In this document: positions 1 through 64,000 of the stretch, piece after piece | Layout of the letters: every line of letters begins with the position of its first letter | How positions within the stretch are numbered: position 1 is the first letter of the stretch | Assembly (NCBI RefSeq): GCF_002843605.1 | Contig: NZ_CP025263.1 | Span: forward strand, 2,261,501-2,325,500 | Source: Pseudomonas sp. S09G 359 | Lineage (GTDB): Bacteria > Pseudomonadota > Gammaproteobacteria > Pseudomonadales > Pseudomonadaceae | Direction: 5' to 3' | DNA: 64,000 nucleotides | The notes under the pieces: generated by a model | What the model saw: only the letters and a program-made list of their open reading frames with translations | The model's database searches: none | Told to the model about the DNA's origin: nothing | Translations under genes and position numbers: made by a program

Positions 1-365
1 GTCATCTGAGCCAGTGGCTTATTTTCGGCTTGAGCATGTTCATGCTTGGGTTGATCGGTTTCGCGCTGTCCACCAGCGTGCTGTGGTGGGTGCTGGCGAT
101 GGCGGTATTCACGGTGGGGGAGATTGTGGTGTTTCCGGCCGAATACATGTTCATCGACCGGATCGCCCCTGACCACCTGCGCGGCATGTACTACGGGGCG
201 CAGAACCTGTCCAACCTCGGCGCCGCGATGGGGCCGGTGCTGTGTGGGCTGGTGTTGGCCAGCCTGCCGGCTCACTACATGTTCTACATGTTGGGGGCGT
301 TTATCGTCGGGGGCGGGGTGTTCTATTTCATTGGTTCGTCGTTGAAGGCAAGTCATCCAGCCTGA
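1..365 (+). CDS. MFS transporter, C-terminal part (truncated by window edge)
   Basis: The reading frame is open from base 3 and ends with TGA at 363-365, so only the last ~120 residues are present. They form strongly hydrophobic helices typical of the last four membrane segments of a major facilitator exporter. The motif around FPAEYMFIDRIAPDHLRGMYYG, followed by a G/A-rich helix, resembles the MdtH/YceL drug-exporter branch (family knowledge). A proton-driven exporter of the inner membrane is the likely role, but the substrate cannot be told from this fragment. The 3' end overlaps the convergent DUF1652 gene by about 38 bases. Confidence 0.75.
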   Translation, partial: HLSQWLIFGLSMFMLGLIGFALSTSVLWWVLAMAVFTVGEIVVFPAEYMFIDRIAPDHLRGMYYGAQNLSNLGAAMGPVLCGLVLASLPAHYMFYMLGAFIVGGGVFYFIGSSLKASHPA

Positions 366-600
366 GCTTGCCCATGTTGTTGCTTTGCAGTTCGTAGCGC
401 AGTTCTTCGACCATTTTTTCCACTTCCTGCGGGGTCTGCAGCCTGTTGGTGCTGATCCCCGTCACCACCAGGTCCACCCGGCCGGTGTCGGCGTCATAGA
501 CCTTGAGGGTCAAAGACGCATCCCGGCAGAGGGTGAACTCGCACGTCAGCGGCGCCAGGCCTTCTTCGATGCAATTTCGCAGTTGAGAGAGCGTAAACAT
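328..600 (-). CDS. DUF1652 domain-containing protein
   Basis: A 90-residue soluble protein. I place the start at the ATG at 600, because AAGGA lies about 6 bases upstream on the minus strand; an in-frame upstream ATG at 630 lacks this. The core, with a SLTLKVYD segment followed by DLVVTGISTNRL and ELRYEL, matches the small DUF1652 family that is almost confined to Pseudomonas. Biochemical function is unknown. The gene runs convergent to the MFS gene and overlaps its last codons, so the two transcripts would be antisense to each other at their ends. Confidence 0.8.
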   Translation of the reverse strand: MFTLSQLRNCIEEGLAPLTCEFTLCRDASLTLKVYDADTGRVDLVVTGISTNRLQTPQEVEKMVEELRYELQSNNMGKLRLDDLPSTTNQ

Positions 601-731
601 GAGGGTTCCTTCAAGGTGTCGTTTCACCACGGCACAGGTTCAAGGCCCTGTGCTCACCCCTTGAAGGTTAAGGATTACGCCTACGCGCCATAAGGCGAAT
701 TCGCACTAGCCGCACTAGTGCATTTGTACTT

Positions 732-2228
732 TTAACGCGTGTTTTTAACCCGCAGTTCGCCGGCAAACAGCCCGCGTTCACGGGCCCAGACGATGGCGGC
801 ACTGCGGCTGTGCACCCCCAGTTTGGAATACACCGTGGCGACATGGTTGCGCACAGTGTTGGGTGCCAGTTTAAGGCGCGAGGCGATCTCCTTGTCGGCC
901 AGGCCCTCGCAGATCAAACCCAGCACATCGCGCTCGCGGGCGGTCAGGTCGGTAAAGGCCACGTTCGGCAAGTTGGGGCTGTTGACACTCTTGGCGTTGG
1001 CCAGCTTTTCGATCAGGGTCTGGCTGAACCAGGACGCGTCCTGCATCACTTCCTCGATTGCCGCGACCAGTTCCAGCTCCGAGCGTTTGCGTTCGGTGAT
1101 GTTCATCAGCACCAGCAGGTAGCAGGGCACGTCCTCGATGATCACGGTGTCGGCCGACACCACGCAGTCGATCACTTCATTACCTTTCTTGCGCACCTTG
1201 AGGTCCAGGCCATCGAGGTTGCCGGCTTTTTCCAGGGTGGCGAACAACTGCGCGCCGGCAGTGGCGCTGTCGATAAAGTCGATGTCTTCGATGGCTTTGC
1301 CGATCAGCTCTTCGCTGAGGTAGCCGGTGATGTTCATAAACGCTTCGTTGACGTCCACCACCTGGCGGTTGGCGGCGTTGCACACCAGGGTCGGCACGGG
1401 CGTCAGGCGGAACGATTTGGCGAAGCGCTCCTCACTCTGGCGCAGGGCGATTTCCGCCTTGCGGCGCGGCTCAAGGTCGGTGAAGGAAAACAGCATGCAG
1501 TCTTCCTCGTTCATGTCCAACGGCTGGCCGGCGACAATCACCAGTTTGCTGCCACCCTCAGGCAGGCGCAGTTCGGCCTGCATTTGCGGGATGGTCGCGC
1601 CTTCGCCCAGGCGCTGGATGGCCAGGTCCTTGCGCTCGGCCTGTTCCAGCACATCCAGCTCATACACGGATTTGCCGATGACCTGGTCGCGGTTGTAGCC
1701 GGTCATCTCCAGAAAGCCCTGGTTCACCTTGATATAGCGCAGGTCGCTCAAACGGCAGATCACTGCAGGCGCCGGGTTGGCGTTGAAGGTTTTTTCAAAG
1801 CGCTGCTCGGCGCTGGCCCACTCGGTGGCATCGCTGAGGACCAGCACCAGCAACTCGGGCTCGCCGTGGGAGTCGGTGATCACCAGGCTGCGCAGGCGGT
1901 GCACCCAGGCTCTGTGTTCGTCGTCGACGGGCGTGACTTCCACCACCACATCGCTGAACTCTTCGCCCGCCGCCGCGCGGGCGAGGGGGTAGCTTTCCAG
2001 CTGCACAGGGTGGTTGTTGCGATAACGCAGGGCGAAGCGTTCGGCGTATTCCTGCGTGTTGGCGCCCAGTGCCGCAACGTCCTCCACGCCGTGCATGGTC
2101 AGTGCGGCTTCGTTGGCCCAGAGAATGGTCTGGTCGACCTCGGCGAGGATGATCCCGTCGGACAGCCCAGAGATGATCTGCTGGAGCTGGCGGCGGTTGG
2201 TTTCTTTGGCAAGGACGTCCTGGCTCAT
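732..2228 (-). CDS. Multi-PAS sensor/LuxR-type transcriptional regulator
   Basis: A 498-residue cytoplasmic protein. The start at 2228 is chosen for the GGGAG ribosome site just upstream; the longer open frame to 2432 lies in the intergenic region. Three PAS-like domains follow each other (roughly residues 15-135, 150-265 and 280-395), the later ones with the typical NxxFxxxTGY pattern. The C-terminal ~65 residues are a LuxR/GerE helix-turn-helix (LTARERDVLGLICEGLADKE, then NTVRNHVATVYSKLGVHSR). It probably senses a ligand, redox state or light through a PAS domain and binds DNA directly, without a kinase or receiver. It is divergent from the membrane-protein gene at 2425. Signal and targets are unknown. 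Confidence 0.85.
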   Translation of the reverse strand: MSQDVLAKETNRRQLQQIISGLSDGIILAEVDQTILWANEAALTMHGVEDVAALGANTQEYAERFALRYRNNHPVQLESYPLARAAAGEEFSDVVVEVTPVDDEHRAWVHRLRSLVITDSHGEPELLVLVLSDATEWASAEQRFEKTFNANPAPAVICRLSDLRYIKVNQGFLEMTGYNRDQVIGKSVYELDVLEQAERKDLAIQRLGEGATIPQMQAELRLPEGGSKLVIVAGQPLDMNEEDCMLFSFTDLEPRRKAEIALRQSEERFAKSFRLTPVPTLVCNAANRQVVDVNEAFMNITGYLSEELIGKAIEDIDFIDSATAGAQLFATLEKAGNLDGLDLKVRKKGNEVIDCVVSADTVIIEDVPCYLLVLMNITERKRSELELVAAIEEVMQDASWFSQTLIEKLANAKSVNSPNLPNVAFTDLTARERDVLGLICEGLADKEIASRLKLAPNTVRNHVATVYSKLGVHSRSAAIVWARERGLFAGELRVKNTR

Positions 2229-2424
2229 GGTTTCTCCCGGGAAAAGGCGCATAACCCTACGACACGGGGGGTTCAAGATAGTGCAAAGAAATTGCACCGA
2301 TGGCGGTGCGAATGCACCAGTGAATCTGGTGCATTTGGGCCACGACTGAACGGATGTCCTTTCGCCACACTCACACCCATCAAGGCAATTTGCCTTGCTC
2401 CTATAACGTGTGAAGGATCTCTGT

Positions 2425-3393
2425 ATGACCACTGTCTATGAAACCAATCGATCGTTGTTTCGCGTGTCCTGGAGTTCGGTATTGGCCGGTAGTGCAATTG
2501 CCCTGGTGACCTACCTGGTGCTTAGCGTGCTCGGCACCGCCATCGGTGCCAGTGCGGTCAATCCAATGGAGGCGGGTAATCCGCTGAGTGGTTTCGGTAC
2601 GGGCGCCGGGATCTGGTTGTTCGTCTCGACCCTGGTGGCCATCGCGCTGGGTGCGTTCGTGGCCGGGCGCACAGCACCGGATCGTGGCGGCCTGCACGGC
2701 GTGCTGACCTGGACCCTGACCACCTTGCTCACCACGTGGCTGCTGGCGGGTCTGGCTGCGAGTGTGGTCGGTACTGCCGGCAATGTGGTTGGCAAAGGCT
2801 TGTCGGCAGCCGGTAGCGGTATCGCTGCCGCCGCCCCAGGCATTGGCGACAGCGTCAAGCAGCAACTGAGCGAGCAGGGCATCCAGCTGGACTGGAACAG
2901 CTTGCAAGGTGAACTGGATACACTGCTCAAGCAAAGCGGCAAGCCTGAATTGGACCCGTCCAACGTCGAACAGAAAACCGACCAGGCCGCCGCGGATGGC
3001 AAGCAATCGGCGACTGACGCAGCGACCAACCCAGCCCTGGCCGGGGACGCGCTGAAACAGTGGTTCGAGCGGGTTAAAGCCTCCGGTGAGCCGGCATTGA
3101 ACGCCGCGGATAAAGACGCGCTGGTCAACATCGTTGCCGCCCGCACCGGCAAGAGCAAGGAAGAAGCCACGCAGATCGTCGACAACTATGCCCAGGCATA
3201 TCAGCAAGCCGTGCAAAAGGTCGATGAGCTGAAGCAACAGGCTGAGCAGAAAGCCCGTGAAGCCGGTGAAGTTGCGGCCAAACAGCTCTCCCGTGCGGCC
3301 TGGAGCACCTTGGCCATGTTGCTGCTGGGCGCGGCCTTGAGCTTCTTTGTGGGGCGCATCGCATTGACGACGCGTCGGGTGCCTTTGGCCTGA
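2425..3393 (+). CDS. Uncharacterised membrane protein (PhnA-like annotation in relatives)
   Basis: A 322-residue protein. ATG at 2425 is preferred over GTG at 2410 because AAGGAT sits about 7 bases upstream of it. The N-terminal ~130 residues hold three membrane helices rich in Gly/Ala/Leu. The middle (about 140-285) is hydrophilic, Gln/Ala/Lys-rich and probably coiled-coil or amphipathic, with a repeated pattern resembling LEA-like stress proteins. A last membrane helix (about 290-312) ends in a basic tail. No catalytic motif is visible. It is divergently arranged with the PAS-LuxR regulator and could be its target, but that is inference from position only. Confidence 0.6.
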   Translation: MTTVYETNRSLFRVSWSSVLAGSAIALVTYLVLSVLGTAIGASAVNPMEAGNPLSGFGTGAGIWLFVSTLVAIALGAFVAGRTAPDRGGLHGVLTWTLTTLLTTWLLAGLAASVVGTAGNVVGKGLSAAGSGIAAAAPGIGDSVKQQLSEQGIQLDWNSLQGELDTLLKQSGKPELDPSNVEQKTDQAAADGKQSATDAATNPALAGDALKQWFERVKASGEPALNAADKDALVNIVAARTGKSKEEATQIVDNYAQAYQQAVQKVDELKQQAEQKAREAGEVAAKQLSRAAWSTLAMLLLGAALSFFVGRIALTTRRVPLA

Positions 3394-3479
3394 TAGCGTT
3401 TGCAGCAAGGACGCTGCTTTTCGCTGGCACCAATCATGCTAGTGTCAGCACTCCACTTTTGAAGCGGCAGTGCCTGGCG

Positions 3480-4283
3480 ATGCGTGATATCTACAGCGTC
3501 TTCAATTCCAACGGCGCTTATGAAACAGCGGCCCACGCCCATGACGAGTTCATGCTGATGGTGCCCGAGCACGGCTTGCTGCGCTTCAAGGATGAAGACA
3601 GCGGGCGCTCCACGTCGGTGATCGACCGCCAGTTCGTGCTGGTGCCGCCGCAGTGCAGCCACTCCTCCTCGTCACTCACTGCCAGCCAGGGCCACCTGGC
3701 GTTCTATGTCGACCCCGACTACATGCGCTTTGCCTTGCGCGACCTGTCCGGCGACGCCAACCGCCTGCTGCGCGTGCCCACGCTGGGCATCTGGCAAACC
3801 TCCGCGCCGCTGCAGCATTTGCTGCTGGCGAAAAAAGCCTTCAGCCAACCCGACCCGTATGTCGACCGCCGCCGCCAGTTGGCCCAGGCCGACCATTTGC
3901 TGCTGCTGGAATGCCTGGCGATTTCACTCAGCCAGCCGAGCCTGCAGCGCTCGTCCACCGAGCGCCACGGCGCCATGCTGGTGCGTGATGTGAAGATGTA
4001 TGTCGAGGGCAACCTTGAACACGCGCCGGGGCTGGATGAGATTGCGGCGGTGTTCCATATGTCGCGTCGACACCTGACCCGGCTGTTTGCCCAGCACACC
4101 GGCGAAACCGTGCTGGCCTACGTGCAGCGCCTGCGGCTGGAGCGCGCGCAGACTTTACTTCGGCATACGCGCCTGTCGGTGCTGGAGATTGCCAACAACG
4201 TCGGCTATGAGTCGCCGTCGCACCTGGCCCATGTGTTTCGGCGGGTGCTGGGCATGTCGCCGGATGAGTGGCGGCGCATCTGA
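3480..4283 (+). CDS. AraC-family transcriptional regulator
   Basis: A 267-residue regulator. The ATG at 3480 begins the conserved part; the frame extends upstream to a TTG at 3459 without a convincing ribosome site. The N-terminal half has the cupin-like AraC ligand-binding signature (HAHDEFMLMVPEHG). The C-terminal ~100 residues are the double helix-turn-helix, with IAAVFHMSRRHLTRLFAQHT and the second motif VLEIANNVGYESPSHLAHVF, ending in the usual GMSPDEWRR. It lies just upstream of, and in the same direction as, the ABC-PhzF-RidA operon, separated from it by a REPIN. Local control of that operon is plausible but not shown. Confidence 0.88.
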   Translation: MRDIYSVFNSNGAYETAAHAHDEFMLMVPEHGLLRFKDEDSGRSTSVIDRQFVLVPPQCSHSSSSLTASQGHLAFYVDPDYMRFALRDLSGDANRLLRVPTLGIWQTSAPLQHLLLAKKAFSQPDPYVDRRRQLAQADHLLLLECLAISLSQPSLQRSSTERHGAMLVRDVKMYVEGNLEHAPGLDEIAAVFHMSRRHLTRLFAQHTGETVLAYVQRLRLERAQTLLRHTRLSVLEIANNVGYESPSHLAHVFRRVLGMSPDEWRRI

Positions 4284-4299
4284 CGAAACACCCTCAACG

Positions 4300-4388
4300 T
4301 GTGGGAGCGGGCTTGCTCGCGAAGGCGGTGTGTCAGTCAAGTATTGATTAACTGATCCACCGCCTTCGCGAGCAAGCCCGCTCCCACA
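4300..4388. repeat. REPIN (two inverted REP elements)
   Basis: Two copies of the GTGGGAGCGGGCTTGCTCGC REP sequence face each other and enclose a short spacer; the complementarity extends into the flanking CGAAGGCGGTG/CACCGCCTTCG. This is the standard Pseudomonas REPIN form, non-autonomous and mobilised in trans by a RAYT transposase, none of which is in this window. It sits between the AraC gene and the ABC operon and may act as a transcript-end hairpin. Confidence 0.93.
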
Positions 4389-4513
4389 TTTAATTTGGTT
4401 TCTTCAGGTGTTCTGTCAATTATCCATGGCCCAATCCCGCGCGTGATCCGGCCCGATCCCGTGCGCCACAAATCTGTCATCCCTTCATCCTCTGCTCATC
4501 AACAACAAAACAA

Positions 4514-4529
4514 GTCCGGCTTACCGGAC
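4514..4529. promoter_or_regulatory. Short inverted repeat before the ABC operon
   Basis: GTCCGG-CTTA-CCGGAC is a perfect 6-base stem with a 4-base loop. It ends directly before the GAGGAGGGG ribosome site of the first ABC-transporter gene. It could be an operator or an RNA hairpin that affects translation start. No T-run follows, so it is not an intrinsic terminator. Confidence 0.35.
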
Positions 4530-4540
4530 GAGGAGGGGCG

Positions 4541-5359
4541 GTGAGCGTAATACCCTTTATTCGTTTTTCAGGCGTGCAAAAAAGCTTCAAGGTCGAGGGT
4601 CGTCCGTTTGTAGCCGTGCGCGATGTGTCGCTGCAGGTTCAGCGCGGTGAAATCATCACCCTGGTCGGCCCTTCGGGCTGCGGCAAGTCCACCTTGCTCA
4701 ACATGACTGCCGGGCTCTTCGGCCCCACCGTCGGCCAGGTGCATTACGACGGCGCCGAGGTCAAGGGCGTGAACACGCGGGTCGGCTACATGACCCAGGC
4801 CGACCACCTGCTGCCTTGGCGCACCGTGGCCGGCAATATCGCGGTGCCGTTGCAGATACGCCGTATGCCCCGGGCTGAAATCGAGGCGCGGGTTGAAGAA
4901 CTGATGGCCCTGGTCGGCCTTACCGGTTTCGGTGAAAGCTATCCCAACCAGCTGTCCGGCGGCATGCGCAAGCGCGCGGCCATGGCGCGCTTGATGGCCA
5001 GCGACCCGGAAACCCTGCTGATGGACGAACCCTTCGGCGCCCTCGATGCGCAAATGCGCCTGACCCTGCAGACCGAGCTGCTGCGCCTATGCCGCAAGCT
5101 GAACAAGACCGTGTTGTTCGTGACCCATGACGTCGATGAAGCCATCGCCTTGGCTGACCGTTGCGTGGTGTTCGCCGGTCGCCCTGGCACCATCGACCAC
5201 ATCATCGATATCCCCCTTACCGGCGAACGCAACCTTGTGCAACTGCGCTCCGATCCACGCTACGTGGAACTCTGCGCCGAACTCTGGAAGCGCCTGGCAC
5301 CCGACGTCGCCGGCGCGGCCGACCCTGCTGCATTGGCTCACTCGCTGGAGGTCGTATGA
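4541..5359 (+). CDS. ABC transporter ATP-binding protein (nitrate/sulfonate/taurine type)
   Basis: A 272-residue ATPase starting with GTG at 4541 behind a strong AGGAGGGG site. It has Walker A (GPSGCGKST), a Q-loop, the signature LSGGMRKRAAMARL (the SsuB/TauB/NrtD-type LSGGMRKR form), Walker B (ETLLMDEPFGALD) and the switch histidine in VTHDVDEA. It powers uptake through the permease encoded next, whose ATG overlaps this gene's TGA by four bases (ATGA), indicating translational coupling. First gene of a five-gene operon; the substrate is unknown. Confidence 0.93.
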   Translation: MSVIPFIRFSGVQKSFKVEGRPFVAVRDVSLQVQRGEIITLVGPSGCGKSTLLNMTAGLFGPTVGQVHYDGAEVKGVNTRVGYMTQADHLLPWRTVAGNIAVPLQIRRMPRAEIEARVEELMALVGLTGFGESYPNQLSGGMRKRAAMARLMASDPETLLMDEPFGALDAQMRLTLQTELLRLCRKLNKTVLFVTHDVDEAIALADRCVVFAGRPGTIDHIIDIPLTGERNLVQLRSDPRYVELCAELWKRLAPDVAGAADPAALAHSLEVV

Positions 5360-6120
5360 TCCAGGTTTATCGCATGCTGTTCCTGGTCTTCCTGATGGTG
5401 CTGTGGGAAGGCGTGTCGCGCTGGTTTGGCGTGGAATTCTTTATCAGCCGGCCTTCGGCGGTGGCGCAGAGCCTGTGGAAAATCCTGCTTAACGGGGTGT
5501 TTTTCTACCACGCCGGTATAACCACCCTGGAGGCGGTACTGGGGTTCTTTTTCGGTTCCCTGGCAGGCTTGATTGCCGGCCTGGTGCTGGGCCGTGCCAA
5601 GTTGCTGGCCGATATCCTCGACCCGTTCCTGACCGCGTTCTACAGCCTGCCCAAGGTGGCGCTGGCGCCGCTGTTTATCCTCTGGTTCGGCATTGGCCTG
5701 CCGATGAAAGTCATCCTGACCGCCGCCGTGGTGTTCTTTCTGGTGTTCCTCAATACCTACAGCGGCGTGCGTAACGTGTCGCGCGAGCAGTTGACCATCC
5801 TGCGCCTGATGGGCGCCAAGGAACGCGACCTGCTGACCATGGTGGTGATCCCGTCAGCCTTCACCTGGGTGTTCACCGGCCTGCGTCTGTCGGTGCCTTA
5901 TGCGCTGATCGGCGCGCTGGTGGGCGAGATCATCGCCGCCAACCTTGGCCTGGGCTACCTGCTGTCGGACGCGGCCTCGCAGTTCGACACCGCCGGGGTA
6001 TTTGCCGCGCTGGTGGGCATCATCGCCCTGGCGCTGATCCTCAATACGGCGGTGAAGCTGGCCGAGCGCAGGTTGATGCCGTGGAAAGCCAATGAAGCCG
6101 AACGTGAAGTCGCGGTTTAA
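5356..6120 (+). CDS. ABC transporter permease
   Basis: A 254-residue integral membrane protein. The start at 5356 overlaps the upstream stop in ATGA; the open frame extends further upstream only as a shadow of the ATPase gene. It has five to six membrane helices and the EAA-loop region REQLTILRLMGAKERDLLTM characteristic of BPD_transp_1 permeases of the SsuC/TauC family. It would form the inner-membrane channel as a homodimer with the preceding ATPase and receive substrate from the periplasmic protein encoded next. Confidence 0.92.
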   Translation: MIQVYRMLFLVFLMVLWEGVSRWFGVEFFISRPSAVAQSLWKILLNGVFFYHAGITTLEAVLGFFFGSLAGLIAGLVLGRAKLLADILDPFLTAFYSLPKVALAPLFILWFGIGLPMKVILTAAVVFFLVFLNTYSGVRNVSREQLTILRLMGAKERDLLTMVVIPSAFTWVFTGLRLSVPYALIGALVGEIIAANLGLGYLLSDAASQFDTAGVFAALVGIIALALILNTAVKLAERRLMPWKANEAEREVAV

Positions 6121-6144
6121 CCCTCTCTATTGTGGAGCTTGATC

Positions 6145-7185
6145 ATGTTTAAGCCTCTTGTGATTGCCAGCCTGTTATGCGCTGCGTTCCTGCCCACCGC
6201 CCAGGCCCAGGACTTGACCAAAGTGACCCTCGCGTTCCCCAGCGAAGGCTTCCTGTATGTACCGATCTACGTCGCGCAGAAACAGGGTTATTTCGCCGCC
6301 GAAGGCCTGGATGTGGAAGTCATCGTGTTTCAGAAGGGCGGCTCGGCGGCACTCACCGCGGTGCTCGGCCGCGACGCCGACGCCTACGTCGGCCTGCCCG
6401 CCGTGGCGGTACGTGCCCGCAGCAAGGGCCAGAACGTGCAGGCCTTCGCCGCCGTGCAAACCCAGTTCGGCAGCACGGTGGTGATCGACGGCGAATCGGC
6501 GCGCAAGGCCGGCGTGACGGCCACATCGCCGCTGGCCGCGCGGGCCCAGGCCCTCAAAGGCTTGAAAATCGGCGTGACCGGCCCCGGCAGCACCACCGAT
6601 ATGTTGGTGCGCTACCTGGCCAAGGATGCCGGCTTGAATCCCGATAAAGACTTCACCATCATGCCGATCGGCGGCGCGCCGAATATGCTCGCGGCGTTTT
6701 CCCAAGGCAGCATCAATGGCTTCTCGCTGTCGCCACCCACCATCACCACTGCCGCGCAGCAGGGCGGGCTGGTGCTGATGGACCTGGCCAAGGGTGAGTA
6801 CAAGCCGTTGGACGGCTTCCTCTTCACCGCGATGATTGCCCGCGAGGACTGGCTGACGGCCAACAAATCAACCGCCGAGAAACTCGTGCGCGCCCTGTGG
6901 AAGGCTGAGCACCTGATCGCCAGCGAACCGGACAAGGCCCGGGAGTCGGTGCGTGCGTACTTCGCCCACACTGATGCGACGATTTTTGACGCTGCCTGGA
7001 GCGCCTCGTTGCCGTCCTACCCGGCCACACCGCGGATCGAAAAAGACGCGGTGGAGAAAAACATCAGCTTCATGAACGCGGTGGAAAACGACCCCGTGTC
7101 ACTCGACCCACAACAGGTCTACACCAACCGCATCGTCGACGCCGTGGCGCCGACTGTATCCACCCTCAAGGGAGAGGCGAAATGA
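6145..7185 (+). CDS. ABC transporter periplasmic substrate-binding protein (NMT1/THI5-like)
   Basis: A 346-residue protein. ATG at 6145 has GGAG eight bases upstream and begins a clear signal peptide (MFKPLVIASLLCAAFLPTAQ, cleavage after AQA). The mature part starts with the KVTLAFPSEGFLYVPIYVAQ pattern of SsuA/THI5-like binding proteins (IYVAQKQGYFAAEGLDVEV), followed by the KIGVTGPGSTTDMLVRYL domain. Such proteins bind sulfonates, nitrate, pyrimidines or small aromatics, so the ligand cannot be named. The next gene begins inside its stop codon (ATGA). Confidence 0.9.
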   Translation: MFKPLVIASLLCAAFLPTAQAQDLTKVTLAFPSEGFLYVPIYVAQKQGYFAAEGLDVEVIVFQKGGSAALTAVLGRDADAYVGLPAVAVRARSKGQNVQAFAAVQTQFGSTVVIDGESARKAGVTATSPLAARAQALKGLKIGVTGPGSTTDMLVRYLAKDAGLNPDKDFTIMPIGGAPNMLAAFSQGSINGFSLSPPTITTAAQQGGLVLMDLAKGEYKPLDGFLFTAMIAREDWLTANKSTAEKLVRALWKAEHLIASEPDKARESVRAYFAHTDATIFDAAWSASLPSYPATPRIEKDAVEKNISFMNAVENDPVSLDPQQVYTNRIVDAVAPTVSTLKGEAK

Positions 7186-8066
7186 CGCCCGAGGTTCACC
7201 TGGTCAATGTATTTCCCGCCACGCCGCGTGGCGGCAACCCGGCCCCCACCGTGGCCGTGGCGGATGGCATGAGCGACGCGGATATGCAGCAGGTCGCCCG
7301 CGATTACGGGCACGAATGCGGCTTTGTGTTCGCCGCGCCGGCGGGCAGCGACTGCGATTTTGCCCTGCGTTTCTGGGTGCCCAACCACGAGATGGAAATG
7401 TGCGGCCACGCCACCGTGGGCGCCATCTGGCTGTTGGACCAGTTGGGCATGCTGCATAAGGATCGCCTGGCCTTGTGGACCCTGAGCGGTCGCGTCGACG
7501 CTCGGGTGAAGGATGCCGGCACGCCGCAGATTCAGGTGGAAATCAGCCAGCCCAAGGGCCAGGTTGAAACCCTGAGTGAGGCGGATGTGGAAGCGGAGAT
7601 CCTGTCGGTGTTGGGCATCACGTCCAACGAGCTGGCGCCGTTGCCGATTCAGAACGCGCGCACCAGCCGCGTCAAAACCCTGATCGCGCTGAAAAGCGTA
7701 GCGGTGCTGGACGCGCTCAAGCCGGACTTTCGGCGCATGGAACAGCTGTGCGAGCGCATCGGCTCCACCGGCCTGTATCCCTACGCGCCGTCGGACCTCG
7801 ACGCGCGCCAGTTCGACGCGCGGCAATTTCCCAAGTCCTCGGGCTACCCCGAAGACGCCGCCACCGGCATCGCCGCGGCGGCCTTGGCCTTCGGCCTGCT
7901 GGAAAATGGCTTGGTGACCGCTGACGACCGCCCGGTGCATATACGCCAGGGCCGGGCGATGGGGCGACCGTCACAGATTTCCCTGCGGTTTCGTCGCGAT
8001 GAGGCAGGGCAGGTACAGGGGTGCTGGCTGGGTGGGCATGTCGAATTTGCTGAGGTGCACGCATGA
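7182..8066 (+). CDS. PhzF-family isomerase/epimerase-like protein
   Basis: A 294-residue protein of the PhzF/YddE fold, starting inside the stop codon of the binding-protein gene. Visible hallmarks are the early NVFPATPRGGNPAPTVAV segment, the HECGFVF region (in PhzF proteins a Glu in the homologous place acts as general acid/base), NHEMEMCGHATVGAIW and the late GYPEDAATGIAAAALAFGL. PhzF itself isomerises trans-2,3-dihydro-3-hydroxyanthranilate, but no other phenazine genes are here. Operon position suggests it acts on the imported compound or a derivative of it. Confidence 0.88.
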   Translation: MTPEVHLVNVFPATPRGGNPAPTVAVADGMSDADMQQVARDYGHECGFVFAAPAGSDCDFALRFWVPNHEMEMCGHATVGAIWLLDQLGMLHKDRLALWTLSGRVDARVKDAGTPQIQVEISQPKGQVETLSEADVEAEILSVLGITSNELAPLPIQNARTSRVKTLIALKSVAVLDALKPDFRRMEQLCERIGSTGLYPYAPSDLDARQFDARQFPKSSGYPEDAATGIAAAALAFGLLENGLVTADDRPVHIRQGRAMGRPSQISLRFRRDEAGQVQGCWLGGHVEFAEVHA

Positions 8067-8521
8067 GCATTCACGAAAAACTCAGCGCCCTGGGCTTGGC
8101 GTTGCCTGACACACCGAAGCCCAAGGGCGACTACGTGCCAGTGACGATTCACAACGGCGTGGCGTATGTCAGCGGCCAGGTGTGCCGGTTGGGGAAGGAA
8201 GTGATTGCCGGGCCGGTGACCGACCACACGCCCCCGCAATCCGTTATGCAAGCCGGCCAAACCTGCGCGCTGCGCGCCTTGAGCGTGTTGGACCAGGCGG
8301 TCGGGTTGGAGAACGTGGAGCGTATTTTGTTCGTGCGTGGTTTTGTGTACGGCGGCGAGGGTTTCCAGAGCTTCTCCAAGGTGGTCGATGGCGCCTCGCA
8401 AGTGCTGATCGACGTGTTCGGCGAGCACGGCCGCCATGCGCGTTCAGCGGTTGGCGTAGCAGGGTTGCCGAGTGGCGGGATGTTGGAGCTGGAAGTGATC
8501 GCGGCGGTAAAAACCCCCTGA
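8063..8521 (+). CDS. RidA/YjgF-family protein
   Basis: A 152-residue protein overlapping the PhzF stop by four bases. It has the RidA-type core with VTIHNGVAYVSGQVCRLGKE and the terminal GLPSGGMLELEVIAAV region. RidA proteins hydrolyse reactive enamine/imine intermediates; this longer subgroup (about 150 residues, with an N-terminal helix KLSALGLALP) is often found in small-molecule catabolic operons. The usual RidA active-site arginine cannot be placed with confidence, so it may be a non-canonical member. It is the last gene of the ABC-PhzF-RidA operon. Confidence 0.87.
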   Translation: MSIHEKLSALGLALPDTPKPKGDYVPVTIHNGVAYVSGQVCRLGKEVIAGPVTDHTPPQSVMQAGQTCALRALSVLDQAVGLENVERILFVRGFVYGGEGFQSFSKVVDGASQVLIDVFGEHGRHARSAVGVAGLPSGGMLELEVIAAVKTP

Positions 8522-8622
8522 ACATGCCCTGCCGAAACATGCCCCACAAAAGGTCAAGGCACAAAAACTGACATTAGTTCGCTGGCGCAATGGTTTAGCA
8601 CCTCGTCATCATCACTTCACAC

Positions 8623-8654
8623 AAGCCCGCTTGAAGGTTGAGAGGGCTTTTTTC
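8623..8654 (+). terminator. Intrinsic terminator
   Basis: AAGCCC (8623-8628) and GGGCTT (8644-8649) form the stem and a T-run follows. It lies about 100 bases beyond the RidA-like gene and just ahead of the hicAB promoter, separating the two units. Confidence 0.6.
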
Positions 8655-8657
8655 ATT

Positions 8658-8716
8658 GGTGTGTATTGTGTGTACAAAAAACGCATTGCCATTTAGCGGT
8701 GTGTAATATACACACC
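8658..8716. promoter_or_regulatory. hicAB promoter/operator with GTGTGTA boxes
   Basis: A perfect palindrome, GGTGTGTA-ATA-TACACACC, spans 8698-8716, 12 bases before the hicA start. Two further direct copies of GTGTGTA lie at about 8659 and 8668. HicB antitoxins carry a DNA-binding C-terminus and repress their own promoter, so this is the likely autoregulatory operator. The assignment is from position and symmetry. Confidence 0.6.
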
Positions 8717-8728
8717 TAAGGGTGGGCG

Positions 8729-8911
8729 ATGAGAAGTCGAGAGGTGATTGACCTGCTGGTTGCGGATGGTTGGTTTGAGGTGGCAGTAAAGGGTAGTCAT
8801 CACCAGTTCAAGCATCCTGTTAAGCGGGGTAGAGTAACCGTCCCTCATCCGAAGTCAGAGATTGCCAAGGGCACTCTGCACAGTATTTTCAAGTCAGCCG
8901 GTCTCAAATAA
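8729..8911 (+). CDS. hicA: HicA-family mRNA interferase toxin
   Basis: A 60-residue protein with the dsRBD-like HicA fold: an N-terminal RSREVIDLLVADGWF, then KGSHHQFKHP with the conserved catalytic His at about residue 24, and the closing HSIFKSAGL. HicA toxins cleave mRNA and tmRNA in a ribosome-independent way and are neutralised by HicB, which is encoded immediately downstream. The length is that of the family. The gene is AT-richer than its neighbours and sits between two core genes, as expected for a mobile toxin-antitoxin pair. Confidence 0.92.
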   Translation: MRSREVIDLLVADGWFEVAVKGSHHQFKHPVKRGRVTVPHPKSEIAKGTLHSIFKSAGLK

Positions 8912-8967
8912 TGACCCTGCTGGATGAATCGGACGAACTCCCCAGAGGCTCGTCCAGAGGAGGAGCA

Positions 8968-9369
8968 ATGAAATTCCCTGTGGTAGTGCACAAAGACGCT
9001 GACTCGGATTACAGCGTGACCGTCCCTGATGTGCCGGGGTGTTTCTCGGCGGGTGGGTCTTTCTCTGAAGCATTGGATAATGTTCGCGAAGCACTGGCGT
9101 TGCACCTTGAAGGACTGGTTGCCGATCAAGAGCCGCTTCCTCAGGCGCTGGAGGTTGATGCCCATATAGATAACCCGGATTTTGTCGGTGGTGTCTGGGC
9201 GATAGTTGACTTTGATCTGACGCCCTACCTGGGTAAGTCAGTGCGGTTTAACGCCTCTTTGCCGGAACACCTGCTGCAACGCATTGATGAGCGTGTGCAA
9301 AAGGACCATCGCTACGCATCAAGGTCAGGTTTCTTGGCCACTGCGGCGCTGCGCGAACTTTCTGCGTAA
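8968..9369 (+). CDS. hicB: HicB-family antitoxin
   Basis: A 133-residue antitoxin. ATG at 8968 is chosen because AGAGGAGGAG lies just before it; the frame is open back to 8911 but without a site. The N-terminal half is the partial RNase-H-like HicB fold (VVVHKDADSDYSVTVPDVPG followed by CFSAGG and a helix rich in Ala/Leu). The C-terminal ~50 residues look like a ribbon-helix-helix DNA-binding domain (NASLPEHLLQRIDERV, then SRSGFLATAALREL). It should bind HicA and the palindromic operator upstream. Confidence 0.92.
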   Translation: MKFPVVVHKDADSDYSVTVPDVPGCFSAGGSFSEALDNVREALALHLEGLVADQEPLPQALEVDAHIDNPDFVGGVWAIVDFDLTPYLGKSVRFNASLPEHLLQRIDERVQKDHRYASRSGFLATAALRELSA

Positions 9370-9404
9370 GGCAACACACACAATAGGTATCAGACGAGCC
9401 CGCT

Positions 9405-9749
9405 ATGAGCAACGAAGAACTTCAAATCACCGACACCCGCCTTGGCACCGGCAAAACCGTAGTCAAGGGTGCGCTGATCACCACTCAATACACCGGCACC
9501 CTGGAAGATGGCACGGTGTTCGATTCGTCCTGGGAGCGCGGCAAGCCGTTCCAGTGTGTGATCGGCACCGGGCGGGTGATCAAGGGCTGGGACCAGGGGT
9601 TGATGGGCATGCAGGTGGGCGGGGTGCGCACGCTGTTCGTGCCGGCACACCTGGCGTATGGCGAGCGGTCGATGGGCGCGCATATCAAGCCCAACAGCAA
9701 TCTGCGTTTTGAAATTGAGCTGTTGGAAGTACTGACTCGGGATGATTGA
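9405..9749 (+). CDS. FKBP-type peptidyl-prolyl cis-trans isomerase
   Basis: A 114-residue single-domain FKBP without a signal peptide, hence cytosolic. It shows the family core GALITTQYTGTLEDGTVFDS, then FQCVIGTGRVIKGWDQGLMG, GGVRTLFVPAHLAYGERS and the terminal strand LRFEIELLEV. It catalyses proline isomerisation during protein folding. Monocistronic: hicB lies upstream and a REPIN follows about 30 bases after its stop. Confidence 0.93.
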   Translation: MSNEELQITDTRLGTGKTVVKGALITTQYTGTLEDGTVFDSSWERGKPFQCVIGTGRVIKGWDQGLMGMQVGGVRTLFVPAHLAYGERSMGAHIKPNSNLRFEIELLEVLTRDD

Positions 9750-9779
9750 GGGCTGGTGATCGAGCCGGTACGCCTTGAT

Positions 9780-9869
9780 TGTGGGAGCGGGCTTGCTCGC
9801 GAATACGGTGTGTCAGTCCACATATTCATCCGCTGAACCACCGTATTCGCGAGCAAGCCCGCTCCCACA
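9780..9869. repeat. REPIN (two inverted REP elements)
   Basis: The same GTGGGAGCGGGCTTGCTCGCGAA family as at 4300, with the two arms facing each other and the complementarity extended through TACGGTG/CACCGTA. It lies between the FKBP gene and the mgtA leader and probably ends the FKBP transcript. Confidence 0.93.
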
Positions 9870-10039
9870 GTTGATCTTGGGTGCCTTCAAGAGGTGCCTT
9901 CCTGAACCCATCCTGAAGAATCTTCTTATTCACCATACGGACACTTTCCTACGGTTTACTCTCCTTACATCGAGGCGTAAGCTTCGCGCGTTTTCATCAA
10001 TAGCGGAGACCCTCAGTGGGTACTTGTTCGAGTGACAGT

Positions 10040-10310
10040 TGTCGGCCGGTCTCGGTAACCGGCACGTACTTGGCAAGATAACGCGCATTGTTCCGATGCC
10101 GTTGTCTCGCCAATCAAAGCGAGAAGCGGCATCCCGGCAGCGGCCAGTCCTGGCACCTGTCTGATCCCCTCTCATCGACGCTGACCAGCACCTGATTTGC
10201 CTCAGGATGCTACGGACGCGCCTGCCTTTCCGGCAGGCGGGCCAATCCTGCTGTGCCTTTAAAACGGGCGCGGCACAGGCGGCCGTACCTGCACGGCGGT
10301 TTTTTCCTCG
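10040..10310 (+). promoter_or_regulatory. Long structured 5' leader of mgtA, candidate Mg2+-responsive attenuator
   Basis: About 450 bases without a confident gene separate the REPIN from mgtA. They hold several strong stems: GCCGGT/ACCGGC near 10044-10062; a two-step hairpin at 10095-10133 (GATGCCG/CGGCATC outside, TCTCGC/GCGAGA inside); CGCCTGCC/GGCAGGCG at 10219-10239; and GCCGT/ACGGC at 10282-10297 followed by GG and six T, a weak intrinsic-terminator shape ending about 20 bases before the start codon. Two short ORFs lie inside (10096-10164, and 10207-10329, which overlaps the mgtA ATG as ATGA). Leader control of mgtA is known in enterobacteria; this one is inferred from structure only. 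Confidence 0.4.
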
Positions 10311-10325
10311 CGCAGGAGTAACACC

Positions 10326-13031
10326 ATGAACCTGACTCTGTTGAAAGAGTTCTTTGCCGGCTTCCTGCGGACCCGGCACATCGCCCGGCATTTCCGTCGT
10401 TTGGCGATGCTTGAAACCGTGACCGACGCCAGCGTCAGCCGCGAAGTGCCGCCGACCCTGGCGCAAACCCTGGTGGTCGCGGCCAACAGCAGTGCGGGGC
10501 AATTGCTCGGTACCCTGGGCAGCCATACCGAGGGTTTGAACACCCAGGAAGCCGACGCCCTACGCGTGCAATACGGCCTCAACGAGGTGGAGCACGAACA
10601 GCCGCTGCCATGGTGGGTGCACCTGTGGCACTGCTACAAAAACCCGTTCAACCTGCTGCTTACCTTGCTCGCGGTGATCTCCTGGCTGACCGAAGACATG
10701 AAGGCCGCCACGGTGATTTTCTCCATGGTGGTGCTCTCGACCCTGCTGCGTTTCTGGCAGGAGGCCAAGTCGAACAAGGCCGCCGATGCGTTGAAAGCCA
10801 TGGTCAGCAACACCGCCACGGTGCTGCGTCGGGATGCCACCAAGCGCATTGAATTGCCGATCAAACAGTTGGTGCCGGGCGATCTGATCGTGCTGTCGGC
10901 CGGCGATATGATCCCCGCCGACTGCCGCGTGCTCAACGCCAAGGACCTGTTCGTCAGCCAGGCAGCGATGACCGGTGAATCGATGCCGGTGGAGAAGTTC
11001 GCCCACCAGCAGGACGCCCAAACCCGTAACCCGCTGGACCTGGAAAATATCCTGTTCATGGGCACCAACGTGGTGTCCGGCGCGGCCACCGCGGTTATCC
11101 TGACCACCGGCAACAGCACCTATTTCGGCGCCCTGGCCCAGCGCGTGACGGCCACCGACCGCGCGACCACCTCATTCCAGCACGGTGTGAACAAGGTCAG
11201 CTGGTTGCTGATCCGCTTTATGTTTGTGATGGCGCCGCTGGTGCTGTTCATCAACGGCTTTACCAAGGGCGACTGGACCGAAGCGCTGCTGTTCGCCCTG
11301 TCGATTGCCGTGGGCCTGACCCCGGAAATGCTGCCGATGATCGTCACGTCCACCCTGGCCAAGGGCGCCGTATTTCTGTCGCGCAAAAAGGTCATTGTCA
11401 AACGCCTGGACGCGATCCAGAACTTCGGCGCCATGGATGTGCTGTGCACCGACAAGACCGGCACCCTGACCCAGGACAAGATTTTCCTCGCACGCCATGT
11501 GGACGTGTGGGGCGAAGAGTCTGACGACGTGCTGGAAATGGCCTACCTCAACAGCTACTACCAGACCGGCCTGAAAAACCTGCTGGACGTGGCGGTGCTG
11601 GAGCATGTGGAAGTGCATCGCGAGCTGAAAGTCGGCACCGCGTTCCAGAAGGTCGATGAGATTCCGTTCGACTTCAATCGCCGCCGCATGTCGGTGGTCG
11701 TGGGCCAGGAGGGCTTGCCACACCTGCTGATCTGCAAGGGCGCCGTGGAGGAAATCCTCTCGGTGTGCAACACCGTGCGCCATGGCGACAACAACGAAGC
11801 GCTCACCGATGAGTTGCTGGCGCGCATCCGCCAAGTGACCGCGGCATTCAACGAAGAAGGCCTGCGCGTGGTGGCCGTGGCGGCACAGCCGATGACCCCG
11901 GGGCGCGACACCTACAGCCTGGCGGATGAGCGCGACCTGACGCTGATCGGCTACGTGGCCTTTCTCGACCCGCCCAAGGAAAGCACCGCGCCCGCGCTCA
12001 AGGCGCTCAAGGCCCACGGCGTTGCGGTAAAAGTGCTGACCGGCGACAACGAGCTGGTCACCGCCAAAATCTGCCGTGAAGTGGGCCTGGAGCAACAGGG
12101 CCTGTTGATGGGCAACGACATCGAGGACATGACCGACGCCGAGCTGGCCAAGGCCGTGGAAACCACCAATGTGTTCGCCCGGCTGACCCCCAGCCATAAG
12201 GAGCGCATCGTGCGCCTGCTCAAGGCCAACGGGCATGTGGTGGGTTTCATGGGCGATGGCATCAACGACGCGCCCGCGTTGCGCACGGCCGATATCGGCA
12301 TTTCGGTGGACAGCGCGGTGGATATCGCCAAGGAAGCGGCCGATATCATCCTGCTGGAAAAAAGCCTGATGATCCTGGAGGAGGGCGTGCTGGAAGGCCG
12401 GCGCACCTTCGCCAACATGCTCAAGTACATCAAGATGACCGCCAGCTCCAACTTCGGCAACGTGTTCTCGGTGTTGGTGGCCAGTGCATTTATCCCGTTC
12501 CTGCCGATGCTGCCGATGCACCTGCTGGTGCAGAACCTGCTGTATGACATTTCGCAGATCGCGATTCCGTTCGATAACGTCGATGCCGAAATGCTCGCCA
12601 AACCGCAACGCTGGCAGCCAGGGGAAGTGGGGCGTTTCATGCTGTTTTTCGGGCCGATCAGTTCGATCTTTGACATCACCACGTTCGCACTCATGTGGTA
12701 TGTGTTCGATGCCAACACTCCAGACCACCAGACGCTGTTCCAGTCGGGCTGGTTCGTGGTGGGGCTGCTGACCCAGACGCTGATCGTGCACATGATCCGC
12801 ACGCCAAAGATCCCGTTCCTGCAAAGCCGTGCGGCGATGCCATTGATGGTGATGACCGGGGTGATTATGGCGGTGGGGATTTTCCTGCCGATGGGACCGC
12901 TGGCGCACTACTTCAAATTACAGGCGCTGCCATCGCTGTATTTCGTATTCCTGCCGGTGATTTTGCTGGCGTACATGGCATTGACCCAGGCGGTGAAGGG
13001 GTACTACATCCGTAAGTTTGGCTGGCAATAA
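10326..13031 (+). CDS. mgtA: Magnesium-transporting P-type ATPase
   Basis: A 901-residue P3B-type ATPase that imports Mg2+. The N-terminal cytoplasmic region precedes the actuator domain (TGES motif in AAMTGESMPVEKF). The phosphorylation site is Asp376 in CTDKTGTLTQD. The nucleotide-binding region and the hinge GDGINDAPALRTADIGISV follow, and there are about ten membrane helices, six of them after the hinge. Length and motif order match MgtA/MgtB. The ribosome site is AGGAG before ATG 10326. The MgtC-type gene follows, the usual partner in Mg2+-starvation regulons, and the structured leader upstream suggests RNA-level control. Confidence 0.95.
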   Translation: MNLTLLKEFFAGFLRTRHIARHFRRLAMLETVTDASVSREVPPTLAQTLVVAANSSAGQLLGTLGSHTEGLNTQEADALRVQYGLNEVEHEQPLPWWVHLWHCYKNPFNLLLTLLAVISWLTEDMKAATVIFSMVVLSTLLRFWQEAKSNKAADALKAMVSNTATVLRRDATKRIELPIKQLVPGDLIVLSAGDMIPADCRVLNAKDLFVSQAAMTGESMPVEKFAHQQDAQTRNPLDLENILFMGTNVVSGAATAVILTTGNSTYFGALAQRVTATDRATTSFQHGVNKVSWLLIRFMFVMAPLVLFINGFTKGDWTEALLFALSIAVGLTPEMLPMIVTSTLAKGAVFLSRKKVIVKRLDAIQNFGAMDVLCTDKTGTLTQDKIFLARHVDVWGEESDDVLEMAYLNSYYQTGLKNLLDVAVLEHVEVHRELKVGTAFQKVDEIPFDFNRRRMSVVVGQEGLPHLLICKGAVEEILSVCNTVRHGDNNEALTDELLARIRQVTAAFNEEGLRVVAVAAQPMTPGRDTYSLADERDLTLIGYVAFLDPPKESTAPALKALKAHGVAVKVLTGDNELVTAKICREVGLEQQGLLMGNDIEDMTDAELAKAVETTNVFARLTPSHKERIVRLLKANGHVVGFMGDGINDAPALRTADIGISVDSAVDIAKEAADIILLEKSLMILEEGVLEGRRTFANMLKYIKMTASSNFGNVFSVLVASAFIPFLPMLPMHLLVQNLLYDISQIAIPFDNVDAEMLAKPQRWQPGEVGRFMLFFGPISSIFDITTFALMWYVFDANTPDHQTLFQSGWFVVGLLTQTLIVHMIRTPKIPFLQSRAAMPLMVMTGVIMAVGIFLPMGPLAHYFKLQALPSLYFVFLPVILLAYMALTQAVKGYYIRKFGWQ

Positions 13032-13053
13032 CACCGCAGCGGCAACTGCCTCG

Positions 13054-13242
13054 TTGTGGAGAGCAGGATTGTTGTGGCAACCGAGCTTGTTGTGCAGAGC
13101 TGCTTGTTGTGGCGAGCGAGCTTGCTCGCGTTGGGCTGCGCAGCAGACCCAAAACCGGCAACATAAATCAGTCTGAAAACACGCGGTGCTTCGCAGAGGG
13201 GCCGCTTCGCGCCCCAGCGCGAGCAAGCTCGCTCGCCACAAA
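13054..13242. repeat. REP element pair with four degenerate tandem half-units
   Basis: From 13107 to 13242 two GTGGCGAGCGAGCTTGCTCGC arms face each other around a spacer, with inner GCTGCGCAGCAGACCC-like sequence as in other REPs of this class. Directly before it, 13054-13106 holds three imperfect copies of TTGTGG(C/A)GAGC...CTTG with a 17-18 base period, so four units stand in tandem. It separates mgtA from the mgtC-type gene. Confidence 0.8.
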
Positions 13243-13278
13243 AGGCAGGCTGAGCGATAGGTATAAAAGGAAGTTTTT

Positions 13279-13995
13279 ATGCAAGCAATCAACAACATCA
13301 ACCTCAACTCGCTGGTCGATACCTTGGTCAGCCTCACCGCTGCCTTTATCCTCGGCGGCCTGATCGGTTTTGAGCGCCAGTACCGCCAGCGCACGGCGGG
13401 CTTGCGTACCAACGTGCTGGTAGCAGTCGGCGCGGCGATTTTTGTCGACATGGCCAACCGCCTGGGCGGCGCGGAAGGCGCGGTGCGGGTAGTGGCGTAC
13501 GTGGTGTCGGGCATCGGCTTTTTGGGCGCCGGTGTGATCATGCGCGAAGAAGGCAACGTGCGCGGGCTCAACACGGCGGCCACGCTGTGGGCATCGGCGG
13601 CGGTAGGGGCGTGCGCGGGGGCCGACCTGATCCTCGAAGCGCTGCTGGGCACGCTGTTTGTGCTGGCAGCCAATACGCTACTGCGGCCGATCGTTAATAA
13701 CATCAACCGCCAGCCGCTGGATGTGGTGTCGGCGGAGGTCACCAATATTCTGTATGTGATCGCCCGGCGTACCCAGCAAAAGGCCGTGCTGGCCTTGCTG
13801 GAGGCCGAGCTTGCGCGCTGCAACTACCCGGCCAGTGATGTCGACGTGCGCCCCTTCGGCACCGAGGAGGTGGAAATCGAAGCCACCTTGGCCGTCACGT
13901 CGGTGGACGGTGACGAACTGGACGCCCTGGTAGCGCGGATCTCCCTGTCGACCCTGGTGGTACAGGCGTTCTGGAGCCCCAGTACCACCGAGTAG
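13279..13995 (+). CDS. mgtC: MgtC/SapB family membrane protein
   Basis: A 238-residue protein. The N-terminal ~150 residues carry about four to five membrane helices with the MgtC signature [20 protein letters not shown], then [15 protein letters not shown] and [15 protein letters not shown]. The C-terminal ~80 residues form a soluble ACT-like domain, as in the longer MgtC proteins. MgtC supports survival at low Mg2+ and inside host cells and is known to restrain the F-type ATP synthase in enteric bacteria. AAAGGAAG precedes the ATG. Placement behind mgtA fits a shared Mg2+ response, although a REP pair lies between them. Confidence 0.9.
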
Positions 13996-14285
13996 CCTCC
14001 TCGGGGTTCGCGTAAAACAAACCTGTTGCTTCGGTGAAAAGTCCTACAAGCACTCGAGATTATCCCTTCATTTAAAACCACGCTTCGTTGTTAAGGTTGC
14101 GCGCCGCTCCTGCTTAGGAATCCGGCTGCGGCTTAACCTGCTTATCGTGTTTTTCAAGTGGAGGGGCCTGTACTGCCTGACGTGTCGGGCAGAGTAATCA
14201 GTACCGTTTGTCGGAACTGTTACTTTTCACAGGTAGATAGATCTCGCGTGGTATGTGAGCGTACTCATTCTCTCAGGGGAGTTTT

Positions 14286-14915
14286 ATGAGCAACAAAGCG
14301 TTAGTTGTGGATGATCACCCTTTTATACGTGCCACCGTCAAGTATTTATTGAAGCAGGAGGGCTTCGACAGCATCTTTGAAGCGGGTAACGGTGCTGATG
14401 CTTTGCAGATTGCACGTGAAGAGCGTCCGGACATCATTATCCTGGATTTGGCGATGCCAAGGCTCGGCGGTCTGGAGGTGATCAGCCGGATCAAGGCGCT
14501 GGACCTGCCGTGCAAGATCCTGGTGCTGACCTCGTATCTGGCGGTGTTCTTTTCCACCCGCTGCATGCGCGCCGGGGCAATGGGGTTTGTCGCCAAGACA
14601 GGCGAGCTTGATGAACTGCAAAAGGCCATCCGGGCGATCCGGTCTGGCTACAGTTGCTTTCCCAGCCTGCCTACCAGCTCGGTGCGTCGTGACGATCTGC
14701 AAACCAGTGAACGGGAGTTGGTGGAGGCACTGTCCGACCGCGAATTGACCGTGCTGCAAAAACTGGCCCTGGGCCTGGGCAACAAGGAAATCGCCGCAGA
14801 CATGCTGTTGAGTCACAAGACCATCAGCACCTACAAGACGCGGCTCAAGGAAAAGTTGCGGATGTCCTCGGTAGTACATCTGTCCAAATTTGCGCAGCGC
14901 AACCATCTGATCTGA
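14286..14915 (+). CDS. NarL/FixJ-type response regulator (BvgA/EvgA-like)
   Basis: A 209-residue regulator with an N-terminal receiver domain (acidic pair in VVDDHPF, phospho-accepting Asp54 in IIILDLAMP, Lys in FVAKTGE) and a C-terminal LuxR-type helix-turn-helix (LSDRELTVLQKLALGLGNKE, then KTISTYKTRLKEKL). It is preceded by a ~290-base intergenic region in which I see no other gene. The hybrid sensor kinase begins two bases after its stop, so the two form one transcript. Architecture and pairing match BvgA-BvgS and EvgA-EvgS systems; the regulon is unknown. Confidence 0.92.
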   Translation: MSNKALVVDDHPFIRATVKYLLKQEGFDSIFEAGNGADALQIAREERPDIIILDLAMPRLGGLEVISRIKALDLPCKILVLTSYLAVFFSTRCMRAGAMGFVAKTGELDELQKAIRAIRSGYSCFPSLPTSSVRRDDLQTSERELVEALSDRELTVLQKLALGLGNKEIAADMLLSHKTISTYKTRLKEKLRMSSVVHLSKFAQRNHLI

Positions 14916-14916
14916 A

Positions 14917-17900
14917 ATGAACCCATCCCGGCGGATCCAACTCACGGTCATCCTGCTGATGGGGCTATTACCGCTGGCGGTAATGGCCCTGGATGAACCG
15001 CAGAACTTGCGGCTTCTGGGCCACTCAACCGTTGAAAACACCTCCCTGACGCTGGATGAAGCCGACTGGCGCTGGTTGCGCGAGCGGCGCACGCTGGCGA
15101 TGGGCGTGTCGGCCCCCGATTATGCTCCCTTCGACCTGAGCAATAACCAGGACGAGTTTGAAGGCATCACCGCCGACTATGCGGCACTGATCGGCCAGAT
15201 GCTGAATGTCGCCATTGAGGTGCGGCGTTACGATACCCGTGATGAGGTGCTTGAAGCCCTCAAGACGGGTGCCGTGGATTTTGTCGGGTCGGCCAATGGT
15301 TATGAGGCGGCCGACCCGCAGTTGGTACTGTCTCGCGTCTATGCCAATGACCAACCCACACTGGTGACCCGTGTGGGCGACACCCAAGCGCTCAGCGCCG
15401 ACCTGGCGGGCCGGCGTGTGGCGATGCTCTACCACTACATGCCGCCCGATGCGGTGCAGGCCTTTTATCCCAAGGCGCAGTTGCTGTTGTTTGGCTCAAC
15501 GTTCGAAGCCATCGGCGCGGTGTCGTTTGGCCAGGCGGATGTCTACCTGGGCGACGCCATCAGCACTCGCTACCTGATCAACAAGAACCATCTGAATAAT
15601 GTGCGCATGGCGGATTTTTCCGCCATGGAGGCCAATCCGTTCGGGTTTGCCTTCACCCAGGAAAACACGCGCCTGCGCCACATCATCAATGCCGCCCTGG
15701 GCGCTGTTCCGGCCGACAAACAGATGGACATCCTGCGCCGTTGGAGTGCCGGCGGCATTGGCTTCCTGGGCGGCGAGCGGTTACGCCTGAGTGACAGTGA
15801 GCAGCGTTGGCTGGCGAAGCATCCACGGGTGAAAGTGGCGGCGTTCGACAAGTTTGCACCGCTGTCATTTTTTAACGAGCAGGGGCAATTCGAAGGGTTG
15901 AGCGCGGAAGTGCTATCGCGGATCAGCTTGCGCGCGGGCCTGAAGTTCGATGTGGAGCGGGGCGGTTCACTGTCCCGTCAAATTGATGCGGCGAGTTCCG
16001 GGCAGGTGGATATGCTGGCGGTGGTCACGCCGAGTGTCGAGCGTTCCGAGAAGATGCGTTTTACCCGGCCCTACCTGTCAAACCCCTACGTATTGGTGGT
16101 TCCCGCTAACAACGACCGCCTGATTACCCTGGAGGATATGCCCGGTAAACGCCTGGCGCTCGTCAGCGGTAACAGCCATGCCGCGCAAATCGCCGAGGAT
16201 TTTCCCGGCATTGAGTTTACCTACGTCGAGAACACCGAACAGGCCCTGGCGTCAGTGGCCAGGGGCAAGGTTGATGCAACCGTGGTGTCGCTGATCAGTG
16301 CGCGCTACATGATCACTCGCTATTACCGTGAGCGCCTACGCGTTACCAGCACGGTCGGCAGGGAGCCGGCGCGTTTTACCTTTGGTGTCAACCGCAGCCA
16401 GTTGGAGTTGTATTCGATCCTGGAGAAGGCGCTGTTGAGCATTACTCCCGAAGAGATGGACGAGCTGACCAACCATTGGCGCAGCGAAATCATCATTGAA
16501 GACAGCTACTGGATCCACCACCGTAACGTCATTATCCAAGGTTTTGGCGTGGCCGCGCTGTTGCTGCTGGTGACCCTCGGCTGGGTGTTTTACCTGCGCA
16601 GCCTGATTCGCAAGCGCGCCCAGGCCGAGCGGGCCTTGAGCGACCAGATGCGGTTCATGAGCGTATTGATCGATGGCACGCCGCACCCGATCTATGTGCG
16701 TGATCGCCAGGGCCGCTTGATGGCCTGTAACAACGCTTACCTCGATGTGTTCGGTTTCAAGTTGGAAGACGTCATTGGCAAGACCGTGGTTGAGACCGAC
16801 ACCGGTAACCCGCCTCAGTCCCGGTCGTTCCATGCCGACTATCTGCGCTTGATGGAGCAGGGCGAGCCGCAGATCCATGACCGTGTGCTCAAATTGCCCG
16901 ATGGCGGAGTGCTGACCATCTACCAATGGATGCTGCCATACCGTGATAGCAACGGGAGTGTGGTGGGCATGATTGCCGGCTGGGTCGATGTCAGCGAACG
17001 CCAGCGCCTGTTGGGCCAACTGCAAGAGGCCAAGGAGGACGCCGACGCCGCCAACCGCGCCAAGACCACCTTCCTGGCGACCATGAGCCATGAGATCCGA
17101 ACGCCCATGAACGCGGTGATCGGCATGATCGAGCTGGCCCTGAAAAACGCTGAGCAGGGCCGCGCCGACCACGATGCGCTTGAAGTGGCGTGGGTAGCTT
17201 CCCGGGGCATGCTCGAGCTGATCGGCGATATTCTCGACATTGCACGGATCGAATCCGGCCACCTGTCCCTGACCCTGGAGCCGGCGAACCCGCACGAACT
17301 GTTGGTCTCTGTGGCGCGGATATTCGAAGGGCTGGCGCGGGACAAGGGCCTGGTGCTGCGGGTGGAGCTCGATCCGCTGATCGACCGATCGGTGCTGATC
17401 GACCCGCTGCGTTTCAAACAGGTGGTCTCTAATTTGCTGGGTAACGCTATCAAGTTTACCGTCGCCGGCCAGGTGCGCCTTGGCGCCCAGGGCGGCCAGG
17501 TATCGACTGACGGCCAGTTGCACCTGCGGTTATGGGTGGAGGACACGGGTATTGGCATCAGTGCCGAGGATCAGCAGCGGCTGTTCAACCCGTTTGTGCA
17601 GGGCAGCAATCACGAGCAATCGGAGCGTAGCGGTTCAGGCCTGGGGCTGATGATCAGCCGTAACCTGTGCGAGATGATGGGCGGCCAGCTGCACTTGACC
17701 AGTGTACTGGGCAAGGGCACGCGGGTGGATGTGACATTGGCGTTGGCGCTGACCACGGCTGTGGCGCCGGCCATCTTGCCTGTGCCGCACCTTCCACCGG
17801 CACGCGCATTGAATATCCTGGTGGTGGATGACTACCCGGCCAACCGCCTGTTGCTGGCTCGGCAGCTGAGTTTTCTGGGGCATCGCATTGTCACCGCCGA

Positions 17901-18537
17901 GGATGGCGTACAAGGGTTGGAGTTGTGGCAGGCCGGGCATTTTGATGGGGTGATCACCGATTGCAATATGCCATCCAAGGACGGTTATGCGCTGGCGCGT
18001 GATATTCGCGAACAAGAGCGCCGGCGTGGGCTGTCGCCGTGCCTGTTGCTTGGATTCACCGCCAATGCCCAGCCGCAAGAGGCGGAACGTTGCCGACAAG
18101 CCGGCATGGACGGATGCCTGTTCAAACCCACCGGGCTTGAAGACTTGCGCTCGGCGTTGGCATCGCGCACGGCCACTGCTGTCACCGATGAAACAGCAGG
18201 GGAGTTCGATCTGAGTTCGCTGATCGTTCTGACCGGTGGAGATAAACAGGCGCTCAACGAACTGCTTGTGCCATTGCTGGATAGCCTGGCAGAAGACCAT
18301 AGAGTTTTGACGTCGCAGTCGGCGTGGGCCGATTTTGCCAAGTTGCATGACGTGGCCCATCGCGTCAAAGGTGGTGCGGGCATGGTCAAGGCCAAGGCGT
18401 TGCTGCGTTGCTGCGAGGCCTTGGAGCGCGTGTGTGAGCGGCGCGACAGTGATGCATTGGGCGCGGCGTTGGAGGCAACGGGCGAGGCCATCGAACATTT
18501 GCATCACGGCCTGAGCCGTTACTGCGAGCAGGCTTGA
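14917..18537 (+). CDS. Hybrid sensor histidine kinase, BvgS/EvgS-like
   Basis: A 1206-residue inner-membrane phosphorelay kinase. After a signal sequence (MNPSRRIQLTVILLMGLLPL) come two tandem periplasmic solute-binding-type-3 (Venus flytrap) domains (about 55-270 and 300-515) and one membrane helix (about 535-557). Then follow a PAS domain (about 575-695), HisKA with His725 in FLATMSHEIRTPMNAV, HATPase_c (N box GNAIKF; DTGIGIS; GSGLGL), a receiver with Asp1015 in ITDCNMPSKDG, and a C-terminal Hpt domain with His1148 in DVAHRVKGGAG. All relay residues are present, so it should phosphorylate the co-transcribed regulator. The flytrap domains probably sense a small polar ligand. Confidence 0.94.
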   Translation: MNPSRRIQLTVILLMGLLPLAVMALDEPQNLRLLGHSTVENTSLTLDEADWRWLRERRTLAMGVSAPDYAPFDLSNNQDEFEGITADYAALIGQMLNVAIEVRRYDTRDEVLEALKTGAVDFVGSANGYEAADPQLVLSRVYANDQPTLVTRVGDTQALSADLAGRRVAMLYHYMPPDAVQAFYPKAQLLLFGSTFEAIGAVSFGQADVYLGDAISTRYLINKNHLNNVRMADFSAMEANPFGFAFTQENTRLRHIINAALGAVPADKQMDILRRWSAGGIGFLGGERLRLSDSEQRWLAKHPRVKVAAFDKFAPLSFFNEQGQFEGLSAEVLSRISLRAGLKFDVERGGSLSRQIDAASSGQVDMLAVVTPSVERSEKMRFTRPYLSNPYVLVVPANNDRLITLEDMPGKRLALVSGNSHAAQIAEDFPGIEFTYVENTEQALASVARGKVDATVVSLISARYMITRYYRERLRVTSTVGREPARFTFGVNRSQLELYSILEKALLSITPEEMDELTNHWRSEIIIEDSYWIHHRNVIIQGFGVAALLLLVTLGWVFYLRSLIRKRAQAERALSDQMRFMSVLIDGTPHPIYVRDRQGRLMACNNAYLDVFGFKLEDVIGKTVVETDTGNPPQSRSFHADYLRLMEQGEPQIHDRVLKLPDGGVLTIYQWMLPYRDSNGSVVGMIAGWVDVSERQRLLGQLQEAKEDADAANRAKTTFLATMSHEIRTPMNAVIGMIELALKNAEQGRADHDALEVAWVASRGMLELIGDILDIARIESGHLSLTLEPANPHELLVSVARIFEGLARDKGLVLRVELDPLIDRSVLIDPLRFKQVVSNLLGNAIKFTVAGQVRLGAQGGQVSTDGQLHLRLWVEDTGIGISAEDQQRLFNPFVQGSNHEQSERSGSGLGLMISRNLCEMMGGQLHLTSVLGKGTRVDVTLALALTTAVAPAILPVPHLPPARALNILVVDDYPANRLLLARQLSFLGHRIVTAEDGVQGLELWQAGHFDGVITDCNMPSKDGYALARDIREQERRRGLSPCLLLGFTANAQPQEAERCRQAGMDGCLFKPTGLEDLRSALASRTATAVTDETAGEFDLSSLIVLTGGDKQALNELLVPLLDSLAEDHRVLTSQSAWADFAKLHDVAHRVKGGAGMVKAKALLRCCEALERVCERRDSDALGAALEATGEAIEHLHHGLSRYCEQA

Positions 18538-18670
18538 TTGGGGAGCATGGCCACTCGGTGGATTTGGGATAACTCCTACGTGAATGGGGAACATTGCTGA
18601 TTTTGTCTTCGGGATATGTCTGGAAAATGGGCCAAGCTCACTGACGAGTACTGCCTGCCCAGGGGTTGCC

Positions 18671-19093
18671 ATGCCGAACACCTCACTCACCATCCTGATT
18701 GCCGATGAACAACACCTGCAACGTTTGCACATCGAAAAGATGCTCAATCGGTTGGGGTACCACCGGATCGTGCCGGTGCAAACCTTCGAAGAAGTCCAGA
18801 TACTCACCGCCATCCCGGCTGAGCCGTTTGATGTGCTGATCATCAACGCAGGGCTGACGCTCCCGACCTGCGGGGTTCAGCCCCAGGTACGGCATGTGCT
18901 GGTCTATGACCTGCTGGAGCCGGGCATACCCGTCGGCGCAAAGCCGAGCCTGCTGGTACGGCTGCCCGGGGCCCCCGACAACGTCAACCTCGAACACTTC
19001 ATGGACATGATCGATCCACCCCAGGCCACTGCGGGCCTGAGGGTGTTGCCGTGGCTGCGGGAGTTATCCGGCAGCCCCGTGGTCGAGGTTTAG
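18671..19093 (+). CDS. Receiver-like protein without phospho-acceptor Asp
   Basis: A 140-residue protein. ATG at 18671 has AGGGG just before it; the longer frame from 18584 is non-coding in character. The N-terminus [20 protein letters not shown] and the alternating fold match a CheY-like receiver. Where the phosphorylated Asp is expected (pattern F-D-x-x-x-x-D) the sequence reads [10 protein letters not shown], so the Asp is replaced by Asn. No output domain is seen; a proline/glycine-rich tail follows. It sits about 130 bases behind the BvgS-like kinase gene and may modulate that pathway by binding. A decoy or phospho-independent receiver is inference. Confidence 0.6.
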
Positions 19094-19908
19094 TCCCACT
19101 GTGGCGCGATGCCTTTGGGGCTGGTCAAGCGATGGCCGCGTTCCAGGCCGGCAATCAGTGCCATGTCGGCATCGCTCAAGGTCAGTTCCAGTGCCTTGAG
19201 ATTGCTTTCCAGGTTGGCACGTTTGGTCGACGACGGGATCACTGCATACCCCAGCTGCATGGCCCAGGCCAGGGTCACTTGCGCCGGGGTGGCCTGATGG
19301 CGCTCGGCGATCTGCTGGATTACCGGGTCGTTGAGTACTTCGCCGTAGGCCAGGGTCATGTACGAGGTAATCTGGATGCCGTTGGCGGTGGCGAAATCCA
19401 CCACCTTGCGGTTTTGCAGGTAGGGGTGCAGTTCGACCTGGTTGGTGGCAATGTGCTCGGCGCCGACGGCGTCGATGGCCTGCTTCATCAGGTCGACGGT
19501 GAAGTTGGAAATACCGATCTGGCGTGTCAGGCCCAGGCGCTTGGCTTCGAGCAACTGGCCCATGAATTCGGCGACCGGCACCTGGTCTTCCGGTGACGGC
19601 CAGTGGATCAGGGTCAGGTCCAGGTAGTCAGTCTTGAGCTTGCGCAGGCTCTCCTTGAGGCTTGGAATCAACTGCCCTTCGGCAAAGTTGGCGATCCAGA
19701 TCTTGCTCGTGATGAACAGCTCGTCACGGGGCACGCCGCTGTTGGCGATGGCTTGGCCGACGTCAGCTTCGTTCTCATAGATCTGCGCGGTGTCGATGAC
19801 GCGGTAGCCCAGTTCCAGGCCGTTGCCCACGGAGTCGATCACCACCTGGCCTTGCAGGCGGAAGGTGCCGAGGCCGAAGGCCGGTACAGTGTGCGTAGGG
19901 GTAGACAT
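19090..19908 (-). CDS. dkgB: Aldo/keto reductase, 2,5-diketo-D-gluconate reductase B-like
   Basis: A 272-residue NADPH-dependent reductase. Start 19908 is set by AGGAG a few bases upstream; the longer frame adds an unrelated N-terminus. AKR hallmarks are present: [18 protein letters not shown] (catalytic Asp and Tyr), [20 protein letters not shown] (with the active-site His), IGISNF and the cofactor-binding [15 protein letters not shown]. Length and sequence fit DkgB (YafB), which reduces 2,5-diketogluconate and methylglyoxal-type carbonyls. It converges on and overlaps the receiver-like gene by four bases. The symbol is by similarity. Confidence 0.82.
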
Positions 19909-20107
19909 CAGTAACTCCTGAAGGGGGTATGAACAATGGAGTCGAGTATCCGCCCGTCGTTCCTTCGGAAAAACCGCCGTATCTGAAAAGGACTCTTTAC
20001 CAGGAATCACGAGTGGCAGTGCCCGCGGGCTCATTTCAAAGACTCAACCGGCTTCACTTGCCAGAAGCGGCTACCGCGTACCGGGTTGAACAAATGTGAG
20101 AGGCGCC

Positions 20108-20935
20108 TTATGCGCAGGCAAGTGCGACGTTTGCCTGGCGCGCGGGACGATGTTGATAAAACTGACGGTGTCGTGCCTTGCGGTTTTTGCGTGATTGGAA
20201 AGTGTTCCAGGTTGCGAAGTCAAAGCGAGTGGCTGAGACGATGTTCGCCTGGACAAGGATGATGGGCCGAGGAATGTTCCCATTGGCATAGTGTGTATTC
20301 ACCGTGACTTCCAACGTGTCTTTGTCCCGGTAGCCGCTGAGCAGGGGGATCAGTGTGAAGGTGTGATCGATGCCTGCGGATTCGGTCGGGGCTCCAACGA
20401 GTATCACGATACCCACATAGACCTTTCGGTCACTCAAGCTGAACATGCAAGGGGTGTATTGCTCGAAGGACTCTCTGAGCAGCCCCCTCAAGGGCGTTCC
20501 TTGAAGAATGCCCAACAGAAGCAGGGCGTGGAACTCTGCATCGGTTCTCAACTTCAGCGACTTCTTCTTTGCATGCACATAGAACCTAGCCCAGGCAAAA
20601 GGGATCGCCATGGCGGTTATGCCGACTTGAAGAGAGAACACCCAGAGGGTGGCGTTGTTGGCATTGGCAACGTCGAGTTTGACCAACAACCGCCCCAGGT
20701 AACCGCTGTAGTCTGTCGCGACCGCATGGCCGAGTATGTAGACCTCCTGCTTTGACAAAACCATTAGTGCGGCACTTACCAGCGCAGCGGCAATCAGGCA
20801 GGCCATTCCCAGCCTGGCGACTTGCAGGTAGAGCAGTTGCCCTTCAAAACGATGCAGCCGGTAATAGAAAAAAGGATGCAGGATGCAAACCAGATAACCG
20901 CTGACCAGTAATGGTACGACGATCAACAAACCCAT
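20108..20935 (-). CDS. Uncharacterised membrane protein
   Basis: A 275-residue protein that I do not recognise. The first ~140 residues hold about three membrane helices (LIVVPLLVSGYLVCILHPFF; LGMACLIAAALVSAALMVL; LWVFSLQVGITAMAIPFAWA). The rest is soluble and ends in a very basic tail (RKNRKARHRQFYQHRPARQ). Its start lies inside the last codons of the upstream small gene (13-base overlap), so the two are translationally linked. AT content is slightly above that of the neighbours. No transport or enzymatic motif is visible. Confidence 0.55.
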   Translation of the reverse strand: MGLLIVVPLLVSGYLVCILHPFFYYRLHRFEGQLLYLQVARLGMACLIAAALVSAALMVLSKQEVYILGHAVATDYSGYLGRLLVKLDVANANNATLWVFSLQVGITAMAIPFAWARFYVHAKKKSLKLRTDAEFHALLLLGILQGTPLRGLLRESFEQYTPCMFSLSDRKVYVGIVILVGAPTESAGIDHTFTLIPLLSGYRDKDTLEVTVNTHYANGNIPRPIILVQANIVSATRFDFATWNTFQSRKNRKARHRQFYQHRPARQANVALACA

Positions 20936-21126
20936 GAGTCATCCGCCTCCATTTTGCGGATGTGCTGGATCGCTTCCCTGTAGCTCTGCGACGCCATGAC
21001 TTCGCAGGGGTCAACGGATATGAAGCGTTCACCCACGACTTTCATCGTCTTGTGTGACCGGATGATTCTCACGCAATCCCAGTCATCCTGAGTCGGCCTT
21101 CCAAACAGCATGTGCAGTAAATACAT
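20923..21126 (-). CDS. Small hypothetical protein, coupled to membrane protein
   Basis: A 67-residue soluble protein without a recognised family. GAGG precedes the ATG at 21126 by about eight bases. Charged residues are spread evenly and there is a short C-terminal acidic stretch. It is the first gene of a two-gene unit with the membrane protein at 20108-20935. A ~250-base stretch without a supported gene separates it from the DAHP synthase stop codon. Confidence 0.5.
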   Translation of the reverse strand: MYLLHMLFGRPTQDDWDCVRIIRSHKTMKVVGERFISVDPCEVMASQSYREAIQHIRKMEADDSWVC

Positions 21127-21377
21127 GGCGACAACCTCGAAAAGAAGTAGCCATTTTTATAGCAACCCAATGAGCCGCCCACCACTGATGGCGCGCCGCG
21201 CCGGTATCGCCAGTTCCCGTAGGAAATGTCTCCATTTACGCCTGCGGCCTAAAATGTCGTCGGTGATGGGCAGTGGATCGTAAGGCGTTCGGCACCCGAA
21301 ACGCGCCTGTGCCTGCCGAGCTGATAGGTCGTACCCCATTGCTTTAGCCAAGCACAGTGCATGTTTTGATCTGCGGG

Positions 21378-22457
21378 TCAGTTGCTTTTGTGCTGTTCCC
21401 GCAGGCGCTCGGCGGCACTGCGCAGCAGCTGCTCGGTAGCGTCCCAGCCCAGGCAGCCATCGGTCACCGATACGCCGTACTTCATCGATGCGCTCAAGGG
21501 CTGGCAACCTTCGAACAGGTGGCTTTCGAGCATCATGCCGATCAGCGAGGTGTCGCCCTGCAGGCGCTGCTCCAGCACATTGTTGAACACCGCCGGTTGG
21601 CGCAGAGGGTCCTTGCCGCTGTTGGCGTGGCTGCAATCGACCATGATGCGCGCCGCCACTTTGGATTTGGCCAGGTCGTGCTTCACCTGCGCCACGTGCT
21701 GCGCATCGTAGTTAGGCCCACGGTGGCCGCCGCGCAGCACCAGGTGCGTGTCGGGGTTGCCTGGGGTCTGGATGATCGCCGGGTGGCCCTGGCTGTCGAC
21801 GCCGAAGTGGCGGTGCGGGTGAGCGGCCGAGCGCATGGCGTCACAGGCAATGGCGACGCCGCCATCGGTGCCGTTCTTGAAGCCCACGGGCATGCCCAGG
21901 CCGCTGGCCATTTCGCGGTGGATCTGTGATTCGGTGGTGCGTGCGCCGATCGCGACCCAACTGAGCAGGTCATCGAAGTAGCCGGCAGCCATGGGTTGCA
22001 GCAGCTCGGTGGCCACGGGCAGGCCCAGGCGCAGCATTTCGCGCATCAGCTCGCGGGACAGGGTGAGGCCGGCGGCCATGTCATCGCTGCCGTCCAGGTG
22101 CGGGTCGTAGGCCAGGCCTTTCCAGCCGATGGTGGTGCGCGGTTTTTCGACGTAGGCGCGGATCACCAGCAGCATCTGGTCGCTGACTTCCAGAGCGAGT
22201 TTCTTGAGGTTGCGCGCGTATTCCATGGCCGATTCGGGGTCATGGATCGAGCACGGCCCGACAATTACCAGTAAGCGTGAGTCTTCGCCATTGAGGATGG
22301 CGCGCACGGCTTGGCGATGGGCGTGGATCTGCTCGTTGAGGAACGGGCTGAGAGGCAACTGGTGCTTGAGCTCAAGGGAGCTGGGCAGGCGCTGAGTCAG
22401 GGCTTCATTGGCGCTGGTCAGGTTCGAAACGGGCAGGGCGGCGGTGGCGGAGTTCAT
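21378..22457 (-). CDS. 3-deoxy-7-phosphoheptulonate (DAHP) synthase, class I AroF/G/H type
   Basis: A 359-residue enzyme that condenses phosphoenolpyruvate and erythrose-4-phosphate, the first step of aromatic amino-acid synthesis. ATG at 22457 has AGGAAG eight bases upstream and matches the family N-terminus; an in-frame ATG at 22523 is less likely. Class I motifs seen are LVIVGPCSIHDPESAMEYA, then IRAYVEKPRTTIGWKGL, WVAIGARTTESQIHRE, GFKNGTDG, DCSHANSGKDP (metal ligands) and ESHLFEG. E. coli AroG is 350 residues. Control probably comes from the leader region upstream (22505-22930), which carries runs of aromatic codons and a terminator. Which isozyme this is cannot be settled by eye. Confidence 0.93.
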   Translation of the reverse strand: MNSATAALPVSNLTSANEALTQRLPSSLELKHQLPLSPFLNEQIHAHRQAVRAILNGEDSRLLVIVGPCSIHDPESAMEYARNLKKLALEVSDQMLLVIRAYVEKPRTTIGWKGLAYDPHLDGSDDMAAGLTLSRELMREMLRLGLPVATELLQPMAAGYFDDLLSWVAIGARTTESQIHREMASGLGMPVGFKNGTDGGVAIACDAMRSAAHPHRHFGVDSQGHPAIIQTPGNPDTHLVLRGGHRGPNYDAQHVAQVKHDLAKSKVAARIMVDCSHANSGKDPLRQPAVFNNVLEQRLQGDTSLIGMMLESHLFEGCQPLSASMKYGVSVTDGCLGWDATEQLLRSAAERLREQHKSN

Positions 22458-22504
22458 ATTCAAGGCTTCCTGGGCAAGCAGCGGGCTGTTCCCGCGTGCT
22501 TGGC

Positions 22505-22657
22505 CTACTGGGGTGTTCGACAATTGGCCGTACTGGCTACGTGTGTTGGCTTGCCACCAAGAGGTGACCGATCGGAGGCGGCAGGCTGTCCCGAACGGAG
22601 CTTGCTAAATCGCCAGGCGGTGGAAGTGTCGTAGCGGTAATAGGTGGCGTAGTTCAT
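22505..22657 (-). CDS. Small Tyr-rich ORF between attenuator and DAHP synthase
   Basis: A 50-codon ORF with AAAGGA about eight bases before ATG 22657, ending 47 bases before the synthase start. Its N-terminus MNYATYYRYDTSTAWRF holds four Tyr in the first nine residues plus Trp15 and Phe17; the remainder is ordinary and Ser/Pro/Gly-rich. It lies beyond the terminator hairpin, so it is made only when transcription reads through. It could be a second leader peptide whose ribosome occupancy affects synthase translation, or a small protein. No homologue is known to me. Confidence 0.5.
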   Translation of the reverse strand: MNYATYYRYDTSTAWRFSKLRSGQPAASDRSPLGGKPTHVASTANCRTPQ

Positions 22658-22715
22658 GGTGTGATTCCTTTAAATGTTCGATGTGAAGCAAAATGTTTAA
22701 GGGCTGAAAAAACAA

Positions 22716-22745
22716 AACCCCCGGTCGGGGAGCCGACCGGGGGTT
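22716..22745 (-). terminator. Intrinsic terminator (attenuator) before the DAHP synthase
   Basis: On the minus strand AACCCCCGGTCGG and CCGACCGGGGGTT form a perfect 13-base stem with a CTCC loop, followed by TTTTGTTTTTTC. It lies 50 bases after the stop of the aromatic-rich leader ORF and about 260 bases before the synthase start, in the same direction: the classical layout of a ribosome-mediated attenuator. Confidence 0.85.
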
Positions 22746-22795
22746 AGATTTCTCTGGTAGGCGACCCCTTGAGTAGTGGGCGCCGATTTCAGGTA

Positions 22796-22930
22796 TCAGG
22801 CGCGCCAGTGGCTAAACCAATACCCAAAATAAAAGCTGACAGGTGCGCTCGAACCGTTCACGCGGGTAGCCGACACCGAGCGCTGGGCGCTGGCAGCAGG
22901 GCAAACCTGAGTGTGGGTGAGTTGCAACAT
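22796..22930 (-). CDS. Aromatic leader peptide of the DAHP synthase attenuator
   Basis: A 44-codon ORF with GGAG eight bases before ATG 22930. The C-terminal end reads SFYFGYWFSHWRA: three Phe, two Tyr and two Trp among ten residues, placed about 50 bases before the intrinsic terminator. Ribosome stalling at such codons when aromatic aminoacyl-tRNAs are scarce would favour antitermination, as known for phe and trp leaders. A run mixing all three aromatic amino acids would let one leader report the whole end-product pool. Seen directly: ORF, codons, terminator. Inferred: the mechanism. Confidence 0.75.
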   Translation of the reverse strand: MLQLTHTQVCPAASAQRSVSATRVNGSSAPVSFYFGYWFSHWRA

Positions 22931-23073
22931 GGTGTGTCTCCAAATGATGGGAGGAGCTTACTCGACGCACGTGGGAGTATTCAATCAGAAATTTCTATTA
23001 AACCGGGGGGCTTACGGCTATGGGGTGCCTGCCGATATGCTGATTGCACTCTGATGATTGCTTGGACGCGACC

Positions 23074-23823
23074 ATGCCTGCCTTGACCCTTGCTGCAGCT
23101 CAATCCATTTCCACCCCGGGCGATGTGCCGGCGAATATCGACCGGCACCTGGCATTTATGCGCACCGCTGCTGAGCACGGCGTGCAACTGCTGGTGTTTC
23201 CAGAATTGTCATTGACGGGGTATGAACCGTCGTTGGCGGCCGAATTAGCCATTGCGCCGCAGGATAGCGTGCTGGCGCCCCTGCGGGAGCTGGCGCGGGC
23301 GCTGCAACTGACGACGGTGGTGGGCATGCCGATCCGCCTGGCAGCTGAAGCTGGGGTGCTGATTGGTGCCCTGGTGCTTGGGGCGGACGGCTCCCTGGCG
23401 GTTTACACCAAGCAACATTTGCATGCGGGCGAAGAAGCGGCGTTTGTACCCGGGCAGGGCGGTGAGGCCCTGGAAATGGGGCGTGACCGGATTGCGCTGG
23501 CGGTGTGTGCGGACTTCTCCCACGCCAGCCACCCACGTGCCGCTGCTGAAGCGGGCGCGACCATCTACGCCGCCGGGGTGTTGATCAGCGAAGGCGGTTA
23601 CGCCACAGACAGTGCGCTGCTCCAAGGCTACGCCGCCGAACATGGCCTGCTGGTGTTGATGGCCAATCATGGTGGCCCTTCGGGTGGCTGGGCCTGTGCC
23701 GGTCGCAGCGCCATCTGGGCAACTGACGGCGGGTTAGTGGTCGCCGCATCGGGCGTCGGAGAGGCGCTGGTTATTGCCCGCCGCGATGGCAGCGGTTGGG
23801 CCGGCCAAGTGATGGCGGTCTAA
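23074..23823 (+). CDS. Carbon-nitrogen hydrolase (nitrilase superfamily)
   Basis: A 249-residue hydrolase. I take ATG 23074, where the conserved N-terminus begins (TLAAAQSISTPGDVPANI); a TTG at 23044 is in frame. The Glu-Lys-Cys triad is visible: Glu in LLVFPELSLTGYEP, Lys in VYTKQHLHAGEE and Cys in IALAVCADFSH. Family members cleave amides, carbamoyl groups or nitriles; the physiological substrate is unknown. It is divergent from the aromatic leader region (about 140 bases apart), and its stop directly abuts the GNAT start, forming a two-gene unit. Confidence 0.88.
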   Translation: MPALTLAAAQSISTPGDVPANIDRHLAFMRTAAEHGVQLLVFPELSLTGYEPSLAAELAIAPQDSVLAPLRELARALQLTTVVGMPIRLAAEAGVLIGALVLGADGSLAVYTKQHLHAGEEAAFVPGQGGEALEMGRDRIALAVCADFSHASHPRAAAEAGATIYAAGVLISEGGYATDSALLQGYAAEHGLLVLMANHGGPSGGWACAGRSAIWATDGGLVVAASGVGEALVIARRDGSGWAGQVMAV

Positions 23824-24255
23824 ATGGCTTTTCACCTACGCGCGGCGACGAATCAGGATTTGCCATTTGCACGCACACTGACGCATCAGTCCATGAGCCG
23901 CTACTACCTGCAGTACGGGTTGCTGTGGTCCAACGATGGCTTTGATATCGCCTGGGCCGGTCGGGAAAACTGGCTGATTTGCCGGGACGACACCGTCTTG
24001 GGCTTTATCAGCCTGAGTCGAGACAGCCGCGCCGTGTATATCCGCGAGCTGCATATGCTCGAGGCCTGTCGCGGGCTTGGCGCCGGTAGCTGGGTGTTGG
24101 AGCAGATGGCGGTGAAGGCGCAGGCGCTGGGTTTGTTGCGTCTTACCGTGTTCAAGACGAACCCGGCCAAAAGGCTTTATCAGCGCATGGGGTTCAGTAT
24201 TGTTGGTGAGGAGGACTGCTTCTGGCGCATGGAGCGCGTTTGCCACGTAAGCTAA
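23824..24255 (+). CDS. GNAT-family N-acetyltransferase
   Basis: A 143-residue acetyltransferase whose ATG follows the hydrolase TAA without a gap. The fold signature is clear: AVYIRELHMLEACRGLGAGS (motif A, CoA pyrophosphate loop RGLGAGS), then LRLTVFKTNPAKRLYQRMGFSIVGE (motif B). It transfers acetyl from acetyl-CoA to an amine substrate that cannot be named. Co-translation with the C-N hydrolase suggests related small-molecule chemistry. Confidence 0.9.
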   Translation: MAFHLRAATNQDLPFARTLTHQSMSRYYLQYGLLWSNDGFDIAWAGRENWLICRDDTVLGFISLSRDSRAVYIRELHMLEACRGLGAGSWVLEQMAVKAQALGLLRLTVFKTNPAKRLYQRMGFSIVGEEDCFWRMERVCHVS

Positions 24256-24290
24256 ACCATGCGCTGCATTCTAATAAGCGCATACTGGCC

Positions 24291-24530
24291 TCAGGAGACG
24301 AATTCCTGATCGTTGTTTTGGCCACCCGCCTCAGCAAGGATGATCCCTTCTTTCATGCCCAGAAGGACCGCTACCTTATGGGCCTCTCCACGCCGTCCCT
24401 TTTTGCGCCCAGCGAGCACTTGATAGGTGGTTGCCGGATCTACGCCATGTTCACGGGCGAACGCCTGAACGGATTTCCCTTGGTGTTCCAGCCAGGCTTT
24501 GGCTTGTGCAGCTGTGCGAATACCGGGCAT
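24291..24530 (-). CDS. BcepMu gp16-type phage-associated DNA-binding protein
   Basis: A 79-residue protein with the pattern of the BcepMu gp16 family: AWLEHQGKSVQAFAREHG, VDPATTYQVLAGRKKGRRGE and AHKVAVLLGMKEG. These small helix-turn-helix-like proteins occur near the regulatory end of Mu-like phages and Pseudomonas R-type tailocins. Here it stands alone, divergent from a Cro/CI-type gene, with no structural phage genes in the window, so the pair looks like a prophage or tailocin remnant or a domesticated switch. Confidence 0.78.
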   Translation of the reverse strand: MPGIRTAAQAKAWLEHQGKSVQAFAREHGVDPATTYQVLAGRKKGRRGEAHKVAVLLGMKEGIILAEAGGQNNDQEFVS

Positions 24531-24612
24531 AGTTCAAAACCGTTCAAGTTTGTTTAATAAAGAGATGCGCGCGTCACCTCTTGGGGTGTGCAGAATAGGA
24601 TCATACATCCAA

Positions 24613-24978
24613 ATGAGTGGAATCGGTTCGAGTTTGAGGCAGGAAAGAGAGCGACTCGGTCTGTCGCAAAAACTGTTTGGCGAAATAGGCGGCGTTGAAG
24701 CAAATGCACAAGGCAAATATGAAAGTGGAGGGCGAGCGCCCAAAGCGGACTACCTGTCTCGTGTCGCCGAAAGAGGTGTAGATATCCTGTATGTGTTGAC
24801 CGGCACTGCCACGCCGATTCAGCTGGACAACCTCAGCCATATCGAAGAGAAGGTGCTGGTTGACTACCGCGCCATGTTCAAGGAGGACCAGGATGCAATC
24901 CGTCGCCTGACCTCGACCCTGGCCGAACATTCTGTTTCGTCAAATGGAAAAGCCAAGGCTTCGTCCCAGGATTCCTGA
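24613..24978 (+). CDS. XRE (Cro/CI-type) transcriptional regulator
   Basis: A 121-residue regulator. The start is set at ATG 24613, where the domain begins (SSLRQERERLGLSQKLFGEI); the frame is open upstream. The helix-turn-helix occupies residues ~5-65, followed by DILYVLTGTATPI, which is typical of phage-type regulators, and a helical tail ending in a Lys/Ser-rich stretch. There is no peptidase domain, unlike LexA-like CI proteins. It is divergent from the gp16-type gene, and together they could form a bistable regulatory pair left by a phage. Confidence 0.82.
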   Translation: MSGIGSSLRQERERLGLSQKLFGEIGGVEANAQGKYESGGRAPKADYLSRVAERGVDILYVLTGTATPIQLDNLSHIEEKVLVDYRAMFKEDQDAIRRLTSTLAEHSVSSNGKAKASSQDS

Positions 24979-25129
24979 CCTGTTGCCCAGCAAATTCAGC
25001 CGCCTACCGCTCGGCAGGCGCGTACTGCGCGTTCAAACTCTATATATATGACGCTTGCAGCTAGGTCTGCGCCTTGGTTTTTTGCTAAGGTGTTCAGCAA
25101 CCTATAAGACCATATCGCGAGGTGTCTGC

Positions 25130-25771
25130 TTGATTAGGGTGCTAGTAGTCGATGACCATGATCTCGTTCGTACAGGCATTACACGAATGCTGGCTGACAT
25201 CGATGGCCTGCAAGTAGTCGGCCAGGCCGAATCGGGGGAAGAGTCCCTGATCAAGGCCCGGGAGTTGAAACCCGATGTGGTCTTGATGGACGTCAAGATG
25301 CCCGGGATCGGTGGGCTGGGCGCCACGACCAAACTGCTGCGCAGCCATCCGGACATCAAAGTCGTGGTGGTCACCGTGTGCGAGGAAGATCCGTTTCCCA
25401 CCCGCCTCTTGCAGGCAGGCGCTGCCGGCTACCTGACCAAGGGCGCAGGCTTGGCGGAAATGGTGCAAGCCATTCGCCTGGTGTTTGCCGGCCAGCGTTA
25501 TATCAGCCCGCAAATTGCCCAGCAGTTGGCGATCAAATCCTTCCAGCCTGTCAGTGACTCGCCGTTTGATGCGCTGTCGGAGCGGGAAATCCAGATTGCC
25601 TTGATGATCGTTGGCTGCCAGAAGGTGCAGACGATCTCCGACAAGCTGTGCCTGTCGCCCAAGACCGTTAACACCTACCGTTATCGCATTTTCGAGAAGC
25701 TCGCCATCAGCAGTGATGTTGAATTGACCCTGCTCGCGGTGCGCCACGGCATGGTGGACGCCAGCGCCTGA
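25130..25771 (+). CDS. gacA: Response regulator GacA
   Basis: A 213-residue NarL-family regulator. The TTG start at 25130 (GAGGTG six bases upstream) gives the exact GacA length and N-terminus ([20 protein letters not shown]). The receiver has Asp54 in [10 protein letters not shown]; the C-terminus is a LuxR helix-turn-helix ([20 protein letters not shown], then [14 protein letters not shown]). With the GacS kinase it switches on small RNAs of the Rsm system and so controls secondary metabolism, biocontrol traits and motility in fluorescent pseudomonads. The conserved neighbour uvrC begins just after its stop. Confidence 0.96.
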
Positions 25772-25772
25772 C

Positions 25773-27596
25773 ATGACCACGCCGTTTGATCCCAGTGCCT
25801 TTCTCTCGACCTGCAGCGGCCGCCCCGGCGTGTACCGCATGTTCGACAGCGAGGCACGCCTGCTGTACGTGGGCAAAGCCAAGAACCTGAAAAACCGCCT
25901 GGCGAGCTACTTTCGCAAGAGCGGCCTGGCGCCGAAGACCGCCGCACTGGTGGCGCGTATCGCCCAGGTCGAAACCACCATCACCGCCAATGAAACCGAG
26001 GCGCTGCTGCTTGAGCAGACGCTGATCAAGGAATGGCGGCCGCCCTACAACATCCTGCTGCGCGACGATAAATCCTACCCGTACGTATTTTTATCCGACG
26101 GCCAGTTCCCGCGGCTGAGCATTCACCGGGGCGCGAAGAAGCAGAAGGGCAAGTATTTCGGGCCCTATCCCAGCGCCGGTGCGATTCGCGAAAGCCTTAG
26201 CCTGCTGCAAAAAACCTTTTTTGTGCGCCAGTGCGAAGACAGCTTCTACAAGAACCGCACACGGCCGTGCCTGCAATACCAGATCAAGCGTTGCAAGGCG
26301 CCTTGCGTGGGGTTGGTGGAGCCGGCGGAGTACGCGGAGGATGTGCGCCATTCGGTGATGTTCCTCGAAGGTCGCAGCAATGCCCTCACCGATGAACTCT
26401 CGGGCGCCATGGAGCAGGCCGCCAGTACCCTGGATTTCGAGCGGGCTGCCGAGTTACGTGACCAGATCTCCTTGCTGCGCCGCGTCCAGGACCAGCAAAG
26501 CATGGAAGGCGGCACCGGTGACGTTGATGTGATCGCGGCCTTCGTCAACCCGGGCGGCGCCTGTGTGCACTTGATCAGCGTGCGTGGCGGGCGAGTGCTG
26601 GGCAGCAAGAATTTCTTCCCGCAGACCGGTATCGACGAAGAAGTGGCCGAAGTCATGGCGGCTTTTCTGGGCCAGTACTACGTCAGCAGCCCCGAACGCG
26701 ACTTGCCGTCCGAGCTGATCGTCAACGTGGTGCATGAAGACTTCCCCACCTTGATCGAGGCCATTCACGAACTGCGCGGCCGCGAGCTGGATATCAGCCA
26801 CCGCGTACGCGGCACTCGCGCGCGCTGGCAGCAATTGGCCGTGACCAATGCCGAGCAGGCCTTGGGCGCACGCCTGGCGAATCGACAGCACGTAGCCGCG
26901 CGTTTCGATGCCCTGGCTGAAGTCCTCAACCTGGATGAACCGCCGCAGCGGCTGGAGTGCTACGACATCAGCCACTCCAGCGGCGAGGCCACCGTGGCCT
27001 CCTGCGTGGTGTTCGGGCCGGAAGGGCCGATCAAGTCCGATTACCGGCGCTACAACATCGAAGGGGTCACTGCCGGCGATGACTACGCCGCGATGCACCA
27101 GGCGCTTACGCGACGCTTCAGCAAGCTGAAGGACGGGGAGGGCAAGCTGCCCGATATCCTCCTGGTGGACGGCGGCAAGGGGCAGCTGTCCATGGCCCGT
27201 GACGTGCTCAACGAACTCGCGGTGCCCGACCTGATCCTGCTCGGCGTGGCCAAGGGCGCCACGCGCAAGGCCGGTTTCGAGACGTTGTACTTGAATGATG
27301 CGGCCCATGAGTTCACTTTGAAGGGCGATTCGCCCGCGCTGCACCTGATTCAACAGATCCGTGACGAAGCCCACCGTTTCGCCATTACCGGCCACCGCGC
27401 GCGGCGGGGTAAAACCCGGCGAACCTCAACCCTGGAAGGGGTGGCGGGCGTTGGTCCGACGCGCAGGCGTGACCTGCTTAAACATTTTGGTGGCTTGCAG
27501 GAGCTATCCCGTGCCAGCATTGACGAAATAGCCAAAGCACCCGGTATCAGTAAAAAGCTCGCTGAGTTGATTTATGCGAATCTGCATAGCGAATAG
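25773..27596 (+). CDS. uvrC: UvrABC system protein C (excinuclease)
   Basis: A 607-residue nucleotide-excision-repair nuclease. It has an N-terminal GIY-YIG domain ([20 protein letters not shown]), a central UVR motif ([17 protein letters not shown]), the RNase-H-like C-terminal nuclease ([30 protein letters not shown]) and tandem helix-hairpin-helix motifs at the end ([29 protein letters not shown]). It makes both incisions around bulky lesions after UvrB loading. It starts two bases after the gacA stop, the arrangement conserved in gamma-proteobacteria. Confidence 0.97.
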
Positions 27597-27628
27597 AATG
27601 CCTTTCCACCTCGTAGCCAGTTGTGCCG

Positions 27629-28189
27629 ATGAATATCCCTAATCTGATCACCGTTCTACGCGTCCTGCTTATCCCGATTTTTATTTTGTTGTTCTATTTG
27701 CCCTACGAATGGAGCTACCTGGCCTCCAGTTCGGTGTTCGCCTTCGCGGCCGCCACCGACTGGCTCGACGGCTACCTGGCCCGCCGCCTGGAGCAGAGCA
27801 CGCCCTTCGGCGCGTTCCTGGACCCGGTGGCCGACAAACTCATGGTGGCGGTCGCCCTGGTCCTGCTGGTACAGGAACACGGCAACCTGTGGCTGACCCT
27901 GCCGGCTGCGGTGATCATCGGCCGTGAGATCGTCGTCTCGGCCCTGCGCGAATGGATGGCCGAAATCGGCGCCCGCGCCCACGTGGCCGTCTCCAACATG
28001 GGCAAATGGAAAACCGCCGCGCAAATGCTCGCGCTGGTCATCCTGCTGGCCAACCCATCGGACTTCTCCTTCTGGGTCCTGCTGGGCTACGCCTTGCTGC
28101 TCATCGCCGCGGGCCTGACCCTGTGGTCCATGCTCCAGTATCTACGCGCCGCCTGGCCGCATCTGCGCACCACCGTTGAAAAGAAATAA
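27629..28189 (+). CDS. pgsA: CDP-diacylglycerol-glycerol-3-phosphate 3-phosphatidyltransferase
   Basis: A 186-residue membrane enzyme that makes phosphatidylglycerol phosphate. ATG 27629 gives the conserved start [16 protein letters not shown]; a GTG two codons earlier is in frame. The CDP-alcohol phosphatidyltransferase motif is intact ([20 protein letters not shown], then LDPVADKL). Four to five membrane helices. It is third in the gacA-uvrC-pgsA block and is followed by the tRNA-Gly gene with its own promoter. Confidence 0.96.
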
Positions 28190-28208
28190 ACTTTTTTGAA
28201 TCAAGGGG

Positions 28209-28236
28209 TTGACGGGTGCTGGGGATTCTATAGAAT
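28209..28236 (+). promoter_or_regulatory. Sigma-70 promoter of tRNA-Gly
   Basis: TTGACG (28209-28214) and TAGAAT (28231-28236), 16 bases apart, lie 12 bases before the tRNA. A G/C-rich stretch follows the -10, in keeping with a growth-regulated stable-RNA promoter. Confidence 0.7.
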
Positions 28237-28248
28237 GCGCATCACCAA

Positions 28249-28324
<76 letters not shown>

Positions 28325-28369
28325 AGTATTGATCCACAGATGTCCATAGGGCACTGAGGATAGCGAAAT

Positions 28370-28391
28370 AGACGCTTCGGCGTCTTTTTTC
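28370..28391 (+). terminator. Intrinsic terminator after tRNA-Gly
   Basis: AGACGC-TTCG-GCGTCT followed by TTTTT: a UUCG-type tetraloop stem with a T-run, 46 bases beyond the tRNA CCA end. Confidence 0.85.
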
Positions 28392-28434
28392 GTTTCTGCG
28401 GAAAACCACTGAAAACCAGGGTAATCCGGTACGT

Positions 28435-28457
28435 TTAAGTAGTTTCTTAAGTAGTTT
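28435..28457. repeat. Direct repeats, possible integrase arm sites
   Basis: TTAAGTAGTTT occurs twice (28435-28445 and 28447-28457), a 12-base period, between the tRNA and the integrase gene. P4-type integrases with an N-terminal arm-binding domain use short direct repeats here, so these are candidate arm sites. The assignment is positional. Confidence 0.35.
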
Positions 28458-28546
28458 TTACGGAACGGCTGGAAAACGTATTTTTGATGGTTCCCCTCAG
28501 GTTACCGGACGAGCATCGGGTGCTGACTCTCTAATAGGAGCTCACC

Positions 28547-30280
28547 ATGCCACTCTCGGAATTCACCATTCGGCATGCCCGGCCAACGGGTAAAAAATAC
28601 ACTATCGGCGACTTTGATGGCTTGTCGCTCATGGTGACTGCAGCCGGCAGCAAATGCTGGTTATTTCGCTACTACTGGGCTGGGCGACAGGCGTGCATGT
28701 CCTTTGGCATGTATCCCGCCGTTAGCCTGAAAGAAGCGCGCACCCATCGAGACGAAACGCGTAGGTTACTGGCTCAAAACATCCACCCGTGCGACCACCG
28801 AAAGCGGCAGCGTATTGAGATCGCAGCCGAAATAAAACAAACCTTCCAAGCGGTCTACAACGACTGGATCGACTTCCGTCGCCTGAGCCTGAAAGAAGGT
28901 CGCCAAACCACCCTCTCGCAAATCCTCAGAGTCTTCAAAAAAGACATTCTGCCCACCCTGGCTGAGCGTCCCATCAAAAGTATTACCCGCCACGACCTGC
29001 TGGCGATCCTCAGTACCATCGAACAACGCAAAGCTTTCACCATGGCCGAAAAATGCCGCACCTGGTTCAACCAGCTGTTTCGCTACGCCCTGGTAAAAGT
29101 TGAAGGCATGGAACTCAACCCCGCCTCAGACCTGGACGTCGTCGCACTGCCCAAACCACCGGTGGCGAACAACCCCTACCTGCTGATGGAGCAACTACCC
29201 GACCTGCTGAAGGCCATCCGACAATACGGCGGTCACCTTCAAACCAAACTAGGCTTGCGCCTGCTTCTGCTGACCGGCGTTCGAACAGGCGAACTGCGCT
29301 ACGCCACGCCTGATCAGTTCGATCTGGAAAAGCAGCTATGGGTCATTCCGCCGGAGGTCGTCAAACAGCTCCAACTCAAGATGCGCAAGCGCAATAAACC
29401 TGCCGGTGAAATTCCGCCTTACGTCGTTCCGCTTTCCGTCCAGGCAATCGAAATCGTCCGCTACCTACTTGATCAAGTCGTACCCGCACAGAAGTTTCTG
29501 TTCTCACATCGCAGCAACCTAAAACTGCGGATCAGCGAGAACACACTGAACAATGCCCTGCACCGAATGGGCTACGCCGACCAGCTCACCGGGCACGGCA
29601 TGCGCGCGACCATTTCAACTGCACTGCACGAGATCGGTTACCCCAAAAATTGGATTGACGCGCAGCTTTCCCATGCGGATCCAGACCAAGTCAGCGCCAC
29701 CTATAACCACGCAAGATACATCGAGCAACGCCGCACGATGATGCAGGATTGGGCGAATCGGTTGGAGTTGTGGGCGCAGGGCAAGCATGAGGCTGCGTGT
29801 TCGCCGCTGACCATTCGGTTGGAAGGGACGGCCCCGTTGCTGGCGGCGGAGGGGGGAGCTAGCACTTCGTTGGTCTATGACGTCGCTAGTGCGCCGAAAA
29901 GGGTTACGGCGTCCTTAGGTGCTGAAGGTGATGCTTCACGTCCGGGAGCGCGCGAGGAGGGCGCAGTGGTGGCAGATGAACCGGTTGTTTCGGATATACA
30001 GCGTGAGCGTCTTGCAATGCTGGCGGCGTACGAGGCGCCGACTAATTTGACGGTGCCAGATTTTGCGCGGTTAGCGGGAATGTCGCGGGAGCAAGTGAGT
30101 CGGGAAATCAAGGCGGGACGGTTGTTAGCGATCAGTCTGGGTAATCGTGGGTTGCGGATTCCAGATTGGCAGCTGGATTCTGTGCGGCTTGCACAAACGC
30201 AGAAAGTCTTGGCGACAGGCTGCGCAATAGGGCCTTGGGACGTCTTTTGGATGCTCTCAAATCAGCTAGAGACTCCATGA
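28547..30280 (+). CDS. Tyrosine-type site-specific integrase with C-terminal HTH extension
   Basis: A 577-residue integrase oriented away from tRNA-Gly. It has an N-terminal arm-binding domain of P4-type integrases (KKYTIGDFDGLSLMVTAAGS), a SAM-like core-binding domain (about 95-200), and the catalytic domain with Arg246 (LLTGVRTGELRY), His350-x-x-Arg353 (GHGMRATIST), a late His (LSHADPDQ) and Tyr391 (HARYIEQRR). Typical P4 integrases end near residue 410-430. Here ~150 further residues follow, with a Gly/Ala-rich linker and an excisionase-like helix-turn-helix (LTVPDFARLAGMSREQVSRE). It probably integrates the element into the tRNA 3' end. Confidence 0.92.
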   Translation: MPLSEFTIRHARPTGKKYTIGDFDGLSLMVTAAGSKCWLFRYYWAGRQACMSFGMYPAVSLKEARTHRDETRRLLAQNIHPCDHRKRQRIEIAAEIKQTFQAVYNDWIDFRRLSLKEGRQTTLSQILRVFKKDILPTLAERPIKSITRHDLLAILSTIEQRKAFTMAEKCRTWFNQLFRYALVKVEGMELNPASDLDVVALPKPPVANNPYLLMEQLPDLLKAIRQYGGHLQTKLGLRLLLLTGVRTGELRYATPDQFDLEKQLWVIPPEVVKQLQLKMRKRNKPAGEIPPYVVPLSVQAIEIVRYLLDQVVPAQKFLFSHRSNLKLRISENTLNNALHRMGYADQLTGHGMRATISTALHEIGYPKNWIDAQLSHADPDQVSATYNHARYIEQRRTMMQDWANRLELWAQGKHEAACSPLTIRLEGTAPLLAAEGGASTSLVYDVASAPKRVTASLGAEGDASRPGAREEGAVVADEPVVSDIQRERLAMLAAYEAPTNLTVPDFARLAGMSREQVSREIKAGRLLAISLGNRGLRIPDWQLDSVRLAQTQKVLATGCAIGPWDVFWMLSNQLETP

Positions 30281-30414
30281 TTTGCCATCGATCTGAGCAT
30301 GAGGTTGGTGTGTCGCACCTTGGGTCTTATCGGCACCCAACTTCAGGCTGCAATCTTGCTGATCTGGATAGCTGAAATGGCATACTGCCTCTCCAACTAG
30401 GATGGGAGAGCGTC

Positions 30415-30885
30415 ATGATTTTTCAGCACGTGGATTTGAATAACCAGCGATTGATTGACAGTACCAGACACGACTGCGAAAGCATTAAAATGTATTGCGG
30501 TTATTTGCTCGCGGAATTGACAAAGTTTTTTGCCTTGAATCATGCCCAGGCCAATTTTGGTGTTTCCTTTGCGGCAACAGATAACCTGGTTTCTGCGGTG
30601 TCCACTCCTTATGGTGAGGCAAGGGGACGATTGACTATTCAAATTGTGGAGGGGGTAATTTCAGGTCGGTACGTTTTTGAAAAGAGCGTCGTATCGGATG
30701 ATGGGAAAGATATTTGGCGGCCTATATGGGCAATCAGAATAGGTCGGTATGGGAACGTGCTACTTGGTGACGAAGGCGACATTGAGATCGATGTTACAAA
30801 CGTTGGGCCGCACAGCAATGCAATCAGTGCACCTGCTAAATCGCTACTTTACAGCATTGCAAGCACTCCCATTTTCAAGCGGTAA
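30415..30885 (+). CDS. Hypothetical island protein
   Basis: A 156-residue soluble protein with GGGAG before ATG 30415. I recognise no family. The N-terminus is polar and helical (RLIDSTRHDCESIKMYCGYL); the C-terminal half alternates short strands. Base composition is clearly more AT-rich than that of core genes, as is the TIR gene, which fits recent acquisition with the integrase. It is convergent with the TIR gene, so they are not one operon. The 178 bases between their ends hold nothing I can support. Confidence 0.55.
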   Translation: MIFQHVDLNNQRLIDSTRHDCESIKMYCGYLLAELTKFFALNHAQANFGVSFAATDNLVSAVSTPYGEARGRLTIQIVEGVISGRYVFEKSVVSDDGKDIWRPIWAIRIGRYGNVLLGDEGDIEIDVTNVGPHSNAISAPAKSLLYSIASTPIFKR

Positions 30886-31063
30886 GCAGTCAGCGTATGG
30901 CTCCGCCAAATTATGGACTAGATGATCAACGAGTTTGGAAGCCCGCCACTTCGGAAATTTACTGGGCTTCCCTAACATGTTGAGCGTTCGAACTCACGCT
31001 GGAGCCCGGCCTGCTGAGCATGATCGTTTTGATGCAGCGCATACACACCGATTCGTGTCGAAG

Positions 31064-32011
31064 TTATCGCTGCAATGGTCCGATGAGTATTGACCAAAAC
31101 AGTTCTGCGCCGCCTTCCTGTGTCAGTTTTTGTGAGCGTGAGACATGCATCGCCATACCCAGTGACTTAAGGAATAGTGACTGATCATCATGATCCACCG
31201 AAAGCATCTCGTTAAAGCCACCACGAGCAGATGCACTGCTGGAGAATTCGATACTTCGTCCGCCCATGCCGCCAAGTGTTACGGAACATTCGCTGGCTTT
31301 GTTGCCCTGGCGGTATATCGCGCCGGTGAAGGTATTGCCGTCGATGCGGCGAAATTGACAGCTGATCCCGTCATTGCGAGCTTCCAGCTCCTGCAGCGAA
31401 CCTTCGAAAAAACGTGAGATGAAGTCAAACGATTCCTGCAAGTATCTATCGGCATCCAATTCACTGAACGTCTTTTTAAGGGCGAGGTTACTGGAGCGAG
31501 GGGGGGCAGCTACTGACGCTGAGAAAGAGGGCTCAGTTGGAACGGCAAGCGGAGCAGGCGAGGTCACTGCCGGTGAAATGCGTGTTACCACAGCTCGGAT
31601 CTTCCTCGCGACATCGGTGTAGGCCTCGTCGTAATTCGGCCACGTCGTGATGGCTTTGCCATCCTTGGGCGCAGCGAGCAGATTGCCCAGCGGGGTTGAA
31701 TGCCAATCGCAGGGCCGGACGATCACCGGGATGATCTGCGCTTCTCCTGCGGCATTTCGCTCCAAGGCTCGTGTCATTTCGATGGAATAGCAGTACCGAG
31801 AATCGAGAAAGCTTGAGCTTACGAGCAACAGGATGACGTCGGCCGCATTGATCTGTTGGTCGATTTCATTCCCAAGATGCTGGCCAGCCAGAATTCGCCT
31901 GTCGTGCCATGATTCGATGAGCCCTTCATGGCGTAACGACGCCAGGTGTTTTTCTAACTGATCACGGTATTGCTCGTCATCGTGAGAATACGAAAAAAAT
32001 ACCTTTGCCAT
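31064..32011 (-). CDS. TIR-domain protein
   Basis: A 315-residue protein with AGGAG before ATG 32011. Residues 1-150 are a Toll/interleukin-1 receptor domain: KVFFSYSHDDEQYRDQLEKH, then the helix with AGQHLGNEI, the strand DVILLLVSSSFLDS and Glu78 in YCYSIEMTR, the position of the NAD-cleaving Glu in bacterial TIR enzymes. After a Pro/Ala/Ser linker comes an unknown ~130-residue domain (about 180-315) rich in strands. Bacterial TIR proteins act in anti-phage abortive systems by degrading NAD+ or making cyclic signals, or as virulence factors. Location on a tRNA island favours defence; this is inference. Confidence 0.82.
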   Translation of the reverse strand: MAKVFFSYSHDDEQYRDQLEKHLASLRHEGLIESWHDRRILAGQHLGNEIDQQINAADVILLLVSSSFLDSRYCYSIEMTRALERNAAGEAQIIPVIVRPCDWHSTPLGNLLAAPKDGKAITTWPNYDEAYTDVARKIRAVVTRISPAVTSPAPLAVPTEPSFSASVAAPPRSSNLALKKTFSELDADRYLQESFDFISRFFEGSLQELEARNDGISCQFRRIDGNTFTGAIYRQGNKASECSVTLGGMGGRSIEFSSSASARGGFNEMLSVDHDDQSLFLKSLGMAMHVSRSQKLTQEGGAELFWSILIGPLQR

Positions 32012-32213
32012 TGCTGCTCCTGACTCGCCCGTTGATGAATATGCGCTTCCGAATTGTCGTGTCGAAATAGATCACGTGGCTTGTTACGACTCAAGGCAAA
32101 TATTCGCACAAGGTTGCACCGGGCGCTCATACGCTTACTGCATCAAGGTGGTGACTGGAAGACTGAAGAGCGGGAACGTATGCCAGTAGCTGTTTCGATG
32201 CCCGGAATTGCGG

Positions 32214-33491
32214 TTATCTGCACGATATCTTCCACAACTGATCCAACCGCGTCGTATAACTCTGACTCATCATCTCCCGCCGCATCGCCCACACAGGGTC
32301 CACCGGCACACTAGCCGAGCGCAACGTCCCTTTCCCCCAACGCCCATTGATCTCATCCAACACCGACATCACCCGTGTCGCTTCAGCAGGCTGCGACAAC
32401 GCAAACAGATCATCCGTATATTCCCCAGGCTGACAAAGCCCCAGCAACAGCACCTCTGCCTTGCTGTAGTTAAACCCCATCCGAAATACCTGTTCCACCG
32501 CATCCACCGCAAACCGCGTTAATAGCCGCACATCATCCGTCGGGTAAGGCATCTCCACGACCACCCCATTTGCGTACTTAGCCTCTTCCGGATTAAACAT
32601 CCCTGTCCGAATCGACACCCTGATCTTCTTGCACAACGATTTCTGCGCCCTCAGCTTTTCCGAAGCTCGCATCATGTACGTGGCCACCGCCTCTTTGATC
32701 GGCGCCAGCTCCGTCAGCCGCTGACCAAACATCCGGCTGCAGCAAATCTCTTGCTTGGGCGGATCCGGTTCGTCCAGTTCCAGGCACGGCGTGCCCGACA
32801 GCTCCCGGGCGGTCTTTTCAATCACCACGCTGAATTTCTTACGCAGCATCCGCGGATCTGCCTTGGCCAAATCCATTGCCGATTTGATGCCCATCCCGTC
32901 CAGATGTTGCTTCATTTTTCGCCCAACACCCCAGACCTCCGCCACATCAGTATTGCGCAGCACCCAGTCCCGTTTCTCCGGCGTGCAGATATCCACCACG
33001 CCACCAGTTTGCCCCTGCAGGCGCTTGGCCGTGTGGTTGGCCAATTTCGCCAATGTCTTGGTGTGGGCAATGCCAACACCCACAGGAATACCGGTGCAGC
33101 GCAGTACCTGGTTGCGTATGCATCGGCCCAGGGCGTCGAGTTCTGTCATGCCGCTCAGGTCAGCGAAGGCTTCGTCGATGCTGTACACCTCAACCGACGG
33201 CACCATTGCTTCAATCAAGCTCATGACCCGTTCACTCATGTCGCCGTACAGGGCGTAGTTGGAGGAGAAGGGCACGATGCCGTGTAGTTTGAGTTTGTGT
33301 TTGATCTGAAAGTACGGCTCGCCCATTTTGATAAAGGGTTTGGCGTCGTAGCTGCGGGCGATGACGCAGCCGTCGTTGTTGCTCAGGACTACAATCGGGG
33401 TTCTGGCCAGGTCTGGGCGGAACACGCGTTCGCAGCTGGCGTAGAAGCTGTTGCAGTCGATCAGGGCGAATACAGGCGTCGGTTTAGACAT
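32214..33491 (-). CDS. umuC: DNA polymerase V catalytic subunit (UmuC)
   Basis: A 425-residue Y-family polymerase. Catalytic motifs are intact: FALIDCNSFYASCERVF (first Asp), VEVYSIDEAFADLSG (SIDE motif with Asp-Glu) and the helix-hairpin-helix region VAEVWGVGRKMKQHL. The C-terminus carries the little-finger and DUF4113-like tail ending in LWKISCR. It performs translesion synthesis with UmuD'2. The start overlaps the umuD stop by eight bases. Unlike umuD, this frame is complete. Confidence 0.93.
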   Translation of the reverse strand: MSKPTPVFALIDCNSFYASCERVFRPDLARTPIVVLSNNDGCVIARSYDAKPFIKMGEPYFQIKHKLKLHGIVPFSSNYALYGDMSERVMSLIEAMVPSVEVYSIDEAFADLSGMTELDALGRCIRNQVLRCTGIPVGVGIAHTKTLAKLANHTAKRLQGQTGGVVDICTPEKRDWVLRNTDVAEVWGVGRKMKQHLDGMGIKSAMDLAKADPRMLRKKFSVVIEKTARELSGTPCLELDEPDPPKQEICCSRMFGQRLTELAPIKEAVATYMMRASEKLRAQKSLCKKIRVSIRTGMFNPEEAKYANGVVVEMPYPTDDVRLLTRFAVDAVEQVFRMGFNYSKAEVLLLGLCQPGEYTDDLFALSQPAEATRVMSVLDEINGRWGKGTLRSASVPVDPVWAMRREMMSQSYTTRLDQLWKISCR

Positions 33492-33789
33492 GGCTGCGCA
33501 CGGTGCTGGTGATCACGCCCCAGATCGACAGCTCGTCGCCCTCAAGGATGTAGCGCGCAGGGTATTTGGGGTTTTCCGACAGCAGAATGATCTCTTTGCC
33601 ACGTTTGCACAGGCGTTTGCAGATGGGTTCATTGTTGAGCACTGCGACGACGACATGACCGTGAGCGGGCTCGATGGAACGGTCGACAATGCCGATATCG
33701 CCTTCGTAGATGCCGGCGCCCTGCATGCTCTCGCCGGTGATGGTGATCAGGTAGACGTGGGGCGCGCGGATGTTTAGCACTTCGTCCAT
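33484..33789 (-). CDS. umuD: DNA polymerase V subunit UmuD, 5' end disrupted
   Basis: The longest ATG-started frame gives 101 residues covering the UmuD peptidase core: catalytic Ser in ITGESMQGAGI, catalytic Lys in NEPICKRLCKRG, and the terminal ILEGDELSIWGVITSTVRSH. Recognisable UmuD sequence continues upstream in the same frame (PFYSFQVPAGFPSPAADH, with the self-cleavage site at A-G), but no ATG, GTG or TTG occurs between it and the preceding in-frame stop. Translation from 33789 would therefore start inside UmuD', beyond the cleavage site. A one-base change near 33880 would restore a ~140-residue UmuD from ATG 33905. Confidence 0.8.
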   Translation of the reverse strand: MDEVLNIRAPHVYLITITGESMQGAGIYEGDIGIVDRSIEPAHGHVVVAVLNNEPICKRLCKRGKEIILLSENPKYPARYILEGDELSIWGVITSTVRSHV

Positions 33790-33905
33790 CGAGATGTGCT
33801 GCTCGATATGGTCGGCCGCCGGGGAAGGGAAACCTGCCGGTACTTGGAAGGAGTAAAAGGGCAGGGTAGCGCCGCCCTCTACTTGAGTGCAGCCGAGTTG
33901 ATCAT
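33790..33905 (-). pseudogene. Remnant of the umuD 5' end (probable frameshift)
   Basis: This stretch encodes the missing UmuD N-terminus in the umuD frame up to about 33880 (GGATLPFYSFQVPAGF). An ATG at 33905 opens MINSAALK and then hits TAG. Joining the two frames by adding one base gives 423 bases, 140 residues, the normal UmuD length. No LexA-type CTG-N10-CAG box is obvious upstream. It may be a real mutation or a sequence error. The rest up to accC (33906-34145) shows no gene. Confidence 0.6.
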
Positions 33906-34145
33906 CCCGCCTGCATTGCTGAGTGAGTTGGACGCACTAGGTATGTAAGTGCATTGCGGCCCGTTCCCCCGGCGATGCAAGGCAATAGTGTGTTAGCTGC
34001 CATCCACCAAGCGCGGGGGAAACAGGGCACTCATTCAAGTCTCCCCCTTACCGGTTGCACGAATGAAAAGGTTGCGCGTTGCAGCGGATGAGCAAGATTA
34101 TGGATCTCTTGCCTCATATCATCGGACTGGCCCGGGCCATCGATT

Positions 34146-35507
34146 TCAAACCGGATTTGCCAGCTTGTGTTCCAGGTAGTGAATGTTCACACCACCTTCG
34201 CAGAAGCCTTCATCACGAACCAGGTCCCGGTGCAGCGGGATGTTGGTCTTGATGCCGTCTACCACGATTTCGTCCAGGGCATTGCGCATGCGGGCCATCG
34301 CCTCGTCGCGGGTGGCGCCCCAGGTGATCAGCTTGCCGATCAGCGAGTCGTAGTTGGACGGAACCTTGTAGCCGCTGTACAGGTGCGAATCCACACGGAC
34401 GCCGTTGCCGCCGGGCGCGTGGAAATGCTTGACCAGGCCAGGGCTTGGGATAAAGGTTTTCGGGTCTTCGGCGTTGATCCGGCACTCCAGGGAGTGGCCG
34501 TGGAGCTTCACGTCGTCCTGGGTAAAGGACAGCACGTTGCCGGCGGCGATGCTGAGCATCTCCTTGACGATGTCGATACCGGTAACCATCTCCGACACCG
34601 GGTGCTCTACCTGCACGCGAGTGTTCATCTCGATGAAGTAGAAACGGCCGTTCTCGTACAGGAACTCAAAGGTACCGGCGCCACGGTAGTTGATGTCGAT
34701 GCACGCCTTGACGCAGCGAGCCAGCACTTCCTGGCGAGCGGTTTCATCCAGGCCCGGTGCCGGCGCTTCTTCCAACACCTTCTGGTGACGACGTTGCAGC
34801 GAGCAATCGCGGTCGCCCAGGTGGATGGCGTGGCCCTGGCCGTCGGACAGTACCTGGACTTCCACGTGACGTGGGTTGGTCAGGTACTTTTCCAGGTAGA
34901 CCATCGGGTTGCCGAACCAGGCGCCCGCTTCGGAGCGGGTCTGCTTGGCGGCTTCGATCAGGTCTTCTTCCTTGTGCACCACACGCATGCCGCGACCACC
35001 ACCGCCACCGGCGGCCTTGATGATCACCGGGTAACCGACTTCACGACCAATGCGCAGGGCGGTTGCCTCGTCTTCCGGCAGTGGGCCGTCGGAGCCAGGC
35101 ACGGTTGGCACGCCGGCGGCGATCATGGCGTCCTTGGCCGACACCTTGTCGCCCATCAGGCGAATGGTTTCGGCTTTCGGGCCGATGAAGGCAAAGCCGG
35201 ATTTTTCCACCTGTTCGGCGAAGTCGGCGTTTTCCGCGAGGAAGCCGTAGCCCGGGTGGATGCCATCAGCGCCGGTCACTTCAGCAGCGGCGATGATGTT
35301 CGAGACTTTCAGGTACGAGTTCGTGGCCAGTGGCGGGCCGATGCAAATGCTTTCGTCCGCCAGTTTCACGTGCATCAGTTCGGTATCGGCCGTCGAGTAA
35401 ACAGCGACGGTCTTGATGCCCAGTTCTTTACAGGCGCGTACGATACGCAAGGCAATTTCGCCACGGTTGGCGATCACTACTTTTTGCAGTTTTGCGACTT
35501 CACTCAT
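34146..35507 (-). CDS. accC: Biotin carboxylase (AccC paralogue of the 5-oxoprolinase-type cluster)
   Basis: A 453-residue ATP-grasp biotin carboxylase. ATG 35507 has GGAGG close upstream; the ATG seven codons earlier is poorer. Family landmarks are [20 protein letters not shown], the Gly-rich ATP loop [30 protein letters not shown] and [18 protein letters not shown]. It carboxylates the biotin on the carrier protein encoded just upstream (17 bases apart). Because both lie behind pxpB-pxpC-pxpA and a transporter on the same strand, as in the P. aeruginosa PA0493-PA0496 group known to me, I take this as a second, pathway-specific copy and not the fatty-acid enzyme. Confidence 0.88.
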
Positions 35508-35524
35508 TCTGACCTCCGCGTCGC

Positions 35525-35947
35525 TCAAACAATGTTGAACATGGGCTGGTCGTATTCAACGGGCTGACCGTCTTCGACCATGATTGCCTCAATGACCCCA
35601 CTGCAGGTTGCCTCCACGGTGTTCATCATTTTCATGGCTTCCACGATGCACAAGACATCGCCCTTTGCCACGGATTGGCCAATCTCAACGAACGCTGCTG
35701 AAGTCGCCGATGCCTTTCGGTAGAACACGCCCACCATCGGTGCCGAGATAACCGTCCCGACGGGTTTAGGCTTGACCGGAGCCTGCTGCAGTTCGGCTAT
35801 CTGTGGAGCGTCCACCGCGGGGATGTGAGCGGCGGGTTTACTGTCTCGACGAAGGCGGACCCGATTGTTGCCTTCTTTGAAATCGATCTCCGCCAGGCCC
35901 GAGCCTTCGATCAACTTGACCAGTTCTTTTACTTTTTCAATGTCCAT
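35525..35947 (-). CDS. accB: Biotin carboxyl carrier protein (AccB paralogue)
   Basis: A 140-residue carrier. The N-terminal helix [19 protein letters not shown] is followed by a short Pro/Ala linker and the biotinyl domain with the biotinylated Lys in [17 protein letters not shown]. The N-terminal strand reads [12 protein letters not shown], which departs from housekeeping Pseudomonas AccB, and the Ala/Pro linker is much shorter. It should be biotinylated by BirA and serve the adjacent carboxylase. The acceptor carboxyltransferase is not obvious; PxpC of this cluster belongs to a family historically annotated as biotin-dependent carboxyltransferase. Confidence 0.88.
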
Positions 35948-35994
35948 GCAACTGCAACCTTATGTTTGGATTAGGGGCTTAACGTCATGTCGGA

Positions 35995-37341
35995 CTACCT
36001 AAGGAGGTTGCCCTTAGACGTTTCACGCAGCGTGAGAATCGCTAACAAGGCACACACCGCAGCACCCGCCATGAAATAGCCCGGTACCAGTAAATTGCCG
36101 GTCTTGGTGATAATCGAGGTGACCACGTAGGGGGTGATCCCACCGCCCAGGATGGCGCCCAGGTTGATGCTGATCGCCATGGCCGTGTAGCGCACACGTG
36201 TCGGAAATTGCTCGGCGTAAGTCGGGTAGCCCACCGATTGCACGATTGGCATGGGCAAGGTGGCGACAAACATTGCCAGCGCAGCGATCCATAGGCTGCC
36301 GCTGTCCATCAGGATCATCATGGGAATCACCAGAATGGCGTAGCCTAGAAAGCCGATGCTCAGTGCCTTCCGGCGACCGATACGGTCTGACAAACCACCC
36401 CAGAAGGGCATCATCGCCGCCATGCACAGGCTGATCACTGCAATCACCCAGTAGACTTTGGATTTGTCGAAATGCAGGTAGGTGGTCAGGTAGATGTTCA
36501 TGAACACCATCCCGATGAAGTAACCCGCATTCTGCGCAGACGCAAATACGATGACCCGCAGCAGTGCCGGCAGGTTTTTGCTGAACACCTCTTTGACCGG
36601 TGCTACCGGTGGCTTTTCCTTCTCCAGGAAGGCTTTGAATTCCGGCGTTTCTTCAACGTTATGCCGCATGTAAAACGAAAACATAACCAGCGGGATGGAC
36701 AGGAAGAACGGGATACGCCAGCCCCATGCCTGCAGTTGCTCGGCACTGAGCAACCCGGTGGTGATACCGCAGACAATCGCGCCGGTGGCGCCACCCACGG
36801 CAACGCCCAGCGGTGTGAATGAACCGAAGAACCCGCGTCGGCCGTTGGGAGAAGATTCCGCCACAAACGCTGCGGCGCCTACCACTTCGCCGCCGGCGAA
36901 GAAGCCTTGGGACAGTCGCAACAGCACCAGCAGGATAGGCGCGGCCAGGCCGATCTGGGCGGTGGTCGGCAGCACCCCAATAAGAGCGGTGGCGGTGCCC
37001 ATGCCGATCACGGTGCTGAGCAGTACTCGACGTCGGCCGATGCGGTCAGCAAGGCGGCCGAGCAGCACGCCGCCGATCGGGCGGATGACAAAGGCAATGC
37101 CGAATACCGCCAAAGTGGCGAGGAGGGCGGCGGCGGGATTGTCCCCGGGAAAGAACAGTGGGGCGATGATGGTCGCCATATACCCGTAGATACTGAACTC
37201 ATAGTATTCAACGGCGGTGCCGGTGGCCGAGGCCATAGCTGCGCGCTTGGCAATCACGGCCGACTGCGTTGTACCGCCGGTGGCGTGTGCCTCGACGTCG
37301 ATGTGCGGGGAGTGCGTATTTTCAGAGAGAACACGAGACAT
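35995..37341 (-). CDS. MFS transporter, metabolite:H+ symporter (ProP/ShiA-type)
   Basis: A 448-residue, 12-helix inner-membrane symporter. ATG 37341 has GGAAGG six bases upstream; the longer frame is discarded. It shows ATGTAVEYYEFSIYGYMATI at helix 1, LGRLADRIGRRRVLL (loop 2-3 motif) and FWGGLSDRIGRRKALS (loop 8-9), the pattern of the 2.A.1.6 metabolite:H+ symporter family (organic acids, shikimate, proline betaine). It sits between accB and pxpA on the same strand, so it probably imports the acid handled by the pxp/acc proteins, 5-oxoproline being one possibility. About 240 bases upstream of it show no gene. Confidence 0.88.
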   Translation of the reverse strand: MSRVLSENTHSPHIDVEAHATGGTTQSAVIAKRAAMASATGTAVEYYEFSIYGYMATIIAPLFFPGDNPAAALLATLAVFGIAFVIRPIGGVLLGRLADRIGRRRVLLSTVIGMGTATALIGVLPTTAQIGLAAPILLVLLRLSQGFFAGGEVVGAAAFVAESSPNGRRGFFGSFTPLGVAVGGATGAIVCGITTGLLSAEQLQAWGWRIPFFLSIPLVMFSFYMRHNVEETPEFKAFLEKEKPPVAPVKEVFSKNLPALLRVIVFASAQNAGYFIGMVFMNIYLTTYLHFDKSKVYWVIAVISLCMAAMMPFWGGLSDRIGRRKALSIGFLGYAILVIPMMILMDSGSLWIAALAMFVATLPMPIVQSVGYPTYAEQFPTRVRYTAMAISINLGAILGGGITPYVVTSIITKTGNLLVPGYFMAGAAVCALLAILTLRETSKGNLLR

Positions 37342-37581
37342 AAATACCTTCCACTCTGGCCAATGGCCAAAAGAGTTAAGTGGCAGAGGGGCCTGCCTTG
37401 AAAGTGACGTACTGAAAACCGACAGTGCACAGTTCATCCGGGCATTCAGGCGCCCAGACGCATCCGTCATTGACTATTCAGCTCTCAGACGAGGTTTTAA
37501 GCTCGGCAGTTAAAACGAGGGGTTTGATTCACGAGGCATGGTTGTTTCCTTTTTATTATGGGTAAACGTTATGGGTGTCAC

Positions 37582-38352
37582 TCAAATACGCGTACGCGCG
37601 GGCTTTTGAATGGTGATGCCTTCCTTGAGCAGGGCTTGCCTGATGGCACTGGCAAACGCTGCAGCGCCGGGCTGGTCGCCGTGCAGGCAAAGTGTGTGTG
37701 CCGTCACCGGTACCCAGGTCCCTTGGGTGGTGCGCACTTCGCCTAAATGCAGCATGTTCATGACCTGATCGATGGCCTCATGGAGGTTTTCGATCATTGC
37801 GCCAGGCTGGTTGCGTGGCGTCAGTGTGCCGTCCTCCTGGTAGCTGCGATCGGCAAACACTTCCTGTGCCACGGTCAAGCCACAGGCTTGGGCGGCGGTG
37901 ACCAAGGCGCTTCCCGACAAGCCGAAAAGAATCAGGCTCGGATCAATGTCTTTTACTGCCCGGCAAATCGCATCGGCAGTGGGGCGGTGCACCGCCGCGA
38001 AGTTGTAAAGCGCACCATGGGGTTTGACGTGGCGCAGTTCGACCTTGGCCGCTTTGGTAAAGCCCAGCAACGCACCGACTTGGTAAACGATGAGTTCGTA
38101 CACTTCATCCTCGGACAGCGTCATCATTCGGCGACCGAAACCTTGCAGGTCGTCAAAGCCAGGATGGGCACCGATTGCCACACCCAACTGTGCTGCCAGC
38201 GCCACGGTTGAGCGCATGGAACGCGAATCCCCGGCGTGAAAGCCGCAGGCGATATTGGCTGAGGTGAGGTGTGGAAGAATCGCCGCATCGTCGCCTGCGC
38301 GATAAATGCTGAAACCTTCGCCAAGGTCGCTGTTGAAGTCTATTTCAGGCAT
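37582..38352 (-). CDS. pxpA: 5-oxoprolinase subunit PxpA (LamB/YcsF family)
   Basis: A 256-residue protein of the YcsF family, starting FNSDLGEGFSIYRAGDDAAI, with SANIACGFHAGDSRSM, VGAHPGFDDLQGFGRR, KPHGALYN and LCLHGDQPGAAAFA, all family landmarks with conserved Asp and His. With PxpB and PxpC it forms the ATP-dependent 5-oxoprolinase that recycles 5-oxoproline, a spontaneous damage product of glutamine, to glutamate. Its start overlaps the pxpC stop by eight bases. Confidence 0.92.
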   Translation of the reverse strand: MPEIDFNSDLGEGFSIYRAGDDAAILPHLTSANIACGFHAGDSRSMRSTVALAAQLGVAIGAHPGFDDLQGFGRRMMTLSEDEVYELIVYQVGALLGFTKAAKVELRHVKPHGALYNFAAVHRPTADAICRAVKDIDPSLILFGLSGSALVTAAQACGLTVAQEVFADRSYQEDGTLTPRNQPGAMIENLHEAIDQVMNMLHLGEVRTTQGTWVPVTAHTLCLHGDQPGAAAFASAIRQALLKEGITIQKPARTRI

Positions 38353-39286
38353 TAAAGGCCTCCATCGCTTTGAGCGTGCGAGCGCGGGTGAGCAGCAATG
38401 CTTCGGCGGCGCTCAAATCTATAAGAGAGAATCGCAACTTGTCGCCCGGCAGTAACTGCGCGAGCCGTGGCAGATCGACACTGGCTACTTGGGCGATACG
38501 TGGATATCCGCCGGTCGTTTGTCGGTCAGCCATCAAGATCAGCGGCTTGCCGCTGGGAGGCACTTGGACGGTGCCGAACGCGACACTTTCCGATAACAGT
38601 TCTTTGGGCGAAGACAACGCCAGCGGTGTGCCATCGAGTCGGTAGCCCATACGGTCCGAGTCACCGCTCAGGGTGTAGTCATGGTTCAAGAAGTGCGCTT
38701 GGGACTCGGCGGAGAAGTCCTTCCATTCTCGCCCCGCGATCACTCTGATCGGTTCGCAGACGACCGCTTCATAAAGCCCAAAGTTGGAGCGGGGGCTTAG
38801 GCGAGGCGGGTTGGCAAACGATGAGCAGATAGGGATCATATCCCCGGCTTGCAGCGCACGGCCGCGCAGCCCGCCGAACCCGCCCCGGGAGTACGTGCTG
38901 GTGCTGTTCATCAACGGGTGCAGCAAAAAGCCGCCAGCTACCGCGAGGTAACTGCGGGCGCCCTGTCGCCGTTTGCCGAAACTCAAGGTACTGCCTGGAG
39001 ACACCAGGGCTGCCACGCCGGGCTTGAGCGGAATCGCATCCAGCTCGGCGCCGAGGTCCGCGCCGGCGAGCGCAATCACGGCTTTGGCCTGAAAGAGCAG
39101 CGTCGGGCCCTGCAGGGTCATTTCCAACGTGCTGAAGGTACGAGGGTTGCCGACCAGCAGGTTGCACAGGGCATGCGCATCCTCATCCATCACGCCGGTC
39201 ACGGGTACGCCCCAATGCTGGAAACCATGCCGTCCGGTGTCCTGGAAAGTAGATAGCATGCCGGGTTTGATTACCTTGATGGTCAC
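38345..39286 (-). CDS. pxpC: 5-oxoprolinase subunit PxpC (KipA/biotin-dependent carboxyltransferase family)
   Basis: A 313-residue protein with the PxpC/KipA start IKVIKPGMLSTFQDTGRHGF, then GVPVTGVMDEDAHALCNLLV, ARSYLAVAGGF and ILMADRQTTGGYPRIAQV. Family members pair with PxpB; a related fold is fused in urea amidolyase, hence the carboxyltransferase annotation. It starts four bases inside pxpB (ATGA overlap) and is followed by pxpA with an eight-base overlap, so the three are one coupled unit. Confidence 0.92.
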   Translation of the reverse strand: MTIKVIKPGMLSTFQDTGRHGFQHWGVPVTGVMDEDAHALCNLLVGNPRTFSTLEMTLQGPTLLFQAKAVIALAGADLGAELDAIPLKPGVAALVSPGSTLSFGKRRQGARSYLAVAGGFLLHPLMNSTSTYSRGGFGGLRGRALQAGDMIPICSSFANPPRLSPRSNFGLYEAVVCEPIRVIAGREWKDFSAESQAHFLNHDYTLSGDSDRMGYRLDGTPLALSSPKELLSESVAFGTVQVPPSGKPLILMADRQTTGGYPRIAQVASVDLPRLAQLLPGDKLRFSLIDLSAAEALLLTRARTLKAMEAFNA

Positions 39287-40062
39287 TTCGTGTTCTCCCG
39301 AGCCAACAGGTCAAACTCATGGCGGGTAATGGGTACGAATCGAATCCGGTCGCCGCCCTGTAAACGACACGGCGGCTGACTCAAGGGGGAAAACATGGGC
39401 AGCGGTGTACGCCCTATGAGGTTCCAACCGCCGGGGAGGTCAGCCGGGTAAATCACGCTTTGTCGGTTGGCGATGCCGATGCTGCCTTGCTTGACCAGCG
39501 TGCGCGGTGTGGCGCGACGCGGCAGCGACAGAGCGTTGTCGTGCATGCCTATGTAGGGATGGCCTGGCGCGAAACCGACCATCAATACATCCAGCCAGTC
39601 GGCCGAGTGAGCGGCGATGACCTCGTTGGTGGTCAGGCCGCTGGCCTGCGCGATATCTTCAAGATCCGGTGCATATTCCGGGTCGTAGCACACGGGGATG
39701 TCGAGGCGAGCGCCGGTCGTTGCGGCAGCACTGCGCGAATCCTTGAGACGCTCGGTCACAAGTGTGCAGATCGATTCGTAAGGCGACACACCGGGGAAAA
39801 GGCTGGCAATTGACTCGGGAGAGTAATGAACGCCGACGGTCACCATCGCAGAGACAACATCCGTGACGCCTGGCAGCTTGCCTTGAGCAGCCAGTGTGCG
39901 TAATTGACTGCCGACCGAGGCGGCCTGGCGGTTGAGGTCGATGGAAAATACGCTGCCAAATATCAGGATCACGCAGCGATCACCGCAGGGCTCGAACTGC
40001 CATTCAGCGGGTGAAAGAGGCGCTCCTGGCGGCTCATCCAAAATGCGACTGAGGTCGGACAT
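39283..40062 (-). CDS. pxpB: 5-oxoprolinase subunit PxpB (KipI family)
   Basis: A 259-residue protein of the PxpB/KipI family: FEPCGDRCVILIFGSVFS near the start, TVGVHYSPES, IPVCYDPEYAPDLEDIA, DVLMVGFAPGHPYIG and the terminal GGWNLIGRTPLPMF followed by LQGGDRIRFVPI. Start 40062 gives the family N-terminus with AGGATAGAGAA upstream; an in-frame ATG lies 18 bases earlier. It is the first gene of the pxpBCA-MFS-accBC row on the minus strand. The VOC gene ends about 160 bases upstream. Confidence 0.9.
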   Translation of the reverse strand: MSDLSRILDEPPGAPLSPAEWQFEPCGDRCVILIFGSVFSIDLNRQAASVGSQLRTLAAQGKLPGVTDVVSAMVTVGVHYSPESIASLFPGVSPYESICTLVTERLKDSRSAAATTGARLDIPVCYDPEYAPDLEDIAQASGLTTNEVIAAHSADWLDVLMVGFAPGHPYIGMHDNALSLPRRATPRTLVKQGSIGIANRQSVIYPADLPGGWNLIGRTPLPMFSPLSQPPCRLQGGDRIRFVPITRHEFDLLARENTK

Positions 40063-40222
40063 AGTGTTCTCTATCCTCATGCGGCAGGCTAAGCATCGGC
40101 CAGGCGCGTGCAGCGAGACAGAGAAAGCACAAGCTTTCACAGGTATCCGGCGCAACACAGCAAGGCTTCACGGCTTGGGAGTGCGCCGTCGCTCTAATGG
40201 CGACGGTCGCTTGAACAACAGA

Positions 40223-40648
40223 TTACTTGGCGAACAGCTGGCTCATATCCTTGAACGCCTTGAACTCCAGCGCGTTGCCGCACGGGTCGAACAGGAACAT
40301 GGTGGCTTGCTCGCCGACCTGGCCTTTAAAGCGAATGTAGGGTTCGATCACAAACTTGGTCGCACGCGCTTTCAAGCGCTCGGCCAGGGCTTCCCATTGT
40401 GCCCACTCCAGGATGATGCCGAAGTGCGGAACCGGTACGTCGTGGCCGTCTACCGGGTTGCTGTGCACGCTTTCCTGCGAAGCAGTTTTTGGGTGCTCAT
40501 GGATGACCAGTTGATGGCCGTAGAAATCGAAGTCTACCCATTGGTCGCTCGAGCGACCTTCGGAAAGACCGAACACCTCACCGTAGAAGTGACGTGTGGC
40601 GGCCAGATCGTAGACGGGAATTGCCAGATGGAAAGGGGAGAGGCTCAC
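40223..40648 (-). CDS. VOC-family (glyoxalase/dioxygenase fold) protein
   Basis: A 141-residue protein beginning with GTG at 40648 (AGGAAA upstream). Two beta-alpha-beta-beta-beta units are visible: [20 protein letters not shown] with the first metal His, [34 protein letters not shown] and a final [16 protein letters not shown] with the metal Glu. Metal-dependent isomerase, lyase or dioxygenase activity is likely; the substrate is unknown. It lies between the pxp cluster and the LysR pair on the same strand and may belong to their regulon. Confidence 0.85.
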
Positions 40649-40876
40649 GGTGGTTTCCTATTGATTTGTTTTGATCTGAATCAATTCTTATCCGGAAACA
40701 CGGTGGGGAAAAGCGCAAATTCTGTGTCCTGAGCACGAATAATTTCGATGAGTAAATCGGTAACACAGGCTTTTGCACCATTGTTGTTCGTGCTGCACCA
40801 CGATGGTTCGTACAAACGCTGAAACGCTAGCTGTGCCGCGATTGATTTTCTATCGCCCCTATGCATTCGAAAGGCA

Positions 40877-41740
40877 TCACACCGCGTCAAGAACGCAGGT
40901 CCGGAAAATGTTGAACAGGGGCGAATGTTTTTGCCGGTATTTCGAGACCAGTACGATCTCCCTGAAAAACGTCAGCTTGCGCAACTCCAGGACCCTGACA
41001 TCCTCCGCATGTTCAAGCCAAAGACCCGCCTTGGGTACCAGCGAAACGCCGAGCCCGCTGCGTACCATTTTGACAATGGCATCCAGTTCATCCAGCTCCA
41101 GTGCCTGCTGCACGTGGATTTTTTGCTGCTTGAGAAACTGGGTGACCAGCCGCCCGCCAAACGAGCCTCGGTCATACCGCACGAAGGGTTGTTCCGCCAG
41201 AATCGCCAGTGGGTCGTCACCCACTACCTCTTTGGACGTGATCAATACGAACGCCTCGCGCGCGATGACTTCGGCATGCAGGTCCTTGGGTAGGGAAAAC
41301 GGCGGTCTGATCATGATGGCCAAGTCCAACTCGCCGGCGTCCACTTGGCTGAGCAGGTTCAAAGACACACCCGGCACAAGGTTGGTTTCGATGAAAGGCG
41401 CCTGTGACTTCAAAGCCACCAGCGCCTGCGGCAGGATCCCGGTCTGAACCGTGCCGATCGCGCCGATTCGCAGTGCTCCGTGGAAGTCATTACCGCTGTC
41501 TGCGGCACCCATCCGAGCGAAAAGCCGCAGGATTTCCTCGGCCAGGGGAATGGCACGTTGACCGGCTGAATTGAGCGTCGCTGAGCGTCCGGTACGATCA
41601 AACAGTTTGACCCCCAAGCTGTCCTCAAGGCTTTTGATCTGGGCGCTGACGGCCGACTGCGTCAGCCCAACCTGCTGGCCAGCCGCTGCGAACGTGCCCC
41701 GCTGCGTAACGCAGATAAATGTCTTCAACTCTCTGATCAT
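40877..41740 (-). CDS. LysR-family transcriptional regulator
   Basis: A 287-residue regulator. The winged helix-turn-helix is at the N-terminus (TFAAAGQQVGLTQSAVSAQI, then LEDSLGVKLFDRTGRSATL); the periplasmic-binding-like effector domain begins near residue 90 (GALRIGAIGTVQTGILPQAL). Its ATG overlaps the stop of the next LysR gene upstream (ATGA), an unusual tandem. It precedes the VOC and pxp-acc genes on the same strand and may control them. The 228 bases down to the VOC start hold no supported gene. Confidence 0.88.
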   Translation of the reverse strand: MIRELKTFICVTQRGTFAAAGQQVGLTQSAVSAQIKSLEDSLGVKLFDRTGRSATLNSAGQRAIPLAEEILRLFARMGAADSGNDFHGALRIGAIGTVQTGILPQALVALKSQAPFIETNLVPGVSLNLLSQVDAGELDLAIMIRPPFSLPKDLHAEVIAREAFVLITSKEVVGDDPLAILAEQPFVRYDRGSFGGRLVTQFLKQQKIHVQQALELDELDAIVKMVRSGLGVSLVPKAGLWLEHAEDVRVLELRKLTFFREIVLVSKYRQKHSPLFNIFRTCVLDAV

Positions 41741-42672
41741 GTTGCACCTGGATTCGTGATGGGGTGTTGGCGCAGAAGGTGGTCTGGTTCGCTGTGAGTA
41801 TTGTTGAGTACTTTTTCCAGGTGCTCAACGAACACGCGCACTCTGTGCGGAACATGGTGACGCGTCGGCAGCACCGCCGTGATCGACAGTTGCTCGGGCA
41901 GTACATCCTCAAGGTTCACCCTTACGAGGGAGCCTTCTGCAAGCTCGTTGCGGATATCCCAGTAGGTCAGCATGGCCAGGCCCAGACCTTGTTTGCTTGC
42001 AGTGCGCACCGCCTCGACACTGTTGGCGGAAAACGCGCCCTGAGCGCGAATGGCCACAGCGTTATCGCCGTGGGTGAACGGCCAGTAGGGCATGCTATGC
42101 AACGCGATGCACTGATGTTGATTGAGGTCATCCAGCACCGTCGGTGTGCCCCATTGCGTCAGGTAGTCCGGGCTTGCGCAGACTACACGCGGGTTTGGTG
42201 CCAGGGGTGTGGCCACCAACGTTGAGTCGCGCAGTGTGGCGATGCGAATGGCTACATCAATGCCGAGCCCGGCGATGTCGATGATGCTATCCGATAACGT
42301 CAGGTCGACCTTGAGGGTCGGGTTGGCAGCCAGCAACGCTGGGAGCAACGGCATGATGACGGTTTGGCCAAAGACGCTGGGGGCGGTAACCCTCAATGTG
42401 CCGCTGGCACTGCCCGCACTGGTTTTCAACGTGGTACGCGCAGCTTCATTGGCCTCGAGCATGGTCTTTGCGTAAGGCAGGTACATTTCGCCTTCCGGCG
42501 TGAGTGCGACGGAGCGTGTGGTGCGGTGTACCAGGCGCACTCCCAGCTCTTTTTCCAGGGCCGCCAGACGCCGTGAGACGGTCATCGCCGACAACCCAAG
42601 CCGCCGCGCGGCCTCGGACAAACTGTTGCTGATGGCGACGTTGGCGAACACCTCTATCTCGGGAATCTGCAT
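41737..42672 (-). CDS. LysR-family transcriptional regulator
   Basis: A 311-residue LysR protein of the CrgA/YafC-like subgroup (IEVFANVAISNSLSEAARRL, LGLSAMTVSRRLAALEKELG, LVHRTTRSVALTPEGEMYLP). It is divergent from the Old Yellow Enzyme gene with 102 bases between starts, the classical arrangement for a regulator and its target, so that reductase is the likely target. Its stop overlaps the start of the second LysR gene. Confidence 0.88.
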   Translation of the reverse strand: MQIPEIEVFANVAISNSLSEAARRLGLSAMTVSRRLAALEKELGVRLVHRTTRSVALTPEGEMYLPYAKTMLEANEAARTTLKTSAGSASGTLRVTAPSVFGQTVIMPLLPALLAANPTLKVDLTLSDSIIDIAGLGIDVAIRIATLRDSTLVATPLAPNPRVVCASPDYLTQWGTPTVLDDLNQHQCIALHSMPYWPFTHGDNAVAIRAQGAFSANSVEAVRTASKQGLGLAMLTYWDIRNELAEGSLVRVNLEDVLPEQLSITAVLPTRHHVPHRVRVFVEHLEKVLNNTHSEPDHLLRQHPITNPGAT

Positions 42673-42774
42673 GGCTATAACCGTTTGCGTTAAGGCGCCT
42701 TATTGCAAGCGTGCGCTTCTAATGGGCGATTGCCGCGCTTATCGTCGTGGCTGGCGACTAATTGAGGGCAAATC

Positions 42775-43872
42775 ATGACAGCACTAAACTCGCGCATTGT
42801 AACTCCATTCGATATGGGCGCTCTTAAACTGAAAAACCGCATGGCGCTTGCACCCATGACACGCGTCAGTGCCAGCGAGAGCGGCAATGCCACACCGACA
42901 ATGGCCCGATACTACGAGCGTTTTGCTCGTGGCGGTTTTGGCTTGGTCATCACGGAGGGGATCTACACCGATCGGCAGTATGCCCAGGGCTACCTGAACC
43001 AGCCCGGTATCACCGACAGCGAACAGGCGCTGGCCTGGCGCGCGGTGGTCGAGGCGATTCATCGCCATCACAGCGCTGCAATCGCGCAGATCATGCACGC
43101 CGGCGCATTGAGTCAGGCCAACCGCTTTGTCGATCACGCAGCCGGCCCTTCGGCGATTCGCCCGAAAGGCGAACAGATGAAGTTTTATTACGGCGAGGGT
43201 GCATACCGAGTGCCCCGGGCCATGAGCGATGAAGCTATCGCAGATGCCATCGAGGGGTTTGCCCAGGCGGCGAAACGGGCTGTTGAAGTCGCGGGCTTCG
43301 ATGGTGTCGAGATCCATGGCGCCAACGGCTACTTGCTGGATCAGTTCATGACGGACTATTCCAATCAACGCGAAGATCGATGGGGCGGTGATGTTCGCCA
43401 GCGCTTGAGCTTGACGCTTGAGGTTATCGGCGCGGTGAAAAAGGTAACCGGGCACTCGCCGGTGGGTGTGCGTATATCCCAGGGCAAGGTCAATGACTTT
43501 CAGCACAAATGGGCGGGTGGCGAGCGCGACGCGCAGGTGATCTTCGCCAGCTTGGCTGACGCCGGGGTCGACTACATCCACGTGACGGAGCATCAAGCCT
43601 GGCAGCCGGCCTTTATCGGTAACGAGGCAAGCCTGGTAACGCTGGCTCGCCGTTACGCGCCCGGTGTCACGCTGATTGCCAATGGCGGTGTGCAGACGTT
43701 GCAGGATGCCGACCACACCATGCAGAGCGGGGCTGATATCGTTGCAGTGGGCAAGGCCGCGTTGGCCAATCCGGATTGGCTGCAGCGCTCGCTCGAATCG
43801 CGTGCGCTGCAGGCCTTCGACCCGTCGCTCCTCGCGCCGATTGCGCATATCAAGGACAGCGAGTTGAAATAG
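42775..43872 (+). CDS. NADH:flavin oxidoreductase, Old Yellow Enzyme family
   Basis: A 365-residue FMN-dependent ene-reductase (TIM barrel). Landmarks are LKLKNRMALAPMTRVSA, IMHAGALSQ, FAQAAKRAVEVAGFDGVEIH followed by GANGYLLDQFMTD (substrate-binding His and Asn), NQREDRWGG and the phosphate-binding end LIANGGVQTLQDADHTM with VAVGKAALANPDW. It reduces activated C=C bonds such as enones or nitro-olefins using NAD(P)H. GAGG precedes the ATG by about eight bases. The divergent LysR is its probable regulator. Confidence 0.92.
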   Translation: MTALNSRIVTPFDMGALKLKNRMALAPMTRVSASESGNATPTMARYYERFARGGFGLVITEGIYTDRQYAQGYLNQPGITDSEQALAWRAVVEAIHRHHSAAIAQIMHAGALSQANRFVDHAAGPSAIRPKGEQMKFYYGEGAYRVPRAMSDEAIADAIEGFAQAAKRAVEVAGFDGVEIHGANGYLLDQFMTDYSNQREDRWGGDVRQRLSLTLEVIGAVKKVTGHSPVGVRISQGKVNDFQHKWAGGERDAQVIFASLADAGVDYIHVTEHQAWQPAFIGNEASLVTLARRYAPGVTLIANGGVQTLQDADHTMQSGADIVAVGKAALANPDWLQRSLESRALQAFDPSLLAPIAHIKDSELK

Positions 43873-43956
43873 CCGTAGCGAGTTACAGCTCGGCGAGCGG
43901 ATTCGCTACTATGTAGGTCAACCACCGCCACTCGATTCAAGCCTTTGGAGCACCGA

Positions 43957-44778
43957 ATGCCAAGCCAGAAGGACATGGCCGCCGAAAGCGGCGCGCCGAT
44001 GATTCCTGAACAACGTCGCGAGTTGATCTTGCGCCAGTTGCGCAAACATCACGTGCTGAGTGTTCATCAGATAATGGAGATGTTCGACTGCTCGCACATG
44101 ACGGTGCGCCGTGATATCGCGCTGCTTGAGCAGGAAGGCCTGGCGTATTCGGTGACGGGCGGTGTGCGCATTGCCAGCCAGCTTCACAGTGAGCCGAGTC
44201 ACCAGGTCAAGGCCGTGGTCGAGTTGCCGCAGAAACAAGCCATGGCCAAGCTCGCCGCTCGCCTCCTGGGTGCGGACATGACGGTTTATCTGGATGCGGG
44301 CACCAGCACGTTGGAGATCGTGCCCTATATCAAGTTGCTCAGTGGCATGACGGTGGTGACCAATGACTTCGGCGTGGTGCAGGCGTTGATGGATGCACCG
44401 CACGTGACGGTGATCCATACCGGTGGGCAGTTGGACCATTCCAATCATTCGTGTGTCGGCGGCCTGGCGGTGGCGACACTGCGTCAGGTGGTGACGGACA
44501 TCGCCTTTATCTCGACCAGCTCCTGGGACCTGCGACGCGGCATTACTACGCCGTCGGCGCTGAAGGTGGAAGTCAAGCAGGTGGCCATGCAGTCGGCGTC
44601 CCAAGCGGTGCTGGTGGCCAGCAGCTCCAAGTACGGCACGTTCAGCCTGTACAAAATTGCCGGGCTGGAGCAGTTCGATGTGATCATCAGTGATGATGCG
44701 CTGGCGCCAGCGGCGGCGGATGGGATTCGCAAGCAAGGGGTCGAATTGATGTTGCCGTCCGACCCCCAGCCAGCCTAA
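43957..44778 (+). CDS. DeoR-family transcriptional regulator, probable repressor of the four-carbon acid sugar cluster
   Basis: A 273-residue regulator. ATG 43957 has GGAG eight bases upstream; a TTG four codons earlier is in frame. The N-terminal helix-turn-helix (RRELILRQLRKHHVLSVHQI; CSHMTVRRDIALLEQEG) is followed by the DeoR sugar-phosphate sensor fold (DMTVYLDAGTSTLEIVPYI; TVVTNDFGVVQALMDAPHVT; ASQAVLVASSSKYGTFS). It converges with the hydrolase end (four-base overlap). DeoR proteins often control otn/ltn clusters and bind phosphorylated intermediates; a direct-repeat operator candidate lies upstream of ltnD near 51371. Confidence 0.9.
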   Translation: MPSQKDMAAESGAPMIPEQRRELILRQLRKHHVLSVHQIMEMFDCSHMTVRRDIALLEQEGLAYSVTGGVRIASQLHSEPSHQVKAVVELPQKQAMAKLAARLLGADMTVYLDAGTSTLEIVPYIKLLSGMTVVTNDFGVVQALMDAPHVTVIHTGGQLDHSNHSCVGGLAVATLRQVVTDIAFISTSSWDLRRGITTPSALKVEVKQVAMQSASQAVLVASSSKYGTFSLYKIAGLEQFDVIISDDALAPAAADGIRKQGVELMLPSDPQPA

Positions 44779-45845
44779 CGCGCCTTTTCCGTCTCTTGCA
44801 TAAATTGCCCCAGCTCCTTGCGGTAAAACTTCGCCATGCTCGTGGTGCCATGGCCACGGGTGTCGGCACTCGCGGGGATGAGCAGCAGCCGTGCATGCTT
44901 GAGCTCTTTCATCGACGCTTCCAGCCGTCCGGTTTCCGGAGGGTTGCGCTCATCGTCCGCCGAGTTGATGACCAGCACCGGCGCCTGGATCTTGTTCAGG
45001 CCAAGGGCTGCGTTGTAGTCGGCGGAAGATTGCCATTGGTAGATAAAGTCATTGGCGTCTGCAGTTTGCGCGGCATTCAAGCGCTCATCCACCCATTTGT
45101 CAGCCAGCGCTCGGGTCGGTGCCGCCGCCTGATAGGCGAGGGTGCCACCGCTGGTGCCAACGCTGAACATCGCGTTGGCCAGACGTAGGGAGGGTGGTTG
45201 TGCACTGTAGTTGCCGTTGTTCCAGGCCGGATCTTGCTTGATCGACTCGACCAGCAAACGCCGCATCATCCAGTTGCGCGAGGACATCTCGGTGGGTTGG
45301 GACGCCATGGGCACCAGCGCGTCCATCATCTGCGGCCAGGTCTGGCCCCACATCCAGGTTTGCATGCCGCCCATGGAGTTGCCGATGATCAGCCGCAGGT
45401 GCTTGATCCCCAGGCCTTCGGTCACCAACCGATACTGGGCTTGGACCAGGTCGGTGTAGTTGTACTCGGGGAACTTTGCGCGCAGGCCGTCGGAGGGTTT
45501 GCTGGACTGGCCCACGCCGATGCCGTCGGTGGCAATGATGTAGTACTTGCTGGCGTCCAGCGGCTGCCCGGGGCCGAACAGTTCGCCGCCAAAATCCTTG
45601 CTCAGCACATCGCTGCCGGGCCGGTAAGTGCCGTGCAGGTAGAGAATGGCGGGGTTCTTGGGGTTGCCGAGGGTGATGTAGTGCAGTTTGAGGTTGGCGA
45701 GTTTTTCACCGGTGTGAAAGGTGAACTGCGGGGCGATCCAATCGCCCTCGGTCGCGGCCGGTAACGACGCGGCGCCGACCGCGGAACTGAGCAACGCCAG
45801 GGACAACAACAGCCCGATCGCGGGGCGTGGACTGAGTCTATGCAT
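44775..45845 (-). CDS. Exported alpha/beta hydrolase, MetX (homoserine acetyltransferase)-like
   Basis: A 356-residue protein with a signal peptide (basic start, LLLSLALLSSAVGAASLPAA), hence periplasmic. The fold resembles homoserine O-acetyltransferase: LHYITLGNPKNPAILYLHGT, the nucleophile elbow GNSMGGMQTW with Ser, a late Asp (LVINSADDERNPPE) and His (RGHGTTSMA). Cytoplasmic MetX makes O-acetylhomoserine; an exported relative at the end of a sugar-acid cluster more likely hydrolyses an ester or lactone. Substrate release for the cluster's transporter is an idea from context only. Confidence 0.8.
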   Translation of the reverse strand: MHRLSPRPAIGLLLSLALLSSAVGAASLPAATEGDWIAPQFTFHTGEKLANLKLHYITLGNPKNPAILYLHGTYRPGSDVLSKDFGGELFGPGQPLDASKYYIIATDGIGVGQSSKPSDGLRAKFPEYNYTDLVQAQYRLVTEGLGIKHLRLIIGNSMGGMQTWMWGQTWPQMMDALVPMASQPTEMSSRNWMMRRLLVESIKQDPAWNNGNYSAQPPSLRLANAMFSVGTSGGTLAYQAAAPTRALADKWVDERLNAAQTADANDFIYQWQSSADYNAALGLNKIQAPVLVINSADDERNPPETGRLEASMKELKHARLLLIPASADTRGHGTTSMAKFYRKELGQFMQETEKAR

Positions 45846-45874
45846 GGGTAGGTCCTATTATTTTTGTTTTAGGC

Positions 45875-45902
45875 GCCCGTGCATACCAAGGCATGCACGG
45901 GC
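45875..45902. terminator. Intercistronic hairpin after otnI
   Basis: GCCCGTGCAT and ATGCACGGGC form a perfect 10-base stem with an 8-base loop, about 10 bases beyond the otnI stop. On the minus strand it lacks a T-run, so it may protect the upstream mRNA end or reduce read-through into the hydrolase gene more than terminate. Confidence 0.5.
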
Positions 45903-45910
45903 TTGATCAC

Positions 45911-46693
45911 TTAGCGCGCTTTCCAGTCCCGCAACCATTGCAGCCCGGCCGAGGTGTCGCTTTTGGGGCGGTATTCGCAACCGACCCAGCCGTCGTAGCC
46001 CAACTCGTCAATCAGCTCGAACAGGTAGGGGTAGTTCAATTCACCCAGGTTCGGTTCGTGTCGGTCGGGCACGCCGGCAATCTGAATATGGCCAATGCCG
46101 TTGATGTCGCGAAGCAGTTTGACCGCCAAATCACCTTCGACGATCTGGCAGTGATAGCAGTCAAACTGCACCTTCAGATTGCTTGCGCCGACCTCCTTGC
46201 AGATCGCGTGTGCCTGGTCCTGTCGGTTGAGGAAAAACCTCGGCATGTCGCGGGTGTTGATCGGCTCCAGCAACACCGTCACGCCAGCCTGACGTGCTTG
46301 GGCGGTCGCGTAAGCCAGGTTCTCCAGGTACACCGCGTGATGGCGCTCACGGTGCTGCTCCGAGGGCAGCAGGCCGGCCATCACGTGGATGCGGGTATTG
46401 CCCAGCACGGCGGCGTATTCCAGGGCGCGGTCGAAGCCTGCGCGAAATTCGCTTTCGCGGCCCGGCAAGGTGGCGATGCCGCGTTCGCCCGCCGCCCAGT
46501 CGCCGGGCGGCGCGTTGAACAGGGCTTGGACCAGGCCGTTGTCGCTCAGGTGCTGTTTGAGTACCTGGGCGCTGTACTCGTAGGGGAACAGATACTCCAC
46601 GGCCTCAAAACCATCGGCCGCAGCCGCTGCGAAGCGCTGCAGAAAAGCGTGTTCGGGGTAAAGCATGCTTAGGTTGGCTGCAAAGCGAGGCAT
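45911..46693 (-). CDS. otnI: 2-oxo-tetronate isomerase (hydroxypyruvate isomerase family)
   Basis: A 260-residue TIM-barrel isomerase. ATG 46693 follows AGGAG and gives the family start [20 protein letters not shown]. Characteristic segments are [33 protein letters not shown] (metal Glu), [17 protein letters not shown] and [14 protein letters not shown], then VGCEYRPK. In the known pathway OtnI converts 2-oxo-tetronate to 3-oxo-tetronate, the substrate of OtnK. Co-location with otnK, otnC and ltnD supports this over plain hydroxypyruvate isomerase. Confidence 0.9.
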
Positions 46694-46715
46694 GTGAGCT
46701 CCTGATGGAAAACGA

Positions 46716-48176
46716 TCAGACAAAAGGCCAGATCAACAGGGTGATAAGGAAACCCAGCGTGCCGAGGAGGGTGGTGATCACCGTCCAGGTCCGCAGGCCG
46801 TCTGCCACGTTGAGGCCGGCCAGCTTGGTGAAAATCCAGTAGCCAGCGTCGTTGATGTGCGACATCGCCAGCCCACCACCGCCCATGGCCAGGCACAGCA
46901 GGGCCATGTGGTTGGGCGTCAGGTTGAGCGTGGCGATCAACGGGCTGATGATACCTGCGGTAGTTACCAGGGCCACGGTGGTGGAGCCTTGCACGGCGCG
47001 CAGCAACATGGTCAGCAAAAAGCCCAGGGCCAGCACCGGCAGCCCGGTGGTACGCAGCAGGTCGGAGACCACCGCGCCGATGCCGGTATCCACCAGCACC
47101 TTGCCGAATACGCCACCAGCACCGGCAATCAAAATCACCATGGCCACACCCGGCAGCGCCGAGCCAATCACATCGGAGACCTGGGAACGGCTCCAGCCGC
47201 GACGGGAACCGAGCAGCCAGGCACACAGCAAGGTGTCGAGCAGCAGCGCCACCAGGGGCGCACCGAGCACGGTCATGATGCCGCGCAGGGTGGATTCGAC
47301 CGGCAGCAGTGACGTCGCCAGCGTCCCCAGCAGAATCAACACGATCGGCAACAGGATCAAGCTGACGATCAGGCCGAAACCCGGCGCAGGGGCGGGCGGC
47401 AGCTTGGCCACGATACTGCTGGTGGATTCCTCCAGGCCCATGTGCGAGACGGCCTCTGCACCTTGTTGCGCCGCTTGGGTTTTGCCGTCCTGCCAGGCGC
47501 GCAGGTCGTCGTTGGTGACATGCGGGCCGTAGACTTCGGCGCGGATATCATCCGACATCGGGTAGAAGCGGCGCGTCATGCGCCCTGCCACCCGATAGCC
47601 AACGTAGCAGAGCAACGCCGTCAGCGGCAGCCCGAACATCAGCACCCGGCCCAGGTCCGCACCCAGTTGGCTGGCGGCGGCGACCGCACCTGGGTGCGGT
47701 GGCAGAAATGCATGCACTGTAAGCAGCGCTGCGCACATCGGCAACGCGAACATCAGCAACGGCTTGCGAGCACGACGAGCCACGCCGTAGGCCAGCGGCA
47801 TGAGGATAATCACCCCCACTTCGAAGAACACCGGCACGCCGATAATGAAACCGGCAATCGTCAGGGCAAGGGGTGTGCGTCGATTACCGAAGCGTTCAAT
47901 CAGGGTCTTGGCCAGTGCCTCGGCCCCGCCCGACAACTCAATGATACGGCCGATCATCGCACCCAAGGCAATGATGATCGCAATGTGGCCGAGGGTCTTG
48001 CCCATGCCGCCTTCAATAGTGGCGACCAGATCGGCAGGTTTAACGCCTGCGACCAGGGCCACCAGAATGCTGACCAACATCAGCGCCACAAACGGCTGGA
48101 ATTTGTATTTGAGCACTAGGAACAGCAGCAAGGCGATGCCCAGGCCTGCGGTCGCCATCAGGATAAGCGGGCTCAT
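46716..48176 (-). CDS. GntP-family sugar-acid permease
   Basis: A 486-residue membrane protein with about 12-14 helices. ATG 48176 overlaps the stop of a 26-codon ORF (ATGA). GntP-family landmarks are [60 protein letters not shown] and [11 protein letters not shown]. GntP proteins are proton symporters for gluconate and related acids; within this cluster the substrate should be a four-carbon acid such as L-threonate or D-erythronate. otnI follows after a short gap. Confidence 0.92.
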
Positions 48177-48253
48177 GAGCGCGGCCCTTGATGGACAACG
48201 CCGGATGGTTTTTTGTCGCTGCAAACATCAACACGAAACTCGATAGTGGTCAT
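48173..48253 (-). CDS. Candidate 26-residue leader ORF coupled to the GntP permease
   Basis: ATG 48253 has AGGA eight bases upstream; the ORF (start MTTIEFRVDVCSDKKPSGVV) ends in TGA overlapping the permease ATG as ATGA. The permease has only a modest ribosome site of its own (AAGGG), so coupling through this ORF is plausible. No homology is known to me. Confidence 0.4.
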   Translation of the reverse strand: MTTIEFRVDVCSDKKPSGVVHQGPRS

Positions 48254-48306
48254 GCTGGAAGTCCTGTTGTTTTTATTGTTAAGGGTGTTGCAGGGGAAAC
48301 CGGTGC

Positions 48307-48945
48307 CTACCAGTGGGCGCCGAAAACGCTTTCAAGCTCGGCCAGGGCGGCGGCATCCAGCGGCGCCGGGCGCGGGTTGCTCATCAGCCACAAGCGTGCG
48401 GTTTCTTCGAGTTCTTCAAGGGCGTAGCTGGCCTTGGAGACTGAGCTTTCCCAAACCACCGGGCCGAGGCGTTCGAGCATCACGCCGCGAACGGTGTTGG
48501 CGAGGCGCGCGAGCTGGTCCGCCACATCGGGCGCGCCGGGGCGTTGGTAGTTGATCAGCGGAATGTGCCCGACCTTCATCACCTGGTACGGCGTCAGCGG
48601 GGGCAGGATGTCATCCTGGCGCCAAACACCGGCAAGCGTCAGCGCCACCAAATGCGTGGAATGGGTATGCACCACGCCGCCGACGCCAGGGTTGCGATCG
48701 TAGACCTGGCGATGCAGGGCCAGGGTTTTTGACGGTTTGTCGCCAGAAACCCATTTGCCCGTCAGGTCGACCTTGGCGATCAGCGCGGGATCAAGGCGGC
48801 CCAGGCACGCATCTGTTGGCGTGATCAGCCAGCCGTCGTCCAGACGCGCGCTGATGTTGCCGGCGCTGCCGACGGTGTACCCACGCTGATAAAGGCTGTG
48901 GCCGACGGTGCAGATCTCTTCGCGCAAGGCGTTTTCGTTGCTCAT
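48307..48945 (-). CDS. otnC: 3-oxo-tetronate 4-phosphate decarboxylase (class II aldolase family)
   Basis: A 212-residue zinc enzyme of the class II aldolase/adducin family: YQRGYTVGSAGNISARLDDG at the N-terminus, TPTDACLGRLDP, then the metal site GGVVHTHSTHLVALT and PGAPDVADQLARLANTVRG. In this pathway it decarboxylates 3-oxo-tetronate 4-phosphate to dihydroxyacetone phosphate. Its ATG overlaps the otnK stop by four bases, so the two are translationally linked. Confidence 0.92.
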   Translation of the reverse strand: MSNENALREEICTVGHSLYQRGYTVGSAGNISARLDDGWLITPTDACLGRLDPALIAKVDLTGKWVSGDKPSKTLALHRQVYDRNPGVGGVVHTHSTHLVALTLAGVWRQDDILPPLTPYQVMKVGHIPLINYQRPGAPDVADQLARLANTVRGVMLERLGPVVWESSVSKASYALEELEETARLWLMSNPRPAPLDAAALAELESVFGAHW

Positions 48946-50234
48946 TGCGCACCTCCTGCGAGTTGCTTAAGGGCCTTGTCGAAAAAGTCCCTGCCGCCGA
49001 AGTTGCCCGACTTGAGGGCCAGTGCCAGCGGTTCGGCAGTGTTGCTGAGGGTTGCGGGAACACCGGGGTCAATCTGCGCGCCAATCTGCAACAGGCGCAC
49101 ACCCAGGGCCGTGACTACGGCGCCAGAGGTTTCACCGCCAGCGACCACGAAGCGTCTTACGCCGGCCTGACGTAGGGCCTGGGCAATTTCTCCCAGGGCG
49201 TTCTCTACCAATTCGCCGGCGCGTTCGGCGCCCAGTTGCTGTTGCACCGCCTTGAGTTCATCCGGCGGGCTGGTGGCATAGATCAGTACGGTGTGGGGGT
49301 TGCTCAGGGCAAACGCCACGGCATCCGCCACCACCGGCTTACCCGCCGCCAGGGCTAGAGGGTCGATGCGCAGCGCCGGTCGCCCGGCCTCGAGCCACGC
49401 GGCGACCTGGCCGTTGGTGGCAATCGAGGCACTGCCTGCCAGCACCACCTCGCCACCGAGTACGGTAGGTAAGGAGGCTGGGTCGAAGTCGCGAAGTTTG
49501 CCGGCGCGGCGGAAGTTGTCGGGAAGGCCCAGGGCCAGGCCAGAGCCGCCGGTCAGCAGGGGCAAATCACTGCAAGCGCTGCCGAGGGTGTACAGGTCTT
49601 GATCGCTGAGGGCATCCGCGATGGCCATGCCGACGCCTTGGGCGCGCAGCTCAGTAATCTGCTCGCGTACTTTTGGCACACCTTGGGCGATGGTGTCGTA
49701 GCGCAGCAGGCCGACCTTTTGTGAGGTTTGTGATTGCAGCACACGGACCAGATTGGCATCGGTCATCGCGGTCAGCGGGTGGTGCTGCATGCCTGACTCA
49801 TTGAGCAGTTGATCCTGCACAAACAAATGCCCGCGGAAAATGGTTCGGCCGTTTTCCGGAAATGCCGGGCAGGCCAGGGTGAAATCACTGTCCAGCGCCT
49901 TGAGCAGGGCCTCGCTGACCTGGCCGATATTGCCGGCGGCCGTTGAGTCAAAGGTGGAGCAGTACTTGAAGAAAATTTGTTCGCACCCTTGTGCGCGCAG
50001 CCACTCCAGTGCCGCCAGCGAGTCGGCCACCGCCTGTGCCGCCGGGACAGTGCGCGACTTCAGCGCGATCACGATCGCATCGGCATCCAGCGTCGCAGCG
50101 ACTTCAGCGCTGGGAATGCCGATGCTTTGCACAGTACGCATGCCGCCGCGCACCAGCATATTGGCCAGGTCTGTGGCCCCGGTGAAGTCATCGGCGATGC
50201 AGCCCAGCAAGGGGCGTGCGCAAGGTAGGTTCAT
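48942..50234 (-). CDS. otnK: 3-oxo-tetronate kinase (four-carbon acid sugar kinase)
   Basis: A 430-residue kinase of the former DUF1537 family. The N-terminal domain begins LGCIADDFTGATDLANMLVR (family signature), with YCSTFDSTAAGNIG and CPAFPENGRTIFRGHLFV. The C-terminal ATP-binding domain has LAGSASIATNGQVAAWL and the late RRFVVAGGETSGAVVTALGV. It phosphorylates 3-oxo-tetronate at O4. It is placed between ltnD (10 bases upstream) and otnC (overlapping). Confidence 0.93.
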   Translation of the reverse strand: MNLPCARPLLGCIADDFTGATDLANMLVRGGMRTVQSIGIPSAEVAATLDADAIVIALKSRTVPAAQAVADSLAALEWLRAQGCEQIFFKYCSTFDSTAAGNIGQVSEALLKALDSDFTLACPAFPENGRTIFRGHLFVQDQLLNESGMQHHPLTAMTDANLVRVLQSQTSQKVGLLRYDTIAQGVPKVREQITELRAQGVGMAIADALSDQDLYTLGSACSDLPLLTGGSGLALGLPDNFRRAGKLRDFDPASLPTVLGGEVVLAGSASIATNGQVAAWLEAGRPALRIDPLALAAGKPVVADAVAFALSNPHTVLIYATSPPDELKAVQQQLGAERAGELVENALGEIAQALRQAGVRRFVVAGGETSGAVVTALGVRLLQIGAQIDPGVPATLSNTAEPLALALKSGNFGGRDFFDKALKQLAGGAQ

Positions 50235-50244
50235 GGGGCAATCC

Positions 50245-51150
50245 TTATACGGGGTCGGTCTTGGCAGTCGGGAGCTCGATGCCAGGGAAAATCTTGATCA
50301 CTGCCGAATCGTCCTCACGCCCGAACCCGGCACTGGAAGCCTGCATGAACATCTGGTGAGCAGTGGCCGACAACGGCAGCGGAAACTTGCTGGCCCGCGC
50401 GGTATCCAGCACCAGGCCCAGGTCCTTGACGAAAATGTCGACAGCCGACAGCGGCGTGTAATCGGCCTTGAGAATGTGCGGCACGCGGTTTTCGAACATC
50501 CACGAATTGCCCGCGCTATGGGTGATCACTTCATACAGCGCATCGGCCTCGACCCCTTCACGCAGCCCGAGTGCCATGGCTTCAGCGGCGGCGGCAATGT
50601 GTACGCCGGCCAGCAGTTGGTTGATGATTTTCACTTTGGAGCCCAGGCCATGGGCGTCGCCGAGGCGATAGACCTTGCCGGCCATGCCCGCGAGCACCTC
50701 GTCAGCTTTTGCATAAGCCTCGGCTGGACCGGAGGTCATCATGGTCATCTCGCCGGCAGCCGCTTTGGCGGCACCCCCGGAAATTGGTGCATCCAGGTAC
50801 AACAGGCCTGCGCTGCTCAACCGCTGACCCAGGTCTACCGCGTAGGTAGGGGCCACCGTGGCGCAACCAATCACCAGACTGCCGGGGCGCAAGGCGGCGA
50901 CGGCGGCATTTTCCCCAAACAGTACCGTCTCGGTTTGTTCGGCATTGACCACCACGGTGATGATCACATCGCACGCGGCCGCCATCTGCGCAGGAGAGTG
51001 GCAGGCAACGCCCCCTTCACTGGCAAACTGCTGCGTGACGGTTTCGCGCACATCACAGGCATGCACGTTGAAGCCGCTGCGCAACAGCGAGCGGGCAATA
51101 CCCAGCCCCATCGCGCCTAAGCCGATAACACCAACATTCTTGTTATTCAT
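50245..51150 (-). CDS. ltnD: L-threonate dehydrogenase (beta-hydroxyacid dehydrogenase family)
   Basis: A 301-residue NAD-dependent dehydrogenase. ATG 51150 follows GGAG; the longer frame is a different upstream ORF. The Rossmann motif GVIGLGAMGLGIARSLLRSG, the substrate loop YLDAPISGGAAKAAAGEMTM and the catalytic Lys in GLGSKVKIINQLLAGVHIA are intact. In the established pathway LtnD oxidises L-threonate (or D-erythronate homologues) to 2-oxo-tetronate for OtnI. It is the first structural gene of the row; a 44-codon ORF overlaps its start. Confidence 0.92.
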   Translation of the reverse strand: MNNKNVGVIGLGAMGLGIARSLLRSGFNVHACDVRETVTQQFASEGGVACHSPAQMAAACDVIITVVVNAEQTETVLFGENAAVAALRPGSLVIGCATVAPTYAVDLGQRLSSAGLLYLDAPISGGAAKAAAGEMTMMTSGPAEAYAKADEVLAGMAGKVYRLGDAHGLGSKVKIINQLLAGVHIAAAAEAMALGLREGVEADALYEVITHSAGNSWMFENRVPHILKADYTPLSAVDIFVKDLGLVLDTARASKFPLPLSATAHQMFMQASSAGFGREDDSAVIKIFPGIELPTAKTDPV

Positions 51151-51277
51151 GGAGGCTCCGTAAAAAGGCATCAGGTACGTGAACACCACAACGGTGCGGA
51201 CCGTTATCCAGGTGCAGGTAAGGGGAGGCAGGCGCCAACGTGTTCGCTGGCAGGGCATTCGGGGAGTGGTCGATCAT
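51143..51277 (-). CDS. Candidate leader ORF overlapping the ltnD start
   Basis: A 44-codon ORF whose ATG at 51277 is preceded by AGGATGG about eight bases away (an ATG three codons earlier is in frame). It ends in TAA eight bases inside ltnD in another frame, so ribosomes finishing it would be placed on the ltnD start. It starts MIDHSPNALPANTLAPASPY and resembles no family. It could be a coupling leader or chance. Confidence 0.35.
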   Translation of the reverse strand: MIDHSPNALPANTLAPASPYLHLDNGPHRCGVHVPDAFLRSLHE

Positions 51278-51320
51278 CGTTGCCATCCTGTTTTGTTTTT
51301 TTGTCAGGGTGTCATGCGTG

Positions 51321-51387
51321 TTGGAGAGATAATCCTCCAATGATCGGATTATGTGAAGTTATTTTTTGATTTAACATTATTTAACAT
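51321..51387. promoter_or_regulatory. Putative operator region of the ltn/otn operon
   Basis: Within the ~400-base gap between ltnD and the GGDEF gene lie TTAACAT direct repeats (51371-51377 and 51381-51387, one helical turn apart) and an inverted repeat TTGGAG-N8-CTCCAA (51321-51340). DeoR-family repressors commonly bind direct repeats, and one is encoded at the other end of this cluster. The remainder of the gap shows no gene. Confidence 0.45.
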
Positions 51388-51557
51388 CGCGCCGCCTTTG
51401 CACCTGTCATTCATAGGCATGCGCAATGTCGCGACACGCCGGCTAGCCATGGCGTGTTAAAAAATGCGCCTGCACTAAAACGTGAGCGGGGGCTTTGGCG
51501 GTGTTCACTGGTGGGGGCGGGTGGAGAGGGCGTCGCGAGGTTCAGAGTTGGCTCAGG

Positions 51558-52457
51558 TCACTCGGTTGCAAACCGCTGTCTTTTTATCCGGTACATATCG
51601 CCGTCCGCATGCCTGAGCAGCGCGTCGGCATCTTCCCCGTCGGTCGGGTAAAACGCCACGCCGATACTGCAGGACGGCATGGCTAACCCGCCAAATTCAG
51701 GCCCCAGCGGCTCGGCCATGACCGCGAGTATGTGTGCCACTTTCGCGGATACGGCCTCCCGTGACTGAATCTCCGTGAGCATCAGCGTGAACTCATCACC
51801 GCCCATCCGGGCGACCAGGTCGCTCTCACGCACGCAGCACTCCAGCCTGCGTGCAATCGCACAGAGCACGCGATCGCCCATCCCGTGGCCATGCACATCA
51901 TTGATGCCCTTGAAGTCATCGATGTCGACAAACAGCAACGCCAGGCTGCGGTTGTGGCGCTGCGCCGCCTGCAGGGCGGCGTCCAGTCGAGCGTTGAACA
52001 GCGAGCGATTGGTTAGGGCCGTCAGCGGGTCATGATGGGCGAGGAAGCGTAATTCTTCCTCGGCCTGGGTGAGCGCCGTCACATCCCGTGCGACGCCGAT
52101 CCGCGCCTCCACCTCGGCGGACCAGAAGGCCGCCCACAGGATGTGCACTACGCTGCCATCCTTGCGGATATAGCGGTTGCGGAAGTCGACATGGGGTTGG
52201 CCATTCATGACCCGCACAATCGAGGAGCGGGTGCGCGCCAGGTCTTCAGGGTGCATGTAATGGGTGATCAAAGTGCCAATCAGCTCGTCGGCCCGGTAGC
52301 CGAGCAGGGCCTCACAGGCATCGCTCACAAACACGATCTGGTTATCACGGTCGACGACGAAGACCGTGTCCAGCATCAGGTGGATCAGTTTGGGGTACAG
52401 GGCTTGTAGATCAACGGGCATGGGGAGGCGGGCGTCTGGTTCAGATGGGTCGATCAT
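51558..52457 (-). CDS. PAS-GGDEF diguanylate cyclase
   Basis: A 299-residue soluble protein. The PAS/PAC domain covers about residues 20-135 (VFVVDRDNQIVFVSDACEAL; YRADELIGT; VARDVTALTQAEEEL). The GGDEF domain follows (FLAHHDPLTALTNRSLFNAR; LLFVDIDDFKGINDVHGHGM) with an intact active site MGGDEF, and the metal Asp in the VDIDDFK loop. No RxxD inhibitory site stands five residues before GGDEF, where RESDLVARM is read (R-E-S-D lies slightly earlier and may count). It makes cyclic-di-GMP in response to a PAS-sensed signal. No strong ribosome site is seen before ATG 52457. Confidence 0.9.
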   Translation of the reverse strand: MIDPSEPDARLPMPVDLQALYPKLIHLMLDTVFVVDRDNQIVFVSDACEALLGYRADELIGTLITHYMHPEDLARTRSSIVRVMNGQPHVDFRNRYIRKDGSVVHILWAAFWSAEVEARIGVARDVTALTQAEEELRFLAHHDPLTALTNRSLFNARLDAALQAAQRHNRSLALLFVDIDDFKGINDVHGHGMGDRVLCAIARRLECCVRESDLVARMGGDEFTLMLTEIQSREAVSAKVAHILAVMAEPLGPEFGGLAMPSCSIGVAFYPTDGEDADALLRHADGDMYRIKRQRFATE

Positions 52458-52739
52458 AGCCCGATCATGTCGGGGCGCGGCGAGGAATCCTGCATATTTT
52501 TAATGGGCTGCTGAAGCCTTGGCACGGGGCTGTGATGCTGCCGGGAAAACAGAAATCTGGATCCAACGTGACGGTCCCACCTCGTTTTTGCTATAGGCAC
52601 AATTTCAGGTTGATCTTAAAAACTATCACTTTTCACAGGTGTCTGCGCTGCGCAGGCTTGCGACGATACTGCGAACGTTTGATCTGAGCTTGGCACCGCC
52701 TTTACAGCGACTGTGTGGCAGCTCGTAGGAGAGGTCGTA

Positions 52740-52841
52740 ATGGATAACGCGCGCGCCGTTAACACTGTTTCTGCGATCCAGGTGCTGGACGCGGTGGTGG
52801 AGTCACGACCTGTAATCAAAAGCTGGCTGATATCCACCTGA
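52740..52841 (+). CDS. Candidate 33-residue small protein
   Basis: ATG 52740 is preceded by a strong TAGGAGAGG ribosome site. The ORF (start MDNARAVNTVSAIQVLDAVV) ends at TGA 52839-52841, and a REP-type hairpin with a T-run begins 14 bases later, which would serve as terminator. The remainder of the region 52458-52739 shows no other gene. No homologue is known to me; support is ribosome site plus terminator only. Confidence 0.35.
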   Translation: MDNARAVNTVSAIQVLDAVVESRPVIKSWLIST

Positions 52842-52854
52842 TGTACAAAGATCC

Positions 52855-52905
52855 AAATGTGGGGGGGGCGGTGCGACGATTCGACTTGCCCCTCCCACAT
52901 TTTTT
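52855..52905. repeat. REP-type palindrome (GTGGGAGGGG class) with T-run
   Basis: AAATGTGGG...CCCACATTT is an imperfect inverted repeat around GCGGTGCGACGATTCGACTTGC, ending in TTTTTT on the plus strand. It is a REPIN-like element of a class different from those at 4300 and 9780 and probably acts as a terminator. Confidence 0.65.
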
Positions 52906-52921
52906 GACCGAGTTTATGCAG

Positions 52922-52978
52922 TTACCGCATCTGCAGATTAATCGGGCTGCTGCTCGCGGGGTCCGTATGCTCACGCAG
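52922..52978 (-). pseudogene. Remnant of a cytochrome c gene 3' end
   Basis: Positions 52926-52978 match 55308-55360, the last codons of the cytochrome c gene at 55304-56644, at 49 of 53 bases. The minus-strand translation (LREHTDPASSSPINLQMR, then TAA) keeps the same C-terminus with one residue changed. No cytochrome sequence continues beyond, so this is the tail of a lost paralogue or of a partial duplication. Confidence 0.75.
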
Positions 52979-52982
52979 CGAA

Positions 52983-53126
52983 TTCAAAGTCACCCAGCAT
53001 GTGGCAGTGTCGGGCTTCGTGAAAAACGCGTTCGACAAGGAATACGTCACCAACAACCGTGATGATGAAATCATCGATGTGGGTGCGCCGCGCACGTTTG
53101 GCATGGCGGTGCGCTACGACCTGTAA
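52983..53126 (+). pseudogene. Remnant of a TonB-dependent receptor gene (3' end)
   Basis: An open frame ending in TAA at 53124-53126 encodes VAVSGFVKNAFDKEYVTNNR and then VGAPRTFGMAVRYDL, the typical last two strands of a TonB-dependent outer-membrane receptor with a terminal aromatic/leucine. No receptor sequence precedes it; upstream it runs directly into the cytochrome c tail on the opposite strand. It is the leftover of a deleted gene. Confidence 0.8.
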
Positions 53127-53173
53127 ATGACGGGCGGCGGTTGCGCCACACGCCAAACGCGCCTGGCTGAATA

Positions 53174-54097
53174 TCAGCGCTGGGGTGCACTGAACCACTT
53201 GGGATGCAGCACCGGGAAGTGCGCCTTGAGCCAATCCACAAACGCCTCGACTTGCGGCGCAAGGTGGGTTCGGCTTGGGTACAACACCGAAACCAGGCGC
53301 GGGCGCGGGCGCAAGTCACTCAGCACTTCGACCAGTTCGCCTTTCGCCAGGAATGACTCAACGGTGATACCGGGAGCCTGGATAATGCCAAACCCGGCAA
53401 CCGCACATTGCACGTAGGCATTGGACTCGTTCACGGTAATACCCACGCTTGGCACGTAGGGCAGGTCTTCACCGTCTATCGAAAAGTGCCAGGCCAGCGG
53501 CCGCTTGTTGTGCCCCGAGAGGAAATTGACCCCGCGATGCTCGCCCAGGCTCTGCACGGTGTCTGGCACTCCCCACGCGGTGAGGTAGTCGGCGGAGGCG
53601 CACGTGACCATGGTGGCGGTGCCTATTTCACGGGCGACCATGCTCGAATCCGGCAACTGGCCGATGCGCAAGGCACAATCAATACCCTCGGCGACCAGAT
53701 CGACCGTGCGATCCGTCACACCCAAGACCAGATCGATATCGGGATACGCCAGGGTGAAGGTGCGCAGGCTTTCCATAAAACTGCGCTGGGCAAAGGCGGT
53801 TGGGATGTCCACGCGCAGCCTGCCGCGTAAGGTCGAGCCGCTGCGATCGAACATCGCGGTGGTGTCGGCGATGGTCGCCAGAATCGCCTTTACACGCTCG
53901 TAAAAGCGCTCGCCCTCGGCCGTCAGTTGCACCTTGCGCGTGGTGCGCTGGAACAGGCGTACACCCAGGGATGCCTCCAGGTCTTGAATGGTGCGTGTGA
54001 CATGCGGCCGTCCGGTCTGAAGCGCATCGGCCACTTTGGTAAAGCTGCCCAGCTCGGCCAGTTTTGCAAATACCTGCATTGCCTGTAAAAGCTCCAT
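53174..54097 (-). CDS. LysR-family transcriptional regulator
   Basis: A 307-residue regulator. ATG 54097 is preceded by GGAG; the open frame extends upstream without a site. The N-terminal helix-turn-helix has TKVADALQTGRPHVTRTIQD and SLGVRLFQRTTRKVQLTAEG, and the effector domain starts near LRGRLRVDIPTAFAQRSF. It is divergent from the oxidoreductase gene at 54238 (140 bases between starts), its most likely target. Downstream lies the TonB-receptor remnant. Confidence 0.88.
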   Translation of the reverse strand: MELLQAMQVFAKLAELGSFTKVADALQTGRPHVTRTIQDLEASLGVRLFQRTTRKVQLTAEGERFYERVKAILATIADTTAMFDRSGSTLRGRLRVDIPTAFAQRSFMESLRTFTLAYPDIDLVLGVTDRTVDLVAEGIDCALRIGQLPDSSMVAREIGTATMVTCASADYLTAWGVPDTVQSLGEHRGVNFLSGHNKRPLAWHFSIDGEDLPYVPSVGITVNESNAYVQCAVAGFGIIQAPGITVESFLAKGELVEVLSDLRPRPRLVSVLYPSRTHLAPQVEAFVDWLKAHFPVLHPKWFSAPQR

Positions 54098-54237
54098 CCG
54101 CTGCTCCACAAGGGTGATTGTTGCCTGCAAGGATAACAATCCTGACTGGCTGTGCGCATTTATCCCCGCAAGCGATCCCTCGACACTGTGCGCCTCGCCG
54201 CCAGCACTGACGCTGCCGGCCGCCCTGGAGACAGATA

Positions 54238-55248
54238 ATGAAAGCATGGCTTTTGCAGGAATTCGGCTTGGACAACCTTGTGCAGGCCGAAGTCGAAACC
54301 CCCGTACCCAAGGCGGGTGAGTTGCTGGTCAAGGTGGGCGCGGTCTCGCTCAACTTTCGTGACAAAGCGATTGTCGACGGGATCTACGAGCCACACCGCG
54401 TACCCAAGCCGCTGATCCCAGTGAGTGATATGGCCGGCACGGTGGTAGCCGTTGGCGCGGGTGTTACTCGTTTTGCGCTGGGCGAGCGGGTCAACTCCCA
54501 TTTGTATTCGCGCTGGCTGGACGGCATGCCCGGCCCGGATGAACCCGATTATTGCTTTGGCTCGCCACTGCCAGGCGGCCTGGCGGAGTACATGATTGTT
54601 CATGAGGACAGTGCCGTGCGCGCACCGCACGACATGTCGGATGAAGAGGCATCGACACTGCCGATCGCTGCGTTGACTGCCTGGTATGCCCTGGTGGATT
54701 ACGGCCAGGTGCAGGCCGGCCAGACGGTGTTGGTGCAAGGCTCAGGCGGCGTTTCGGTGTTTGCCGCACAGATCGCCACGGCACTGGGTGCCAAGGTCAT
54801 CGTTACGTCCAGCCGCGATACCAATCTCGCAGCCTTGAAGCAACTGGGTGCCGTTGCGGGCGTCAACTACAGCACCCACCCCGAGTGGGCTGCCCAAGTG
54901 CTCGAACTCACCGACGGCCAAGGCGTCGATCTGTTGCTCGACGTGGCCGGCGGGGATGGAATCAACCAGTCCATCGCCGCCACCAAGGTGGGTGGGCGGA
55001 TTGCCCAGATCGGCTTCCTGACCGGTCAGACCTCGGCCCTCAACCTGATGCCGATGATCTTCCGCCAAACCACGATCCGCGGCATCGCCGTGGCCCCGCG
55101 CAGTTCGTTCGACCGTATGAATGCGTTTCTCGATGAGCACCGCATTCGCCCGGTCATTGATCATGTGTATGCGTTTGATCAGGCCGTCGAGGCCTATGAA
55201 CACCTCGCCAGGGGGGCGTTTGGCAAGGTAGTGATCAAGGTCGGCTAG
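54238..55248 (+). CDS. NAD(P)-dependent MDR-family alcohol dehydrogenase/quinone oxidoreductase
   Basis: A 336-residue medium-chain reductase: MKAWLLQEFGLDNLVQAEVE, VSLNFRDKAIVDGIYEP and PVSDMAGTVVAVGAGV in the GroES-like part, then the Rossmann domain with VLVQGSGGVSVFAAQIATAL. The catalytic zinc ligands and the structural Cys4 loop of classical alcohol dehydrogenases are absent, which favours a zinc-free reductase of the quinone oxidoreductase type. A bidirectional hairpin ends it. The divergent LysR is the probable regulator. Confidence 0.87.
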   Translation: MKAWLLQEFGLDNLVQAEVETPVPKAGELLVKVGAVSLNFRDKAIVDGIYEPHRVPKPLIPVSDMAGTVVAVGAGVTRFALGERVNSHLYSRWLDGMPGPDEPDYCFGSPLPGGLAEYMIVHEDSAVRAPHDMSDEEASTLPIAALTAWYALVDYGQVQAGQTVLVQGSGGVSVFAAQIATALGAKVIVTSSRDTNLAALKQLGAVAGVNYSTHPEWAAQVLELTDGQGVDLLLDVAGGDGINQSIAATKVGGRIAQIGFLTGQTSALNLMPMIFRQTTIRGIAVAPRSSFDRMNAFLDEHRIRPVIDHVYAFDQAVEAYEHLARGAFGKVVIKVG

Positions 55249-55268
55249 GGGCGGGGTCTACCGGGCAG

Positions 55269-55296
55269 GCGGGTTTGCTTGGCAAAGCAAACCCGC
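55269..55296. terminator. Bidirectional hairpin between convergent genes
   Basis: GCGGGTTTGCTT and AAGCAAACCCGC form a perfect 12-base stem with a GGCA loop, between the oxidoreductase stop and the cytochrome c stop. No long T-run follows on either strand, but position and strength fit a shared terminator. Confidence 0.7.
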
Positions 55297-55303
55297 TTAG
55301 CCG

Positions 55304-56644
55304 TCAGCGCATCTGCAGAATAATGGGGCTGCTGCTCGCCGGGTCCGTATGCTCACGCAACTTGCCCACCGCCTTGGCCTCCACCGCGCCGCCCCTGTTA
55401 CCCCAGGTACCGCGCACATAGGTCAACACCTCGGCAATCTCCGCGTCGGACAACTGCTCCCGAAACGCCGGCATGCGGTACGCATCCGGCACACCGGCGG
55501 CGACGATGCGTTGCGAGCCGTTGAGGGTGATGTTGATCGCCGAAGCACTCTCCTTGGCCAGGGCCGAAGTGGCGCCGGCCAATGGTGGCATCCACTCCGG
55601 CTGGCCTTTGCCATCGGCGCCGTGGCAGGACGCACAGCGTGTCGCGTAAGTGTGGGCGCCGGGGATGTCCTGGCGCGTGTCCGCGGTTACGTATTGCCAT
55701 GGCGAACCGTCACGCTGCGGGTCGCCAGGCAGGGTTTTGAGGTAGCGCGCGATGGCAGCCAGGTCGTCGTCGGCCATGAACTGCGTGGAGTTATTGAAGG
55801 CTTCGGTCATCGAACCGTAGACCACCGCATGTTTATTGCGCCCGGTCTTGAGGAACTGCACGATCTCCGGCTCGCTCCAGCGGCCCAGGCCGGTGTTGTG
55901 ATCCTGGCGCAGGCTCGGTGCGTACCAGCCATCCAGCAGCGCCCCGGCGAGGAACGGTGTGCCGGACTCATCCAGCGCCTTCTCGTTGAACGCCAGCCCG
56001 CGCGGCGTGTGGCAACTGCCGCAGTGGCCCGGGCCCTGTACGATGTAGGCGCCACGATTCCACAGCGCGTCCTGTTCGGGTTTGGCCGCGTAGGTGGCGG
56101 TCGGTGCGAACACGCCGTTCCACAGGGCGATGGGCCAGCGCAGATTCAGCGGCCAGGGAATGCTGCTGGGGATATTCGCCTGGCTGGCTGGTTGCACGCC
56201 CTGCATGAAAAACGCATACATCGCGCGAATGTCATCGTCACTCAGCTTCACGTAAGACGGGTAGGGCATGGCCGGGTACAACCGGCGGCCGCCCGGTGCC
56301 ACGCCATGGCGCACCGCGCGGTCGAAGTCGGCCAGGCTGTAGGCACCGATGCCGTTGGCTTTGTCGGGGGAGATGTTGGTGGCGTGAATGTTACCCAGCG
56401 GCGTGGCCATTTCCAGGCCACCGGCAAACGGGGCCTTGCCCGGCAGGCTGTGGCAGGCGACGCAGTCGCTGAGGCGGGCGACATATTCGCCACGGCTGAC
56501 CAGCGCCGGGTCGGCAGTGGCGGCCTGCGCCTGTTCAAACGGGGTGGCGGGCTGGCGGGTGACGTACCAGGCCAGCACACCGGCTGCGACCAGGCAGGGC
56601 AGCACCAGCCAGCCTGCGGTTCTTGCGAATCGACGGTTGTTCAT
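55304..56644 (-). CDS. Triheme cytochrome c subunit of a periplasmic dehydrogenase
   Basis: A 446-residue membrane-anchored cytochrome: a short basic start and one helix (GWLVLPCLVAAGVLAWYVTR), then three CxxCH heme sites (CVACH at 61-65, CGSCH near 208, CASCH near 340), each with a distal Met region. It belongs to the family of alcohol/aldehyde dehydrogenase cytochrome subunits that pass electrons to ubiquinone. It lies 16 bases behind the molybdopterin subunit gene, so it is the electron acceptor of that enzyme. A copy of its last codons is found at 52926. Confidence 0.92.
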   Translation of the reverse strand: MNNRRFARTAGWLVLPCLVAAGVLAWYVTRQPATPFEQAQAATADPALVSRGEYVARLSDCVACHSLPGKAPFAGGLEMATPLGNIHATNISPDKANGIGAYSLADFDRAVRHGVAPGGRRLYPAMPYPSYVKLSDDDIRAMYAFFMQGVQPASQANIPSSIPWPLNLRWPIALWNGVFAPTATYAAKPEQDALWNRGAYIVQGPGHCGSCHTPRGLAFNEKALDESGTPFLAGALLDGWYAPSLRQDHNTGLGRWSEPEIVQFLKTGRNKHAVVYGSMTEAFNNSTQFMADDDLAAIARYLKTLPGDPQRDGSPWQYVTADTRQDIPGAHTYATRCASCHGADGKGQPEWMPPLAGATSALAKESASAINITLNGSQRIVAAGVPDAYRMPAFREQLSDAEIAEVLTYVRGTWGNRGGAVEAKAVGKLREHTDPASSSPIILQMR

Positions 56645-56660
56645 GGGCGGTCTCGCTCGG

Positions 56661-58898
56661 TTAGCTGAAGGTGTGTCGGCTTAATGGCAGGCTGCGAACA
56701 CGTTGGCCGGTCAGTTGCGCCACCGCATTGGCCACCGCTGGCGCCACGGCGGGCAGCGGCGGTTCACCGATACCGCCCATCTTTTCGCCGCTCTCGACGA
56801 TTTTTACGTGCACCTTGGCCATCCGCGAGGGCGGCAGGATCGGGTACAGGTCGTAATTTCGCGCCCGTGGTTTGCCGTCCACGTACACCGCTTCTTCCAG
56901 CAAGGTTTGCGATAACCCCAAGGCCACCGCGCCATTCACCTGGGCTTCCACAATCGCCGGGTTGACGATGCTGCCGGGGTCGATGGCTTCCCAAATGTGG
57001 TGCACCTTGACCTGGCCTTTTTCAATCGACACCTCGGCGATCACCGCCGCGTGGGAGCCGAACGGCGAGGCCATGGCCACGCCGCGTGCGCGTCGGCTGC
57101 CGTCTTCGGCCGTGTAGGGGCCACGCTTCCAGCCCCCGGACAACTCGCCCACTGCCTTGAGCAGGGTGGTCAACCGCGGGTTGTCGCGTAGCAGGTGCAG
57201 GCGCAGCTCATACGGGTCACGGCCGCCTTTGTCCGCCAGCTCATCAAGAAACGCTTCGTAGAAAAAATCGTTGAGCGAATTGCCCACCGAGCGCCAGTAA
57301 CCGAGCATGGCCGGGCCTTTGACGTAGATCTGCGCGATGCGTTTGTTGGCGATCGCGTAGCTTTTGCCCGACAACCCTTCGAGGGCGGTGGGGTCGAGTT
57401 TTTCACCCTGCTTGCCGGCGATGGCTTCGCTCGGGCCTTCGGTGGCGCTCACCGCTTCGATGGCCACCGGCAAGCCGTCAGCGTCCAGCGCGGCGCGGAA
57501 CTTGACCACCGCCACCGGGCGCAGCACGTCGCGCAGGAACTCTTCTTCGCGGCTCCAGATCAGCTTGACCGGGCGGCCCACCGCCTTGGCCAACGCAATG
57601 GCCTGCGGGTAGGGGCTGGCCGAGTCGTAGAGGAAATGCCGGCCGAAAAAACCGCCCAGCAGCGGCGAGTGCAGGTTGATCTGCGCAGGCGCCAGGCCGG
57701 TGCGCTTGGCGATATCGGCGCGGAACATATCGGGCGCCTGGTTGGGCAGCCAAATGTCCAGCGTACCGTCGGCGTTGAAGCGCGCCAGGGCCGATGGCGG
57801 CTCCAGCTGCGCGTGGTTGACGTACTGGTTGTGGTAAGTGGCTTCGACCGTGGTCTTGGCGTTTTTCAGCGCGGCGGCCACGTCGCCTTGGTTTTCGTCG
57901 TCACGGGCCGGGCCTTGCTGGGCGCCGAGAAATTCGAAGTACTTGTCGCTGGAGAAATCGGCGGGCATGGCGCGAACTTTGGAGTCGGCCCCCGGTTCCT
58001 GCCAGTCGACCTGAATCGCCTCCACCGCGCGCTTGGCATGCCACCAGCGTTCGGCCACCACCGCCACGGCACCGGGCAGTTGGTGCACCGAGTGCACGCC
58101 TTTCATAGCCTCGACTTGCGCCTGGTTACGCAGGCTACCCACGGTCATGCCCAGGCGCGGCGCGTGCTGTACGGCGGCGTGCAGCATATCGTCGACTTTC
58201 AGGTCGATGCTGTACAGCGCTTTGCCGGTGGATTTGTCGTAGGCGTCCACGCGTTTCACCGGCTTGCCGATCCAGCGGAATTGGCTCGGGTCACGCAGCG
58301 TGATAGTGGAAGGGTCAGGCACCGGCATGTCCAGGGCGCGGGCGGCCAACTCGCCGTAACCCACGGAGCGACCCGAGGCTGCGTGCACCACGCGGCCGGG
58401 TTGGGTGGTCAGTTGCGCCACCGGCACTCCGAGCTGTTCGGCACCGGCCTGCAACAGCATCGCGCGGGCCAGGGCGCCAAGGCGACGCATGGTCGGGTAG
58501 CTCATGCGCACCGACATGCTGCCGCCGGTAATGCGCATACCGTTGTCCATCACCACGTAGGCGTCGCCGGGCGGCGCGGCTTCAACGATAAAGGTGGCCG
58601 GGTCGGCATCCAGTTCCTCACCGACAATCTGCGCCATGGCGGTGTGCGTGCCTTGGCCGCCTTCCATGAACGGGCTGAGCAGGCGGATGCTGCCGTCCGG
58701 GCGAATCTCCAGGAACGCCGGCACCTGAGTACCGCGTTCTGCGGCAGCGCCAGTGGCGGCTTGTACCCGGGACGCGCCCAGCGGCAGGCCGAAACCGATC
58801 ACCAACGCCCCGACGGCGGTGCTGGCCAGGAAACGCCGACGCGACAGGTTGACCGGATCACCCAAGACCACGCCAGGGATATCGATAGGCTTGTTCAT
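56661..58898 (-). CDS. Molybdopterin-binding subunit, xanthine dehydrogenase/isoquinoline 1-oxidoreductase (IorB) type
   Basis: A 745-residue large subunit. The N-terminus has a twin-arginine signal (LSRRRFLASTAVGALVIGFG), so the folded enzyme is exported. The molybdopterin-binding regions of the xanthine oxidase family follow (RLLSPFMEGGQGTHTAMAQI; NQYVNHAQLEPPSALARF; LLGGFFGRHFLYDSASPYPQ; and the terminal GEKMGGIGEPPLPAVAPAV with the catalytic Glu). Such enzymes hydroxylate N-heterocycles or oxidise aldehydes. The first base of its ATG is shared with the stop of the iron-sulfur gene. The substrate cannot be fixed. Confidence 0.92.
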   Translation of the reverse strand: MNKPIDIPGVVLGDPVNLSRRRFLASTAVGALVIGFGLPLGASRVQAATGAAAERGTQVPAFLEIRPDGSIRLLSPFMEGGQGTHTAMAQIVGEELDADPATFIVEAAPPGDAYVVMDNGMRITGGSMSVRMSYPTMRRLGALARAMLLQAGAEQLGVPVAQLTTQPGRVVHAASGRSVGYGELAARALDMPVPDPSTITLRDPSQFRWIGKPVKRVDAYDKSTGKALYSIDLKVDDMLHAAVQHAPRLGMTVGSLRNQAQVEAMKGVHSVHQLPGAVAVVAERWWHAKRAVEAIQVDWQEPGADSKVRAMPADFSSDKYFEFLGAQQGPARDDENQGDVAAALKNAKTTVEATYHNQYVNHAQLEPPSALARFNADGTLDIWLPNQAPDMFRADIAKRTGLAPAQINLHSPLLGGFFGRHFLYDSASPYPQAIALAKAVGRPVKLIWSREEEFLRDVLRPVAVVKFRAALDADGLPVAIEAVSATEGPSEAIAGKQGEKLDPTALEGLSGKSYAIANKRIAQIYVKGPAMLGYWRSVGNSLNDFFYEAFLDELADKGGRDPYELRLHLLRDNPRLTTLLKAVGELSGGWKRGPYTAEDGSRRARGVAMASPFGSHAAVIAEVSIEKGQVKVHHIWEAIDPGSIVNPAIVEAQVNGAVALGLSQTLLEEAVYVDGKPRARNYDLYPILPPSRMAKVHVKIVESGEKMGGIGEPPLPAVAPAVANAVAQLTGQRVRSLPLSRHTFS

Positions 58899-59356
58899 CA
58901 GGCGGTCTCCTTCCCGGCGGCCAGGTCATGCATCGCGGCATGGATGGCGTTGTAGGTGCCGCAGCGGCACAGGTTGACCATCGCCGCGTCGATCTGCGCT
59001 GCGGTCGGGGCGGGGGTGTGCTTGAGCAGCGCGGTGGCCGCCATCACCTGCCCGGACTGGCAATAACCACATTGCGCGACCTGGTGCTCGACCCAGGCGC
59101 TGACCACGCGTTTGCCGACGTCATCGGCTTCGATGGCCTCGATGGTAGTGATCTCGCGACCGACCACCCCGGCCACCGGCGTGACGCAACTGCGCACCAC
59201 ATTGCCGTCCACCAGCACCGAGCAGGCGCCGCACTGTGCCAGGCCGCAACCGTACTTGGTGCCGGTCAGGCCCAGGTCATCGCGGATGACCCACAGTAAG
59301 GGGGTGTCCGCGTCGGCATCGACCTGATAGGCCTTCTGGTTGATACGTAATTCCAT
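58898..59356 (-). CDS. [2Fe-2S] subunit (IorA-type) of the molybdenum dehydrogenase
   Basis: A 152-residue protein with two [2Fe-2S] clusters: the plant-ferredoxin-type site Cys37, 42, 45 and 57 (GCGLAQCGACSV, VRSC) and the C-terminal four-helix site Cys96, 99, 130 and 132 (QCGYCQSGQV, NLCRCGTYNAI). It transfers electrons from the Mo centre to the cytochrome. It has no export signal and is presumably co-exported with the Tat-tagged large subunit. It is first gene of the three-gene operon. Confidence 0.94.
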   Translation of the reverse strand: MELRINQKAYQVDADADTPLLWVIRDDLGLTGTKYGCGLAQCGACSVLVDGNVVRSCVTPVAGVVGREITTIEAIEADDVGKRVVSAWVEHQVAQCGYCQSGQVMAATALLKHTPAPTAAQIDAAMVNLCRCGTYNAIHAAMHDLAAGKETA

Positions 59357-59558
59357 GGCTGGTTCACCTGCTGATCAACGGTAGGTGCGGCCGTTTTTTG
59401 GTTGCAGTGGCCGCTTATTGTCGAACTCTAGACCACTCGGCAAGGGGTATCTATGCACATGTGGTCAAGTTCGCAGGATCAGGCAAGTATTCGAGAGGAT
59501 TGCACCAAACAAAGCAGCGCAAAAAATGTGGGAGGGGACATTGTGGCCAATGCACTAT

Positions 59559-59690
59559 TGTGGCGAGCGGGCTTGCCCGCGTTGGGCTGCGTAGCAGCCC
59601 CAAAACCTGGCGCTGAGTTCTCTCAGGAAAAATTCAGTGCTTTCACTGGGGCTGCTGCGCAGCCCAACGCGGGCAAGCCCGCTCGCCACA
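59559..59690. repeat. REP pair (GTGGCGAGCGGGCTTGCCCGC class)
   Basis: Two inverted arms with inner TTGGGCTGCGTAGCAGCCCC/GGGGCTGCTGCGCAGCCCAA complement flank a spacer. It lies in the ~500-base gap between the molybdenum operon and the effector-like gene. A lone half-element of the TGTGGGAGGGG class stands before it near 59526. No gene is supported in 59357-59873. Confidence 0.88.
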
Positions 59691-59873
59691 GGTAGTGTGG
59701 TTGTCATCACGAGGCGTCCTTGACGATGAGGCAGTCGGCTTTTTTGTAGGTGCTTATTCCCTGGTATGTAGGCAACTTCCCAAATGTAATTCAGACCCCC
59801 CGGGCTTGTGTTCGAGGTGTATTCGCTTGCTTATATTTCGACGCCATCTTCATTGCATTCAGGGATGCAGGGC

Positions 59874-60869
59874 ATGGCGCAGGGCTATATCAACGACCGC
59901 ATGACGGACTACGAGAGTTTGAAATCGCGCTTGATGGGCAGAGACATTTCCCCGCAACGTTCCGATCATTTTGATGTGCTGAACCATCACCTGCGCCGTG
60001 GCCTGGTGACGCCTGGGCAATTGGTGATTGTGCCCGATTCCTACAGCGTGACCTGCTCGATGGAGGAAGCCTGGTTGATGCGCCATGCTGAAAAAGTACG
60101 CTGGGAACTGGGGCGCGACAACGCCGCCGCCGCCCAGGTGATCAATGACTACGACCTGCTGCAGAGCCTGCTGGGGTACACCTCGCTGGGCGTGGGCAGT
60201 GCGACATCCGCATGGGCGCGGCATCTGGATGAAGTGGCGTATACGCTGGTACAGATCGAGCATTTGCATCAACGCTTAAGGACAGGAGGTTTGGAGCGTG
60301 AGGCGTTTTTTCGCCAGCGCAAGGTGCTGCTTGACCTGCTGGATACCCAACTGCAAGGCGCCGCGCGGGTTGGCACGGGGTTGCGCGGTAATCAAGCGTT
60401 GAAGAAGGTGTTGGGGATTTCCACCAAGAGCTATTTGCACAAGGGTGAAATCGCCGGTTATGCCGAGCGAATGCGCGAAATTGCGCAAACCTCGAAGTGG
60501 TTGGCGAAGGGCACGTATATGGGCTTGGCGCTGGATGTGGGCGTGGCGGGGTTGGAGATCAAGGAGGCGTGTGTGGACGGACGAGAGGCGCAGTGTCGGC
60601 GGACGAAGTATGTGGAGACGGGGAGGTTGGCGGGGAGCGTTGGCGGAGCTCATTGGGTAGGGATGGCGGGCGCGAAATTGGCTCGTCGCGGCTGTAGTAT
60701 TCTTTTGGGAATCGCCGCTAAAGGAAGCGGTGAGCTGGCCTGCGCCGTTATTGGCGGCGCTGCGGGAGGGTATGCAGGAGGCAAAGTTGTAGGCGCCGGC
60801 GGTGCGTTTCTGGGCGGGCAAATCGTAGAGATCGATGGTGACTTGATCTTTCAACCAGAGGGGGCCTGA
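59874..60869 (+). CDS. Glycine-zipper protein, candidate pore-forming toxin/effector
   Basis: A 331-residue protein of unknown family. I choose ATG 59874 (CAGGG upstream); ATG 59865, ATG 59901 and GTG 59808 are alternatives. The N-terminal third has LRRGLVTPGQLVIVPDSYSV, similar in feel to a LysM-like wall- or baseplate-contact region. The middle is helical with many charged residues (RHLDEVAYTLVQIEHLHQRL). The C-terminal ~100 residues are hydrophobic with dense Gly/Ala spacing (GGAAGGYAGGKVVGAGGAFL), a glycine zipper as known from Tse4-type and other pore-forming effectors. A small two-TM protein follows after two bases, as an immunity protein would. Confidence 0.6.
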   Translation: MAQGYINDRMTDYESLKSRLMGRDISPQRSDHFDVLNHHLRRGLVTPGQLVIVPDSYSVTCSMEEAWLMRHAEKVRWELGRDNAAAAQVINDYDLLQSLLGYTSLGVGSATSAWARHLDEVAYTLVQIEHLHQRLRTGGLEREAFFRQRKVLLDLLDTQLQGAARVGTGLRGNQALKKVLGISTKSYLHKGEIAGYAERMREIAQTSKWLAKGTYMGLALDVGVAGLEIKEACVDGREAQCRRTKYVETGRLAGSVGGAHWVGMAGAKLARRGCSILLGIAAKGSGELACAVIGGAAGGYAGGKVVGAGGAFLGGQIVEIDGDLIFQPEGA

Positions 60870-60871
60870 CC

Positions 60872-61234
60872 ATGGATTTTCAGACCATCTCTGCAATCTT
60901 TATAGTGGGAGGAGCAATCGTTGGCTCAGGGGTCACTTTATTCGTCGAGTACACAAAGCTCGAAGAGTTGGAGAGCTACTTCAGCGAAAACAAGGTGGTC
61001 TGCGATCACAAACGCTTTTGGGGCAGAAATCAACACATTGACAGGTTTCATCGCATGATCTTGATCAATCAATTGCTGAGCTCGCCTAAAGCCCATATCA
61101 AACGCGGGGATGTGACCGAGGCTGAATTGGCTTCCATCCCCCTGTCCCTCAAGCGTTGGGCGCTGTGGCCTTATGCGTGCGCGGTGATATGGTTCGTCGC
61201 CGCAATCATCTGGTACCTCTGGTATGACTGGTAG
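60872..61234 (+). CDS. Small two-TM protein, candidate immunity protein
   Basis: A 120-residue membrane protein that starts two bases after the preceding stop. One helix is at the N-terminus (ISAIFIVGGAIVGSGVTLFV), a charged ~70-residue soluble part follows (LEELESYFSENKVVCDHKRF), and a second helix is at the C-terminus (ACAVIWFVAAIIWYLWYDW). Immunity proteins against pore-forming effectors are typically small polytopic inner-membrane proteins encoded directly behind the toxin. I recognise no named family; the role is inferred from topology and linkage. Confidence 0.55.
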   Translation: MDFQTISAIFIVGGAIVGSGVTLFVEYTKLEELESYFSENKVVCDHKRFWGRNQHIDRFHRMILINQLLSSPKAHIKRGDVTEAELASIPLSLKRWALWPYACAVIWFVAAIIWYLWYDW

Positions 61235-61251
61235 CCGTAGCCATTAGACTC

Positions 61252-61404
61252 TTGTGGCGAGCGGGCTTGCCCGCGTTGGGTTGCGCAGCAGCCCCAAAAC
61301 CTGGCGCTGAGTGCTTTCAGAAAAATCCCGGTGCCTTTGCTGGGGCTGCTGCGCAGCCCGCTCGCCACACAAGCCTGCTTGCAACACAAGCCCGCTCGCC
61401 ACAG
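61252..61404. repeat. REP pair with internal deletion and an extra arm
   Basis: Same class as at 59559, but the right arm lacks the AACGCGGGCAAG segment (GCGCAGCCCGCTCGCCACA). It is followed by two more partial arms (ACAAGCCTGCTTGCAACACAAGCCCGCTCGCCACA, written here in short). It separates the immunity-like gene from the convergent LysR. Confidence 0.8.
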
Positions 61405-61413
61405 TGGGAGGGT

Positions 61414-62313
61414 TCAGGCCCACCCTTCGCGCACCGCATTGCGAATCCCCTCCAGCAACATGGCGAACGCCGGGTTGTCGTTATTCTCGCGCCAGATCAA
61501 ATGCAGTTCGCTCTGCGCGCCTTCGCCCAGGTCGATATCGCGGAACACCACGTTCTTGAACACCACGCTGCTGGCGCACCGCGGCACCAGGGCCAGGCCC
61601 ATGCCGGCGTTGACCAGGGCCAGGATGGTCAGGGACGAGCCCAGCCATTGCACATACTCCGGGGCGACGCGTGCCGAGCGCAGCAGGCCGGTGAGCAGTT
61701 CGTTGAACGGCGGGTAGGCTGCGTGGGCGTACATCAGGAAGGGCTGGGCGTCCAGGTCGTGCACGCTGACGGTCTCGGCCGTAGCCAGCCGATGGCTGCT
61801 TGGCACCGCCAGTACAAAGGGCTCGCGCACCAGGCATTCGGTGGCGTAGCCCGGTTCCAGCAAGGGCGCACGCACGATGCCCAGGTCGATGCGCCGCGCG
61901 CGCAGGGCTTCGTATTGCTGGTAGGTGTTCATCTCCGACAGGTCGATTTTCACCTGCGGCTGCTTGAGCCGTGCCTCGGCAATCACCTTGGGCAAAAACT
62001 CATACACCGCGCTGCCGACGAAGCTGATATTGACCGTGCCGATATCGCCCTCGGCAAAACGCCGCGCGGTCACCGCGGCTTGCTGGGCGCGTTCCAGCAG
62101 GTTCTGCGCCTCGATGAAAAACGCCCGGCCGGCAGCGGTGAGGGCCACGCTGCGGGTGGTGCGGGCAAACAGCTCCACGCCCAAGTGATGCTCGAGCAGT
62201 TGGATCTGCCGGCTCAGCGGTGGCTGGGTCATGTTCAGCCGTTCGGCGGCCCGGCGGAAATTCAGCTCGGTGGCCACCGTGGTAAAGCAGCGCAGTTGAG
62301 TCAGCTCGAACAT
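61414..62313 (-). CDS. LysR-family regulator, divergent from glucarate-type genes
   Basis: A 299-residue regulator of the CatR/BenM-like LysR group. ATG 62313 gives the family start (FELTQLRCFTTVATELNFRR; LNMTQPPLSRQIQLLEHHLG; FARTTRSVALTAAG). The effector domain starts at GTVNISFVGSAVYEFLPKVI. It is divergent from an MFS transporter and an enolase-superfamily dehydratase gene, with a nested palindrome between them, so it probably activates those genes in response to a sugar acid. Confidence 0.9.
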   Translation of the reverse strand: MFELTQLRCFTTVATELNFRRAAERLNMTQPPLSRQIQLLEHHLGVELFARTTRSVALTAAGRAFFIEAQNLLERAQQAAVTARRFAEGDIGTVNISFVGSAVYEFLPKVIAEARLKQPQVKIDLSEMNTYQQYEALRARRIDLGIVRAPLLEPGYATECLVREPFVLAVPSSHRLATAETVSVHDLDAQPFLMYAHAAYPPFNELLTGLLRSARVAPEYVQWLGSSLTILALVNAGMGLALVPRCASSVVFKNVVFRDIDLGEGAQSELHLIWRENNDNPAFAMLLEGIRNAVREGWA

Positions 62314-62364
62314 TGATCTAATCCAGGTATCAATCGAATGCCAAGTTAGATTAGACGGGATCAA
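62313..62364. promoter_or_regulatory. Nested inverted repeat, likely LysR binding site
   Basis: TTGATC (62313-62318) with GATCAA (62359-62364), and TCTAATC (62317-62323) with GATTAGA (62349-62355), are symmetric about 62336-62339. They lie between the divergent LysR and transporter genes. LysR proteins bind such dyads, and the overlap with the regulator's own start codon suggests autorepression. Confidence 0.55.
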
Positions 62365-62420
62365 TGCCCGGCGTCCATCATCAGTCAGTCCCTAAAAAAA
62401 CAATGATTGGGAGTTGCCTC

Positions 62421-63770
62421 TTGGATACCCGCCAAACTCCGCCAGACCCGACCGTGCTCGCCCGCGCGGCCGCCAAGGTCAAGCGCCATGTACTGCCGTT
62501 GTTTGTGGTGATGTTCATCGTCAACTACATCGACCGGGTCAATATCGGCTTTGTGCGCAGCCATATGGAGACCGACCTGGGCATCGGCGCGGCGGCCTAT
62601 GGCCTGGGTGCCGGGCTGTTTTTCATCGGCTACGCGATCTTCGAAGTGCCCTCCAACCTGCTGCTGCAGCGCTACGGCGCGCGGGCCTGGTTGACGCGCA
62701 TCATGTTCACCTGGGGCGCGGCGGCGATGGCCATGGCGTTTGTCAGAGGTGAAACCAGCTTCTATATCCTGCGCTTTGTGCTCGGCGCCGCCGAAGCCGG
62801 CTTTTTCCCTGGCATCATCTATTACTTCACGCAATGGTTGCCGGCCGCCGAGCGCGGCAAGGCCATGGCGATTTTCCTCAGCGGCTCGGCCATTGCCTCG
62901 GTGATTTCCGGGCCGGTGTCGGGGGCGCTCCTGGGTGTCAGCGGCTTGAGCCTGCACGGCTGGCAATGGATGTTCCTTATCGAAGGGTTTGCCTCCATCG
63001 CACTTTGCGGGGGTGTGTGGTTCTGGCTGCAGTCCCATCCCCATCAGGCCAAGTGGCTCAGCGCCGAAGAACAACACGCGTTGGTCAGCGCCATCGCGCT
63101 GGAGCAGCAGGCACGTGAAGCGACGCAGAGCGTGCGGCCGTCGATATTCAAGTTACTGGCCGACAGGCAGATCGCGCTGTTCTGCTTCATCTACTTCTCC
63201 ATCGCGCTGACCATCTACGGCGCCACCTTCTGGCTGCCGAGCATGATCAAGAAAATGGGCAACCTGGGCGACTTCGAGGTGGGCCTGTTCAATTCCATCC
63301 CGTGGTTGATCTCCATCGTCGCCATGTACGGTTTTGCCGCCCTGGCCAGCAAGTGGAAACACCAGCAGGCATGGGTTGCGCTGATGCTGGTGATCGCGGC
63401 GTTCGGCATGTTCATGTCCACCACCGGCGGGCCGGTATTTGCCTTTGTGGCCATCTGTTTTGCCGCGATTGGTTTCAAGGCGGCTTCGGCGCTGTTCTGG
63501 CCGATCCCCCAGGGTTACCTGGATGCGCGAATCGCTGCGGCGGTGATCGCGCTGATCAATTCAGTGGGCAACCTGGGCGGCTTTGTCGCGCCCACCACCT
63601 TCGGCTTGCTGGAGCAGACCACCGGCTCCATCGAAGGCGGGTTGTATGGCCTTGCCGCCACGTCGCTGGTGGCAGCAGTGGTGGTGTTTTTTGCGCGTAC
63701 CACGCCCCGGTCCACATCTACCACTCATCCACACGCCTTGCGTTCCGGTCCACAGGGAGCCGCCTCTTGA
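62421..63770 (+). CDS. MFS transporter, glucarate/galactarate-type (ACS family)
   Basis: A symporter of about 449 residues. I prefer the TTG start at 62421, because GGGAG stands seven bases upstream; ATG 62403 (in frame) has none. It shows HVLPLFVVMFIVNYIDRVNI in helix 1 (the NYIDRxN motif of the anion:cation symporter family), VRSHMETDLGIGAAAYGLGA, FEVPSNLLLQRYGARAWLTR and FVLGAAEAGFFPGIIYYFTQ. Relatives import D-glucarate, galactarate or galactonate. The following dehydratase-like gene overlaps its stop, so uptake and first catabolic step are co-expressed. Confidence 0.9.
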   Translation: MDTRQTPPDPTVLARAAAKVKRHVLPLFVVMFIVNYIDRVNIGFVRSHMETDLGIGAAAYGLGAGLFFIGYAIFEVPSNLLLQRYGARAWLTRIMFTWGAAAMAMAFVRGETSFYILRFVLGAAEAGFFPGIIYYFTQWLPAAERGKAMAIFLSGSAIASVISGPVSGALLGVSGLSLHGWQWMFLIEGFASIALCGGVWFWLQSHPHQAKWLSAEEQHALVSAIALEQQAREATQSVRPSIFKLLADRQIALFCFIYFSIALTIYGATFWLPSMIKKMGNLGDFEVGLFNSIPWLISIVAMYGFAALASKWKHQQAWVALMLVIAAFGMFMSTTGGPVFAFVAICFAAIGFKAASALFWPIPQGYLDARIAAAVIALINSVGNLGGFVAPTTFGLLEQTTGSIEGGLYGLAATSLVAAVVVFFARTTPRSTSTTHPHALRSGPQGAAS

Positions 63771-64000
63771 AAATTGTCCGCGTTACCGTTACCCCGATTG
63801 CCTTTCGCGACCCGCCGCTGCTCAACGCCAGCGGTATTCATGAAGCCTTTGCGTTGCGCTCGATCATCGAGGTGGAGAGCGACACCGGCTACATCGGCCT
63901 GGGCGAAAGCTACGGCGATGCCCCGGCATTGGCGATCCAGCAACAGGTGCAGCAACAACTGATCGGCCTGGACCCCTTCGACCTCAACGGCCTGCGCGCC
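63767..64000 (+). CDS. Glucarate dehydratase-like protein, N-terminal part (cut by window end)
   Basis: An open frame of 78 codons to the window end. It starts with TTG at 63767 inside the transporter stop (TTGA) behind GGGAG. The N-terminus KIVRVTVTPIAFRDPPLLNA followed by GIHEAFALRSIIEVES and GYIGLGESYGD is that of the enolase-superfamily D-glucarate dehydratase group, which converts glucarate to 5-keto-4-deoxyglucarate. The active-site Lys/His residues lie beyond the window, so a dehydratase of another sugar acid remains possible. Confidence 0.82.
   Translation, partial: MKIVRVTVTPIAFRDPPLLNASGIHEAFALRSIIEVESDTGYIGLGESYGDAPALAIQQQVQQQLIGLDPFDLNGLRA

What the first reader, a model, noticed from the sequence alone, without database searches (positions are those of the whole stretch)
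22716..22930. Aromatic leader peptide plus intrinsic terminator ahead of a DAHP synthase: a combined Phe/Tyr/Trp attenuator
Seen: a 44-codon ORF with a good ribosome site whose C-terminus SFYFGYWFSHW packs Phe, Tyr and Trp codons together; 50 bases later a perfect 13-base GC stem with a T-run; then the synthase gene. Known: phe and trp leaders work by ribosome stalling at control codons. Most leaders read one amino acid. A run with all three aromatics before the common first enzyme would integrate the whole end-product pool. A GGGGT stretch between the ORF stop and the terminator could pair with the ACCCC of the stem as an antiterminator.
Basis: partly seen in the sequence, partly recalled or inferred. 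Interest (0 to 1): 0.75.

Follow-up and report, generated by a model that had tools for sequence, protein, structure and literature searches.

The report
Aromatic leader attenuator before DAHP synthase
A short decoy reading frame rich in phenylalanine, tyrosine and tryptophan codons sits before the gene for the first enzyme on the route to these three amino acids and very probably raises that gene's expression when they run short; the same RNA is catalogued as a small RNA of unknown role, and a second conserved decoy frame lies right behind it.

Summary
LP1's end plus terminator match Rfam RF00627 "P15 Pseudomonas sRNA" (113 bits, cut-off 70).

The aromatic run is in 79 of 79 named loci read (best 80 protein matches, one truncated). 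All 25 P15-less Pseudomonadaceae genomes checked lack this synthase and keep a ~50% paralog.

Two helices compete downstream of LP1's core. In 197 distinct leaders, modelled stalling switches them in 184 at the core Tyr, 160 at Trp, 106 at Phe, and 0 at the stop codon. In the window itself Tyr and Trp switch, Phe partly, the earlier F-Y-F codons not. This works like the E. coli his leader (recalled). Antiterminator against terminator is weakly supported; no starvation response was measured.

Missed: a second leader ORF, LP2 (22657-22505), with core UGG-CGA-UUU; the rare CGA is used in 202 of 203 distinct leaders. Its mechanism is unresolved.

In ten paper searches (listings and passages) nothing linked P15 to DAHP synthase.

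The parts
22796..22930 (-). LP1, leader peptide ORF 1 (44 codons, MLQLTHTQVCPAASAQRSVSATRVNGSSAPVSFYFGYWFSHWRA)
   Evidence: aromatic run in 79 of 79 named loci read, 77 with YWF; 44 database relatives, unnamed or hypothetical as far as names are shown
22938..22941 (-). GGAG, ribosome-binding site of LP1
   Evidence: sequence
22814..22834 (-). Aromatic run TTT TAT TTT GGG TAT TGG TTT (F Y F G Y W F)
   Evidence: Among 211 distinct leaders chosen by YWF: TAT 204, final TTT 209; in the window stalling at TAT and TGG, partly at the last TTT, switches the RNA
22817..22825 (-). Segment A (GGGTATTGG), can pair with the end of B when no ribosome covers it
   Evidence: 95.5% of cells paired, no covariation
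22792..22807 (-). Segment B (end of LP1 and stop region)
   Evidence: B:C kept across clades and covarying at one outer pair
22775..22785 (-). Segment C (CGGCGCCCAC), pairs with B or with D
22760..22768 (-). Segment D (GGGGTCGCC), pairs with C or, weakly, with E
22716..22745 (-). Intrinsic terminator: 5' arm E 22745-22733, loop, 3' arm F 22728-22716; T-rich tail 22715-22706
   Evidence: conserved in the alignment of 50 leaders
22718..22838 (-). Match to Rfam RF00627 (P15, Pseudomonas sRNA)
   Evidence: 113.1 bits, gathering score 70
22505..22657 (-). LP2, second leader ORF (50 codons, MNYATYYRYDTSTAWRFSKLRSGQPAASDRSPLGGKPTHVASTANCRTPQ)
   Evidence: WRF[S/T] in frame in 75 of 79 named loci; 78 database relatives, unnamed, hypothetical or uncharacterised as far as names are shown
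22666..22671 (-). AAAGGA, ribosome-binding site of LP2
   Evidence: sequence
22606..22615 (-). LP2 core TGG CGA TTT A
   Evidence: Of 203 distinct leaders chosen by TGGCGNTTYA: CGA 202, TTT 203; five LP2s with other cores, read by eye, all keep CGA
22550..22603 (-). Block of the long LP2 type, same length from Pseudomonas to Halomonas; possible pseudoknot or switch
   Evidence: 34 distinct sequences that passed a TCGG and GGYGGC filter, 54 columns without gaps; no covariation
22476..22501 (-). Hairpin between LP2 stop and the ribosome-binding site of the synthase
   Evidence: fold; similar inverted repeats seen by eye in relatives; not tested for covariation
21378..22457 (-). aroF-like class I DAHP synthase, the presumed regulated gene (AGGA at 22471-22468)

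Best explanation
LP1 with its terminator is a ribosome-mediated transcription attenuator of the DAHP synthase gene, read at Tyr, Trp and Phe codons. Shown by comparison or modelling: (1) LP1 ends in a run of aromatic codons shortly before its stop; (2) the RNA after it can form a chain of alternative helices, A:B, C:D, E:F (terminator) or B:C, D:E; (3) with a ribosome modelled on the core of the run, A is covered and B:C is favoured, which frees D; with a ribosome at the stop codon, B is covered, C:D forms and E is left for the terminator. Inferred: without a ribosome A:B, C:D and E:F form; freed D pairs with E long enough to let RNA polymerase through; so shortage of charged Tyr-, Trp- or Phe-tRNA raises synthase expression, and in plenty a short terminated RNA (P15) is made. 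LP2 is a second leader ORF that is present only on read-through transcripts; most likely it tunes translation of the synthase.
For: Leader and gene go together: P15 in 136 of 149 genus genomes and in 68 of 80 chosen family genomes; the 13 and the 12 without it have only the paralog at 49-53% identity; in each of the 241 loci held for this synthase, fetched by P15 or by protein, the synthase is there. The aromatic run is in 79 of 79 named loci read (77 YWF; L108 and L109 WYGYF). Codons are the rarer synonyms: final TTT 209/211 and TAT 204/211 distinct leaders against 4.6% TTT and 18.4% TAT in the 79 synthase genes. B:C and C:D, both using C, are kept across clades: none of 20,000 permutations of 20 hand-chosen representatives is as good as the native pairs, for either helix. 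B:C covaries at an outer pair (UA 25, AU 11, GC 5, UG 1, unpaired 8 of 50; score reached by 0 of 500 shuffles; same on 41 sequences). Position scan over 197 distinct leaders: B:C exceeds C:D in 184 at the core Tyr, 160 at Trp, 106 at Phe, 4 one codon later and 0 at the stop; in the window 10.3, 9.5 and 5.5 expected pairs at Tyr, Trp and Phe, at most 1.2 at the other codons scanned.
Against: In the window the first three aromatic codons (F Y F) do not switch (B:C 0.7-1.0, C:D 7.1-7.3), and in its clade (53 leaders) the counts are only 46 Tyr, 33 Trp, 15 Phe. Over all 197, B:C also exceeds C:D in 91 one codon before the run and in about 50 further upstream. The last step is weak: D:E pairs differ little between stall at Tyr (5.8) and stop (4.9), and about 6 pairs face a 13-pair terminator. 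In the covariation count two of five measures are no better than shuffles (pairs with double change 297/500, pair types 278/500), and the tool warns that related sequences can beat shuffles without structure. C:D and A:B are nearly invariant in the alignment, so untested at pair level. C was chosen by folding C:D, which favours C:D in the swap test. Fixed footprint and equilibrium folding are assumed. TTT is less rare in five window genes (34 of 88 Phe codons). No promoter by the strict scan. No expression data.
Confidence: 0.86

Rival explanations
1. P15 is a trans-acting small RNA that merely lies upstream of the synthase, or the terminated leader has an additional trans role.
For: Rfam files it as an sRNA gene. 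Leaders can act in trans: leader peptide peTrpL of Sinorhizobium meliloti (PMC7298713, abstract in search listing).
Against: It is the end of a conserved leader ORF plus a terminator, and the synthase follows in every P15 locus that I fetched. P15 was one of eight putative sRNAs put in overexpression strains in Stutzerimonas, with no significant change in nitrite accumulation (PMC13086519, passages); one phenotype only, and the passages do not say which candidates were in fact overexpressed. I made no search for targets.
Confidence: 0.1
2. The attenuator responds mainly to Tyr and Trp, or to one of them; the Phe codons matter little.
For: Switching is strongest at the core Tyr (184/197) and Trp (160/197), weaker at Phe (106/197; 15/53 in the window's clade); in the window the first two Phe codons do not switch.
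Against: The final TTT is as fixed as the Tyr and Trp codons (209/211); over all leaders the codons before the core also switch in 126-159 of 197.
Confidence: 0.3
3. P15 is a riboswitch, as suggested from shared gene order with a TPP riboswitch in Listeria.
For: One passage of PMC2527527.
Against: The conserved core is in frame in an ORF that stops just behind it, and the gene behind is a DAHP synthase.
Confidence: 0.02
4. LP2 is not a functional leader ORF; its conserved core is a nucleic-acid element with another role (for example a protein or RNase site).
For: In the window's clade, changes in LP2 outside the core show little or no third-position bias (161/279/337 before, 388/462/436 after it, by codon position), so the peptide is not kept as a protein; the core is fixed at nucleotide level.
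Against: WRF[S/T] is in frame in 75 of 79 named loci; the LP2 stop lies -4 to 50 nt before the synthase ATG in the 203 distinct leaders (my filter allowed about -30 to 130).
Confidence: 0.25

Closest known systems
E. coli/Salmonella his operon leader, six-segment attenuator (logic recalled; Rfam RF00514)
   Same: A:B, C:D, E:F terminate, B:C and D:E let through; control codons overlap segment A.
   Different: Tyr, Trp and Phe codons instead of His; not a family member by score (20 bits, cut-off 49).
trp and pheA leader-peptide attenuators (recalled)
   Same: Short ORF with codons for the pathway's product, terminator, then the biosynthetic gene.
   Different: Those read one amino acid; here codons for three end products stand in one run before the common first enzyme.
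Rfam RF00627, P15
   Same: Same RNA, 113 bits.
   Different: Filed as an sRNA gene; here it is the end of a leader ORF plus the terminator before a DAHP synthase.
Two short ORFs in the Salmonella mgtCBR leader (PMC3641672, abstract in search listing)
   Same: Two short ORFs in one mRNA leader.
   Different: Other gene and other signals; here both ORFs carry aromatic codons.

Membership tests
Rfam RF00627 (P15) | Covariance-model score at or above 70 bits | tested here: met
   113.1 bits, model positions 1-119
Amino-acid leader-peptide transcription attenuator (class) | Short ORF with clustered codons for end products of the regulated gene's pathway | tested here: met
   F Y F G Y W F before a DAHP synthase; aromatic run in 79 of 79 named loci read
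Amino-acid leader-peptide transcription attenuator (class) | Intrinsic terminator between leader ORF and gene | tested here: met
   22745-22716 plus T-run; conserved (in one search my pattern missed three terminators that the printed sequence shows)
Amino-acid leader-peptide transcription attenuator (class) | Mutually exclusive helices whose choice depends on ribosome position | tested here: met
   B:C against C:D, computational only
Amino-acid leader-peptide transcription attenuator (class) | Antiterminator that captures the terminator's 5' arm | tested here: inconclusive
   D:E is weak and depends little on ribosome position
Amino-acid leader-peptide transcription attenuator (class) | Read-through rises on starvation for the cognate amino acid | not testable with these tools
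   needs experiment
Rfam His_leader RF00514 | Score at or above 49 bits | tested here: not met
   20 bits, E 0.87
Trans-acting sRNA | Regulates distant mRNAs by base pairing | not tested
   no target search; one published overexpression study without effect on nitrite (PMC13086519, passages)
Trans-acting sRNA | Stands apart from a conserved ORF and from one fixed neighbour gene | tested here: not met
   overlaps LP1; the synthase follows in every P15 locus fetched

The most novel reading that the evidence does not exclude
A two-stage attenuator on one mRNA: LP1 gates transcription by reading Tyr, Trp and Phe, and on transcripts that pass, LP2 gates translation of the same gene. Its near-invariant UGG-CGA-UUU would be a stall site paced by the rare Arg codon CGA. 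In the short-LP2 group (P. aeruginosa/Stutzerimonas-like) a ribosome on the core uncovers the synthase start in the model (mean accessibility 0.415 to 0.53; 48-49 of 89 leaders rise by more than 0.1, 2-3 fall), though the rise is broad (codons -5 to +7), not special to the core, and absent in the window's own group.
Probability: 0.35. Interest if true: 0.78.

Novelty: new variant of a known kind. Interest (0 to 1): 0.6.

Why it matters
It gives a likely mechanism to a catalogued 'sRNA' without known function, and shows how Pseudomonas and its relatives could set entry into the shikimate pathway by the supply of its three amino-acid products at once. P15 is still being tested as a trans-acting sRNA (PMC13086519, passages), so the correction is practical. 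The second leader, with the rare Arg codon CGA in 202 of 203 distinct leaders, makes a clean question: why must that codon be CGA?

Tried and rejected
Pattern search of 185 class genomes for an LP2 motif found nothing, but it missed the window's own genome as well (spacer set too short), so it says nothing. A search of 198 family genomes for TGGCGATTTA alone was unspecific (up to 27 hits in a genome) and was not used.

Two crossing stems in the long-type LP2 block (possible H-type pseudoknot): 93.4% of cells paired, but covariation no better than shuffles (468 of 500 as high). Kept as a lead only.

LP2 core pairing with the synthase start: long exact complements in some loci (CGCCATGCA in L063, AAATCGCCA in L062, CGCCAGTCAT in L083). 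Native against permuted pairs: all 2 of 10,000, Pseudomonadaceae 3 of 10,000, 24 representatives 175 of 20,000, aeruginosa/stutzeri group 389 of 10,000, putida group 1219 of 10,000, window's group 6387 of 10,000, Halomonadaceae 5739 of 10,000. Of seven control windows, one (150 nt downstream) gave 4 of 10,000 and one (30 nt) 154 of 10,000, so relatedness may explain the signal. It cannot explain why CGA is fixed everywhere. By mean energy the start region is no better than the coding windows behind it.

A conserved complement of the LP2 core elsewhere in the leader was looked for by eye only, and none was seen. The duplex scan against the terminator 5' arm gave no single conserved partner. A first folding test stopped with an error after printing its means (stall 0.42-0.47, stop 0.38) and was replaced. 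A first locus count recognised the synthase in 166 of 257 loci and was replaced.

Not checked: the 107 order genomes without a P15 match, as a set. At least one (G220) has the synthase with LP1 and LP2 (L150), so outside the family the P15 model misses leaders.

Full report
What is there. All features lie on the minus strand: LP1 ORF 22930-22796 with GGAG at 22941-22938; its end reads S F Y F G Y W F S H W R A stop; 50 nt later comes a 13-pair terminator stem, 22745-22716, with a T-rich tail; then a second ORF, LP2, 22657-22505, behind AAAGGA; then a class I DAHP synthase from ATG 22457 (PF00793, TIGR00034). LP1's last codons plus the terminator match Rfam RF00627, 'Pseudomonas sRNA P15', with 113.1 bits against a cut-off of 70. 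In the permissive Rfam scan the only amino-acid leader family listed is His_leader, 20 bits, under its cut-off of 49.

Distribution. P15 is in 136 of 149 genomes of the genus, in 8 of 115 of the order, 5 of them over the cut-off, and in 68 of 80 family genomes that I chose. The 13 genus and the 12 family genomes without P15 were searched with the synthase: all have only a paralog of 49-53% identity, which the window's genome carries too (52%, C1:1914474), besides a class II enzyme (C1:1929431). The two genomes with a P15 below the cut-off that I followed have orthologues of 64% (G146) and 59% (G479). Outside the family the P15 model misses leaders: G220 (L150) has the synthase with LP1 and LP2 but no P15 match. 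Upstream of 30 paralog genes (L124-L138, L154-L168; L139 is cut off) 27 had no ORF with an aromatic cluster by my criterion (4 of 10 residues); three had one (L164 with KIGYWF, L165, L166) that I did not follow up, and L134 has a motif match without an ORF.

Conservation of LP1. In 77 of the other 79, Tyr-Trp-Phe is in frame upstream; the other two (L108, L109) have WYGYF. Of all 241 loci that I held for this synthase (218 distinct leaders), 234 have YWF, four have variants (L012 YWY, L214 YWWF, L108, L109) and three distant ones have WWFGYGFYFS (L151-L153). Many of the 241 were fetched by a P15 match, so only the 79 are free of that bias. The codons are nearly fixed on the rarer synonyms: final TTT 209 of 211, TAT 204 of 211 distinct leaders, whereas the 79 synthase genes use TTT for 4.6% of Phe and TAT for 18.4% of Tyr. 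In five genes of the window TTT is commoner, 34 of 88. The first part of LP1 shows no coding constraint in the window's clade (209/313/270 changes by codon position), as expected of a cis-acting leader.

Switch. From folds of the RNA in front of a modelled ribosome I defined six segments: A GGGTATTGG (the GYW codons), B the end of LP1 with its stop, C, D, and the terminator arms E and F. B:C and C:D compete for C. Among 20 hand-chosen clade representatives none of 20,000 permutations of partners had a mean energy as good as the native pairs, for B:C or for C:D; with 44 and 41 distinct pairs none of 5,000 (L106 was left out because its C:D hairpin was misplaced; C was chosen by folding C:D, which helps C:D). 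On an alignment of 50 sequences B:C covaries mainly at one outer pair (UA 25, AU 11, GC 5, UG 1, unpaired 8): 20 cells with changes on both sides against 7.2 +/- 1.9 in shuffles, score reached by 0 of 500; two other measures (pairs with double change, pair types) are not above shuffles, and relatedness is not controlled by them (same picture on 41 sequences). C:D and A:B hardly vary there and are untested at pair level.

Position scan. For 197 distinct LP1 leaders I placed a ribosome (15 nt covered beyond the first P-site base) on each codon and computed pairing of the free RNA up to the terminator's 5' arm. Counting from the core Tyr as 0, B:C exceeds C:D in 49-51 of 197 at codons -8 to -6, 91 at -5, then 159, 146, 126, 126, 184, 160 and 106 at -4 to +2 (F Y F G Y W F in the window), 4 at +3 and 0 at the stop. 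In the window the expected B:C pairs are 10.3, 9.5 and 5.5 at the core Tyr, Trp and Phe and at most 1.2 at all other codons scanned, including the first F Y F. In the window's clade (53 leaders) the counts at Tyr, Trp and Phe are 46, 33 and 15. The drop after the run follows from covering B; the informative part is that the core lies just where A is covered and B is free. D pairing with E, the last step, differs little between states (5.8 pairs at Tyr, 4.9 at the stop) and is the weakest link.

What it works like. The chain is the logic that I recall for the E. coli his leader. By score it is a member of RF00627 and not of His_leader. The sRNA label is not supported as its main role; a trans role of the released RNA is not excluded and was not tested. 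PMC2527527 (one passage) suggested a riboswitch by gene order. PMC13086519 (passages) put P15 among eight putative sRNAs in overexpression strains, without significant effect on nitrite. PMC8297930 (passages) mapped 3' ends in P. aeruginosa; its main text has no 'P15' and no 'leader peptide', and its supplements could not be read. Passages of PMC2965389, PMC4263517, PMC7857532, PMC7822408 and PMC12300143 do not mention such a leader. My ten paper searches listed no paper that ties P15 or a leader peptide to DAHP synthase in Pseudomonas; most listings were capped and subscription papers are mostly not in that library.

LP2. In 75 of 79 named loci an in-frame W-R-F-[S/T] follows the terminator; the four without it are Salinicola. 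Among 203 distinct leaders picked by TGGCGNTTYA, CGA is used in 202 and TTT in 203 (W and the final A are fixed by that search), against 3.5% CGA among Arg codons of the synthase genes. Of the loci without that motif, five have other cores (TGG CGA TTT T.. three times, TGG CGA TAC, GGG CGA TTT), read by eye, and all keep CGA. The LP2 stop lies -4 to 50 nt before the synthase ATG, shortest in Halomonas-like loci, where coupling of translation is easy to imagine. Tyr codons before the core are mostly TAC. In the model a ribosome on the core raises accessibility of the synthase start in the short-LP2 group (89 leaders: 0.415 to 0.53; 48-49 rise by more than 0.1, 2-3 fall), less in a putida-like group (37: 0.526 to 0.59; 9-10 rise), and not in the group that includes the window (59) nor in Halomonas-like leaders (17); the groups are by my rule of thumb on LP2 length, identity and gap. 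The pairing behind it did not pass its controls. So LP2 is conserved and its mechanism open.

Names. Database relatives of LP1 (44) and LP2 (78) are unnamed, hypothetical or uncharacterised as far as the names are shown. Organism-group names such as Halomonadaceae or putida group are my recall from the record titles.

Noticed in passing
22505-22657 (-): Second leader ORF LP2 with TGG CGA TTT core between the terminator and the synthase; 75 of 79 named loci.
   Followed up: yes
22550-22603 (-): 54-nt block in LP2 of constant length in 34 distinct filtered sequences from Pseudomonas to Halomonas (TCGG...GCCRCCTCCG...GGTGGC); two crossing stems possible, no covariation.
   Followed up: partly
22513-22519 (-): CGAACAC near the end of LP2 (again codon CGA, then ACA) recurs in many Pseudomonadaceae leaders seen by eye; reason unknown.
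   Followed up: no
L151-L153, upstream of 54-55% identical synthases: A distant family has an LP1-like leader with a denser run, FFWWFGYGFYFS, and no LP2 motif.
   Followed up: partly
L164, about 520 nt upstream of a paralog DAHP synthase: An ORF with KIGYWF, the only paralog locus of 30 with a GYWF-like ORF; may be chance.
   Followed up: no
G000:C1:1914474 and C1:1929431: The genome's two other DAHP synthases (class I paralog, class II) lie about 14 kb apart.
   Followed up: no
25055-28321 (+): A response-regulator-like ORF, a long ORF 25773-27596, an ORF 27623-28189 and a tRNA in a row; looks like gacA-uvrC-pgsA-tRNA, names recalled and not searched.
   Followed up: no
22716-22745 (+): The terminator stem was also flagged on the plus strand, with tail AGATTTCTCT.
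   Followed up: no
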